Shown: positions 1 to 40,059 of the stretch, piece after piece
Layout of the letters: every line of letters begins with the position of its first letter
Position numbering within the stretch: position 1 is the first letter of the stretch
NCBI GenBank assembly: GCA_024278495.1
Contig: JAJRTB010000076.1
Coordinates: forward strand, 1 to 40,059
DNA length: 40,059 bases
From: Deltaproteobacteria bacterium
GTDB taxonomy: Bacteria > Desulfobacterota > Desulfobulbia > Desulfobulbales > Desulfobulbaceae
Reading direction: 5' to 3'
The notes under the pieces: model-generated
Seen by the model: only the letters and a program-made list of their open reading frames with translations
Database searches by the model: none
What the model was told of the DNA's origin: nothing
Translations under genes and position numbers: made by a program

Positions 1-152
1 AACGAGGTGACAACAAGCTCCCTGTCAACGGTAAAAACAGCCTCGGTCAGGTTATCCAGGATCAGCTTGCGCTGGATAGCGTCGCTGAAAATGGCGGAAG
101 TCAGCTTATGCAGCGTCCCCAGGACATCTGTGAGCTTGTCATCCCTGTTCAT
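1..152 (-). CDS. N-terminal fragment of a PAS-domain regulator (runs off left edge)
   Basis: An open frame starts at the ATG ending at 152 and continues past base 1, so only about 50 residues are visible. The translation begins MNRDDKLTDVLGTLHKL and then shows ILDNLTEAVFTVDRELVVTS, the usual opening of a PAS fold (start of a 'what may happen / what the sensor is' strand pair). A purine-rich AAGGGAAA lies about 8 bases before the ATG. In related bacteria this opening is common in sigma-54-dependent transcriptional activators and in sensor kinases; the output domain is outside the window, so the class cannot be decided. The plus-strand frame over the same bases is serine/arginine-rich and looks like a shadow. 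Confidence 0.6.
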   Translation of the reverse strand, partial: MNRDDKLTDVLGTLHKLTSAIFSDAIQRKLILDNLTEAVFTVDRELVVTS

Positions 153-252
153 AGCGCCGTTTCCCTTGCGGGAAGGACCCGACGCAGGAGAAAGAAAAGA
201 GAACCCGCCGTAAAAAATTCACCTTTTGGCGAAAACCGGGGAACAAAAATCA

Positions 253-372
253 TGCCTGTTACCTCTTGCCCAAGTCAGTAACGCTTACCTGTAAAGGTAA
301 TTGATAACAGGCACGCGATCTTTATCCGGTCACACCTGTCCGCATAGAGAGGTTATAGCGAACAGGTGTGAC
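253..372. repeat. Two consecutive inverted repeats in the 153-862 gap
   Basis: TGCCTGTTA at 253-261 is matched by TAACAGGCA at 305-313. Just after it, GTCACACCTGT at 329-339 is matched perfectly by ACAGGTGTGAC at 362-372, and the stem extends inward to 15 pairs with one mismatch. The stem sequence resembles the GTCACAGG core of the other intergenic repeats in this window. No gene is evident between 153 and 862; the short frames there are not supported by ribosome binding sites or recognisable products. Function unknown; a terminator role is unlikely because no T run follows. Confidence 0.5.
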
Positions 373-570
373 TGAACAAATCTGACGCACCTGAGATCAA
401 TTACAAGTTTTCAGCATGTGAGGACGCACAGTTATCAACCCGTGACCAGATAGCTGTAAAGTACCAGCAGAAACATTTTTTTACAAGGACAACGGATGCT
501 TCGTCCGAACTGGAAGCTGCTGGAACCGTATGGAATAACGGCCATTTGAAGAGACGGGCATCCATATAAT

Positions 571-602
571 GATCGGATTCGAGTCTTTTTGCGAATCCGA
601 CC
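571..602. repeat. Hairpin of the GTCGG-TTC family, copy 1
   Basis: GATCGGATTCG (571-581) pairs with CGAATCCGACC (592-602) around a T-rich loop. Similar hairpins with the same TTTTTGCGAA right arm occur at 10851-10880 and 28963-28992. Confidence 0.6.
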
Positions 603-605
603 ATT

Positions 606-712
606 GTAACCTGGCACAGGTGGAACAGATTCGTGCGGGCGTTCCTGGCCGCTCTAGCCGGATATGCGGGCAAGAGCGCCTGTGCGAAGATGCGGTGCCT
701 GTGACGAATTAC
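606..712. repeat. Palindromic intergenic element with GTAA...CACAGG ends
   Basis: The left end GTAACCTGGCACAGG (606-620) and the right end CCTGTGACGAATTAC (698-712) form an imperfect terminal inverted repeat that continues inward for about 35 bases with roughly 60 percent matches. The right half shares the string GCACCGCATCTTCGCAC (reverse strand) with the palindrome at 30637-30708, so these are members of one family. The element has no coding capacity and looks like a MITE or REP-type sequence. Confidence 0.55.
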
Positions 713-862
713 ATCATAATTCCTTGCTTTTCATCGCGCGAGGCCGGATAATATACTTACCCTGCATCCCGTGAACGTATTCCGGCCGGTCACATGAACC
801 GTCCGATCACATATTATCGAACCCGTGACTTTTTACGTAACCTGTGCCTGTCCAGAGAGCCC

Positions 863-1600
863 ATGAAATATCTCGTTACTGTCCTTGTCATTGTCCTTGC
901 GATCACAGCGCTTACCATACTGTACCTGTGGCCGGAAAAAAAGGGCGCCCAGAACGACATCCTGGTCACCGTTAACGGCCGGGTCATTCCCAAAACCGTC
1001 CTGGAGCAGAAAAAAAATCTGCGCGGGTATCACAGCAAGGATGACCAGGCGATCCTGGACACAATCATTATAAACCAGTTGCTCATTCAGGAAGCCCAGA
1101 GGTTGGGGATTGACAAGGAACCGGCCTTCCGGGCCGCGGTTCAGGAATACTATGAGCAGTCCCTGATCAAAATTTTAATCGACAGGCAGTTTCGCGAGAT
1201 GAATATTACGGCGACCGAGGAAGAGGTGGACCGCTACATCTCCAACCACGGTAAGATTTTCACCTTTACCAGGCTGCCCGCCAACGGGGCGGAAAGCTCC
1301 GAGCAAAGCGCCGGGCGGAAATCCGTACTCTTTGACGACATGGCCGATTCGCTCAAGCTCCTGCTGGGCAACATGGAGGTGGGCGAAATGGTGACGGATT
1401 TCTACACCGGCAACGACATCGTTTCCTTCCGCCTGGACAAAATTGAACCCGCCCTGAATCCGGAGCCGTTCCACGGGAACCGGGAATTCATCAAAAAACG
1501 CATTACCAGCTACAAAAAAGAAAAAACACTGCGGGCCTGGATCAGGAAACTGCGGGACCAGGCAGCCATTACCATGCCTGACGGGAGCCAAGAATCATGA
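863..1600 (+). CDS. Membrane-anchored SurA/EpsD-like peptidyl-prolyl isomerase family protein
   Basis: The product is 245 residues with an N-terminal hydrophobic anchor (residues about 3-20, ending at LYLWPEKK) and a periplasmic body that begins ILVTVNGRVIPKTVLEQ. That 'VNG..I....' strand followed by helices with DTIINQLLIQEAQRLGI is the SurA N-terminal chaperone fold; the later part is too divergent to call a complete parvulin isomerase domain. I take the ATG at 863 rather than the one at 794, because the upstream 23 codons run through a repeat (TGACTTTTTACGTAACCTG) and the anchor begins directly at 863. The stop overlaps the next start in ATGA. Foldases of this type accompany exopolysaccharide export loci, which fits the neighbourhood; the role as an envelope protein chaperone is inferred. 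Confidence 0.7.
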   Translation: MKYLVTVLVIVLAITALTILYLWPEKKGAQNDILVTVNGRVIPKTVLEQKKNLRGYHSKDDQAILDTIIINQLLIQEAQRLGIDKEPAFRAAVQEYYEQSLIKILIDRQFREMNITATEEEVDRYISNHGKIFTFTRLPANGAESSEQSAGRKSVLFDDMADSLKLLLGNMEVGEMVTDFYTGNDIVSFRLDKIEPALNPEPFHGNREFIKKRITSYKKEKTLRAWIRKLRDQAAITMPDGSQES

Positions 1601-2175
1601 GCGGAAAATTCAAGCGACGCAACTACTTCATCAAGAAGGATTTCCAGGGCCGGATGATCCTGGGCGTCTTCCTCTTTGCCATCGGCAGCATTGTTCTGTT
1701 TACGGTTATCCTCGGGCTGTTCTCAGCCGGCAGCATAACCATGAGCTACGAAAACAACCATCTGCAGATAGGACGGACCCCGGTCATGCTGCTGAAAAAT
1801 GTTCTGGCGGCCAACTGGGTTTTCATCATCATCGGCGGCAGCCTGCTGATCCTGGCGGCGCTGCTGGTCAGCCACCGTATTGCCGGCCCCCAGTTCCGCT
1901 TTGAAAAGGCCCTGGCACACATGCTCGGGGGTGACCTGACCGACACCATCCATTTACGATCCCGTGATGAAGGAAACACCCTTGCCGACCTGTTGAACAC
2001 GTTCAACAGGCAACTCTCCGCCCGACTCAGGGAAATTGACAAACACGCCAGGGCAATAGAACAGACGGTCGCGGCAATGAATCAGGACACGACACCGGAA
2101 CACGCGGAAAAACTGCGCCACCATGCCGACGCGATCCGCAAAGTGACTGCCTCCTTTACCCTGCTGGATGAATAA
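1597..2175 (+). CDS. Two-TM HAMP-domain membrane protein
   Basis: This 192-residue protein has a basic cytoplasmic start (KFKRRNYFIKKDFQGR), a first membrane segment at about residues 20-45, a short periplasmic loop, a second segment at about 73-92 (WVFIIIGGSLLILAALLVSH) and then a HAMP-like module RIAGPQFRFEKALAHMLGGD...RSRDEGNTLADLLNTFN, ending in a helical tail. No kinase, methyl-accepting or other output domain follows, so any signalling has to pass to a partner. Automated pipelines tend to name such proteins as chemotaxis receptors, which the length does not support. It overlaps the upstream foldase gene by 4 bases and the downstream peptidase-like gene by 8 bases, so the three are almost certainly co-transcribed. 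Confidence 0.75.
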   Translation: MSGKFKRRNYFIKKDFQGRMILGVFLFAIGSIVLFTVILGLFSAGSITMSYENNHLQIGRTPVMLLKNVLAANWVFIIIGGSLLILAALLVSHRIAGPQFRFEKALAHMLGGDLTDTIHLRSRDEGNTLADLLNTFNRQLSARLREIDKHARAIEQTVAAMNQDTTPEHAEKLRHHADAIRKVTASFTLLDE

Positions 2176-2707
2176 TTCCCCCGCACCCCATATTATTCTG
2201 GCGCTGCTGTGGGTTTTTCTCCAGTATCAGCCGGCCGGCGCCGGTGAGCCAAAAAGCAGATACGTAACCCTGCGTTACGACGACAAACGGGTGCTGCGCG
2301 AATTCAACGACAAGCTGATCATCGGCCGCAAGCTTTCCGCCATGATGCGCACAAAAAACGTGGAGACCGTGGAAGACGAGGTCCTGGCCAAGGTTGACAT
2401 CATTATGGAAAAGGTCCAGGTCGTCCTCGACATGTTTCCGGACAAGCTCCATATCACCCTGGTGGTTCTGCCCGATGCCGGTGACGTGGCAGACATGTAC
2501 AAAAAAAAATACGGAAAAAAACAGAAGAACATAGCCTATTACTCGCTGTCCGAAAACACAATCTACATCTCGGCCGACGACACCAGACTGCGGGTCCTGG
2601 CCCATGAGGTAGGACACGCGGTTGCCGACCAGTATTTTGAAGTCAGGCCGCCCTACAAGATCCACGAACTGATGGCCCAGTTCGCGGAACGACACGTGAC
2701 TGATTAG
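2168..2707 (+). CDS. Secreted HExxH metallopeptidase-like protein
   Basis: The 179-residue product has a signal peptide (residues about 8-25, cleavage near AGAGEP). It carries HEVGH at 146-150 inside LRVLAHEVGHAVADQYF, a zincin HExxH motif, with E167 in KIHELMAQFAE as a candidate third metal ligand. The body before it (residues 60-140) lacks features I recognise. The family could be a small gluzincin-type peptidase in the periplasm; substrate unknown. The start overlaps the end of the HAMP gene by 8 bases. The stop at 2705-2707 lies one base away from the stop of the convergent gene on the other strand, so no room is left for a dedicated terminator. Confidence 0.7.
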   Translation: MNNSPAPHIILALLWVFLQYQPAGAGEPKSRYVTLRYDDKRVLREFNDKLIIGRKLSAMMRTKNVETVEDEVLAKVDIIMEKVQVVLDMFPDKLHITLVVLPDAGDVADMYKKKYGKKQKNIAYYSLSENTIYISADDTRLRVLAHEVGHAVADQYFEVRPPYKIHELMAQFAERHVTD

Positions 2708-2708
2708 G

Positions 2709-5054
2709 TTAGCGTTTACCGGTCAGCTTCTCCAGTTTTCTCCGCACCCTGTCGTCAGCCGGTTCCAGCAGTAATGCCTGCTCATACTCTTCCCGGGCCC
2801 GGTATCTGATTCCCGCTGCCCGGTAGTAATCACCAAGGTACACATGAAAAGACGGTTCATCGGGTAACACTTCTATGGCCCGGCGCAAGACGGCAACCGC
2901 CTTGTCTTCCTCGCTTCGGCGCAGATAAAAACGGTAGAGCTGGCTGAAAAACCATGGCTGAATCATCTCCTCCGCGTCCAGGAAATCCAAAGCCCGGGTC
3001 CGATAGAATTCAGCGCCTTCCAGGTCGCCGCGCTTTTCCAGCAGCGCACCGTAATGATACCATGAACTGACAGAGTCAGGCAGCATCGCCGTCACCTCTT
3101 CGCGATCAAAAGAGTACCTGGACAGGATCGGCAAAAACTTCTCAGTCAGCAGAGGGTTGTCCGCAAACACCTTGCCGAGCATCGTGACAGCCTTGTCACG
3201 TTCATTCATGGATAACAACCAGTCGGCCCAGGTGAGAACAAGGTACTCTTTATTCAGGGCCCTGGCATAGGCTGTGTGCATGAGTTCCTCTGCCGCGGCC
3301 CGGTCGGTCGAAGCCAGGACAAGAGCGAGCCGTTGCAGAAATACTCCGGAAAGAGGATCCTTTCTGGCTGCCTGCATAAAAGAGGTCATGGCCCCTTCAG
3401 GCTGCTTGAGAAAAATCAGGGCGCTGCCCAGCGCAAACGAATATTTTCCCTCCAGGGGGTCGTACCGGCCGGCGCGCCGGGCAGTGGCGGCAACACGTTC
3501 GAGTTTCTCCCTGTTCAGTTTTCCGCTCAAATACGTGTCGGCAATCCCGGCATAGCCAACCCCGGCAACAATGCCTCCACCCCGGACAAGGAGAGCCGTG
3601 GCCGCAAGAAGAAACCCGGCCGCAAGCAAAACCTTTCCCGATCCGGCCCCGGCCCCGGCAAGGAGCGTCGGCCTGGTCCGATAGTACAATCTGGTATTAC
3701 CGGCTGAAACCAGCAGGCCGCAGAGGAAAAAAAAGTAGAGGCCGTTGGCGCCGTTACGCATATTAAAATCAGTCACGCCGTGCAGAAGGATGGCGATAAT
3801 ACCAGTCATGGCGCCGACCGAAAGAAAAACGGCATAGCGGTCCCGCCTGATCCCTATCTTGCTCCACCCCTCCCGAAGAACCGCCAGGACAAACCAGGCC
3901 GCCAGCGAAAAGCCTATCAGGCCGCCGTCTGTCAATAATTCGAGATAATCGTTATGCGCGTGATCAATGACGAACCCGGTCGTCAGGGTTGTGTAGAGAG
4001 GGTACACGTGAAAAAATGTCGCGAACCCCGTCCCGGTCAGAAGAAAGTCACTGATGATTCGAACGGAGTCTCGCCACACCACCAGCCGGACATCCTCAAT
4101 TCCTCCGGTCCGACTCAACACGGCGCCGAACTTGGCCGCAACGTTCCCCCAGCCGAACCAGGTGACCAGCAGGACGGCGCCGGTGAGCAGAAAGGCATAC
4201 GTTGGCAACCGGGTCCGCAACACCCTGCGCGGCACGACAACCAGAAAAAAAACCGACGCAAGACCAAGGCTGATTATGCCCCCCCTCGAAAGAGAGACAA
4301 AAACCGAGGCCACGATAACTATCGCGCCAAAACCCAGGAGAAAATGGAGATCACTGCCGGACGAGCTGAACAGCGCGGCGACCCTGTTACGCAGAGGCCT
4401 GTCCGGGTCAACCGTGGGGCGATAAAAGAAAAACAGGGCCAGAACAAGCGGCAGAACCATTTCCATGAAACCGGCATAATGGTTATGGTACACCCATGGA
4501 CCGACGGTCCCGGCATTTGGAGGCGTCGCCCTGAACCAGTAAATTCTGTCCGGAGAGGTAAACTTCTGGATAATTGCCAGAAAAGCGATACCAATGGCAA
4601 GCCAGGCAACAATCCAAACCGTTTTCCTGAGATACCTGCCGCTGCTTAAAATCTGAACCGTGAGTATGTACAACAGGACATAGGTCGCAATGCGCATTCC
4701 CTCAAAAAGGGTTGCCCTCTGGTTCACGGTTAACGGCATCAGCAGGTCGTGTCCGGAAATTTCCAGAACAGGACGGTACACCTCATATACAGACGGGGCG
4801 AATGTCCGAACGAAAGTCACCGGCAGGGGAACACACTGCAGAAATATCCAGAGAAGCAGGAGAATAAGCGGCAGCACGCCCGGTACCCTGTACAACGATC
4901 TGCCGTCCCCCCGGCCCCAAGACCACGCCAGGCAGAGGCAGCCGCAGCCCGTCAGCAACTGCACAACCATCATGGACCAGGGTTCCGCAGCCCCAAAGGC
5001 CAGGGGAGCGAAGATCAATGTGGCGGCAAGGAAAAAAAAGGCGGCCCGGAACAT
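2709..5054 (-). CDS. O-antigen ligase/polymerase family protein with C-terminal TPR region
   Basis: The 781-residue protein has about a dozen membrane segments in the first 470 residues and the Wzy_C/O-antigen ligase signatures GPWVYHNHYAGFMEMVLPL and HAHNDYLELLTDGGLIGF, the latter being the large periplasmic loop motif. Residues from about 500 onward are soluble and made of TPR-like helical pairs (for example AVLRRAIEVLPDEPSFHVYLGDYYRAAG). A TTG at 5090 would add 12 residues; I prefer the ATG at 5054 because the hydrophobic segment starts right there. It is 56 bases downstream of the Wzc-like gene. Family members polymerise undecaprenyl-linked repeat units or ligate glycans to an acceptor; the TPR tail suggests protein contacts. 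It is one of two polymerase candidates in the locus. Confidence 0.85.
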   Translation of the reverse strand: MFRAAFFFLAATLIFAPLAFGAAEPWSMMVVQLLTGCGCLCLAWSWGRGDGRSLYRVPGVLPLILLLLWIFLQCVPLPVTFVRTFAPSVYEVYRPVLEISGHDLLMPLTVNQRATLFEGMRIATYVLLYILTVQILSSGRYLRKTVWIVAWLAIGIAFLAIIQKFTSPDRIYWFRATPPNAGTVGPWVYHNHYAGFMEMVLPLVLALFFFYRPTVDPDRPLRNRVAALFSSSGSDLHFLLGFGAIVIVASVFVSLSRGGIISLGLASVFFLVVVPRRVLRTRLPTYAFLLTGAVLLVTWFGWGNVAAKFGAVLSRTGGIEDVRLVVWRDSVRIISDFLLTGTGFATFFHVYPLYTTLTTGFVIDHAHNDYLELLTDGGLIGFSLAAWFVLAVLREGWSKIGIRRDRYAVFLSVGAMTGIIAILLHGVTDFNMRNGANGLYFFFLCGLLVSAGNTRLYYRTRPTLLAGAGAGSGKVLLAAGFLLAATALLVRGGGIVAGVGYAGIADTYLSGKLNREKLERVAATARRAGRYDPLEGKYSFALGSALIFLKQPEGAMTSFMQAARKDPLSGVFLQRLALVLASTDRAAAEELMHTAYARALNKEYLVLTWADWLLSMNERDKAVTMLGKVFADNPLLTEKFLPILSRYSFDREEVTAMLPDSVSSWYHYGALLEKRGDLEGAEFYRTRALDFLDAEEMIQPWFFSQLYRFYLRRSEEDKAVAVLRRAIEVLPDEPSFHVYLGDYYRAAGIRYRAREEYEQALLLEPADDRVRRKLEKLTGKR

Positions 5055-5110
5055 ATCAGTAACGATCACCCACGGACACGACCGGGGCAACAGGATGATA
5101 CGTCAAGCCC

Positions 5111-7342
5111 TCACGTTTCTTTTCGTCCGTCCGTACTGTAGTAGGTGTAATACCCATGATAATAGCCTTCCCCCCCTGTCACCCGGCCTGTTCCGTTCAA
5201 GACAACACCCAGTATGTGCGCGTTGACCGTTCGCAATGTCCGCAGGCCGCTTGCCACCATATCATAGGTGGTTACGCCCGCCCGGACGACCAGCACGGTT
5301 CCGTCGACCAGGGTGCTCAAGGTCAGGCTGTCGGTCACGCTCTGGACCGGAGGAGAATCAAGCAGGACAAAATCAAACATCTCAGACATGTTCTCAAGCA
5401 ACCCTTTCATCCTCTCCGAGTCCAGTAATTCGGCGGGGTTCGGAGGGGTCGGACCCGCTGTTATGAGGGACAGCTCTTCGCCCGGAACCCTCTGAACAAT
5501 ATTTTCGCCGGCATTGCCCGTGAGGTACGTGCTCAAACCTGCCGTGTTGGGAATGGCAAAAAGAGAATGCTGCCGGGGCCGCCGCATGTCACAGTCAATT
5601 ATAAGCACTTTTTTGTCGGATTGCGCCAGAACCCGGGCGACATTGACCGTTGTCGAGGTCTTGCCTTCCGAGGGAGCCATGCTGGTGAACAGTATTCTGC
5701 GCGGCGGCCGACCGGCCGACGAGAGCAGAATACTGGAACGGATAAGCCGGTAACTCTCCGCAAAAGGCGAGAGGGGCTCATCCTTGACAAAAGTCTCAAT
5801 GGACAGATCCTTTTCCCGTAACTCTTCAATGGCCCCAAGAACCGTCAGGCCAAAGCGTTTTTCAATATCCTCCGGCGTTTCGACCGTATTGTCGAGATAT
5901 TCCAAAAAGAACGCCAGCCCGACCCCGCCCAAAAGGCCGAAAACCATGCCGGTCACCACGTACAGCAGCTTCCTGGGCCTGGACGGATACGGGGGAACCC
6001 GGGCCCCCTTCACGACCCAGACATTCACGCTCTGTGACTGCCGGGTGACGCTTGCCTTTTTCAAACTCGCGGTCAGGGTGTCGTAGAGAATCGAGTTGGT
6101 GTTGACCTCTCTTTGCATAATGGAATATTGAACAAACTTCTCGTTCAGGTTGAGCAGCTCGTTCTTTGTCGCACGCAGCAGGTCGGAAATGTTCTTTTCC
6201 TGGGATACGGCCAGTTCATAGGCGTTCCTCGTGGACTCAATGATTCGCCGCACTTCTGCCTTGCGTTCTTTCTGAAGACTATTGAGCTTTTCCTTGGCCC
6301 TGATCATCACGGGATTCTTGTAACCGTAGACCTTGGACAACTGCTTGATGTTCTGCTCGGCCGCGTAAATCTTTTCCCGCAACGCCTGCAAAACCAGGTT
6401 CTCGGCAAAAACCGGAATCGTTTCAAGATCACGGGACTCCTCCAGGGCCCTCTTTATCTGATTGTACCTTGACTCAAGTTTTTTCCTCTCCGCCTGGACC
6501 GTTGAAAGCTGGGAGCTGAACTCGGAGAGTTTCTGGGGATATATAACCAGCTTGTTTTCCACCGTAATAATATCATTCTCACGCATGTACTCCTGGAGAG
6601 CCAGCTCTGATTCCTCAAGTTTGCGGCGCTCCTCTTCGGCCTTTTTCGTCATCCACTTCAAGGTATCACTGCTGGAGCTGTGCTTGATCTCCTGAAGTTC
6701 CTCTTTATAGGCGCCGATCAGAGCCTCCACGATGAGTTTGGCAAGGGCGGGAACCTTGTGGCTGTAAAAAATATTGACTATCCGTGTTTCTTTTTCCGGA
6801 TCAATTTCAAGATGTTCCCGGATAGCGTTGACTATCGCATCCCTGTCGCTCATCTCTTCCTTTCGATCCAGGAAATTTTCATCCTCCTGACCGTTCCCGT
6901 CCGGGCTGACGGTCGAAGCGGTCGGCGAAAAGAGCGAGGTCATTTTCCGTTTCAGTGAACCAGCCAGGACCTCCAGCCTGTTTTTCTCATCTATAAAATA
7001 TGATTTATACTTCGTATCCAGTTTCAGGTTGTCGACAACCCGCTCAACAACATTGGCGCTTGTTATTATCTTGAATTGCGTATTCAGGAATGCCGGGTCA
7101 TACCGCCTGTAGGCATATGTGCCCTCAATATTGCCGCTGCCGTAGTTTTCCTCGATCAGAACCTGGGTGGATGCCGTATACATCGGCGTCATGGAAAAGG
7201 AAACGACAATGACGAGCAGGACCGTTATGACCAGGAAGGTAAAAACCGTTGCGCGACGTTTCCGCAGAACCGCGATGTAGTCCCGAAGATGGATATCTCT
7301 CCTGACCACGGAATCGGCTGAAACATTCTGATGTTCTTGCAT
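5111..7342 (-). CDS. Wzc-like polysaccharide co-polymerase with bacterial tyrosine (BY) kinase domain
   Basis: This is a 743-residue fusion of a chain-length determinant and an autokinase. Residues about 15-110 form the Wzz domain (DIHLRDYIAVLRKRRATVFTF, first membrane helix at about 33-53), residues 200-440 a long periplasmic coiled coil, and a second helix follows PPYPSRPRKLLYVVTGMVFG. The cytoplasmic kinase has Walker A (SMAPSEGKTSTT), Walker A' (VLIIDCDMRRPR) and Walker B (FVLLDSPPV). The C-terminus has a tyrosine cluster GYYHGYYTYY (six Tyr), the usual autophosphorylation tail. Proteins of this type control export and chain length together with the Wza-like protein encoded just upstream. 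No clear Shine-Dalgarno precedes the ATG. Confidence 0.93.
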   Translation of the reverse strand: MQEHQNVSADSVVRRDIHLRDYIAVLRKRRATVFTFLVITVLLVIVVSFSMTPMYTASTQVLIEENYGSGNIEGTYAYRRYDPAFLNTQFKIITSANVVERVVDNLKLDTKYKSYFIDEKNRLEVLAGSLKRKMTSLFSPTASTVSPDGNGQEDENFLDRKEEMSDRDAIVNAIREHLEIDPEKETRIVNIFYSHKVPALAKLIVEALIGAYKEELQEIKHSSSSDTLKWMTKKAEEERRKLEESELALQEYMRENDIITVENKLVIYPQKLSEFSSQLSTVQAERKKLESRYNQIKRALEESRDLETIPVFAENLVLQALREKIYAAEQNIKQLSKVYGYKNPVMIRAKEKLNSLQKERKAEVRRIIESTRNAYELAVSQEKNISDLLRATKNELLNLNEKFVQYSIMQREVNTNSILYDTLTASLKKASVTRQSQSVNVWVVKGARVPPYPSRPRKLLYVVTGMVFGLLGGVGLAFFLEYLDNTVETPEDIEKRFGLTVLGAIEELREKDLSIETFVKDEPLSPFAESYRLIRSSILLSSAGRPPRRILFTSMAPSEGKTSTTVNVARVLAQSDKKVLIIDCDMRRPRQHSLFAIPNTAGLSTYLTGNAGENIVQRVPGEELSLITAGPTPPNPAELLDSERMKGLLENMSEMFDFVLLDSPPVQSVTDSLTLSTLVDGTVLVVRAGVTTYDMVASGLRTLRTVNAHILGVVLNGTGRVTGGEGYYHGYYTYYSTDGRKET

Positions 7343-7416
7343 CTCAGGAAATATCCGGCATTGGTTGAGTCAGTCCCGTGTCACGGAAACCGTCTGAAAT
7401 GAGCTTCCGGCAGCCA

Positions 7417-8205
7417 CTACCAGAAGCCTTCCGGGACCACGATAACATCATCCGGCAACAGCGACAGCTGCAGGTCAACCTTCTTCAAGATAGTTTTTTT
7501 CCCGTCAACGACCCGGACGATATTGACACTGCTTTTGGCAGCCTTGCCCGTAAAGCCGCCGGCCAACGCGATAAGTTTCAGGACCGTTGGTTCATCCTTG
7601 CAGGGATAGGCTCCGGGAGATTCGACCTCGCCGGTCACGTAGCACATCCCACCCTTGGCGACAAAAACCGTATCCCCGTCGTGGATGGAAACATTGTTGG
7701 CAAGCACGCCGCCCTCGAGCAGTGACACAAGATCAACCACAATAACCTTCTGCTCTCCGCCCTCGGTCCTTTTGATGGTAACCGTGTCGCCGCTGTTCTC
7801 TTTCAGGCCTCCGGCCTTGGACAAAACCTGGAGCAAAGTGGTTGGGCCCCGCAGTTCAAGAAGCCCGGGGGTGTTGACATGTCCCAGAACAACCGCGGTC
7901 TTGCTGCGGAACTCCTCCACAAAGACATTCACCATGGGGTTGACAAGGTAACCATCTGCCAGAAGTTCCGAAATCCTGCCGGACACCCCGGACACTGTCA
8001 AACCACCGACCTGAACAGGGCCCAGCAACGGAACCGTCATAAAGCCATTCTCGGTGATCCGATCAACCGTTCCCAGGTTTTCATGCTCAAAAACCGTAAC
8101 CCGTAAAACATCGCCGGGCCCGACAACATAATCATCCGCCGAGGCAGGGGAAAAAGCGCACAGCAAGAGGGACAGTACAATCAGTACCGTTACAAAATAG
8201 TTCAC
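7417..8205 (-). CDS. Wza-like polysaccharide export protein (Poly_export and SLBB domains)
   Basis: I start this gene at the GTG at 8205, because a strong GGAGG lies 7 bases upstream; an in-frame TTG at 8229 is possible but has no such signal. The 262-residue product has a signal peptide ending near SPASADDY, then a Poly_export domain (DYVVGPGDVLRVTVFEHENL...NGFMTVPLLGPV) and two SLBB-like domains (VLGHVNTPGLLELRG; CYVTGEVESPGAYPC). It lacks a clear lipobox and the long C-terminal helix of E. coli Wza, so it resembles the shorter export proteins of exosortase-type or vps-type loci. It would form the periplasmic/outer-membrane channel working with the Wzc-like kinase. Confidence 0.9.
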   Translation of the reverse strand: MNYFVTVLIVLSLLLCAFSPASADDYVVGPGDVLRVTVFEHENLGTVDRITENGFMTVPLLGPVQVGGLTVSGVSGRISELLADGYLVNPMVNVFVEEFRSKTAVVLGHVNTPGLLELRGPTTLLQVLSKAGGLKENSGDTVTIKRTEGGEQKVIVVDLVSLLEGGVLANNVSIHDGDTVFVAKGGMCYVTGEVESPGAYPCKDEPTVLKLIALAGGFTGKAAKSSVNIVRVVDGKKTILKKVDLQLSLLPDDVIVVPEGFW

Positions 8206-8295
8206 CGGTTCGCCTCCCTGCTGTTTCAACTCTTCCAGGGCCGGAGAGGCCGTTTCCCAACCGTTTCCGGATCCACGTGGCTGCTGACGCCGGGA

Positions 8296-9639
8296 CTACA
8301 ATGCAAAATTGAGCAGCAGGTACAACGTATTGGTGTTGAAATCGAACTGATCGTCGGTTGAATTCCGTGTATCATATGAATAGGCGATCTCTCCCATGAA
8401 CCAGTCGTTAAAGACATACTGCACGCCGGGCCTGATAAAAAACTCGTCATCTTCTCTCTCTTGCGGAACAATCTGGTCATAGTCGGCGTTATTATATTCA
8501 AAATCAATCTGGCCGGTCAACCGTTCGCTGAACTCGTGCAGAAAACGAACCCGGAAAGCCAGGACGGTCTTGCCGGAGGCGACATACGAATCCGTCTCCT
8601 CCATTTTGCGGCTGACGACCGTGACCAGCTTGGTCTTTTGGGTAAAATCATGCTCCCCCTGCAGCTCAAACGCGAACCCGTCGGGATCCTCCGTAAAAAG
8701 AGAGTTATCATTATAGTCCTTTACCTGGTAGCCGACCTTGACCAGCAGATCGGTTTTCTCTGTCGACGCCCAATCCCAGCCGATATAGAAAAAATGCTGG
8801 GTATTGTCCCTGACCTGGTAGGGTTCGACATCATAGGCGACGTCAACATAATCATAGTTAACAAAAAAAGACGACTTCTCCGTATAGTTCACGTAGCCGT
8901 GGAGGCTGAGTGAGTTATCCATTCGATCCAGGAAGTCGTCAGCTTTCTCGTCATAATCGAGATAGAAGTTGCCGTAGCCGACCTTGGCCCTGAGCCTCTC
9001 GCTGATCTCCCAGTCAGCAGTCAAACCGAGCAGGTTGGAGTAGTACAACCGCTGGCTCCGGGTGAACACGCTTTGAAAATCCAGCATATCCATATCACGT
9101 GAAAAACTGTCCAGCACCTGCAGAGACAACCCGTTCTTCATGTTGTAGCGGGCCAAGCCCTCAAGGCGTCCGTTGGTAGTATTCAGGTCGGAGTTCTCCG
9201 AATAAAACTCAAAATCAAGACCGCCAAGCAGGTAGGCATTGAACCGGTTGAATTCGTCCCGGGCGTACTCTTCCAGCTCGTGCTGCAGACCACCGGCGGA
9301 ACTGTTATGAGGCGTAATGGTGATGGGAACTTCCCTGGTGCGGGGCAGGGCAAACCAGATCCCCGGTGAAATCCGGGTCAGGAAGTTGGACCGTTCATCG
9401 TAATTGATATTGTACAGATTATCGGTGTACTCACCGGCAATGGTCAGATAAGGATGAATATAACCGCCGGCGACTCCATAGGCTTCAGAAGCGGTATCAC
9501 TCCCGCCAATTGCATCTTCAGGAAGGAGAGACTCCCCACTGTCGCCCGAGCTGCCCGGAAGCGGCTCTTCAAAGGCCAGGGCGGAAACGGATAACCCGAC
9601 ACCAACAACAAGTATTGACAACACACTACAGAACTTCAT
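8296..9639 (-). CDS. Outer-membrane beta-barrel protein of the exopolysaccharide locus
   Basis: The 447-residue product starts at the ATG at 9639, which has GGGGAGA 6 bases upstream. It has a signal peptide (MKFCSVLSILVVGVGLSVSALAF split by cleavage near ALA-FEE). An acidic, serine-rich linker follows, then HPYLTIAGEYTDNLYNINYDE, typical of the BBP2-type barrels found in polysaccharide clusters. The rest is a run of alternating strands rich in Tyr, Phe and Asp with amphipathic spacing (for example FVNYDYVDVAYDVEPYQV), and the last residue pattern LYLLLNFAL ends in a hydrophobic residue, as barrels do. It may form the outer-membrane exit or anchor for the polymer. It lies 91 bases upstream of the Wza-like gene. 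Confidence 0.8.
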   Translation of the reverse strand: MKFCSVLSILVVGVGLSVSALAFEEPLPGSSGDSGESLLPEDAIGGSDTASEAYGVAGGYIHPYLTIAGEYTDNLYNINYDERSNFLTRISPGIWFALPRTREVPITITPHNSSAGGLQHELEEYARDEFNRFNAYLLGGLDFEFYSENSDLNTTNGRLEGLARYNMKNGLSLQVLDSFSRDMDMLDFQSVFTRSQRLYYSNLLGLTADWEISERLRAKVGYGNFYLDYDEKADDFLDRMDNSLSLHGYVNYTEKSSFFVNYDYVDVAYDVEPYQVRDNTQHFFYIGWDWASTEKTDLLVKVGYQVKDYNDNSLFTEDPDGFAFELQGEHDFTQKTKLVTVVSRKMEETDSYVASGKTVLAFRVRFLHEFSERLTGQIDFEYNNADYDQIVPQEREDDEFFIRPGVQYVFNDWFMGEIAYSYDTRNSTDDQFDFNTNTLYLLLNFAL

Positions 9640-9697
9640 GAGACATCTCCCCGACGGCAGCAAAATTCGGTTCAACTCCACTTCCTTTCACATCTTG

Positions 9698-9727
9698 ATA
9701 GTATCACACAATATACAATAATGTCTA
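9698..9727 (-). promoter_or_regulatory. Candidate sigma-70 promoter for the barrel-export-kinase-ligase operon
   Basis: On the minus strand TAGACA (9727-9722) is followed after 18 bases by TACTAT (9703-9698), about 60 bases before the ATG at 9639. A terminator lies upstream, so a promoter is expected here. The match is moderate. Confidence 0.4.
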
Positions 9728-9802
9728 ATTGTTACTGCAGAAAAATATCGCTCACCTATGAAAAACGGGAGAACCAAAACCTCGAACGAACGATTCCGTA
9801 AG

Positions 9803-9842
9803 CGGTTTATACATTTTTTCATTTTACCCTGTGACAGGTTAC
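9803..9842 (-). repeat. Partial copy of the GTAAC-CACAGGGTAAAATG repeat
   Basis: Read on the minus strand it gives GTAACCTGTCACAGGGTAAA followed by an A-rich stretch and ATGTATAAACCG. This matches the segment just left of the long direct repeats at 28993 and 30320. It sits just outside the terminator at 9867. Confidence 0.6.
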
Positions 9843-9866
9843 ACGATTACGGAGGGGAAAAAGCAC

Positions 9867-9896
9867 AAAAAAAGCGGTTCCCTTTTCAGGAACCGC
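9867..9896 (-). terminator. Rho-independent terminator
   Basis: On the minus strand GCGGTTCC (9896-9889) pairs perfectly with GGAACCGC (9881-9874) around a 7-base loop and is followed by seven T (9873-9867). It closes the transcript of the small secreted protein gene at 9952-10473. Confidence 0.9.
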
Positions 9897-9951
9897 ATGG
9901 GAATAACATACCTGGTTTCCGCGAAAATCCGGTGATCAGTGCCAGGTGCCC

Positions 9952-10473
9952 TCAAAAAACACCCGGAACAGACGGACTGGCATACACCCTGCCGCCACCG
10001 CCGCCGCCACCGGGAACTCCCGCAAAGCTGGGGCCCGCCGGAGTGTACGCCTGGGTATCGGTGATCTCGTCCCCGCAGACGGTTTTTGCTGTCTCAAAAC
10101 CGGCGACCAGAATCATCTCGGAAATGCCTACTTCCTCTGAAGCCGCCCGGACATCCTCGGGGTTTGCTCCGGCACAGTACAGGGCCGCTACAAGATTCTG
10201 TGGATTAACACCTTCCACGCTCAGGGCATTTTCCGCGATCTCTTCAGGGGTCAGCCCCTCTTCAAAAACTTCGGCAACCGCCTGGTAGATGCCGTGTTTT
10301 CTGTATGTATCGGCAAACTCGGCAACCCACTCCGCAATGGCCGCCATACCGGGAACGATGGCCGTGTAAGACTGTGTGTCCCCGGCCCCGCCCTGGCTGG
10401 AGGAAGATGCGGCATAGCCACCGGAAACAGACACGAAAAAAACTGTTATACCTAGAGCTATTAACTTCTTCAT
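9952..10473 (-). CDS. Small secreted protein with glycine-rich tail, unknown function
   Basis: The 173-residue product has a clear signal peptide (KKLIALGITVFFVSVSGGYA) and a mature region of about 150 residues. The mature part is mostly short acidic helices (VAEVFEEGLTPEEIAENAL) with two cysteines (in LYCAG and KTVCGD) that could form a disulfide. Similar strings DTQSYT and DTQAYTP lie near both ends, and a seven-glycine run precedes the last residues. The gene has a near-consensus promoter (10525-10553), an excellent GAGGAGG ribosome site and its own strong terminator, so it is probably transcribed at a high level separately from its neighbours. I do not recognise the family; its place suggests a matrix or export accessory protein. 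Confidence 0.8.
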   Translation of the reverse strand: MKKLIALGITVFFVSVSGGYAASSSSQGGAGDTQSYTAIVPGMAAIAEWVAEFADTYRKHGIYQAVAEVFEEGLTPEEIAENALSVEGVNPQNLVAALYCAGANPEDVRAASEEVGISEMILVAGFETAKTVCGDEITDTQAYTPAGPSFAGVPGGGGGGGRVYASPSVPGVF

Positions 10474-10524
10474 GGTCTCCTCCTCTCGCCGGGCACGGCA
10501 AACATTTTTTAACTATCTGTATTT

Positions 10525-10553
10525 AATATACTTACGACATGTAACACTGTCAA
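10525..10553 (-). promoter_or_regulatory. Strong sigma-70 promoter for the secreted glycine-tailed protein
   Basis: TTGACA (10553-10548) and TATATT (10530-10525) on the minus strand are spaced 17 bases apart, about 50 bases before the ATG at 10473. The -35 is perfect and the -10 has one mismatch. Confidence 0.7.
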
Positions 10554-10691
10554 GTTACTATTTGTAACAAGTTAAAGTTTCGTGCAAATTCGTGACGACA
10601 GAAGGCGTCAATAACTGAGGAGTCCGTACAAACCCGTTAACCCGGATATTTCACAAAGGTCACCGCAAAAAGCCTGAACGTGCCGGAGATT

Positions 10692-10764
10692 CAGCGTTTC
10701 GGGCAGGGAATTGTTTGCAGGCATACCGGCGGTATGTCGAAAACAATTTCCAGGAGAAGCGCTG
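10692..10764. repeat. 73 bp near-palindrome with inner hairpin
   Basis: The outer arms CAGCGTTTCGGGCAGGGAATTG and the inverse of 10741-10764 match over about 24 bases with a few mismatches. At the centre CATACCG and CGGTATG form a perfect 7-pair stem with a single G loop. It lies in the 460-base gap between 10473 and 10934, which holds no gene. Confidence 0.55.
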
Positions 10765-10850
10765 AAGATTCTGTATGCTCAGACTTTGCAGCAGGGCGTG
10801 TGTACAATATGCGGGTTAAACGATCATGCAACACGTTGCAACGGTGCTCC

Positions 10851-10880
10851 GTCGGATTCCCGCCTTTTTGCGAATCCGAC
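10851..10880. repeat. Hairpin of the GTCGG-TTC family, copy 2
   Basis: GTCGGATTC (10851-10859) pairs perfectly with GAATCCGAC (10872-10880) around CCGCCTTTTTGC. It lies 53 bases downstream of the stop of the DUF2059 gene on the minus strand, but no T run follows on that strand. Confidence 0.6.
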
Positions 10881-10933
10881 AAAGCTCACGAAACAGGCTT
10901 GTTTCGGCAGGCCGGATTTCTCCGGAATGACCG

Positions 10934-11764
10934 CTACAGGACGGAAACCCGCCGGGCAAACTCAAAAGATGCGTTGTTCAGTGCCTGGAGAAGGTGTTTC
11001 GAAGTTACCCGACTGTAGACCTGCCCGCTCTCGCTACCTATAAAATCCAGGTACCCGGCAAGTTCCTCGTCGCTCAGAGATTGATAGGTATAGAGAAGGG
11101 TGCCCAGGACCTGCCTCCTGGTTGTCACGGGCACCTGCCCGTTCCTGTTTTGCCGAAAATTCTCAAACCGTTCGGCAACCTGGTCTTCACTCATATTCCT
11201 GCCGACGCCATCCATGGTCAGGGCCAGGGCAAACTGCATGGCCAGGGTCACGTCAACCGTGGTCGCGGTGATATCCATGGCCCTGTCCAGCCGTTCAACG
11301 AGTCGACGGCGGGAGTCCGGAACCGATTTTCTCTCTATACTCCTGATATACTCCAAAGCCTGCCGCATGCCCTCCCCGGATGAGGCATGTTCTTCGAGCG
11401 CGGTTATCTTCCTGCCGACCGGAGAGTTCAGCCAGGCAAGAATCCGCTCCATATCCCGGTCCGGGATATCCAGCATCAGCCCGGCGACCAGCGTCTCCCG
11501 CATACGGCGCACATCAAAACTCTCGGCCAGAAGTCGCTCAACCTCCCGGTACACCTTTTTCTCCCGCCCGGAATGGCCTCCCGAGGAACGGAAATATTCG
11601 CTGTACCCCGCCCATAAGGCAGGACCGACACTCTCTAACTGGCGGGCCAGACCCGACTTGATATACAACTCTTCGACCGATTGCCGATCCGCGCCGTGCA
11701 CCGGGGAGGCTGAACAAACCAGGATCATCACGACAACACTCAACGCACTCCGGAAATTCTTCAT
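10934..11764 (-). CDS. Secreted DUF2059-family protein
   Basis: I start this at the ATG at 11764, preceded by GGGGTG; an upstream in-frame start would add 19 residues ahead of the signal peptide. The 276-residue product has a signal peptide (NFRSALSVVVMILVCSASPV, cleavage near VHGA) and is all helical. The segment QVLGTLLYTYQSLSDEELAGY followed by LDFIGSESGQVYSRV matches the DUF2059 pattern, in which a 'sDeEL...i.F..S..G' helix pair recurs; an earlier copy can be seen in LDIPDRDMERILAWLNSPVGRK. It sits 74 bases downstream of the initiating transferase gene and probably shares its transcript. The role in the periplasm is unknown. Confidence 0.7.
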   Translation of the reverse strand: MKNFRSALSVVVMILVCSASPVHGADRQSVEELYIKSGLARQLESVGPALWAGYSEYFRSSGGHSGREKKVYREVERLLAESFDVRRMRETLVAGLMLDIPDRDMERILAWLNSPVGRKITALEEHASSGEGMRQALEYIRSIERKSVPDSRRRLVERLDRAMDITATTVDVTLAMQFALALTMDGVGRNMSEDQVAERFENFRQNRNGQVPVTTRRQVLGTLLYTYQSLSDEELAGYLDFIGSESGQVYSRVTSKHLLQALNNASFEFARRVSVL

Positions 11765-11838
11765 TGCACACCCCACTGTTATAGTTCCGATTCCATGACC
11801 GGGAATAGCTTCGCTTTCCACATTCGGCGCCCGATCCT

Positions 11839-13281
11839 TCAGGAGCCGCCGCCCCTGAACACCTCCCTGACGGTCTGCAGCAAAATCTTGAAATCAAGCC
11901 CCAGGGACCAGTTGTCAATATACTCGAGATCCATGTTCATCCACTCCTCAAAGGAGACCTCGTTCCTGCCGCTCACCTGCCAGATGCAGGTTATGCCCGG
12001 CTTCATGGAAAGCCGCCGCCGCTGCCAGAGCCGGTACTGCTCCACCTCTTCCGGAATCGGCGGCCGCGGCCCCACCAGACTCATCTCACCCCGCAACACG
12101 TTAATCAGCTGCGGCAGTTCGTCCAGGCTTGTCCTGCGCAAAAACCAGCCAACAGGCGTGATCCTGGGGTCATCCTTTATCTTGAACACGGGCCCGTCCA
12201 TCTCGTTGTTCCGGTCCAGGCCGTGCCGCTCTTCTTCGGCGCGCTCATGCATGGTCCTGAATTTGATCATCTGAAACCGCCGGCCATTGAGGCCGCATCG
12301 TTCCTGGAAAAAGAAAACCGGACCAGGGGAGGTAACCTTGATCAATGCCGCAATGACCAAAAAAACCGGCGCCAGGGCCACCATGCCGACACCGGCGCCC
12401 GCATAATCCAAGACACTCTTGATGAACAGCCCCAGTTCGTTGCTCGTGGTGGACGACAGAACCATGGTGGGCAGCCCCAGAATGTGATCGATTGATACCG
12501 CGGCCCTCCTGGGGTAAAATTTGATCTTCTGAATCTGAAAATCCGGCATCACCCTGATCTTGATACCCATCTCCTCGGCAAAATAAATGTGATGGTGGAT
12601 ATCCTTGATATTCTTCAGGGGCAGGGCAAAGACGATTTCATCGACAGACCCTTCCAGGAGAATCTTGTTGAAGCTGTTCAGGGTTCCGGTAATCCTGACC
12701 CCTTCATAAATTTCCTCACCCACCCGTTTTTCATTCTCCACGGTTTCCAGGCAGCCGATAATCCTGTACTCGGCGCCGGGATTTTTCATAATTGCGTCAA
12801 CGAGATCAAGACTCCGCTCCCTGGCCCCGATTATGAGAACATTGAGGGCGCTGTAGGCGCTGGGGTGTTTCCTGTTCAGGAAATACAATATACATCCCTT
12901 CAGAGCTGAAAGCAGAAGAACCGCAAAAACACCGAACAACCCCATCAACAGCCGGCTTATATCTGCGATATGGGTCAGATACAACAGAACAACGGCAAGG
13001 AGGATGCCCGCGAAAACAGCCTTGACAACCTGCAGAATCAACTGTGGAAGCTGCTTTTTTCCGTACGGTGGATACGTTTGGGCAAAGCGAAGACAAAACT
13101 GGCAGGAGATGCTGGACAGGAGAAAAACAAGGGTATAGTTCCGGTCGGAAGCCAGGCCCCGGACAACATCCGGAACCAGGGCGACCTTACTGTAATACGC
13201 CAGGAGAAATGCAGCTCCCAGGGCCAGGAAATCGGCAACCTGATACACCTCCGTAAAGAACCTGTCTTTTTCCCGCGCCAT
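11839..13281 (-). CDS. Polyprenyl-phosphate sugar-1-phosphate transferase (initiating PGT, WcaJ/WbaP type)
   Basis: The 480-residue protein has four or five N-terminal membrane helices (residues 12-130), a CoA_binding_3-type Rossmann region (NVLIIGARERSLDLVDAIM...YRIIGCLE), and the bacterial sugar transferase catalytic domain. The last shows SPGPVFFFQERCGLNGRRF, MIKFRTMH, the catalytic RRTSLDELPQLINVLRGEMS with its Asp-Glu pair, and LVGPRPPIPEEVEQY. These enzymes transfer a sugar-1-phosphate from a UDP-sugar to undecaprenyl phosphate in the inner membrane, starting each repeat unit. It is the first gene of the minus arm, divergent from the plus-arm operon at 13394. Confidence 0.95.
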   Translation of the reverse strand: MAREKDRFFTEVYQVADFLALGAAFLLAYYSKVALVPDVVRGLASDRNYTLVFLLSSISCQFCLRFAQTYPPYGKKQLPQLILQVVKAVFAGILLAVVLLYLTHIADISRLLMGLFGVFAVLLLSALKGCILYFLNRKHPSAYSALNVLIIGARERSLDLVDAIMKNPGAEYRIIGCLETVENEKRVGEEIYEGVRITGTLNSFNKILLEGSVDEIVFALPLKNIKDIHHHIYFAEEMGIKIRVMPDFQIQKIKFYPRRAAVSIDHILGLPTMVLSSTTSNELGLFIKSVLDYAGAGVGMVALAPVFLVIAALIKVTSPGPVFFFQERCGLNGRRFQMIKFRTMHERAEEERHGLDRNNEMDGPVFKIKDDPRITPVGWFLRRTSLDELPQLINVLRGEMSLVGPRPPIPEEVEQYRLWQRRRLSMKPGITCIWQVSGRNEVSFEEWMNMDLEYIDNWSLGLDFKILLQTVREVFRGGGS

Positions 13282-13298
13282 CTAAACGTCTATTTTTC

Positions 13299-13328
13299 TT
13301 GTATTTTCATTGAGTTTTCACATATAAT
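13299..13328 (+). promoter_or_regulatory. Candidate promoter for the plus-arm polysaccharide operon
   Basis: TTGTAT (13299-13304) and a perfect TATAAT (13323-13328) are separated by 18 bases, about 65 bases before the ATG at 13394. The -10 is shared in position with the divergent promoter on the other strand. Confidence 0.5.
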
Positions 13329-13351
13329 AATGGTATAGAAAAACATTTCAA
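13324..13351 (-). promoter_or_regulatory. Candidate divergent promoter for the initiating transferase
   Basis: On the minus strand TTGAAA (13351-13346) and TATTAT (13329-13324) are separated by 16 bases, about 42 bases before the ATG at 13281. The -10 overlaps that of the plus promoter, so the two arms may compete for or share control. Confidence 0.45.
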
Positions 13352-13393
13352 TATGCAAATAAAAACAATGACAACCACGTTTCGGACACGGCC

Positions 13394-14137
13394 ATGAAAG
13401 CGATAATCCTGGCTGCCGGAAAAGGTGAAAGGCTCTACCCTCTGACCAGGAACACACCGAAATGTTTACTGAATATCTCCGGTGAACAATGTATTCTGGG
13501 ACACCTGGTACACCTGTTCACAGGTGGCGGCATAGATGAGATCGTCGTTGTTGTCGGGTTCCAGGCAGACCAGGTGGAATCCTACCTCGCCTCTTTTTCC
13601 GGTGTCCGGATAACCGTCGTCTACAACCCGTTCTACAGCATCAGCAACAGCATCGTTTCCTGCTGGATGGCACGACGCCACATGAACAGCGATTTTCTCC
13701 TTATCAATGGTGACACGGTTGTCCACGAAACCGTTCTGGCAACCATGCTCGAGTCCGGACACACCATGTGCATCGGGGCCAGCCGCAAAACCGCATACAA
13801 AGAAGACGACATGAAACTCATTCTTGCGGAAGGAGAAGAACGACTGGTCAGGGACGTCGGCCGCGACATTCCGGTACACAAGGCCGACGGCGAATCGATC
13901 GGCTTTTTCAAGTTTGCCGGCAACTCGTGTCATGAGTACACGGCCACCATAGAAAAAATGTTCCGAAACGAAAGCAATCTCCACGTTTTTCACCACACGG
14001 TTATCAGACAACTGGTCAGGGGTGGACAGAAAATACACTGCCTGATGTTTGACCGCAGTCTGTGGGAGGAAATTGACCTGAGAATTGACCTGGAGCAGTT
14101 GCGAAACAATGTGAACCTCTCCCTGTTCAAAGGGTGA
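13394..14137 (+). CDS. LicC-like nucleotidyltransferase
   Basis: The 247-residue enzyme opens with the nucleotidyltransferase signature MKAIILAAGKGERLYPLT and TPKCLLNI, and has the metal/substrate region SDFLLINGDTVVHETVL. The FYSISNSIVSCWMARRHM segment resembles the FYETTNN...SLW.A region of LicC-type phosphocholine cytidylyltransferases more than that of hexose-1-phosphate uridylyltransferases. It therefore probably activates a phospho-alcohol or similar small substrate with CTP. The next gene encodes a transferase of the family that uses CDP-glycerol, which supports this reading. It is the first gene of the plus arm, 18 bases ahead of that gene. The exact substrate cannot be read from sequence. 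Confidence 0.82.
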   Translation: MKAIILAAGKGERLYPLTRNTPKCLLNISGEQCILGHLVHLFTGGGIDEIVVVVGFQADQVESYLASFSGVRITVVYNPFYSISNSIVSCWMARRHMNSDFLLINGDTVVHETVLATMLESGHTMCIGASRKTAYKEDDMKLILAEGEERLVRDVGRDIPVHKADGESIGFFKFAGNSCHEYTATIEKMFRNESNLHVFHHTVIRQLVRGGQKIHCLMFDRSLWEEIDLRIDLEQLRNNVNLSLFKG

Positions 14138-14155
14138 ACGGGAACCGGACCATGA

Positions 14156-15514
14156 TTGTCGGTTCCGAAAAACGTCACGAACCCGACGGATCAGTATCGC
14201 AACCTGTTGATTTATTATAGCGACCGGCCGGTATCTGATGCGTTTAACGAGTTTATCATGATACGGAAATCCCGCTACCACATTCTGGAAAAACTCTACC
14301 AATGCGCAACAGCGCGAAGGCTGGCCGCAACCTTTTTCCGGAAACGCTTCACCGGTGAACACCCGGCCGTATTGAATTTTATCGAAAAGGAAAACAACAG
14401 CCCCCTGGTCGCGCTCAACGCGCACGAGCCGTACCAGTTTGCTCACCTGCGCCCCCTGTACGAAGAATTGCGCCGCGATCCGGAATTAACGGTCATCCTG
14501 ATTGGCTCAAATCCCCGGAAGATTGCCCGACCCGTGTACCGGGCATTCATGCGTCAGAACAATCTCAAACTCAACCATACCCTCTTTTCCTATATCTGGC
14601 TCCAGACCCTGCGGCCCGCTATCTTTCTGGAACCTGCAATCAGTTCCTATCATCACCTCTGCGGAACCAATACAATCAGGATCTTGTTTGCCCATGGCCT
14701 TTCCTCCCTTGGATTTTCAAAAAATCACGCCCATATACGGCAGGCTGCCGGGTTTGATTATATTATCGCAACAGGCCCCTACCAGGAGAAAACACTCAAA
14801 CTTGCCGCGCAACAGTACGGGACGGCGTTACCACGCATCCTCAGAGGCGGGTTTATCCGGGGCGACATGCTCGTCCGGAGAAGCGCCACCCATGACCGGG
14901 TCATGTTCCTGAAACGATGCGGTCTTGCCGACAGGCATACCCTGTTGTTTGCCCCGACCTGGGGAGAATTCTCCGCCACGGTACAGTGGATAGACCAGAT
15001 AGTTGACCTGAGCACGGAACTCGACTGCAACCTCTTGATAAAACTCCACCCCCTCATGCTGAACGGGCAAACGAAGTGGGAAACAGCGGGGGTTGACTGG
15101 CCGGGCAAACTGGAGCGATTCGGACAGCAAGCAAACATACATATCTGCGACCACTACAGCCTGGAGGACTATATGCTGGCCTCGGACACCATGATAACGG
15201 ATGTCAGCAGCGTCGGGATGGAGTATATGTTTCTTCGCAAACCAGTGTTGTTTCTACCGGCGCCGCGCTTCTTCAAAATTTTCGGTCGGGACAAGCCCGT
15301 CTTCTGGGTGCGGGACGGCCTGGAAGTGAAAAATGTCACGGAACTGCGGGAAAAGATCAAGAGACAGCAACACGCGATCAGTGATTCTACCGCGTATGAT
15401 CTGGACAAGATTTCCTTTAACCGGGGCCGGACAACGGCAAGCATTGCCTCGTTAATCAAAAACCTGGCCCGGCAGGACCAATCACGTGCCGCCGTCCCGC
15501 GCCAGACAGCCTGA
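14156..15514 (+). CDS. CDP-glycerol glycerophosphotransferase family protein
   Basis: The protein matches the Glyphos_transf family (teichoic-acid TagB/TagF type). Visible are an N-terminal Rossmann half with LFAHGLSSLGFSKNHAH, then LLFAPTWGEFSATVQW, LLIKLHPLMLNG and YMLASDTMITDVSSVGMEYM, the conserved donor-binding block with its SSVGMEY. The start is unsure: TTG at 14156 gives 452 residues; an ATG at 14258 would still keep the whole recognisable domain. No strong ribosome site marks either. In Gram-positives these enzymes move phosphoglycerol from CDP-glycerol onto a growing chain; here, in a Wzx/Wzy cluster, it would decorate or build a phosphate-containing polysaccharide. Donor identity is inferred. 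Confidence 0.83.
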   Translation: MSVPKNVTNPTDQYRNLLIYYSDRPVSDAFNEFIMIRKSRYHILEKLYQCATARRLAATFFRKRFTGEHPAVLNFIEKENNSPLVALNAHEPYQFAHLRPLYEELRRDPELTVILIGSNPRKIARPVYRAFMRQNNLKLNHTLFSYIWLQTLRPAIFLEPAISSYHHLCGTNTIRILFAHGLSSLGFSKNHAHIRQAAGFDYIIATGPYQEKTLKLAAQQYGTALPRILRGGFIRGDMLVRRSATHDRVMFLKRCGLADRHTLLFAPTWGEFSATVQWIDQIVDLSTELDCNLLIKLHPLMLNGQTKWETAGVDWPGKLERFGQQANIHICDHYSLEDYMLASDTMITDVSSVGMEYMFLRKPVLFLPAPRFFKIFGRDKPVFWVRDGLEVKNVTELREKIKRQQHAISDSTAYDLDKISFNRGRTTASIASLIKNLARQDQSRAAVPRQTA

Positions 15515-15539
15515 GAAAGCCCCGGAGAAACAGCGCGTC

Positions 15540-16799
15540 ATGGAGCTCCCGAGTCAACATTACGGTTCCCAGGTCATCACCCCGTTTTTTGTCCTGATCT
15601 GGCTTACTGTTTTTCTGCGCCTGATTCTCGGCAACACACTGCTCAACTCATTTATAAGCTATACCCTGCCCGGCGGCACGTTCCTTGAAAAAATCCATCC
15701 CGCCAACTACCTCCTGTTCCCGGCTCTTGCCTTGCTGCTTTTCCAGAGAAAATTTTACGAAAACTTTCAACTGTGCCGCAGGAACATAAACGACCTGCTC
15801 CTCTTTTTCACGGCAACCGCGCTGATCGCGCTCATCTCCGTCGCGATAAAAGGGCCGGCCGGCATGGCATATCTCGTGGATACCCATATCTTTGCGGCTG
15901 CCCTTGGCATCATAGCGTACTGCTGTTCGGCGCAGCAGAAGCGCTTCATCAAGACAACCGTTCTGATCTTTGTTGTGATCAACAGCCTGCTGGCCATCGG
16001 CGAAATGGCCCTTCAGCGCCACCTCATCGGCTATGCTCAGCATGCGCACATGCCCTCCTTTCGCGCCGCGGCGTTCTTCGGACACCCCCTGAAAAACGCG
16101 CTCATTACCTCAACCGCCCTCTTCTTCGTCTTCACCACGTCATGGCGGCCGGGCACGAAACTGCTCTTTTCAACCCTGTACGCCATAGCGCTGCTCTGTT
16201 ACGGGGGACGCATGGCATCAATCGTCATTACCGTCGCGACATGTTCCTACCTGCTGGTTCTGTTTTTCAGAGATTTCAAGGAAAGACCGAAGTATCTCGA
16301 GATCTCGATCTTTATCTTCTCCATCCCGGTTATTCTGCTTACCGGCTATGTGCTGGTCAACTATTTCGGCCTCGGCAGCCGCATGTTTGAACGCGAACTG
16401 CTTGATCAAAGCGGCATGGCCCGTATCAATCTCTTCTACATCTTTTCCTATATTTCCCTGGACACCCTGATCACGGGCATGCCGGCAGCCGATGTTGTCC
16501 AGCTTTCCAGATCGGCCCTGGACATGCCGACCATCGAGAACTTCTGGGTTATGCTGATCCTGGTGCTTGGTCTTCCTGTTGCCGTCCTCATAGGAGGATT
16601 CCTGCTCAACGCGCTGTACGGGCTGAGCAGGCCACAGGATACAGCCGGAAAACTCGGCGCCATCGCCTTTCTCCTGATCGCCAGTTCAAACAATTCGCTC
16701 ACGACCAAATCAGCATCACTGACGATCCTGATTCTGCTTCTGGTCACAAGTCTCCCCCCCGACACATCACCCGTTCACCAAACGCACCAGGCACAATAA
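15540..16799 (+). CDS. VpsF/Wzy-like polysaccharide polymerase candidate
   Basis: The roughly 419-residue protein is almost entirely membrane helices (about ten), with a periplasmic-looking stretch around RAAAFFGHPLKNALITS. The 'FFGHPL' motif and overall length suggest the VpsF family, O-antigen polymerase-like membrane proteins of exopolysaccharide loci. I prefer the ATG at 15540 over the GTG at 15486, because the 18 extra residues are charged and proline-rich. It follows the glycerophosphotransferase gene by 25 bases and ends 2 bases before the flippase gene. With the O-antigen ligase/TPR protein on the other arm, the locus has two candidates for polymerisation. Confidence 0.72.
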   Translation: MELPSQHYGSQVITPFFVLIWLTVFLRLILGNTLLNSFISYTLPGGTFLEKIHPANYLLFPALALLLFQRKFYENFQLCRRNINDLLLFFTATALIALISVAIKGPAGMAYLVDTHIFAAALGIIAYCCSAQQKRFIKTTVLIFVVINSLLAIGEMALQRHLIGYAQHAHMPSFRAAAFFGHPLKNALITSTALFFVFTTSWRPGTKLLFSTLYAIALLCYGGRMASIVITVATCSYLLVLFFRDFKERPKYLEISIFIFSIPVILLTGYVLVNYFGLGSRMFERELLDQSGMARINLFYIFSYISLDTLITGMPAADVVQLSRSALDMPTIENFWVMLILVLGLPVAVLIGGFLLNALYGLSRPQDTAGKLGAIAFLLIASSNNSLTTKSASLTILILLLVTSLPPDTSPVHQTHQAQ

Positions 16800-16801
16800 C
16801 C

Positions 16802-18256
16802 ATGGCCTCCCTTTTCAGATCATCACTGACATACTCGCCAGGTGTCCTGGTCCCGAGAATGTTCTCCTATAGTATCATCATTATCTTCACCCGCCTTTTC
16901 GCGCCTGCCGAGTTTGGTATTTATGCGTTGATCATCACGTACGGCGAAGTACTCGATTCCGTTTTCATGAACTGGTCGCGACTCGGCATGCTCAGGTTTC
17001 TGCGGAAGGATGGCGGGGCCCACGCGGGGGGGCTGATCAAGGCAAATCTTTTCATCAACGCCGCCGCCCTCCTCGCCGGCCTTTCCGGGGCAGCTCTTCT
17101 GTCGCTGACAATGAGCGGGGCCACCCACCCCGGCCGGTTCTTTTTCTCTCTGGCCCTGTACCTCACCGGCAATTCCGCCATGCGTTTTGGCCTGACAATT
17201 CTGAGGGCAGACGGCAGACAGAAGACGTATACCCTTCTTGAAGTGATCAGGCCGTCACTCTCCTTCGCCTGTATCTTCCTGGCGATTCCACTGCTCGGCC
17301 TGTCGTACAGCTCTCTTGTGCTTGGTTTTTTCGGGGTCACCGCCCTTTTCGGGTTCGGCACCGTCATTCTGGTTACCAGGAAGTACCGCGGAGTTTCCGC
17401 CGACTGGTTCATTACGCGGCAGATGCTGCGATACGCCCTGCCCCTGGTCCTTATTTTCTTTCTCGGGTCCATTATCAAGGCAACAGACCGCTACATGCTC
17501 AACGCCCTGTCCGGGACCGCCCTGGTCGGGCTGTACGCAGCCAGTTACTCCCTGTCCCGCCCCGCGCTCGAGCTGCTTTTCAATGCCGTTAACCTGGGCT
17601 CCTTTCCGAAACTGATCGATCTGTATGAAACAAAGGGCGCCCAAGCCGCCGCCGACTACCTGAGAGACGTCATCCGTATACAGATTTTTTTTGGCCTGCC
17701 CATGGTAGCCGGCATCACCGTTCTGGCACAGCCGGTCGCCAATATCATGCTGGGTGAAGAGTTTCGCCGGGGGGCGGCCATACTCATGCCCCTGATCGCG
17801 ATGGCGGGGTTCCTGGCCGGACTCAAGTCCTTTGCCTTTGACCAGGTTTTTCACCTCAGGCAACGGCCGATGACCCTGAACGCCACCCTCCTGGTTGCCG
17901 CGATCATGAATGTCGTTTTGAATTACTTTTTCATCCTCCGCTTCGGCGTGTTCGGCGTGGCCTGGGCAACGCTTCTTTCCTATCTGCTTGCCCTGCTGCT
18001 CAGCATGGTATTGTCAACCAGGCTGTTGCCGCTCCTGTTTCCCGTCCGGGAGGCCGGTATCACCGTCCTGGCTTCACTGGTCATGATCGCCGGGCTCACC
18101 TTAATAAGAGCCCGCCTGCCTGACCATGATCTCCTCCTTCTGGGCCTTGGTATTCCCGGGGGAGTACTGGCCTACTTCCTGACCGCACGTTTGCTGGGCG
18201 CGCGTACCGTAAAAAACATGCTCTCCGTCACGAGCCGCCACGGAGATTCCCCGTGA
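16802..18256 (+). CDS. Wzx-type oligosaccharide flippase
   Basis: The 484-residue protein has 12 to 14 membrane helices and the polysaccharide-synthase/MOP superfamily pattern: YSPGVLVPRMFSYSIIIIFTR near the N-terminus, RYALPLVLIFFLGSIIKATDRYML at mid-length (the family's conserved loop with Lys/Asp/Arg), and a C-terminal half including FGVFGVAWATLLSYLLALLLS. It moves undecaprenyl-linked repeat units across the inner membrane. It begins 2 bases after the upstream stop and its stop overlaps the next GTG start. Confidence 0.92.
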   Translation: MASLFRSSLTYSPGVLVPRMFSYSIIIIFTRLFAPAEFGIYALIITYGEVLDSVFMNWSRLGMLRFLRKDGGAHAGGLIKANLFINAAALLAGLSGAALLSLTMSGATHPGRFFFSLALYLTGNSAMRFGLTILRADGRQKTYTLLEVIRPSLSFACIFLAIPLLGLSYSSLVLGFFGVTALFGFGTVILVTRKYRGVSADWFITRQMLRYALPLVLIFFLGSIIKATDRYMLNALSGTALVGLYAASYSLSRPALELLFNAVNLGSFPKLIDLYETKGAQAAADYLRDVIRIQIFFGLPMVAGITVLAQPVANIMLGEEFRRGAAILMPLIAMAGFLAGLKSFAFDQVFHLRQRPMTLNATLLVAAIMNVVLNYFFILRFGVFGVAWATLLSYLLALLLSMVLSTRLLPLLFPVREAGITVLASLVMIAGLTLIRARLPDHDLLLLGLGIPGGVLAYFLTARLLGARTVKNMLSVTSRHGDSP

Positions 18257-19359
18257 AACACTACCTTTTTTATATCCATTCCTTTGCCGGAGGGGGCGCG
18301 GAACGAGTAGCCGTGATGCTCGCAGGCCGGTTCCACGAAAACGGTCACACCGTCTCTTTTGTCGTCAACAGGGCGGAGGGTCCCCTGAAACAACTTCTCG
18401 CGCCCGGAATTTCACTGCATGAACTGAATCCGGGCAGCCATCCGGCCTCTGTTTTTCTGTTTGCCGCGCTCCTGAGAAAAACCCGGCCGGATTATATCCA
18501 TTGCCGCATCGCTCTCTGCCCCTTGGCGGGCGTCCTGGGAGCTCTCCTGGCAGGTATGCCGGGAAGGGTTGTCATCTCCTATCACAACCCTTTTTATCCT
18601 GAAGGCACTTTTGGCGGTCGCCTTGTCCGGTACGCGGCCCCCCTGCTGACACGCCTGTCATTCCGGACGATCTGCGTCTCTTCGGACATCAAAAACGAAC
18701 TCAGGGACAGGTTCAGGGCCCCTGCCGGAAAACTAGTGGTCATCCACAACCCCGTCGACATGGAAGAAATCAACCTGAAAAGCCACGCGCCTTTTCCAGC
18801 CCACCTTAACGCCTACCAGGAAGGCAGGCCCTATATTCTCTCTGTCGGCCGGCTGACCGGGCAGAAGGATTTCCCCACCCTGATCCGCGCCTTCCATCAA
18901 CTGCATAAAAACATTCCGCATGACCTGATTATCCTGGGCCGGGGTCCCCTTGAACATGACCTCGGAAAACTGTCCGGAGAGCTGGGTATCAAAGACCGGG
19001 TCATACTGCCCGGATTTGTGGCCAACCCCTTTCCCCTGTTCCGGCGGGCGTCTCTCTTTGCCCTTTCGTCATTGTTCGAGGGATTCGGCAATGTTCTTAT
19101 AGAAGCGCTGGCTGTCGGCACCCCGATTGTCAGCACCGACTGTCCCGGAGGGCCCGGGGAGATACTTGCACACGGCAGGTACGGACGACTCGTTCCGGTC
19201 GGAGACAGCAGAGCCCTGGCCGAGGCCATGCAATCGACCCTTGCGGATCCCCCGGCCGCCGGAATCCTGCAGGGCCGGGCTGAAAACTTTTCACTTGCGC
19301 GAGTCAGCCGGCAATACCTGGAACTGTTCTCGGAAATTGACACATCACATGCGCCGTAA
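18253..19359 (+). CDS. GT4-family glycosyltransferase
   Basis: The 368-residue enzyme has the GT-B fold. The N-terminal half starts HYLFYIHSFAGGGAERVAVM, with the glycine-rich acceptor loop. The C-terminal half has YILSVGRLTGQKDFPTLIRA and the nucleotide-binding E-x7-E motif in FEGFGNVLIEALAVGTPIVS. It starts at a GTG that overlaps the flippase stop (GTGA), with GGAG 8 bases upstream. It adds one sugar to the lipid-linked repeat unit at the cytoplasmic membrane face; donor and linkage cannot be assigned. Confidence 0.92.
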   Translation: MKHYLFYIHSFAGGGAERVAVMLAGRFHENGHTVSFVVNRAEGPLKQLLAPGISLHELNPGSHPASVFLFAALLRKTRPDYIHCRIALCPLAGVLGALLAGMPGRVVISYHNPFYPEGTFGGRLVRYAAPLLTRLSFRTICVSSDIKNELRDRFRAPAGKLVVIHNPVDMEEINLKSHAPFPAHLNAYQEGRPYILSVGRLTGQKDFPTLIRAFHQLHKNIPHDLIILGRGPLEHDLGKLSGELGIKDRVILPGFVANPFPLFRRASLFALSSLFEGFGNVLIEALAVGTPIVSTDCPGGPGEILAHGRYGRLVPVGDSRALAEAMQSTLADPPAAGILQGRAENFSLARVSRQYLELFSEIDTSHAP

Positions 19360-21580
19360 CAACCAAACAGCATCCTCCCGTTTCCGGTGGACCGTATCCT
19401 TTCCGGGTCACACCATCGCCGCCACTCTGCTGATCTGCGCGGTCATTGTTCAGGGCGGCGTTCTTCACGGTGCCCACCCCGCCGCCGAGATAACCGTGCA
19501 GACTGACCACCGGAAAAAAATCAACCCGTTGATCTTTGGCCAGAATGGTCTGGGTCATGACTCCTGCACCTTTTCCCGTCAACGCTCATGCAGGGACAAC
19601 GGAAAGTACAGCAACCTGGGCGCGGGACAATGGGATCCGGCCGCCGGACGACCAAATCCCGTCATGACCCGCCTCACCCGTGAAGCAGGCCTCACGTTCC
19701 TGCGCTTTCCCGGCGGATGCGGAACCCATAACTATGATTGGAAAAAAACCATAGGGCCCGTCAACGACCGAAACGGATACCTGTTCGGAATTGATGAGTT
19801 TCTGGCACTCTGCGAACAACAAAACATCGAGCCAATCATCACATTAAGCTATTTTACCGGGTCCGACCTGGACCTGACCGACCTGATCGAATACCTGAAC
19901 CATCCATTGAACGCCGGCAACCCCAACGGAGGTGAAAACTGGGCTATGATCCGGGCCGCAAACGGTCACCCTGAACCGTACGGGGTCCGCTTTCTGGAAC
20001 TGGGCAACGAAGTATATCACGGAGACCACGGCAAAACGGCGCCGCCACAGCCCGAAGCATACGCCAGGCGATACATTGCCTGCCGCCGGATGATGAAAAA
20101 TATAGATCCGGCAATCCAGCTGGGCGCAGTCCTGCAGGGCCGGGGTCCGGGCATGACCGCCTGGGACGAAGCTGTTGTATCAACCGCTGCCCGGGAGCTG
20201 GACTTCGGCATTGTCCACGTCTACCCGGTCAGATACCGCTCCGACTCGGACGACATCGACGCGAACCGAATCTTTCGGGCGGCCCTGGCCGCACCCGAGC
20301 AGGTCAAGGACGGCCTGGAAAAACTTGCCGACCAACTCAGGGTGTTGACCGGCAGGGAAGTGCCGCTTGCGCTCACGGAATACAACGGCCATTTCACCCA
20401 GGACAAACCTGTTCCGTACCGCCATTGCCTGGGCAACGCGCTGCTGATCTCCGATCTGCTGCGGGTTTTTCTCACCACCAGGGCTCCGATTCTGGGGGCA
20501 AACTACTGGCAGCTCGCCAACTCCTACTGGGGTCTGCTCTATAACGACTCATACACTGAAAACAGCGGCCGCTATACCAAAAGGCCCAATTACCTGGTCT
20601 TTCAGCTGTTTGCCAACCTGGCCGGCAACAAGCTGCTGAGGACGTCCGTTCACGCTCCCGCGTACCGGTCGGAAGCGCTTGCCGGCGTGTTCGCCACCGG
20701 CCCCCCCGAACCAAGCGAGCTCTCCGGGGCCCCCCCCCCTCTGCGGCAAGTCATGCCGGCGCGGGACTGGCAAACCGACTCGCTCAAGCAACTCCTGTCC
20801 TTTTCAATCCCGGTCCGCACCGACAGCGATAACGAATCGTTCAGCCTCTCTTTCACGGCCGGCAATACCCACGACTACTATCATACCTATCAAACCCTCA
20901 AGATCAGACCCGGGAGAAGGTACCGGGTTACAGCCCAAATCAGGACGAGGAATCTCAACGGAGCAAACATTTACCTGGCGATACAGGACAGCCGCGGCTG
21001 GAAAGAGACCGGCTGGCAGAAATCCACCGGCTCGGTCTCAGGGTCATCCGGCTGGCAAAACGTCGAGGTCGTCTTCCAGCCTCCTTCTGAAACCCGCGAA
21101 ATAAAGATTATGATCCGGTGTAACCGCAGCGCCGGCAGTAACGGCAAGGCCTGGATCAGGAATGTCGTCCTGCGGGAAACCGGTCCGGCAATCCGTTTTC
21201 CGCGGGCAACACCATTGCTGTCCGCTGTCGCGGCGATGGACGGCAACGGGGAAACCATCCGGCTTATCGTGATCAACAAGAATCTCACAGGCCCCATGTC
21301 CGCCCGGATCACGGTTCAACGCGGTTTTGAGCTTGCTCCGACCGCCCGATACCAGATCCTGAACGGCCCCTCCGTGGCCAGTACCAATGAAAATATGCAG
21401 GAACGTGTTACGATACACCATGGGGAGGCATCCATCACCCTGCGACACAACAGTTTCATGTACGGGTTCAGCCCCCATTCAGTCACGTTACTTGAGTTGC
21501 GGAAGCAGGAGAGATCCGATACCGGGACCGGCAACACCACCGCACAAACAGAAAGACATGCGCATCGTACAGGTAAATAA
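19349..21580 (+). CDS. Secreted GH51-like (alpha-L-arabinofuranosidase-type) glycoside hydrolase
   Basis: I start this at the ATG at 19349, which overlaps the GT4 gene by 11 bases; the frame is open further upstream but that part is a shadow. The 743-residue protein has an N-terminal membrane/signal segment (about residues 21-38). A clan GH-A barrel follows: E221 in RFLELGNEVYHGDHG is the predicted acid/base and E344 in VPLALTEYNGHF the predicted nucleophile. Residues about 460-620 look like an inserted beta-sandwich carbohydrate-binding module (PGRRYRVTAQIRTRNLNGANIY). The end, LRHNSFMYGFSPHSVTLLEL, is the arabinofuranosidase C-terminal beta domain. Located inside the biosynthesis operon, it probably trims or releases the polymer it helps to make. 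The specificity is not certain. Confidence 0.82.
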   Translation: MRRNNQTASSRFRWTVSFPGHTIAATLLICAVIVQGGVLHGAHPAAEITVQTDHRKKINPLIFGQNGLGHDSCTFSRQRSCRDNGKYSNLGAGQWDPAAGRPNPVMTRLTREAGLTFLRFPGGCGTHNYDWKKTIGPVNDRNGYLFGIDEFLALCEQQNIEPIITLSYFTGSDLDLTDLIEYLNHPLNAGNPNGGENWAMIRAANGHPEPYGVRFLELGNEVYHGDHGKTAPPQPEAYARRYIACRRMMKNIDPAIQLGAVLQGRGPGMTAWDEAVVSTAARELDFGIVHVYPVRYRSDSDDIDANRIFRAALAAPEQVKDGLEKLADQLRVLTGREVPLALTEYNGHFTQDKPVPYRHCLGNALLISDLLRVFLTTRAPILGANYWQLANSYWGLLYNDSYTENSGRYTKRPNYLVFQLFANLAGNKLLRTSVHAPAYRSEALAGVFATGPPEPSELSGAPPPLRQVMPARDWQTDSLKQLLSFSIPVRTDSDNESFSLSFTAGNTHDYYHTYQTLKIRPGRRYRVTAQIRTRNLNGANIYLAIQDSRGWKETGWQKSTGSVSGSSGWQNVEVVFQPPSETREIKIMIRCNRSAGSNGKAWIRNVVLRETGPAIRFPRATPLLSAVAAMDGNGETIRLIVINKNLTGPMSARITVQRGFELAPTARYQILNGPSVASTNENMQERVTIHHGEASITLRHNSFMYGFSPHSVTLLELRKQERSDTGTGNTTAQTERHAHRTGK

Positions 21581-22799
21581 ATTCTTCTATCTCAAGGGCG
21601 GCAGTGAAGCGTACCTGTTCTCCCTGCGGGACGGCCTGCAAAACGCCGGGATTGAATCGGCCGAGTTCGCCATGACCTCGCCGAAAAATCTGCCCAGTGA
21701 CTGGGCGCGCTTTTTCACGGAAGAAGTTGACTACAATACGACAAGTTTTGCGGAAAAAATCCGCTTTGCCGGAAAAATCATCTACTCATTCGAGGCCCGC
21801 AAAAAGATTGGTGCGCTGCTTGACGCCTTCAACCCCGATATCGTTCACCTCCATATTTTCCAACACCAGCTTTCCGCTTCAATTCTGCCGGAAATCAAAA
21901 AAAGGAACATCCCCGTCGTGTACACCGCCCATGACCTGAAAAGCATCTGCCCAAACTACAAGATGCTGTCTCGCGGCCGAATCTGTGAACGATGCAGGGG
22001 CCACAGATATTACCATTGCCTGACGAGCAGGTGCGTCAAGGGCTCCTACCTGAAAAGCGGCATCAACATGGTTGAGATGTACTTCCATCTGTGGATGAAA
22101 TATTACGACCTCATAGATCTCATTATCACGCCGAGCCGTTTTTACCGGGAAAAACTTGTCACATTCAGGTTCCCGGCGGACCGGGTCGTGCATGTCCCTA
22201 ATTTTGTCGATGAAGACCGTTTTGCACCCCATTACCAACACGGAGACTCCTTTGTCTACCTGGGACGTCTTTCCGAAGAAAAAGGCATCCTGACTCTGGT
22301 GCGGGCCATGAAAAAAGTCCCTGCGGGCAAACTGGTCATCATCGGCTCCGGGCCTCTTGAAGCACGTGTCAGGGAGGAAATCGCCGGTGCCGGCCTGAAC
22401 AATATTGAGCTGGTCGGTCGACAAAGCGGGACAAGGCTGCGCCGGTACCTGCAAAACACCATGTTTTCGATCATCCCTTCCGAATGGTATGAAAACGGCC
22501 CCATCTCGCTGCTGGAAGCCTTTGCCTGCGGCAAACCGGTCATCGGCGCGGATATCGGCGGGATACCGGAACACATTGACGATCAGGTCAACGGCCTCAT
22601 CTTCAGGCCCGGAGACCCGGCAGACCTGGCGGAAAAGATAAACATGCTGCTGCAACGGCCGGACAGGATTATAACCATGGGGAAGGCGGCCCGGCGCACA
22701 GCGGAAAAGACATACGGCAGGCGCAGACACCTTGAAGCCGTCTTGCGCATTTATAACCGTCTGCTGCACGGAAACCAGTCTGACGCGGGGTCGGCATGA
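21558..22799 (+). CDS. GT4-family glycosyltransferase with cysteine-rich insert
   Basis: The 413-residue enzyme starts at the ATG at 21558 and overlaps the hydrolase gene by 23 bases. It opens MRIVQVNKFFYLKGGSEAY (acceptor loop). It has a four-plus-cysteine insert in the region ICPNYKMLSRGRICERCRGH and HCLTSRCVKGS, typical of one GT4 subfamily and possibly metal-binding. It then shows VYLGRLSEEKGILTLVRAM and the donor motif EWYENGPISLLEAFACGKP (E-x7-E). It would add a sugar to the repeat unit at the inner membrane. Donor unknown. The stop overlaps the next start as ATGA. Confidence 0.92.
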   Translation: MRIVQVNKFFYLKGGSEAYLFSLRDGLQNAGIESAEFAMTSPKNLPSDWARFFTEEVDYNTTSFAEKIRFAGKIIYSFEARKKIGALLDAFNPDIVHLHIFQHQLSASILPEIKKRNIPVVYTAHDLKSICPNYKMLSRGRICERCRGHRYYHCLTSRCVKGSYLKSGINMVEMYFHLWMKYYDLIDLIITPSRFYREKLVTFRFPADRVVHVPNFVDEDRFAPHYQHGDSFVYLGRLSEEKGILTLVRAMKKVPAGKLVIIGSGPLEARVREEIAGAGLNNIELVGRQSGTRLRRYLQNTMFSIIPSEWYENGPISLLEAFACGKPVIGADIGGIPEHIDDQVNGLIFRPGDPADLAEKINMLLQRPDRIITMGKAARRTAEKTYGRRRHLEAVLRIYNRLLHGNQSDAGSA

Positions 22800-23890
22800 A
22801 CGTCCAGATTCTCGGCACCAGGGGGATACCTGCCAGGCACGGCGGTTTTGAATCGTTTGCCGAAGAATTCGCGCTCTACCTCGTCAGAAAAAAGTGGCAG
22901 GTAACCGTCTATTGCCAGGAACAGGGCACGGGTCCGGTACACGAGGACCAATGGCGCGACATTCACCTTGTTCACGTTCCGGTCCGGCAGACCGGGGCCC
23001 CGGGAACCATAGTGTTTGACTGGAAATCAACGCTGCTGGCCGCCCGCCGGAAAACACCAGTTCTCACCCTGGGATACAATACCGCCCTGTTCTGTCTCCT
23101 GTACAGGCTGCGGGGCGTTACTAATATCATCAACATGGACGGCATTGAATGGCAACGCCCAAAATGGAATTTCCCGGAAAGATGCTGGCTCTATATCAAC
23201 GAGAAGCTGGGCGCGTTCCTGGGCAATCACCTGGTGGCCGACCACCCGGAAATAAAAAACCATCTCGCCGGTTTTGTCCGGCCGGACAAAATTACCGTCA
23301 TCCCTTACGGCGCGGAAATTATCAGGAACGCGGATTCCCGGGAACTTCGCCGCTTCAACCTGAAACCCGGCAGCTACTGCATCCTGGTCGCCCGGCCCGA
23401 GCCGGAAAACTCAATTCTCGAAATCGTTCAGGCATACTCCCGCAAAACCAGAGGTATCCCTCTGGTCATCCTCGGCGAATATCACCCGGATCTCCATGAA
23501 TACCACCGCAGGGTTCTGGATGCGGCCGGCAATGAAGTTCTTTTCCCCGGCGCGATCTATAACAGGGCAACCGTTCAGGCGCTCAGGTTCCATGCCCGGC
23601 TCTACATTCACGGCCATACGGTCGGCGGCACCAACCCGTCACTGGTTGAGGCAATGGGTGCCGGCTCTCCGGTTCTGGCGCATGACAACAGGTTCAACCG
23701 GTGGGTGGCCGGACAAGGTGCCAGGTATTTTTCCTCACAAGAGGCCTGCGAAGAGGAACTGACCGCTCTTCTTCAGGATGACGATCTTATCCGGGCCATG
23801 CGCGAAAGCAGTTACCAGAGAATAAACGAGCGTTTCGGCCGGGACAGGATCCACCGGGCATACGAGGAGATCATCCTTTCCATGCTATAG
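22796..23890 (+). CDS. DUF1972/GT4 glycosyltransferase (rhamnosyltransferase-like)
   Basis: The 364-residue protein starts VQILGTRGIPARHGGFESFA, the hallmark of the DUF1972 N-terminal domain, found in rhamnosyltransferases acting on cell-surface glycans. It continues with NIINMDGIEWQRPKWN and, in the C-terminal half, HTVGGTNPSLVEAMGAGSPV. It is the last gene of the plus-arm operon, overlapping the previous gene by 4 bases. A rhamnose-type acceptor or donor is a reasonable guess from the family, but no rhamnose synthesis genes lie in the window. Confidence 0.88.
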   Translation: MNVQILGTRGIPARHGGFESFAEEFALYLVRKKWQVTVYCQEQGTGPVHEDQWRDIHLVHVPVRQTGAPGTIVFDWKSTLLAARRKTPVLTLGYNTALFCLLYRLRGVTNIINMDGIEWQRPKWNFPERCWLYINEKLGAFLGNHLVADHPEIKNHLAGFVRPDKITVIPYGAEIIRNADSRELRRFNLKPGSYCILVARPEPENSILEIVQAYSRKTRGIPLVILGEYHPDLHEYHRRVLDAAGNEVLFPGAIYNRATVQALRFHARLYIHGHTVGGTNPSLVEAMGAGSPVLAHDNRFNRWVAGQGARYFSSQEACEEELTALLQDDDLIRAMRESSYQRINERFGRDRIHRAYEEIILSML

Positions 23891-23937
23891 CCCCACGGCG
23901 AAGATCACTGCCGGCTGCACCACAGGTGAGCACGCGG
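23889..23937 (+). repeat. Second repeat family (AGCCCCACGGC...CACCACAGGTGA), copy 1
   Basis: It starts at the stop codon of the glycosyltransferase gene: AGCCCCACGGC, then GATCACTGCCGGCTGCACCA and CAGGTGAGCACGCGG. Similar copies lie at 25403-25452 and, inverted, at 29326-29370. Confidence 0.6.
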
Positions 23938-23940
23938 TTG

Positions 23941-23976
23941 TATTCGTTTTTTTCATGGTACCCTGTGATTGGTTAC
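23941..23976 (-). repeat. Partial GTAAC-CACAGGGTA repeat
   Basis: On the minus strand GTAACCAATCACAGGGTACC is followed by ATG and an A run, matching the common repeat. It lies in the 100-base gap between convergent genes; a good terminator is not visible. Confidence 0.6.
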
Positions 23977-23994
23977 CCAGGTGAACACGCACGG

Positions 23995-24393
23995 TTATTG
24001 CCCGGCGGCCAGGATCTGTTCCTCCACGACGGGGCCGACCCTTGACCAGTCCACGCAGGGCCGGACAAAACCGCCGGGATGGACGAGCGGACAGCCAAAG
24101 GCCGAGTCATCCACATAGATATGGGCAAAGGGCTTGGGACTGAGGCTCCAGTCCTTCTGATCCGGATTCTCATTGACCGCGAAAAGGATCACTCCCTGCT
24201 CTTCCAGCCAGGACAGGGCCTCGGACAGAACCGTGCCGTGCCTGGCGCCGTCTGAACGCATGGTATGCAGGATGAGGCGGGCGCCGAGCTGATGCCACCG
24301 CTTCAGCCATTGTATTGCCAGGGGCACCGGGTCGCCGATATAGGGAAACCGGTGATCGACAATAGTTCCGTCAAAATCAACACAGATGTACAT
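23995..24393 (-). CDS. Small HAD-superfamily phosphatase (BT0820-like)
   Basis: The 132-residue protein starts at the ATG at 24393 with MYICVDFDGTIVDHRFPYIG, whose DFDGT carries the catalytic aspartates of motif I. It has LILHTMRSDG (motif II region), NPDQKDWSLSPKPFA with a conserved lysine, and YVDDSAFGCPL (motif IV DD). This is the short, capless HAD type in which the whole fold is about 130 residues. A frame extending upstream through TTG at 24462 would add 23 residues across the GTAACTCGTCACAGG repeat and is less likely. It lies 65 bases downstream of the LapG-type gene. Substrate unknown. Confidence 0.82.
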   Translation of the reverse strand: MYICVDFDGTIVDHRFPYIGDPVPLAIQWLKRWHQLGARLILHTMRSDGARHGTVLSEALSWLEEQGVILFAVNENPDQKDWSLSPKPFAHIYVDDSAFGCPLVHPGGFVRPCVDWSRVGPVVEEQILAAGQ

Positions 24394-24401
24394 ATCAATC
24401 C

Positions 24402-24423
24402 GTAACTCGTCACAGGGTTTGTA
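24402..24423 (+). repeat. GTAACTCGTCACAGG repeat in front of the HAD gene
   Basis: This 22-base string occurs again, perfectly but inverted, at 30737-30758. Its end lies only 8 bases ahead of the HAD start codon, so it forms the 5' untranslated region. Confidence 0.65.
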
Positions 24424-24458
24424 CCTATGCGGTGTACCTGCCGGAAATTTGCACGTGA

Positions 24459-25166
24459 TCAATCCTGCTTCACCACTGAGGGGGGCAACGCAAAAGATTC
24501 CTGCTCCATCCTGGCGACCAGGTCACGCCACCGCTCCAGGGTCTCACTCCTGCCGATAAGACGGCCCTGGCCGCGCTGCCTGGCCACCCACCACCCCACA
24601 CGGTTAAAGCTGTAGATGGGCAGCAGGTCAAGCCGTTCCGAAGTGGGCAGGATTTCATCCTTCAGACTATCAAGTATCAGGGGTTCGGTTCCGGGCAACC
24701 GCTGATAGGTCATGACCATATGGGCCCGGTCCAGATCAAGGGCGGTGACATAGGTCATGCTCAACTTGTCTTCGGCCACGCCCATGGCCACCAGGGTAAA
24801 ATACTTGGCCACGGAAAAGTCCTCGCAGTCACCACCGCCGCCGGCAATAAACTCCATGGGGGTAGCCCAGTAGTCTTTCTTCTCCCATTTTTTCGAGTCG
24901 CTGACAAACTCCAGCCGGTTGATAAAGGTGTTGACCTTTGCCAACTTTTCCAGGTCGGACAGGCTCTGATCGTTCCGGATCAGGTTCCGCCAGGACAAAA
25001 GACGCACCCGGCCGACAAAACCGTACTGTTCTTCCGCCTTGTCCAGAACGGTCCGGGAGAGGTTAAACGACCCGGCAGCCCCGGCCTGAAGGGCGACAAA
25101 CAACGCGCACAACATCACCGCTGTGCAGCCAAAAAATATTTTCTTTTTCAAAAAAACCTGTTTCAT
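24459..25166 (-). CDS. lapG: LapG-type periplasmic transglutaminase-like cysteine protease (BTLCP)
   Basis: The 235-residue protein has an N-terminal export signal (KKKIFFGCTAVMLCALFVAL). It has the BTLCP catalytic triad: C114 in AGGGGDCEDFSVAKYFTL, H149 in LDRAHMVMTY and D166 in PLILDSLKDE. The region NTFINRLEFVSDSKKW before the cysteine is also typical. In Pseudomonas, LapG cuts large surface adhesins and is held back by the c-di-GMP receptor LapD; here neither a LapA-type adhesin nor LapD is encoded in the window. ATG codons at 25199 and 25166 are both possible starts; 25166 places the signal peptide correctly. It is followed 65 bases later by the HAD gene. Confidence 0.85.
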   Translation of the reverse strand: MKQVFLKKKIFFGCTAVMLCALFVALQAGAAGSFNLSRTVLDKAEEQYGFVGRVRLLSWRNLIRNDQSLSDLEKLAKVNTFINRLEFVSDSKKWEKKDYWATPMEFIAGGGGDCEDFSVAKYFTLVAMGVAEDKLSMTYVTALDLDRAHMVMTYQRLPGTEPLILDSLKDEILPTSERLDLLPIYSFNRVGWWVARQRGQGRLIGRSETLERWRDLVARMEQESFALPPSVVKQD

Positions 25167-25492
25167 AGACCAGTTGAAACAAATACTCCAGGCGCACATA
25201 ACACTTTGTGGCACAACCCCCCGGTTTCTGGTATGCTCTTCCTGGATCCGTGACGAAAATTAGTGTTTCTGTCAATGAACATCTTGAAAAAATGAACTAT
25301 CTGCTCTCACATTCAGCCCGAAAAAATTCCACCCGGTCCGCCCTTCGGGCACCCACTCGCGGCCCATCTGAAAGTGATCAAGCCATGGTGCATAGGTTAC
25401 TATAGCCCCATGGCCCGATCACTTTCATCTGCACCACGGGTGAACGCTCACGGATCCAGGCTCTTGTAAAACAGCTGACCTGACTCAGTATA
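25167..25492. other. Gene-free gap between divergent lapG-like and DUF721 genes
   Basis: The 326 bases hold no credible gene. Bases 25403-25452 are a copy of the second repeat family. A short frame at 25208-25405 has no recognisable product. Promoters for both divergent genes should lie here but none stands out. Confidence 0.5.
25403..25452 (+). repeat. Second repeat family, copy 2
   Basis: AGCCCCATGGC, GATCACTTTCATCTGCACCA and CGGGTGAACGCTCACGG align with the copy at 23889-23937, with a few changes. Confidence 0.6.
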
Positions 25493-25963
25493 ATGGTTTT
25501 TGAAAATAAAACAAAAGTTGTTCCGGTTGCCTCGCAGCTGCAACCCCTTTTTCAGAAAAAAAACTGGCACGCCCTCTGGCAGGTCTACACCCTGTCAAAA
25601 AACTGGGCCAAGGTCGCGGGCAGCAAGGCAGCCCAGCGGAGCAAACCGGCCTATATGCGGAAAAACGTGCTCTGGATCCAGGTGCGTGATTCCGTCTGGA
25701 TGCAGCACCTCCACAGTATGAAACCTCAAATACTGGACCAGGTACGCCGCTTCGCGCCTGAGCTTGAAGTGACTGATATCAGATGGCTTCTGCGACCCAC
25801 GCGCCCGGAAACCCCGCAGCAGCCCCCGGACAGGCGACACAAAGCACGACCGCCAACCCCTGAGAAAGAAAAAGATTTCGCCCGAATCGCCGCTACGGTG
25901 GAAGACGAAGAATGCCGCGCCGCCCTGCGCAGACTCTGGCGAACATTTCAGGAATACCGGTAA
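25493..25963 (+). CDS. DUF721 (DciA-like) protein
   Basis: The 156-residue protein matches DUF721: KNWHALWQVYTLSKNWAKVAGSKAAQ followed by SKPAYMRKNVLWIQVRDSVWMQHLHSMKPQILDQV, where 'W..V.G', 'S.P', 'L.V.V..S.W...L' are the conserved positions. DciA is the helicase-loading factor in bacteria lacking DnaC or DnaI; many DUF721 members in this phylum are its likely equivalents. The C-terminal 50 residues are proline- and charge-rich and probably flexible. It lies alone, 176 bases before the CysK-CysS gene. Confidence 0.75.
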   Translation: MVFENKTKVVPVASQLQPLFQKKNWHALWQVYTLSKNWAKVAGSKAAQRSKPAYMRKNVLWIQVRDSVWMQHLHSMKPQILDQVRRFAPELEVTDIRWLLRPTRPETPQQPPDRRHKARPPTPEKEKDFARIAATVEDEECRAALRRLWRTFQEYR

Positions 25964-26139
25964 GCACCTGTCCAGACATGAGCAATTCAGCCAAGTACCG
26001 CGCAATGAAACAAGCAGGCATGCACATGATATTGATATTCCATGGGCATGACGCAGAATCCGGGCAGAAGGACCATTTCCGGACAGACACCGGCAAGGCT
26101 GCGCCACCATAATAATTAACAAGAGAGAAGACCCGCGCA

Positions 26140-28455
26140 ATGAACTCAATTCTTGAACTTATCGGCAACACCCCTCTTGTGCCCGTCAACCGCCTCAATC
26201 CGGTCAAGGGCGTCACCATCCTTGCCAAGCTTGAATCGTTCAACCCCGGCGGCTCGGTCAAGGACCGGATCGCCCTGTCCATGATCGAGGCGGGCGAGGA
26301 AAGCGGCGAGCTGACCCCGGCCAAGATCGTGCTGGAGGCGACCAGCGGCAACACCGGCATCGGCCTGGCCATGGTCTGCGCGGCCAAGGGGTATCGCTGC
26401 CTCCTGGTCATGCCGGAATCCGCCAGCGTGGAGCGCCGCCAGATCATGCAGGCCTACGGGGCCGAAATCCTGCTGACCCCGGCCAAGAAGAGCACGGACG
26501 GCGCCATTGAAAAGGCCTATGCCATGGGTCTGGAAGACCCGGACCGCTACTTCATGACCGACCAGTTCAACAGCGAGGCCAACTGGCAGGCCCATTACCG
26601 GAACACGGCGCCCGAGATCTGGCGTCAGACAGGCGGCAAGGTAACCGACATTGTCTCCACCCTGGGTACTTCGGGCACGGCCATGGGGCTGAGCAAATGG
26701 TACAGGAAACACCACCCTGAGGTCTTCATCACGGCAGTCGAGCCGTACTACGACCACAAGATTCAGGGTCTGAAAAACATGAAGGAGTCCTACAAACCGG
26801 GCATCTTCGACAAGAACCTGCCCGGCAAAATCGTCAACGTGTCTGACGAGGATGCCTACGAAATGGCCCGCCGCCTGGCCGCGGACGAGGGCATCTTTGT
26901 CGGCATGAGCTCCGGTGCCGCCATGGTCGCCGCCCTGGAGCGGGCCAGGGAAATCAGAGAAGGGTTGATTATCGCCATCCTGCCGGACGGTGGTGAGCGT
27001 TACCTGAGCACGCCGCTCTTTGCCTCACGCAGCCGCAAGGAGTCTGCCGCGCCCAGACTGCGTCTCTACAACACCATGACCCGTAAAAAAGAAGTGTTCC
27101 GGCCCATCAACCGGAACAAGGTCACCTGTTACGCCTGCGGCCCGACCGCCTACCAGTCGCCCAACATGGGCCACTGCCGCCGCCTGGTGGTGGCGGATCT
27201 GATTACCCGCTACCTGGGACTCAAGGGCTATGAAGTCGAATCCTACATGAACTACACCGACCTGGATGACAACACCATTGCCGGAGCAGCCAGGGCGGGC
27301 GTGCCGCTCAAGGAGTTCACCGAGCGCTACATAAACGAATTCACCGCCGCGGCCAAGACCCTCGGAGTCAAACCGGCATCAGGCTACCCCAAGGCATCCG
27401 AACATGTGGAGGACATGCTGGAGATCTCGCACGAGCTGATCCACAAGGGCTATGCCTATGAAAAACACGGATCCATCTACTTTGACATCTCCAAGTTCAG
27501 GCCATACGGCCGGTTGTCCGGTATTGATCTGCGTAAAATCCGCACCGGCACAACCGTGGACCTGGACGACTATGAAAAGGACAACCCCCGGGACTTCACC
27601 CTGCTGAAACGCTCCACCCTGGACGAGCTGAAACGCGGCATTTTCTACCAGACCGACTGGGGCAACGTGCGGCCCGGCTGGCACATCGAGTGCTCGGCCA
27701 TGTCCACCCGCTACCTGGGACAGACCATTGATATCCATACCGCGAGCCAGGACCTGATGTTTCCGCACCACGAAAACGAGATCGCCATTGCCGAGGCCCT
27801 GACCGGCAAACCCCTGGCAAACTACTGGCTTCACTCGGGCCTGTTGCTCAAAGACGGCAAAAAAATGTCCGAGGAGGCCGGCAATATCGTCACCCTGCGC
27901 GAGGTACTGGAAAAAGGCTACTCCGGCCGCGAGATCCGTTTTCTCCTCTTAAGCGTCCATTACCGAAAACCCCTGCACTTCTCCTTCCGACGACTCGATT
28001 CCATCACCACCTCCCTGGAGCGGATAGACGAGTTCACCCGCAAGCTGCTCTGCCTGCCCCCGGACCTGCCCCACCCGGATATCCCCATCTTTGTCGCGGA
28101 CCTGGAGCACAAATTCTACGCGGCCATGGACGACGACCTCAACGTCTCGGGCGCCATCGGCGCCCTGTTCGACTTTATCCGCAAGATGAACCCGGTGCTT
28201 GAAACCGGCAGCATGGAGCGCGAGCAGAAAAACAAGGTCATGGGTATCCTGCACAGTATCAACGGCGTCCTTGGTATCCTGCGGCTGGAGTACTGCCCCC
28301 TGGCCCCGGAACTCAATCGACTGATCCGGGAACGGGAACGGGCCCGCCGCCTCAAGGACTGGGCCGCGGCAGACGTGGCCCGGGCCGAACTGCTGCGAAA
28401 GGGCATCACCGTACGCGACGGCGTTTCCGGCCCGGTCTGGGAGAAGATCGACTGA
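26140..28455 (+). CDS. cysK-cysS: Fused cysteine synthase - cysteinyl-tRNA synthetase
   Basis: One 771-residue frame joins two enzymes of the cysteine pathway. Residues 1-300 are an O-acetylserine sulfhydrylase: PLP lysine K41 in NPGGSVKDRIA, EATSGNTGIGLA (67-77), GTSGTAMG and VGMSSGAA. Residues about 305-771 are class I CysRS: TCYACGPTAYQ with the zinc cysteine C330, WHIECSAMS, FPHHENEIAIAE (zinc His/Glu) and a C-terminal helical domain ending GVSGPVWEKID. The HIGH box reads NMGH (342-345) and the KMSKS box reads KMSEE (575-579), both unusual. The DNA runs through without a stop or overlap, so it is a true fusion. It could channel newly made cysteine to tRNA(Cys). A GAGAGAA ribosome site precedes the ATG. 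Confidence 0.92.
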   Translation: MNSILELIGNTPLVPVNRLNPVKGVTILAKLESFNPGGSVKDRIALSMIEAGEESGELTPAKIVLEATSGNTGIGLAMVCAAKGYRCLLVMPESASVERRQIMQAYGAEILLTPAKKSTDGAIEKAYAMGLEDPDRYFMTDQFNSEANWQAHYRNTAPEIWRQTGGKVTDIVSTLGTSGTAMGLSKWYRKHHPEVFITAVEPYYDHKIQGLKNMKESYKPGIFDKNLPGKIVNVSDEDAYEMARRLAADEGIFVGMSSGAAMVAALERAREIREGLIIAILPDGGERYLSTPLFASRSRKESAAPRLRLYNTMTRKKEVFRPINRNKVTCYACGPTAYQSPNMGHCRRLVVADLITRYLGLKGYEVESYMNYTDLDDNTIAGAARAGVPLKEFTERYINEFTAAAKTLGVKPASGYPKASEHVEDMLEISHELIHKGYAYEKHGSIYFDISKFRPYGRLSGIDLRKIRTGTTVDLDDYEKDNPRDFTLLKRSTLDELKRGIFYQTDWGNVRPGWHIECSAMSTRYLGQTIDIHTASQDLMFPHHENEIAIAEALTGKPLANYWLHSGLLLKDGKKMSEEAGNIVTLREVLEKGYSGREIRFLLLSVHYRKPLHFSFRRLDSITTSLERIDEFTRKLLCLPPDLPHPDIPIFVADLEHKFYAAMDDDLNVSGAIGALFDFIRKMNPVLETGSMEREQKNKVMGILHSINGVLGILRLEYCPLAPELNRLIRERERARRLKDWAAADVARAELLRKGITVRDGVSGPVWEKID

Positions 28456-28507
28456 CCCTTTTCTTCCGCTTTCGGCACCCTCAGGTCCAACCTGGTGAGC
28501 AAGACTG

Positions 28508-28611
28508 TCAAGGAGAATGTTCCATCCCGGCAAAAGCAACCCCCAAATCGTTCAGAATACAGACAGCATTTTTTTGTAGCCAAGGTCCATTCCTGTTGTT
28601 ACATTGTTCAT
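28508..28611 (-). pseudogene. Remnant of an IS110-like transposase start
   Basis: After a good GGAGGA site the ATG at 28611 gives MNNVTTGMDLGYKK. A one-base shift in the A run then opens NAVCILNDLGVAFAGMEH, ending in a stop at 28508. Joined, this looks like the RuvC-like start of IS110-family transposases ('GiDlg.k...vcvld..G'). Only about 35 residues remain and there is a frameshift, so it is a decayed fragment. The 28456-29150 gap otherwise holds repeats. Confidence 0.45.
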
Positions 28612-28962
28612 GGTTGGTTCTCCTCCGTTTTATTGCAGCTTTGACTGCGCTGGTAAAATTGATTTTGAGCGTGATCGTATCACAGCTCGCTAGAACCAGC
28701 CTTCTCATTTTACCTTACCTGCGGTCAGGCACCTTTGCACAAATCAGCGGCTCCTGAGAACGCACACCATTGTGGTTGAAAAAACGGATGGTTGGACATC
28801 CTGCGCGAGCGGTTACTCCTTGCCTGTTGATTTCTTGGCGCATTCCCGTTACATTCTCGGGGCAGATTTCAGGACGTGCGTATCCAATCACAGATGAACT
28901 CGTAAAAAGTCGAAAATCCTGGCTGAGTACTACGATAATTCAACCAGTTACAACGCTGAACC

Positions 28963-28992
28963 GTCGGTTTCGTGACTTTTTGCGAAACCGAC
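28963..28992. repeat. Hairpin of the GTCGG-TTC family, copy 3
   Basis: GTCGGTTTCG (28963-28972) pairs perfectly with CGAAACCGAC (28983-28992). Compared with copies 1 and 2, an A-to-T change in the left arm is matched by T-to-A in the right arm, which keeps the stem. Confidence 0.65.
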
Positions 28993-29008
28993 AATCACAG
29001 GGTACAAT
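28980..29008 (+). promoter_or_regulatory. Candidate promoter for tRNA-Arg inside repeat DNA
   Basis: TTGCGA (28980-28985) and TACAAT (29003-29008) are 17 bases apart. The tRNA starts at 29151, so the transcript would have a leader of about 135 bases made of the repeat. No better promoter is visible closer to the tRNA. Confidence 0.35.
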
Positions 29009-29144
29009 GAAAAATGTATAAAACCGCTACCTTGTAAGCGATCACAGGCTGCCTTGATTTTGGTCAGGCAGTTCGGCGCAGCGTACTGACTGCTCTGCAA
29101 GCCGGACTGATCGTTCAAAAGCGAGGTGCCCTGTGACCGCTTAC
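28993..29144 (+). repeat. Long direct repeat, copy 1, with 111 bp palindromic core
   Basis: The core 29034-29144 begins GTAAGCGATCACAGGCTGCCT and ends with its near inverse AGGTGCCCTGTGACCGCTTAC. It ends 6 bases before the tRNA. A second copy of the same length lies at 30361-30471, with a matching left extension that includes ATGTATAAA. Confidence 0.85.
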
Positions 29145-29150
29145 AGACGT

Positions 29151-29227
29151 GCGCCAGTAGCTCAGCCGGATAGAGCAGGAGCCTTCTAAGCTCAAGGTCG
29201 GGGGTTCGAATCCCTCCTGGCGTACCA
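29151..29227 (+). tRNA. tRNA-Arg (anticodon UCU)
   Basis: The 77-base gene folds as a full cloverleaf: acceptor stem GCGCCAG/CTGGCGT, D stem GCTC/GAGC, anticodon loop CTTCTAA with anticodon TCT, T loop TTCGAAT, and the encoded CCA at 29225-29227. The first anticodon-stem pair is G-A (27-43), a small irregularity. It reads AGA codons. Confidence 0.95.
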
Positions 29228-29325
29228 ACACCTGTCTCTCAAAGCAGATCACCCTGAATCCGTGAGTGTTCACTTACTAATTTCCGGCAGGTTATGCGCA
29301 TTGTTACAAGCCCTGTGACAAATTA

Positions 29326-29370
29326 CGCGTTCACCTGTGGTACAGCCGGCAGAAATCGAGCCGTGGGGCC
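29326..29370 (-). repeat. Second repeat family, copy 3 (inverted), fused to a GTAA-CACAGG site
   Basis: On the minus strand GGCCCCACGGCTCGAT is followed by CTGCCGGCTGTACCACAGGT and GAACGC. It then runs directly into GTAATTTGTCACAGG (29326-29312), a site of the first family. Confidence 0.6.
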
Positions 29371-29396
29371 ATATCACTTTATCAACGGACTTCTTG

Positions 29397-29732
29397 CTAA
29401 TCCGACAAATTTTCTATCATGGACAGGTATCGCTTCTCATTGGCGAATATTGCAAATCCGAAAACAATAAATACCGCAACTGTTGCAAATTGCATAATAA
29501 CTACGACAGGTAACATAATAGTCGAAACTGTCATGACAGATGCTTCTATGTCATTTTGCTTCAAAGCTTCGGCGACGTACAGAGGATTTGCAAAATAAGG
29601 AGACGTAAAAAATATCCACAAAAACAAAGCAACGAGGCCAATCAGCATTACAACAGCCACGGTATTCCACATAGCGACCAGGCGCTTTCTCTTTTTCAGA
29701 AAGATGCGATCATTGTCGGAAAGTTTTTTCAT
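29397..29732 (-). CDS. Small two- or three-TM membrane protein, unknown function
   Basis: The 111-residue protein has a charged start (KKLSDNDRIFLKKRKRL), a membrane helix at about residues 21-43 (VAVVMLIGLVALFLWIFF), a linker, and a second hydrophobic stretch at about 69-93 (TIMLPVVVIMQFATVAVFIV). It has a good GGAG ribosome site 6 bases before the ATG and follows the DUF3592-like gene by 26 bases, so the two form a unit. The DNA is visibly richer in A and T than the surrounding genes. I do not recognise the family. Confidence 0.6.
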   Translation of the reverse strand: MKKLSDNDRIFLKKRKRLVAMWNTVAVVMLIGLVALFLWIFFTSPYFANPLYVAEALKQNDIEASVMTVSTIMLPVVVIMQFATVAVFIVFGFAIFANEKRYLSMIENLSD

Positions 29733-29758
29733 GAGTTACTCCAGGTCAACGCCCCCCA

Positions 29759-30226
29759 TCAGCCACGCCGACTTTTCGGCGACGGCGGAGTGGGCTTGTT
29801 ATGTGAAGTTTTATACCACGCGATTATCAGACCTGCACAAAACAGCATCCACAGGACTGCAAAAACGAGCGTAATGCGATATAGATGCTGCGGATACCCT
29901 ATTTTCTCATACGGATATGTACCAGCGTTATATACGACAGGAACAGTATCTCCGGGTTTATAAGTTCCCATAACAGCCTCAATAACATTCCTGCTACGGT
30001 AAAATATTCTCTGGTGCCCCTCTATGGAGAAGCTGATTTCCATTTCAATTGAGTCTCCTTGCGCAGAGCTGAAATCCTTCTTTTTGAACGCAGTAATCAT
30101 GCCGGTAGTTTGGATGGCATTCTCCAAAAACGTCCGCTCGTATACATATGCTCCACCGATAGTCCAGACAGAGAGAACCAGCATGAGCTTTAATGCTCTG
30201 CGAATGGTGTCTTGAGTTGTCATCAT
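29759..30226 (-). CDS. DUF3592-like membrane protein
   Basis: The 155-residue protein has a membrane helix at each end (residues about 11-29 and 115-137) around a soluble beta-rich domain. The pattern AIQTTGMITAFKKKDF, then SIEMEISFSIEGHQRIFYRS and YKPGDTVPVVYNAGTYPYEKIGY, fits the DUF3592 family ('a.G.V......V.Y...G......YnP.nP..A'). The function of that family is unknown. It lies in AT-richer DNA between the two long direct repeats together with the next gene, which suggests a small acquired segment. ATG codons at 30226 and 30223 are both possible starts. Confidence 0.65.
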   Translation of the reverse strand: MMTTQDTIRRALKLMLVLSVWTIGGAYVYERTFLENAIQTTGMITAFKKKDFSSAQGDSIEMEISFSIEGHQRIFYRSRNVIEAVMGTYKPGDTVPVVYNAGTYPYEKIGYPQHLYRITLVFAVLWMLFCAGLIIAWYKTSHNKPTPPSPKSRRG

Positions 30227-30319
30227 TTATTACGCATCATTTTGGTTTTCCGGAAAAATTTACATGACATGGCCTTATAATTTTGTCGGATTCGCATTGT
30301 GACCTGTTGAATGATAACC

Positions 30320-30471
30320 AGTCACAGGGAAAATAAAAAAATGTATAAAGCCGATACCTTGCAAGTGGTTACAGGGTGCCTTGATTTTGGACAGGCAGTT
30401 CGGCGCAGCGTACAGATTGCTCCGTAAGCCGGACTGATCGTTCAAAAGCGAGGTGCCCTGTGACCGCTTAC
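30320..30471 (+). repeat. Long direct repeat, copy 2, with 111 bp core
   Basis: The core 30361-30471 matches 29034-29144 at most positions, with the same length. Both share the segment TTGATTTTGG-CAGGCAGTTC and the segment GACTGATCGTTCAAAAGCGA. The left end reads GCAAGTGGTTACAGG, slightly decayed. Confidence 0.85.
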
Positions 30472-30636
30472 GTTGAATGAGCGTTGTGCTCGTCGTACGA
30501 TTTTGCCTCAGTACGACGTACATCCTGCATGTATTACCCGTTACAGGAGAAAATGAAAATGAAATTAACATCCACTCACCTTTCCTGTCGTTTCCAGAAA
30601 TGATATTTGATAGTACCATGTGCAACGGGACACACC

Positions 30637-30708
30637 GTAAGTGATCAGGGGCACCGCATCTTCGCACGGTCGCGACTGCACGAATCTGCGGCACCCCTGA
30701 CCACTTAC
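30637..30708. repeat. 72 bp near-perfect palindrome of the same family
   Basis: GTAAGTGATCAGGGGCACCG at the left is matched inverted by the right end CGGCACCCCTGACCACTTAC, with 19 of 23 outer positions paired; TTCG and CGAA continue the stem inside. The 30227-30794 gap holds this, the long repeat and the site at 30737, and no gene. Confidence 0.7.
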
Positions 30709-30736
30709 AAATTATGGGCAGGTAAAATCGCAGAGT

Positions 30737-30758
30737 TACAAACCCTGTGACGAGTTAC
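30737..30758 (-). repeat. Inverted copy of the 22 bp repeat at 24402
   Basis: It is the exact reverse complement of 24402-24423. It lies 36 bases before the start of the lipoprotein gene. Confidence 0.65.
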
Positions 30759-30794
30759 GACACACCCGTTGAAACACCGGATCTGAACATTGTG

Positions 30795-31826
30795 ATGAAC
30801 ACGGCGACTTCCTGCAAAGCAACTCCTTTTTTGACCAGTCCTTCCTGCTGGTTGCCTAAACTTTTCTGCTTCTTCTGGACGGTCCTGGCTCTTTCTTCCT
30901 GCGCTCCCGTTCCCCGGGCGGTGGACTCGCTCCCCGCAGTTTATATGGGGGACGATGCCGATCGGTCGGAGCTGACCGAATTGGCCCCGCTCTTTCTGGT
31001 GGAGCACCCCGAGATAGAATACAACCGAATCGGGACTCCGGCTGTCCGGGAGAATAGCGGTGGGGAAAAGGAGGTCTTTATTGATCCTGACCGGGCGACG
31101 ATCTACGCGGAACAGAGGGAGTTTGTCTCGCAGCGGGGGAACCGGTATACGAATTTTATCTACCGTGTTCATTTCCCTGAAATCCCCTCTTTTCTCTTGC
31201 CCTTTCAGATAAGCGCCGGCAGAAATATCGGACTGTTTGTTATTGTCACATTGAATGAGGATGGACAGCCGCTTCTCTACACAACAGTGCAGACCTGCGG
31301 CTGCTACCTTGCCTTTATCCCGACCTCATACCTGCGGGAGGACGCTTTCCCATCGAACTGGAACCGGAAGCGACAAAGGGTATACGGCCAGACGCTTCCC
31401 GGCCTGGTTAAGTTTGATGAGGCAGAACCGGTCACACGGCCCCTGGTCGTTCTGGCGGACATCTCCCACCGGGTAAAGGACTTCCGGCTGGCCGGACCTG
31501 ATGAATCAGGAAGCCACGTGGTGAAAAAGGCCGGAATGTGCCCCCTTTCCGAGCTTGAGCAGATTATTGCGCCCACTGGTCAGACAGTTTCCCTGTACGA
31601 AACCAGCGGGCCGAGGAAGGGCTACGTCCGGAACAGCCGGAAAATATGGGAACGGCTCCTTATCAGTTGGTGGGCAATTGACTGGCGTGTGGGCGAGGAC
31701 AAGAAACTCGGGCACAAAGGAGATGACGCCCCTCTCTTTTACACCAGCCTCAAGCCCTGGGACCGACAGGAATCAGATATGCGGGACTTTGCGACCTTCC
31801 TGGCCTACTGGGGATGGCGACTGTAA
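30795..31826 (+). CDS. Predicted lipoprotein, unknown function
   Basis: From the ATG at 30795 the product has 343 residues. Its hydrophobic signal ends with the lipobox-like FWTVLALSSCAPVPRA, so it is probably a lipid-anchored envelope protein. The mature part is soluble and mixed alpha/beta, with TVQTCGCYLAFIPTSYL and a conserved-looking RPLVVLADISHRVKDFRL. I do not recognise the family. The frame is open 16 codons further upstream, but that part comes from the repeat at 30737 and precedes the signal. No strong ribosome site is visible. A short imperfect hairpin (GCCGGAA...TTCCGGC) at about 31860-31890 follows the stop. Confidence 0.7.
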   Translation: MNTATSCKATPFLTSPSCWLPKLFCFFWTVLALSSCAPVPRAVDSLPAVYMGDDADRSELTELAPLFLVEHPEIEYNRIGTPAVRENSGGEKEVFIDPDRATIYAEQREFVSQRGNRYTNFIYRVHFPEIPSFLLPFQISAGRNIGLFVIVTLNEDGQPLLYTTVQTCGCYLAFIPTSYLREDAFPSNWNRKRQRVYGQTLPGLVKFDEAEPVTRPLVVLADISHRVKDFRLAGPDESGSHVVKKAGMCPLSELEQIIAPTGQTVSLYETSGPRKGYVRNSRKIWERLLISWWAIDWRVGEDKKLGHKGDDAPLFYTSLKPWDRQESDMRDFATFLAYWGWRL

Positions 31827-31950
31827 CGAACATGCCGCCCGGCCGAACAGGCGGGCAATGCCGGAAACGATTTTCGTCACGCCTTCCGGCAAAAGCATGA
31901 TATACTGTCTCAAAGGACGCATCTGAATAAACCGACCGGGAGGGAATGTT

Positions 31951-33072
31951 ATGGCGACGTTATTTGACCAGACAACAATCAAAACCATGACCCTGAAAAA
32001 CAGACTGGTCCGCTCCGCCACCTGGGAGGGGATGTGCGAGCCGAACGGGGAACCGACCCGAAAACTGACCGACTGGTACTGTGACCTGGCCCGGGGCGAG
32101 GCTGGACTGATCATCACCGGTTATACCTTCGTCCTGCCCTGCGGCAAACAGCTGCCCGGCAAGATGGGCATCCATACCGACGGGTTTGAACAGGCCTACC
32201 GGACCATGATCGACGCGGTCCACGAGGCGGGCGGCACCATTGCCGTCCAGCTGGTGCACAGCGGGGGCCAGACCGATTCCGAGACCGCAGGCTGTCAGCC
32301 CCTGGCTCCGTCCGCGGTCAAGGTGGCCCAGTATCCGGAAATGCCGGCTGAACTGAGCCGGGATGAAATCAACGATATTGTCCGGGCATTCGGCAAGGGC
32401 GCGGCCCGGGCCAGGGCCTGGGGCTTTGACGCGGTCCAGCTCCACGGAGCCCACGGCTACCTGATCAGCCAGTTTCTCTCTCCCCTGACCAACCGGCGCG
32501 GGGACGAGTACGGCGGTTCCATCGACAATCGCGGCCGTTTCCTCTTTGAAGTGTACGACAGCGTACGCGCGGCCGTGGGTGAGGATTATCCCGTTCTGAT
32601 CAAACTGAACGCGGCCGACAATCTCAAAGGCGGCTTTGAGCTGAAAGATGCCTTGATCATAGCCGCACGGCTGTCGGATGCCGGGATTGACGCCATTGAA
32701 GTCTCGGCCGGCACCCCGGCCTCAGGGGACGAGTCCCCGGCCCGGGAGAATATTGACACGCCGGACAGGGAAGCGTATCATCTTTCCCTTGCCGGGGAGA
32801 TAAAGAAGGTTGCAGGGTGCCCGGTCATGGTGGTGGGCGGTTTCCGTTCCTTCGATGTCGCGGAAAAGGCGGTTGCCGAAGCCGGCATGGACTATGTCTC
32901 CATGGCCCGGCCCTTTATCCGGGAACCCGACCTGGCCAGACGCTGGCGCTCCGGTGACACGGCCCCGGCCAAATGCACCTCCTGCAACGGCTGCTTTCTG
33001 CCCGGCATCAAGAAGGGCGGAATCTACTGTGTCGAGGAGCGAAAGGAAGAACTCACAACACAAAAATCCTGA
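31951..33072 (+). CDS. OYE-family NADH:flavin oxidoreductase
   Basis: The 373-residue FMN enzyme has the Old Yellow Enzyme barrel. Visible are the start LFDQTTIKTMTLKNRLVRSA, QLVHSGGQ, the active-site HGAHGYLISQFLSPLTNRR followed by DEYGGSIDNRGRF, and the phosphate-binding VMVVGGFRS with MARPFIREPDL. After it comes a cysteine group CTSCNGCFLPGIKKGGIYC. The same barrel is joined to an iron-sulfur and FAD/NAD part in 2,4-dienoyl-CoA reductase; here it ends just after the cysteines, so it may bind a cluster and take electrons from a partner. A GGGAGGG site lies 6 bases before the ATG. Substrate unknown. Confidence 0.9.
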   Translation: MATLFDQTTIKTMTLKNRLVRSATWEGMCEPNGEPTRKLTDWYCDLARGEAGLIITGYTFVLPCGKQLPGKMGIHTDGFEQAYRTMIDAVHEAGGTIAVQLVHSGGQTDSETAGCQPLAPSAVKVAQYPEMPAELSRDEINDIVRAFGKGAARARAWGFDAVQLHGAHGYLISQFLSPLTNRRGDEYGGSIDNRGRFLFEVYDSVRAAVGEDYPVLIKLNAADNLKGGFELKDALIIAARLSDAGIDAIEVSAGTPASGDESPARENIDTPDREAYHLSLAGEIKKVAGCPVMVVGGFRSFDVAEKAVAEAGMDYVSMARPFIREPDLARRWRSGDTAPAKCTSCNGCFLPGIKKGGIYCVEERKEELTTQKS

Positions 33073-33094
33073 GCCGGACTCCATAACCGGGTCA

Positions 33095-33135
33095 CGCCAG
33101 AGGGAGGCGCCCCACGGGTACGCCTCCCTCCGGCG
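33095..33135. terminator. Strong hairpin after the OYE gene
   Basis: CGCCAGAGGGAGGCG (33095-33109) pairs with CGCCTCCCTCCGGCG (33121-33135), 14 of 15 pairs. It lies 23 bases after the stop. There is no T run, so it may act as a factor-dependent terminator or a transcript-end stabiliser. Confidence 0.55.
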
Positions 33136-33254
33136 TACACGGCAGGCACCTGTACCAATTTACAGTTTTGAGGCAAAAAACGCATAGTTACATAGCCTGT
33201 GACTAAATACAAAACAACAGCACAGATTTGCTTTTCGGATTCAGGTGATTTTCA

Positions 33255-35870
33255 ATGTCCCCCCTTGTCAAGAAACGCATCCTGAGCTGTATCACCATTT
33301 TCTTTCTGCTGCTGTTTCTGCTTCTGGCCGGATCACGCTTTGCCCTGCGGCGGGGCGTGCGATTTGACCACCTCAGCCTGGGCCCGGTCACCCTGACCCG
33401 GCTTGTTCTCAGCCTCGACCAGGGCTTTATCGTAGAGGCGAAACAGGTCGATATTGACGCCACCTCCTCACTGGGAGACAGTCCCGGGCCGGGGATCTTC
33501 CTGCCGCTGCTCAAGAAGTGGAGCTACCTGATCCGTGAGATAGATATAGGAGCCATACGTTTCCGGGACTACTCAGCCGGCCTGCACTACCGTGACGACC
33601 GTTTCCGGATTACCGGCCGGGACGTTTCCCTGGACGCGATCATTACCTTTGACGAAACATCGCTCCAGGTGGACCTGACTGCCCTGCAGATCCCCCCCAT
33701 GGGCATCTCCATGACAGTCAGGGGCTCCTATAGCCGTGGTGATGATCTCTACCTCTTTGACGGCGAAATTGGTACGCCATGGGGCACAGGTTCTCTGGCA
33801 ATCAGGGGGTCAGCTGACAACTGCACAGTGCGCCTCAGCACGGAACCGTTTACCGACCTGGCAGCTCTCCTGCGCCGGTTCCCCATTGACGAAGATATCC
33901 CGGCCTGGGTCGGCGCCAACATCACGGCCGATTCCTTTCAGGTCAACGGGTTGCGCCTGGACTTGAAACTCTCGGAAATCGCACGGATCGGCCCGGCCAA
34001 CGTCAGCGGCACGGCCGTGGCCAAGGGAGCAGCCATCCGCTTTCACCCGGACCTGGACCCGGTCCGCAGCGACAAAATCGACATCAGCTACCAAAACGAC
34101 AAGCTCTCCTTCAAACTGAGCACACCAGAATTCCGAAAGAAAAAACTGGCCGGCAGCACAGTCGTCATCGCGCCGCTCATAGGCGCTGGCTCCATCCTGG
34201 ATATCCACCTGCTGACCGAAGCCGCGCTGGACCGGGACATCCTCGATATTTTGACCGCCTACGACATCAGCCTGCCCATGCGGCAGATCTCGGGCGTCAC
34301 CCGGGCCGACCTGCGCCTGCTCCTTGCCCTGCCCGACTTTACCCTGCGGACCAGGGGGCGATTTACAACCGGGAGCGGTACCTGGCAGTGGGGAAGATCG
34401 ACCTGGCAAGTCACGCGGGCCGAGGCAGTGCTGCATGACCGGACCATCAGCCTCGGGCAGGCTGATCTCGCCTATGACACCCTGTTCAGCGGCTCACTCT
34501 CCGGTGAAATAGATACGGACACAGGCCGGGCCAGGCTGCTCTGCAACGTCGACAAATTGCATTATGCCATGAAAGGGACACCCCTTGTTGACCTGGCGGA
34601 CAAGAAAATTCCGTTGCGGGTTGCCTTCGACGGGACAACAACCACGGTTGCCGCAGACGACTACCAGACCACCTTCACAATCCGTGATAATGAAAAACTT
34701 GTCACCATCAGCAACCTTGCGCCGTTATCCGCCGCGATCCCGCTTCTCAAGGCCCGCCAGATCTCACAGGGAAACGTGACGGCCCGTATGGACGCGAACG
34801 GAACCATCACGGCTGACGCGGATGTGATCATTCCCAACCCGTACCTGTCCCTGGAGGGCAATCCGGTGACCCGCTTCCGCATACATGGGACCGGCAACCG
34901 TTCCCGGGCGCACGTCTCGATCAATGACGACAGGATCACCCTATACATGGTTGACCGGCAGGTGAAGGCCGCCATCCGGGATTACCTGGTAACCCTTGAC
35001 ACGGGCCTGTTTAACGACGAGACCGACTTTCAGTCTCCCCTGCCCCTGGAAATAACCGGCCCGGCGATCCTGCTCAAAATCTCCGACATTGAGATCCCCA
35101 CCGGCGAGTTCCGCTTCCGTGAATCGGACCGTCACGTTTCACTCAACGCCCAGACCCTGGGCGGTGACATTGAATTCACCTATCAGCCGGACGGCCTCAC
35201 TCTGGTCGGCCGCAACCTGGACGCGGAACTCTTTGACGCCTTTTTTGAGAACATGGACCTGAGCAGGGGAATTTTTGACGTTGTCCTGCAAGGCCGGGTC
35301 AATAATATTGAAGGATTTATCGAAGCAAAAAATATCCTCATCCGCAATACCAAGATCATCAACAACATCATGGCCTTTATCAATACCATTCCCGCCCTGA
35401 TGACCTTTTCCGCCCCGGGATTTGACAGTAACGGTTATGTTGTCCGGGACGCAGTCGCGTACTTCAACTACCATAAGAACAGGATGACCGTGCATCACCT
35501 GCGTCTTGACGGCGAAACCGTGGATGCCGAAGCCCAAGGCTGGATTGACCGCGGCACGCGGACCATCAATATGACCTTTGAACTTTTTACCCTGAAGGAT
35601 TACAGCAAAATCATCAATAAAATTCCCCTGGCCGGCTACGCCATCCTGGGGGAAGACGGCCGTCTCAGCACGGCCCTGAACCTTACCGGAGACCTGGACA
35701 ACCCCGACATCACCACCAACCTGGCGACCGATATCCTGGCTACGCCGATCAACGTTATCAAACGGACGATTCAGTGGCCCTTTCAGCTTTTCCAGGATAA
35801 CAAGCCAAGCCGGGAATATCAGAAGCCAAACGGGCTGAAGCCGGAAGGAACCGGCTTCAGCCTACCCTGA
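33255..35870 (+). CDS. AsmA/YhdP-like envelope protein
   Basis: The 871-residue protein has one N-terminal membrane helix (ILSCITIFFLLLFLLLAGS) and a very long beta-rich periplasmic region. The repeating pattern of short strands and the C-terminal block NNIEGFIEAKNILIRNTKII, PGFDSNGYVVRDAVAYFNYH and VDAEAQGWIDRGTRTINMTF fit the AsmA-like C-terminal domain, seen also in YhdP and TamB relatives. These proteins form hydrophobic grooves that carry phospholipids between the inner and outer membranes. An AGGTGA ribosome site precedes the ATG. The gene ends in a perfect hairpin that includes the last codons. Family assignment is good, function inferred. Confidence 0.8.
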   Translation: MSPLVKKRILSCITIFFLLLFLLLAGSRFALRRGVRFDHLSLGPVTLTRLVLSLDQGFIVEAKQVDIDATSSLGDSPGPGIFLPLLKKWSYLIREIDIGAIRFRDYSAGLHYRDDRFRITGRDVSLDAIITFDETSLQVDLTALQIPPMGISMTVRGSYSRGDDLYLFDGEIGTPWGTGSLAIRGSADNCTVRLSTEPFTDLAALLRRFPIDEDIPAWVGANITADSFQVNGLRLDLKLSEIARIGPANVSGTAVAKGAAIRFHPDLDPVRSDKIDISYQNDKLSFKLSTPEFRKKKLAGSTVVIAPLIGAGSILDIHLLTEAALDRDILDILTAYDISLPMRQISGVTRADLRLLLALPDFTLRTRGRFTTGSGTWQWGRSTWQVTRAEAVLHDRTISLGQADLAYDTLFSGSLSGEIDTDTGRARLLCNVDKLHYAMKGTPLVDLADKKIPLRVAFDGTTTTVAADDYQTTFTIRDNEKLVTISNLAPLSAAIPLLKARQISQGNVTARMDANGTITADADVIIPNPYLSLEGNPVTRFRIHGTGNRSRAHVSINDDRITLYMVDRQVKAAIRDYLVTLDTGLFNDETDFQSPLPLEITGPAILLKISDIEIPTGEFRFRESDRHVSLNAQTLGGDIEFTYQPDGLTLVGRNLDAELFDAFFENMDLSRGIFDVVLQGRVNNIEGFIEAKNILIRNTKIINNIMAFINTIPALMTFSAPGFDSNGYVVRDAVAYFNYHKNRMTVHHLRLDGETVDAEAQGWIDRGTRTINMTFELFTLKDYSKIINKIPLAGYAILGEDGRLSTALNLTGDLDNPDITTNLATDILATPINVIKRTIQWPFQLFQDNKPSREYQKPNGLKPEGTGFSLP
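35833..35862. terminator. Perfect 12-pair hairpin between convergent genes
   Basis: GGCTGAAGCCGG (35833-35844) pairs perfectly with CCGGCTTCAGCC (35851-35862) around AAGGAA. It overlaps the last codons of the AsmA-like gene and lies just past the end of the convergent cytochrome gene, so it may stop transcripts from both sides. No T run. Confidence 0.6.
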
Positions 35871-35877
35871 ACCGTCA

Positions 35878-36309
35878 TCAGCACCCCTCGTAGGCCTTCT
35901 TTTTCTTCAGGTGACAGGCGTTGCATTTCTTCGGTCCCTTCCTGCCCTGATAGCCCTCGGTGTGACAACTCTTGCAGCGGGCGTGGAACACATCCTTGGC
36001 CTTGCGCAGCTTGGGAACGGTAAAGTCACCGTTGTGATAGGTGACACACTTCAGCTCGGCCGTGTCGGCCAGGGCGCCTATGTCCTCGGCGGTTCTTGGC
36101 TTGTGGTCCGCGTCATGGTGACAGGTTGCGCAGGAAAGGCCCAGGTCAAGATGGGTCGTATGGTTGAACCGGGCCGGTTTTTTGCCCTTGATGGTGATTT
36201 CCTCCTGCGGCGCGACATTTCCTGTTTCCGCCCGGACCTTAACCGGACCCATGGTGAACACGAGAACCGCGGCCAGAAGAACCGTGCTTTGCGTCATGAT
36301 TGTTTTCAT
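35878..36309 (-). CDS. Periplasmic cytochrome c3-type protein with one broken heme site
   Basis: The 143-residue product starts at the ATG at 36309, with AGGAGG just upstream, and has a signal peptide (cleavage near KVRA-ETG). It follows the class III cytochrome pattern: ARFNHTTHLDLGLSC with distal histidines, then CATCH (60-64), CKSCH (112-116) and CNACH (129-133). The second site reads CVTYH (88-92): a cysteine is replaced by Tyr91 (codon at 36039-36037, TAT where TGT is expected). Three hemes would be attached normally; the fourth at most through a single thioether. It would carry electrons in the periplasm. The neighbours do not show a partner. Confidence 0.87.
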   Translation of the reverse strand: MKTIMTQSTVLLAAVLVFTMGPVKVRAETGNVAPQEEITIKGKKPARFNHTTHLDLGLSCATCHHDADHKPRTAEDIGALADTAELKCVTYHNGDFTVPKLRKAKDVFHARCKSCHTEGYQGRKGPKKCNACHLKKKKAYEGC

Positions 36310-36516
36310 CTGTTTCCTCCTGTGTCTTTTTCCGTGTGTTCCCGGGGCTCGCCCCCGGGCCTGTACCTTTGCCTTCACCATACGAAAAAAACTGGACGCC
36401 AACCAGTGGACATGGCCGGATGTCGACCCGACATGCTGAAATATCCATAGTCGGCGACGATAAACGCTCAAGAAAAACAAGAAAAAAAACCGGAATGACT
36501 GTTTGGATTTGAATCA

Positions 36517-36532
36517 TGGCGCGGGAATGGCT
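36517..36532 (+). promoter_or_regulatory. Possible sigma-54 (-24/-12) promoter
   Basis: TGGCGCGGGAATGGCT matches TGGCAYR-N4-TTGCW with the GG and GC pairs correctly spaced and two mismatches. The predicted start of transcription would fall only 1-3 bases before the ATG at 36544, which weakens the call unless translation starts further in. Confidence 0.25.
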
Positions 36533-36543
36533 ACAGTAGATCC

Positions 36544-37509
36544 ATGCCTGATACCTGTGACAAAAAACCGGTTCCTCCCTACACCCCGCCGCCCGTGATC
36601 CGGATTGACGGTGAAAAAATCAGAAGGTTGCGGAAAGATCAGGGTCTGACCCAACTCTACCTCTCAACCGTGATCGGGGTCACCACTGATACCATCTCCA
36701 GGTGGGAGAACAAGCGCTACCAGACGATAAAACTTGAAAACGCCGAAAAGCTGGCCCGGGCCCTGGAGGTTCCCCTGGAGGAGATTGAGGAAACGGCCAC
36801 ACAGGAGCAGAACAGCGTCCCCGCCGCTGAGCAGCGGGAACAAGCAGCACCGGACAACGAGCCCAACCCGGCAAAACTGTTTCCGGCGATCGCCGTGCCC
36901 ATCGTAATCCTGGTGACAGCAGCCCTTGTGTACCTGCTCCCGCTCAAGCCGGCGGGAAACAGGCAGAAGGTGATAGAGGCAATCCGGATTCTGCCGCCGC
37001 ACGCCCCGGCCGGCAGCTCTTTTCCGGTCCTCATCCGGATGAAGCCGGCAGAAAAGACACCTCTGGCCCTGATCATTAAAGAAACCATTCCCAGGGGGGC
37101 CGCCGCCGGCCACGGGGTACCGGCCATCACCTCGTTTGACCCCGTAAACAATGCCCTGAAATGGATCAGCCGCACCACGGGCGAGCCAACGCTCTACGCC
37201 TACATGTGCCGTCTGCCCGACACCCTGGCTCCGGGCGCAACCGTATCCTTTTCGGGCACGGTCACCCTGAATCGTCAAGGCGGCAGGCAGACAGCGATCA
37301 AGGGGGACACCGGTGTCGCGACGGCGCCCTTTCACTGGGCCGACACCAACCAGGACCTGGTGATCGACGACGAGGAGATCCTGGCGGTCTACGAGCTTTA
37401 CAGCGAGATAAGGGGGTTCAACTTTGACCTGGACCGGATCGACGATATCTGGGCGGGCGGCGGGTATGCATGGGACAGAAGCACGCTCAGGTTCATCGTC
37501 CGCAAATGA
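36544..37509 (+). CDS. Membrane-anchored HTH protein with extracytoplasmic EF-hand
   Basis: The 321-residue protein has an XRE-type HTH at residues 22-80 (EKIRRLRKDQGLTQLYLSTV then TTDTISRWENKRY), a glutamine/proline-rich linker, one membrane helix at about 113-133, and an outer domain of about 185 residues. The outer domain is beta-rich (PAGSSFPVLIRMK; GATVSFSGTVTLN) and then shows D267-TNQDLVIDDE-E278, a full 12-residue EF-hand/dockerin-type calcium loop. Cytoplasmic DNA-binding head plus outside sensor resembles RodZ and one-component transmembrane regulators. The start is not sure: no ribosome site is visible before the ATG. It does not look like RodZ, whose outer domain differs. Confidence 0.8.
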   Translation: MPDTCDKKPVPPYTPPPVIRIDGEKIRRLRKDQGLTQLYLSTVIGVTTDTISRWENKRYQTIKLENAEKLARALEVPLEEIEETATQEQNSVPAAEQREQAAPDNEPNPAKLFPAIAVPIVILVTAALVYLLPLKPAGNRQKVIEAIRILPPHAPAGSSFPVLIRMKPAEKTPLALIIKETIPRGAAAGHGVPAITSFDPVNNALKWISRTTGEPTLYAYMCRLPDTLAPGATVSFSGTVTLNRQGGRQTAIKGDTGVATAPFHWADTNQDLVIDDEEILAVYELYSEIRGFNFDLDRIDDIWAGGGYAWDRSTLRFIVRK

Positions 37510-37566
37510 CGGGCAGTGGATGGACCAGGATGCCGCCCACAACGAACAATGCCTGTCTTTCCCGGA

Positions 37567-40059
37567 TCAGGCCTGATCCAGATACCGGGCAATGTCCACC
37601 TCATCGACCTGAGCCGGGTCAAGGTATTCCCTGGCGTATTCCAGATAGACACCACTTCGCAGGAAGAGCTCAAACAGGTCCGGATCGATGTGGTTGTCCT
37701 TTTTCATAAAAGACATGATTTTGAGCGCCTCGCTCAGGGTCTTGGCCTTTTTATAGGGCCGGTCCGTGGCTGTCAGGGCCTCGAATATATCGGCAATGGC
37801 CATCATCCGGGCGGTGAGCGGCATCTGCGCACCGGTTAACCCGCGGGGGTAGCCCCGACCGTCCATGGTCTCGTGGTGGCCGCCGGCAAGCTCCGGCACC
37901 TGCCTGAGATGCCTGGGATAGGGCAGTTTCTCCAGCATGATGATGGTCTGGACAATATGGTCGTTGATCTTGTAGCGTTCCTCCGCGGTCAGGGTGCCGC
38001 GGGCGATCCTGAGATTGTAGAGTTCGCCGCGGTTATAAAGATACTCAGGCATGTTGAGCTTAAAGCCCCAGGGGTTGTCCGGATCCAGCCGGTCGTTGTC
38101 GCCCCGTTCGATCAGGTGATCAGGCCGGTCATCCAGCAAGGCTTCCGTCACCGGAAGTTGCGGCGCCGGGATCCGCTCTTTTCGCTTCGCCTCTTCCCGG
38201 GAAATACCTATCCGGTCATCCAGGGAACGCTGCCAGGTCCGTGCTCCGATCCGCTCCAGCCGGTCGACATCTTCCGGGGCCATGAACTCGCCGCCCACGT
38301 TGCATCGGGCCACAAAGGCAAAATCATCGTCGAGTTCCCGCAGTTCCTTGTCCAGGTCCGACCGCAGGGCTTCAGGATCAGCCCCGCCGGCCACCCGGCG
38401 CCAGAACCGGATCTCGGCGTCCCGTTTCAGCACCTCGAACCGGGTCCGTATCTCGTGGATACGGTCATAGATAGTTTCCAGTTTGGTTGACTTGTCCACC
38501 ACATACTCGGGAGTGGTCACCTTGCCGCAGTCGTGGAGCCAGCCGGCCAGGTGCACGGCCTCCCATCCCTCCGTGTCGAGCTGGAAGTCCCGGTATCGCT
38601 CGGTGTCCTCACAGGCTGCCCGGGCCAGCATCCTGGTGAGCACCGGCACCCGCTGGCAATGACCGCCGGTATAGGCGGACTTGGCGTCAATGGCGCCGGC
38701 CAGCAGGTGCATGAAGGAATCCATTAACCGTTTCTGCATCTCGAGAAGCTGCCTGCTCTCCAGAGACACTGCGGCAAAGCCTGAAAAGGTTCGGATAAAA
38801 TCAAGCCGCTGCTCCCAGGTTGCGGCTTCAGTCTCCGGGCGGCCCACCCGGTTCAGCAGACAGAGCAGGCCGATCACCTCGTCTTTCCTGTCCTTGAGCG
38901 GTAAAATGGAAATCTGCAGCTCTTCCGCGTGAAAGTGGTCCAGCAGCTCCGCAAACTCTGAAACTGTGCGCCCGACCTGGACATGATGGATTTCACCGGC
39001 GGCGCAGGCCCGGACCAGGTTACTGTTTTTATCCATCGTCACCTCGGAAACCAAGGAACTTTCCAGGCGGCCCCGTTCCCGGCTGAACAGGGAGCCGGGA
39101 CTGAAAGTCCTGGTGTCTTCGTTGTACAGATAAGTGAGTACGCCGTCCGCGCCGCTCACATTGAGAGTTTCCCCGGTGATCTGCTCCAGCATGGCGTCAA
39201 AATCCTGTTCAGCGGCCAGGGATCGGATAAGGGCCAGAAAGCGACTGATGGTCCCCTTCATCAGGTCCATGGAACGGGCCAGTTCATCAACCTCCCTGAT
39301 CCTGGAGCGAAGAGCTATGGAACCGGAAAAATCAAATCGGCTGATCAACTCCGCTTCTCCGGCCAGTTTTTTCATGGCCCGGGAAATAAAAGCGGCAACC
39401 AGGGAAACCAGGGGGATGGCCAGGGCGATGATCCCCAGGGTAATCAACAGGGAGCGTTTAACCATGGCAATGGCATCGGCCAGCAGTTCATCACGCGGGG
39501 AGATCATCACCAGGGTCAAATCACGCCCCTTGACACCGCTGACGTTCAGGGTCCGAACCACACCGGTCCACTCCCGCCCGTCATACGTAAAACCAAGGGG
39601 ACCGGGGCGTTGTAAACGTTTCTCCCCCAGAAACGACAGGACACCGCTGCCCAGATCCTCCAGCCGCGCCAACCTGACCCGCTCGTTATCCCAGCGCAAG
39701 ATTGTCCTGTCCGGAACCGTGTAGGCGAGGACATCCAGACTTGCATCCAGCAGCGCTACTTCCGAGTTCGGCGTCACCAGGTGCTTGTCCACGGTCTCGG
39801 AGATCTGGTGCATGGTCACGTCCGCGGCCACGACCGCGTCGATTCCCCCGGCCCGGTAGCTTATGGTCGTCCCGATCACCCGAAGAAAATAAAAGAGATA
39901 CGGCTCAACCGCGCTGACCGTGTCGGTTGCCTTGGCCTGTTTGTACCAGGGTCTTTTGCGGGGATCATATTCTGTGGTTTCAGGAGCGCGGCGACCAATC
40001 TCCCGGAGGTGTTCGTCAAAAAAAATCCTGAGCAGCCTTCTCGCGCCGTCGGCATCAAT
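37567..40059 (-). CDS. dCache-HAMP-GAF-HD-GYP c-di-GMP phosphodiesterase (5' end outside window)
   Basis: The frame is open to the last base, so the N-terminus is missing; a GTG at 39879 is internal. The edge codes YDPRKRPWYKQAKATDTVSA, the dCache ligand motif. Then come a periplasmic sensor part, a membrane helix (SLLITLGIIALAIPLVSLVA), HAMP, a GAF-like region with LQISILPLKDRKDEVIG, and HD-GYP. The last has HDCGK and HHETMDGRGYPRGL with the GYP motif. Between the HD and HHE motifs lies an insert that makes the gap roughly 230 residues, far longer than usual. Such proteins degrade c-di-GMP in response to small outside ligands and could control the polysaccharide and LapG-type systems of this cell. 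Partners are not shown. Confidence 0.9.
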   Translation of the reverse strand: MDADGARRLLRIFFDEHLREIGRRAPETTEYDPRKRPWYKQAKATDTVSAVEPYLFYFLRVIGTTISYRAGGIDAVVAADVTMHQISETVDKHLVTPNSEVALLDASLDVLAYTVPDRTILRWDNERVRLARLEDLGSGVLSFLGEKRLQRPGPLGFTYDGREWTGVVRTLNVSGVKGRDLTLVMISPRDELLADAIAMVKRSLLITLGIIALAIPLVSLVAAFISRAMKKLAGEAELISRFDFSGSIALRSRIREVDELARSMDLMKGTISRFLALIRSLAAEQDFDAMLEQITGETLNVSGADGVLTYLYNEDTRTFSPGSLFSRERGRLESSLVSEVTMDKNSNLVRACAAGEIHHVQVGRTVSEFAELLDHFHAEELQISILPLKDRKDEVIGLLCLLNRVGRPETEAATWEQRLDFIRTFSGFAAVSLESRQLLEMQKRLMDSFMHLLAGAIDAKSAYTGGHCQRVPVLTRMLARAACEDTERYRDFQLDTEGWEAVHLAGWLHDCGKVTTPEYVVDKSTKLETIYDRIHEIRTRFEVLKRDAEIRFWRRVAGGADPEALRSDLDKELRELDDDFAFVARCNVGGEFMAPEDVDRLERIGARTWQRSLDDRIGISREEAKRKERIPAPQLPVTEALLDDRPDHLIERGDNDRLDPDNPWGFKLNMPEYLYNRGELYNLRIARGTLTAEERYKINDHIVQTIIMLEKLPYPRHLRQVPELAGGHHETMDGRGYPRGLTGAQMPLTARMMAIADIFEALTATDRPYKKAKTLSEALKIMSFMKKDNHIDPDLFELFLRSGVYLEYAREYLDPAQVDEVDIARYLDQA

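Follow-up and report, generated by a model that had tools for sequence, protein, structure and literature searches.

A fused cysteine synthase and cysteinyl-tRNA synthetase paralogue in Desulfobulbales and its possible control by tRNA-Cys

The fusion gene and its two halves

The window, by which we mean the whole 40,059-nucleotide stretch of DNA analysed, carries a single open reading frame on its forward strand at 26140..28455 (+). The frame starts with ATG and, according to ORF analysis of the window, runs for 771 codons with zero internal stops. Pfam and NCBIfam models of both a cysteine synthase and a cysteinyl-tRNA synthetase (CysRS) match the 771-residue product, in agreement with the preliminary description, in which CysK and CysS were said to form one chain. 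An AlphaFold2 model computed from a 25-row alignment has a mean pLDDT of 86.4; its pTM is 0.58, and the placement of the two halves relative to each other is uncertain and their interface unreliable.

Residues 1-295 (26140..27024, +) make up the cysteine synthase half, which is of the CysK/CysM type (fold type II PLP). It is matched by PALP (PF00291) at residues 5-283 and by the NCBIfam cysKM model TIGR01136 at residues 5-294 (361 bits; cut-off 344). Residues ~1-300 of the structural model match solved cysteine synthases, and those among the best structural rows are 39-50% identical to residues 1-295. A linker at about residues 296-305 (27025..27054, +), which has pLDDT values below 50 at 296-304 and differs in length among the fusions, leads to the C-terminal half. 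There, a CysRS-like Rossmann and CP catalytic region (residues 306-620; 27055..27999, +; tRNA-synt_1e, PF01406, at 320-620) is followed by a DALR_2 helical region (residues 658-714; 28111..28281, +; PF09190) and an anticodon-binding domain (residues 721-761; 28300..28422, +; CysS_C, PF23493). The fusion scores 398 bits against the cysS model TIGR00435 (cut-off 340), and model residues 306-770 superpose on residues 1-461 of 1u0b_B, the E. coli CysRS from the tRNA complex (Z 49.5, rmsd 4.0 over 438 residues). By these matches the C-terminal half is a CysRS paralogue with the full-length CysRS fold. Among the best 60 of 156 solved chains matched, none is named as a CysK-CysRS fusion.

Alignment in E. 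coli CysRS numbering places the HIGH box at residues 342-345 (27163..27174, +), where it reads NMGH, and the KMSKS box at residues 575-579 (27862..27876, +), where it reads KMSEE. The equivalent of E. coli KIIK (73-76) is NTIA at residues 378-381 (27271..27282, +), and the glycine loop GGG (225-227) is replaced by TAS. The zinc ligands C28/C209/H234/E238 are C/C/H/E, and R732, R736, W741, D745, R748 and D760 of the window protein correspond to E. coli R423, R427, W432, D436, R439 and D451. Both boxes with the missing second KMSKS lysine, as well as the retention of the zinc ligands and the C-terminal domain, were thus read correctly in the preliminary description. The window protein therefore has the zinc set and the anticodon domain with its G34 contact residues that are expected of a functional CysRS, and lacks the HIGH and KMSKS signatures.

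Distribution, ancestry and companion genes

Full-length relatives of the fusion recur: those within the order are 62-82% identical to it, and identities in other parts of the phylum fall to 43-46%, a recurrence that by these alignments excludes chance or one assembly error as its source. The fusion, complete or cut, is present in 51 of 57 genomes of the order Desulfobulbales (own genome counted) and absent from the other six (G001, G013, G017, G022, G039 and G052). Across the phylum, 155 of 395 genomes match it at E<=1e-150, and among the matches listed the carriers include Desulfocapsa, Desulforapulum, Desulfoluna, Desulfobacula and Caldimicrobium. The samples from outside the phylum, whose groups take their names from the titles of the seed-locus records, were searched at E<=1e-120; the Nitrospirota-side (0/148), Pseudomonadota-side (0/299) and Firmicutes-side (0/249) samples, which have no internal positive control, gave no match. 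Five of 140 Myxococcota-side genomes match, namely with three fusions (one of them cut by a contig end) and two split pairs, i.e. adjacent but separate cysK and cysS-like genes in two genomes. A set of 198 genomes around G440 belongs to the same phylum, judging by identical match places, and was left out as extra evidence. No plasmid copy was matched at E<=1e-100. The Desulfofundulus locus L140 was rejected as a fusion, as it holds two separate cysK-like genes.

For phylogenetic analysis, 73 fusions and 2 split forms were assembled by thinning the CysRS halves at 75% identity, with L246, L247 and the split forms entering the set without the identity check. In the resulting 102-row tree, a quick build with SH-aLRT support only, one branch with a support of 99 sets the CysRS halves of the fusions and split forms apart from the other rows, and a second, also at 99, does so for the canonical CysRS. 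The tree fits one CysRS paralogue of single origin. The branch that sets the fusions apart from the split forms has a support of only 66 and does not order fused-first against split-first.

The genome of the window holds a separate cysS (C160, L002) with intact HIGH, KMSKS and CCHE, which runs off the contig end; the second canonical cysS that the preliminary description had advised looking for is therefore present, albeit at a contig edge. A separate CysRS frame was found in all 40 fusion genomes tested, which were hand-picked for diversity among the carriers, as were the 39 used for the synthase check below. The separate CysRS is in two pieces in G095, and those of G127, G159 and G212 align with only part of the query. 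As a separate CysRS occurs in 40/40 genomes, the fusion would not be needed to supply the cell's Cys-tRNA-Cys.

The situation is different for cysteine synthase. With the separate cysK of the window's genome as query (E<=1e-45), the fusion was the only cysteine-synthase match in 21 of 39 fusion genomes, and 8 of these 21 are single-contig assemblies. As no other cysteine synthase turned up in the 21, the CysK half must presumably work there. By these searches, then, the fusion would be the cell's cysteine synthase in roughly half of the genomes tested and is the sole CysRS in none (0/40). The other 18 genomes, the window's own included, hold one more cysteine synthase; together with the six order genomes that lack the fusion, this indicates that members of the group can do without the gene. 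In the window's genome the separate cysK lies on a different contig, directly behind a 333-aa ORF that resembles serine acetyltransferase when read by eye.

Comparison of 45 loci revealed no conserved operon partner. The neighbours that recur, such as thymidylate kinase, SurE, LptD, endonuclease III, L,D-transpeptidase, MurJ and DciA (named by eye), are confined to lineages, and no partner is inferred for this reason.

Residues kept and lost among the fusions

Motifs were counted in 106 fusions. Contig-cut or frame-broken fusions (e.g. G008, G011, G012, G045, G352, L131 and L248) were left out and 3 exact duplicates removed beforehand; some of the 106 rows are still nearly identical to one another, and at least one genome is represented twice. 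In the cysteine synthase half, K41, S69, G70, N71, T72, Q142 and S257 are invariant (106/106), as are A67, G73, G176, T177, G179 and T180, while position 68 is T in 97 fusions and S in 9. The PLP lysine, the PLP-binding loops, the TSGNT substrate loop and Q142, which mark membership of the O-acetylserine sulfhydrylases, are thus found throughout the 106 fusions, and by alignment the N-terminal half keeps all the cysteine-synthase active-site residues examined. The TIGR01136 cut-off is also exceeded by 8/8 further fusions scanned; the narrower equivalogs cysK (TIGR01139) and cysM (TIGR01138) reach their cut-offs in none of the nine fusions scanned, window included. Compared with O-acetylserine sulfhydrylases A and B (CysK/CysM), which residues 1-295 resemble with unchanged active-site residues, the fusion differs in bearing a C-terminal pseudo-synthetase.

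The union of tRNA-reading residues and a PLP sulfhydrylase within one chain could suggest tRNA-dependent cysteine synthesis, in which the CysRS half would supply the PLP site with a precursor carried as aminoacyl-tRNA-Cys, and SepRS/SepCysS offers a precedent in the portion of PMC5424206 that bears on it. However, the loop T/S68-S69-G70-N71-T72 and Q142, with which ordinary cysteine synthases hold a free carboxylate, are unchanged and argue for a free amino-acid substrate, and a separate CysRS is present; we consider this route very improbable.

The activation boxes of the CysRS half behave differently. H37, G39, H40 and every KMSKS position are found in 44/44 canonical CysRS rows, whereas the fusions keep H37 in 35, G39 in 46 and H40 in 52 of 106, and retain K269 in ~5%, with R in its place in 26. 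By simple patterns, 8 of the 106 have a HIGH-type box, 27 a KMSK/R-type box and 5 both; 76 have neither. The zinc set CCHE is intact in 79 and partly lost in 27, and 20 fusions have lost HIGH, KMSK and the zinc set all together. The boxes are not constant but differ from genome to genome, and so the preliminary description's refuting case, a sole CysRS with the same boxes across the order, does not hold on either point.

On the tree, parsimony counts over the 75 thinned fusion and split rows give K269 38 changes, at least as many as 87% of 439 columns, and the HIGH positions 20-26 against a median column of 20. Scored as present or absent, the basic residue at 269 changes 12 times, H37 9 times and the zinc set 6 times, counts that cannot separate gain from loss. 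These frequent changes, together with the intact-box cysS and the separate CysRS frames described above, speak for the option raised in the preliminary description that the CysS half does a different job. A block of the CP insertion, window residues 439-508, falls within the part of the CysRS half that changes least (median 10.5 changes) and carries the fusion-specific invariants S445, Y478, R491, L497 and G500.

It could still be that the fusion works as an additional CysRS whose boxes have adapted and which is fed by channelling from its own cysteine synthesis. HLGN, KMSRS and CCHE are kept together in 4/106 fusions, which means that some lineages may still activate cysteine; the window exceeds the TIGR00435 cut-off; and the K-to-R replacement at the second KMSKS lysine, seen in 26/106, may be tolerated. 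Nor is loss of the KMSK lysine alone proof of lost charging, since KMSK-lysine mutants of human CARS2 are described, in passages of PMC5660078, as impaired in persulfide synthesis and as retaining another function. Set against this are the separate CysRS frame in every genome tested, the 76 fusions without either box by the patterns used, and the position of K269 among the fastest columns. We regard a second charging enzyme as improbable, and the window fusion has probably ceased to charge tRNA-Cys.

The preliminary description had also drawn attention to cysteine persulfide synthesis (CARS/CPERS), in favour of which stands the fusion to a PLP enzyme in a sulfur-metabolising bacterial group. 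Parts of PMC5660078 tie 73-KIIK-76 and 266-KMSK-269 of E. coli CysRS to PLP binding and persulfide synthesis, and state that single changes of those lysines greatly affect its persulfide activity. In the window, the two motifs read NTIA and KMSE; among the 106 fusions, I74 is found in none, K73 with K76 in 2 and K266 with K269 in 3. With both lysine motifs degraded, persulfide synthesis by the fusion was rejected, and we give this reading hardly any weight.

The anticodon-binding domain shows the opposite behaviour to the boxes. R423, D436, R439 and D451 are present in 106/106 fusions, R427 in 103 (K in the other 3), and position 432 is aromatic in all. In the 75 rows, R423, D436, R439 and D451 undergo no change, R427 two and W432 13, all among aromatics, in a domain that is otherwise among the faster regions (median 25 changes). 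The 20 fusions that lack HIGH, KMSK and the zinc set still have R423, D436, R439 and D451 in 20/20 and R427 in 17 (3 K). The ATP-activation boxes, by these counts, vary freely among the fusions and the anticodon-domain residues do not. We take it that R439 and D451 also serve anticodon recognition in CysRS. Both the frozen residues and the asymmetry between only cysteine synthase found (21/39) and only CysRS (0/40) had been missed in the preliminary description. Contacts of E. coli CysRS with G34 are given as R423, R427, W432 and D436 in a section of PMC12684709 that cites Hauenstein 2004.

Charged residues invariant in canonical CysRS are retained at >=97% in 5/5 cases in the anticodon domain versus 12/36 elsewhere (Fisher p 0.008), canonical-invariant columns of all residue types in 6/9 versus 29/102 (a weaker p of 0.027), and the four G34 contacts compared with the rest of the anticodon domain give p 0.007, three values that assume independent columns and were calculated after the pattern was noticed. 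The conserved columns outside the anticodon domain sit above all in the CP insertion. Within the domain, A426 and G446, which are not known contacts, change at most once each, and A435, L442 and G455 three times, so part of the conservation is that of an ordinary fold.

The frozen R and D residues could likewise be structural, and this, along with the loss of several functions in some lineages, would fit a relic or scaffold, i.e. a CysRS half that merely stabilises the chain or oligomer and whose anticodon-domain residues are kept for folding. Yet the unchanged residues are the charged ones rather than most of the hydrophobic ones, and all 106 complete fusions contain the half in its entirety, together with its anticodon domain, cut and broken ones having been left out beforehand. 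A role in stability alone therefore seems unlikely to us.

The CysRS half might instead bind free cysteine at its zinc site and exert feedback on the synthase, as a HisZ-like sensor that acts without tRNA. The intact CCHE of 79/106 fusions, window included, would suit such a sensor, as would other residues of the CysRS half (W205 in 102, H206 in 101 and T68 in 87 of 106), and a non-adenylating paralogue that mediates feedback inhibition has a precedent in HisZ, as far as the relevant passages of PMC9437257 go. The 27 fusions that have lost part of the zinc set are nevertheless still fused, and the reading leaves the frozen charged residues of a fast anticodon domain unexplained. We consider it unlikely, albeit worth keeping in mind.

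A possible link between tRNA-Cys and cysteine synthesis

A pseudo-synthetase that still binds tRNA-Cys would be the simplest account of these observations, as activation decays, anticodon reading is fixed and a cysteine synthase is attached. We suggest that the CysRS half probably still binds tRNA-Cys and reads its GCA anticodon. On this basis we tentatively favour the view, which falls a little short of being probable, that the protein is a cysteine synthase joined to a tRNA-Cys-binding pseudo-CysRS, most likely so that tRNA-Cys, through its charging state, controls cysteine synthesis in a manner similar to HisZ and Gcn2. The binding of tRNA-Cys, most usefully in its uncharged form as a signal of cysteine shortage, would alter the activity or the partners of the cysteine synthase, and cysteine synthesis would then track translational demand. 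In lineages with the zinc/cysteine pocket, the window's among them, free cysteine may be a second input. Such control would be the most economical purpose for a pseudo-CysRS; that purpose, the regulation by tRNA-Cys itself and its direction are speculative and are put forward by analogy. The narrower claim that the synthase is gated directly by tRNA-Cys, sensing through a fused, catalytically dead synthetase both the anticodon of its own tRNA and whether that tRNA is charged, is possible but more doubtful. Any full explanation must also cover the conserved CP-insertion block at window residues 439-508.

The proposed logic combines two known ones, that of HisZ, in which a synthetase paralogue controls the pathway to its own amino acid, and that of Gcn2, which senses uncharged tRNA. 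HisZ is a class II protein, and CysRS belongs to class I. HisZ is described, in the part of PMC9437257 that concerns it, as a HisRS paralogue without adenylation activity that acts as the regulatory subunit of HisG and mediates feedback inhibition; the likeness to the fusion lies in an aminoacyl-tRNA synthetase paralogue without adenylation that is tied to the synthesis of its own amino acid. HisZ, however, is a separate subunit, whereas here the two functions share one fused chain and the anticodon-domain residues are kept. In Gcn2 an aminoacyl-tRNA synthetase-like domain senses uncharged tRNA, according to an excerpt of PMC4335047; unlike the fusion, it is a eukaryotic kinase with a HisRS-like domain. 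Compared with bacterial CysRS (class I, TIGR00435; E. coli 1LI5/1U0B), the fusion has the same full-length fold, the zinc set (in the window) and the anticodon-domain residues, but its HIGH and KMSKS boxes are decayed, its GGG loop is TAS, and it stands behind a cysteine synthase and beside a separate CysRS.

Two CysRS paralogues, CysRS* and MshC, are named in the pertinent sections of PMC9437257. From these and the corresponding sections of PMC7609411, CysRS* occurs in Desulfobacterales, is without the anticodon domain and charges the opal-anticodon selC* tRNA; PF23493 at 721-761 rules out this identity for the fusion. MshC, which ligates cysteine to a sugar, is ruled out by the window protein's TIGR03447 score of 195 bits against a cut-off of 485. 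Both differ from the fusion, in which the anticodon domain has stayed and the activation boxes are lost. Three further paralogues, 424-428 aa long, carry HIGH-type and KMSKS boxes, and their match to E. coli CysRS ends at about residue 319-395, the reverse of the pattern seen in the fusion. No tRNA gene was found on loci L238-L240 (candidate CysRS*).

If tRNA-Cys binding is true, the enzyme itself, and not transcription or translation, would tie the supply of an amino acid to its tRNA, a link of which HisZ and Gcn2 each show a part. The fusion would join the aminoacyl-tRNA synthetase paralogues with tasks outside charging, and would be of high interest if tRNA binding were shown. In the openly licensed PubMed Central literature searched, with passages of PMC2922099, PMC9437257, PMC5424206 and PMC7609411, we found neither a description of a CysK-CysRS fusion, which may exist in subscription papers or preprints, nor enzyme-level tRNA coupling of a cysteine synthase. 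A synthase gated in this way would be widespread in a phylum of sulfate reducers and their relatives, and, in members that exceed the family cut-off, liable to be named plainly as a cysteine--tRNA ligase. Caution with the name is warranted already in the window, whose protein passes the 'cysteine--tRNA ligase' model TIGR00435 despite its lost activation boxes; the same cut-off is passed by 3/8 further fusions scanned.

Split and interrupted forms of the fusion

In two genomes of a Myxococcota-side group, cysK and the fusion-type cysS are found as separate, adjoining frames, which occupy positions 2984-5348 of locus L249 and 2861-5231 of locus L250. At locus L073 of the single-contig genome G012, the frame of the fusion is interrupted near residue 595 and the CysRS half is thus truncated, although this break is possibly an assembly error. 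The CysK half of the same gene is intact, and it is the sole CysK detected in G012.

CysRS-like proteins outside the fusion

A third CysRS-like paralogue of 424-428 residues, without an anticodon domain, is encoded at three loci, namely: L238 (4035-5285), L239 (4473-5753; from genome G002, of the same genus as the window's) and L240 (start at about 4089). Its HIGH-type (HxGN) and KMSKS boxes are both present, in contrast to the zinc-site stretches, which read WNIQDPAM and RHHDYxI. The paralogue is possibly CysRS* or an MshC-like ligase. Loci L238, L239 and L240 were also searched for tRNA genes, and none were found.

The separate CysRS of genome G212 (locus L241) is of a divergent type, with the boxes HIGN and KMAKS. 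It forms a long branch in the tree and differs from the canonical CysRS sequences in the phylum to which G212 belongs.

Genes flanking the fusion

In the window, a DciA gene (25493-25963; Pfam assignment) lies directly upstream of the fusion, and a tRNA-Arg (TCT) gene (29151-29227) is located approximately 700 bases downstream. At loci L118, L119 and L198, a clustered ORF of 111-156 residues, judged by eye to be the same gene, occupies the position of the window's DciA gene.
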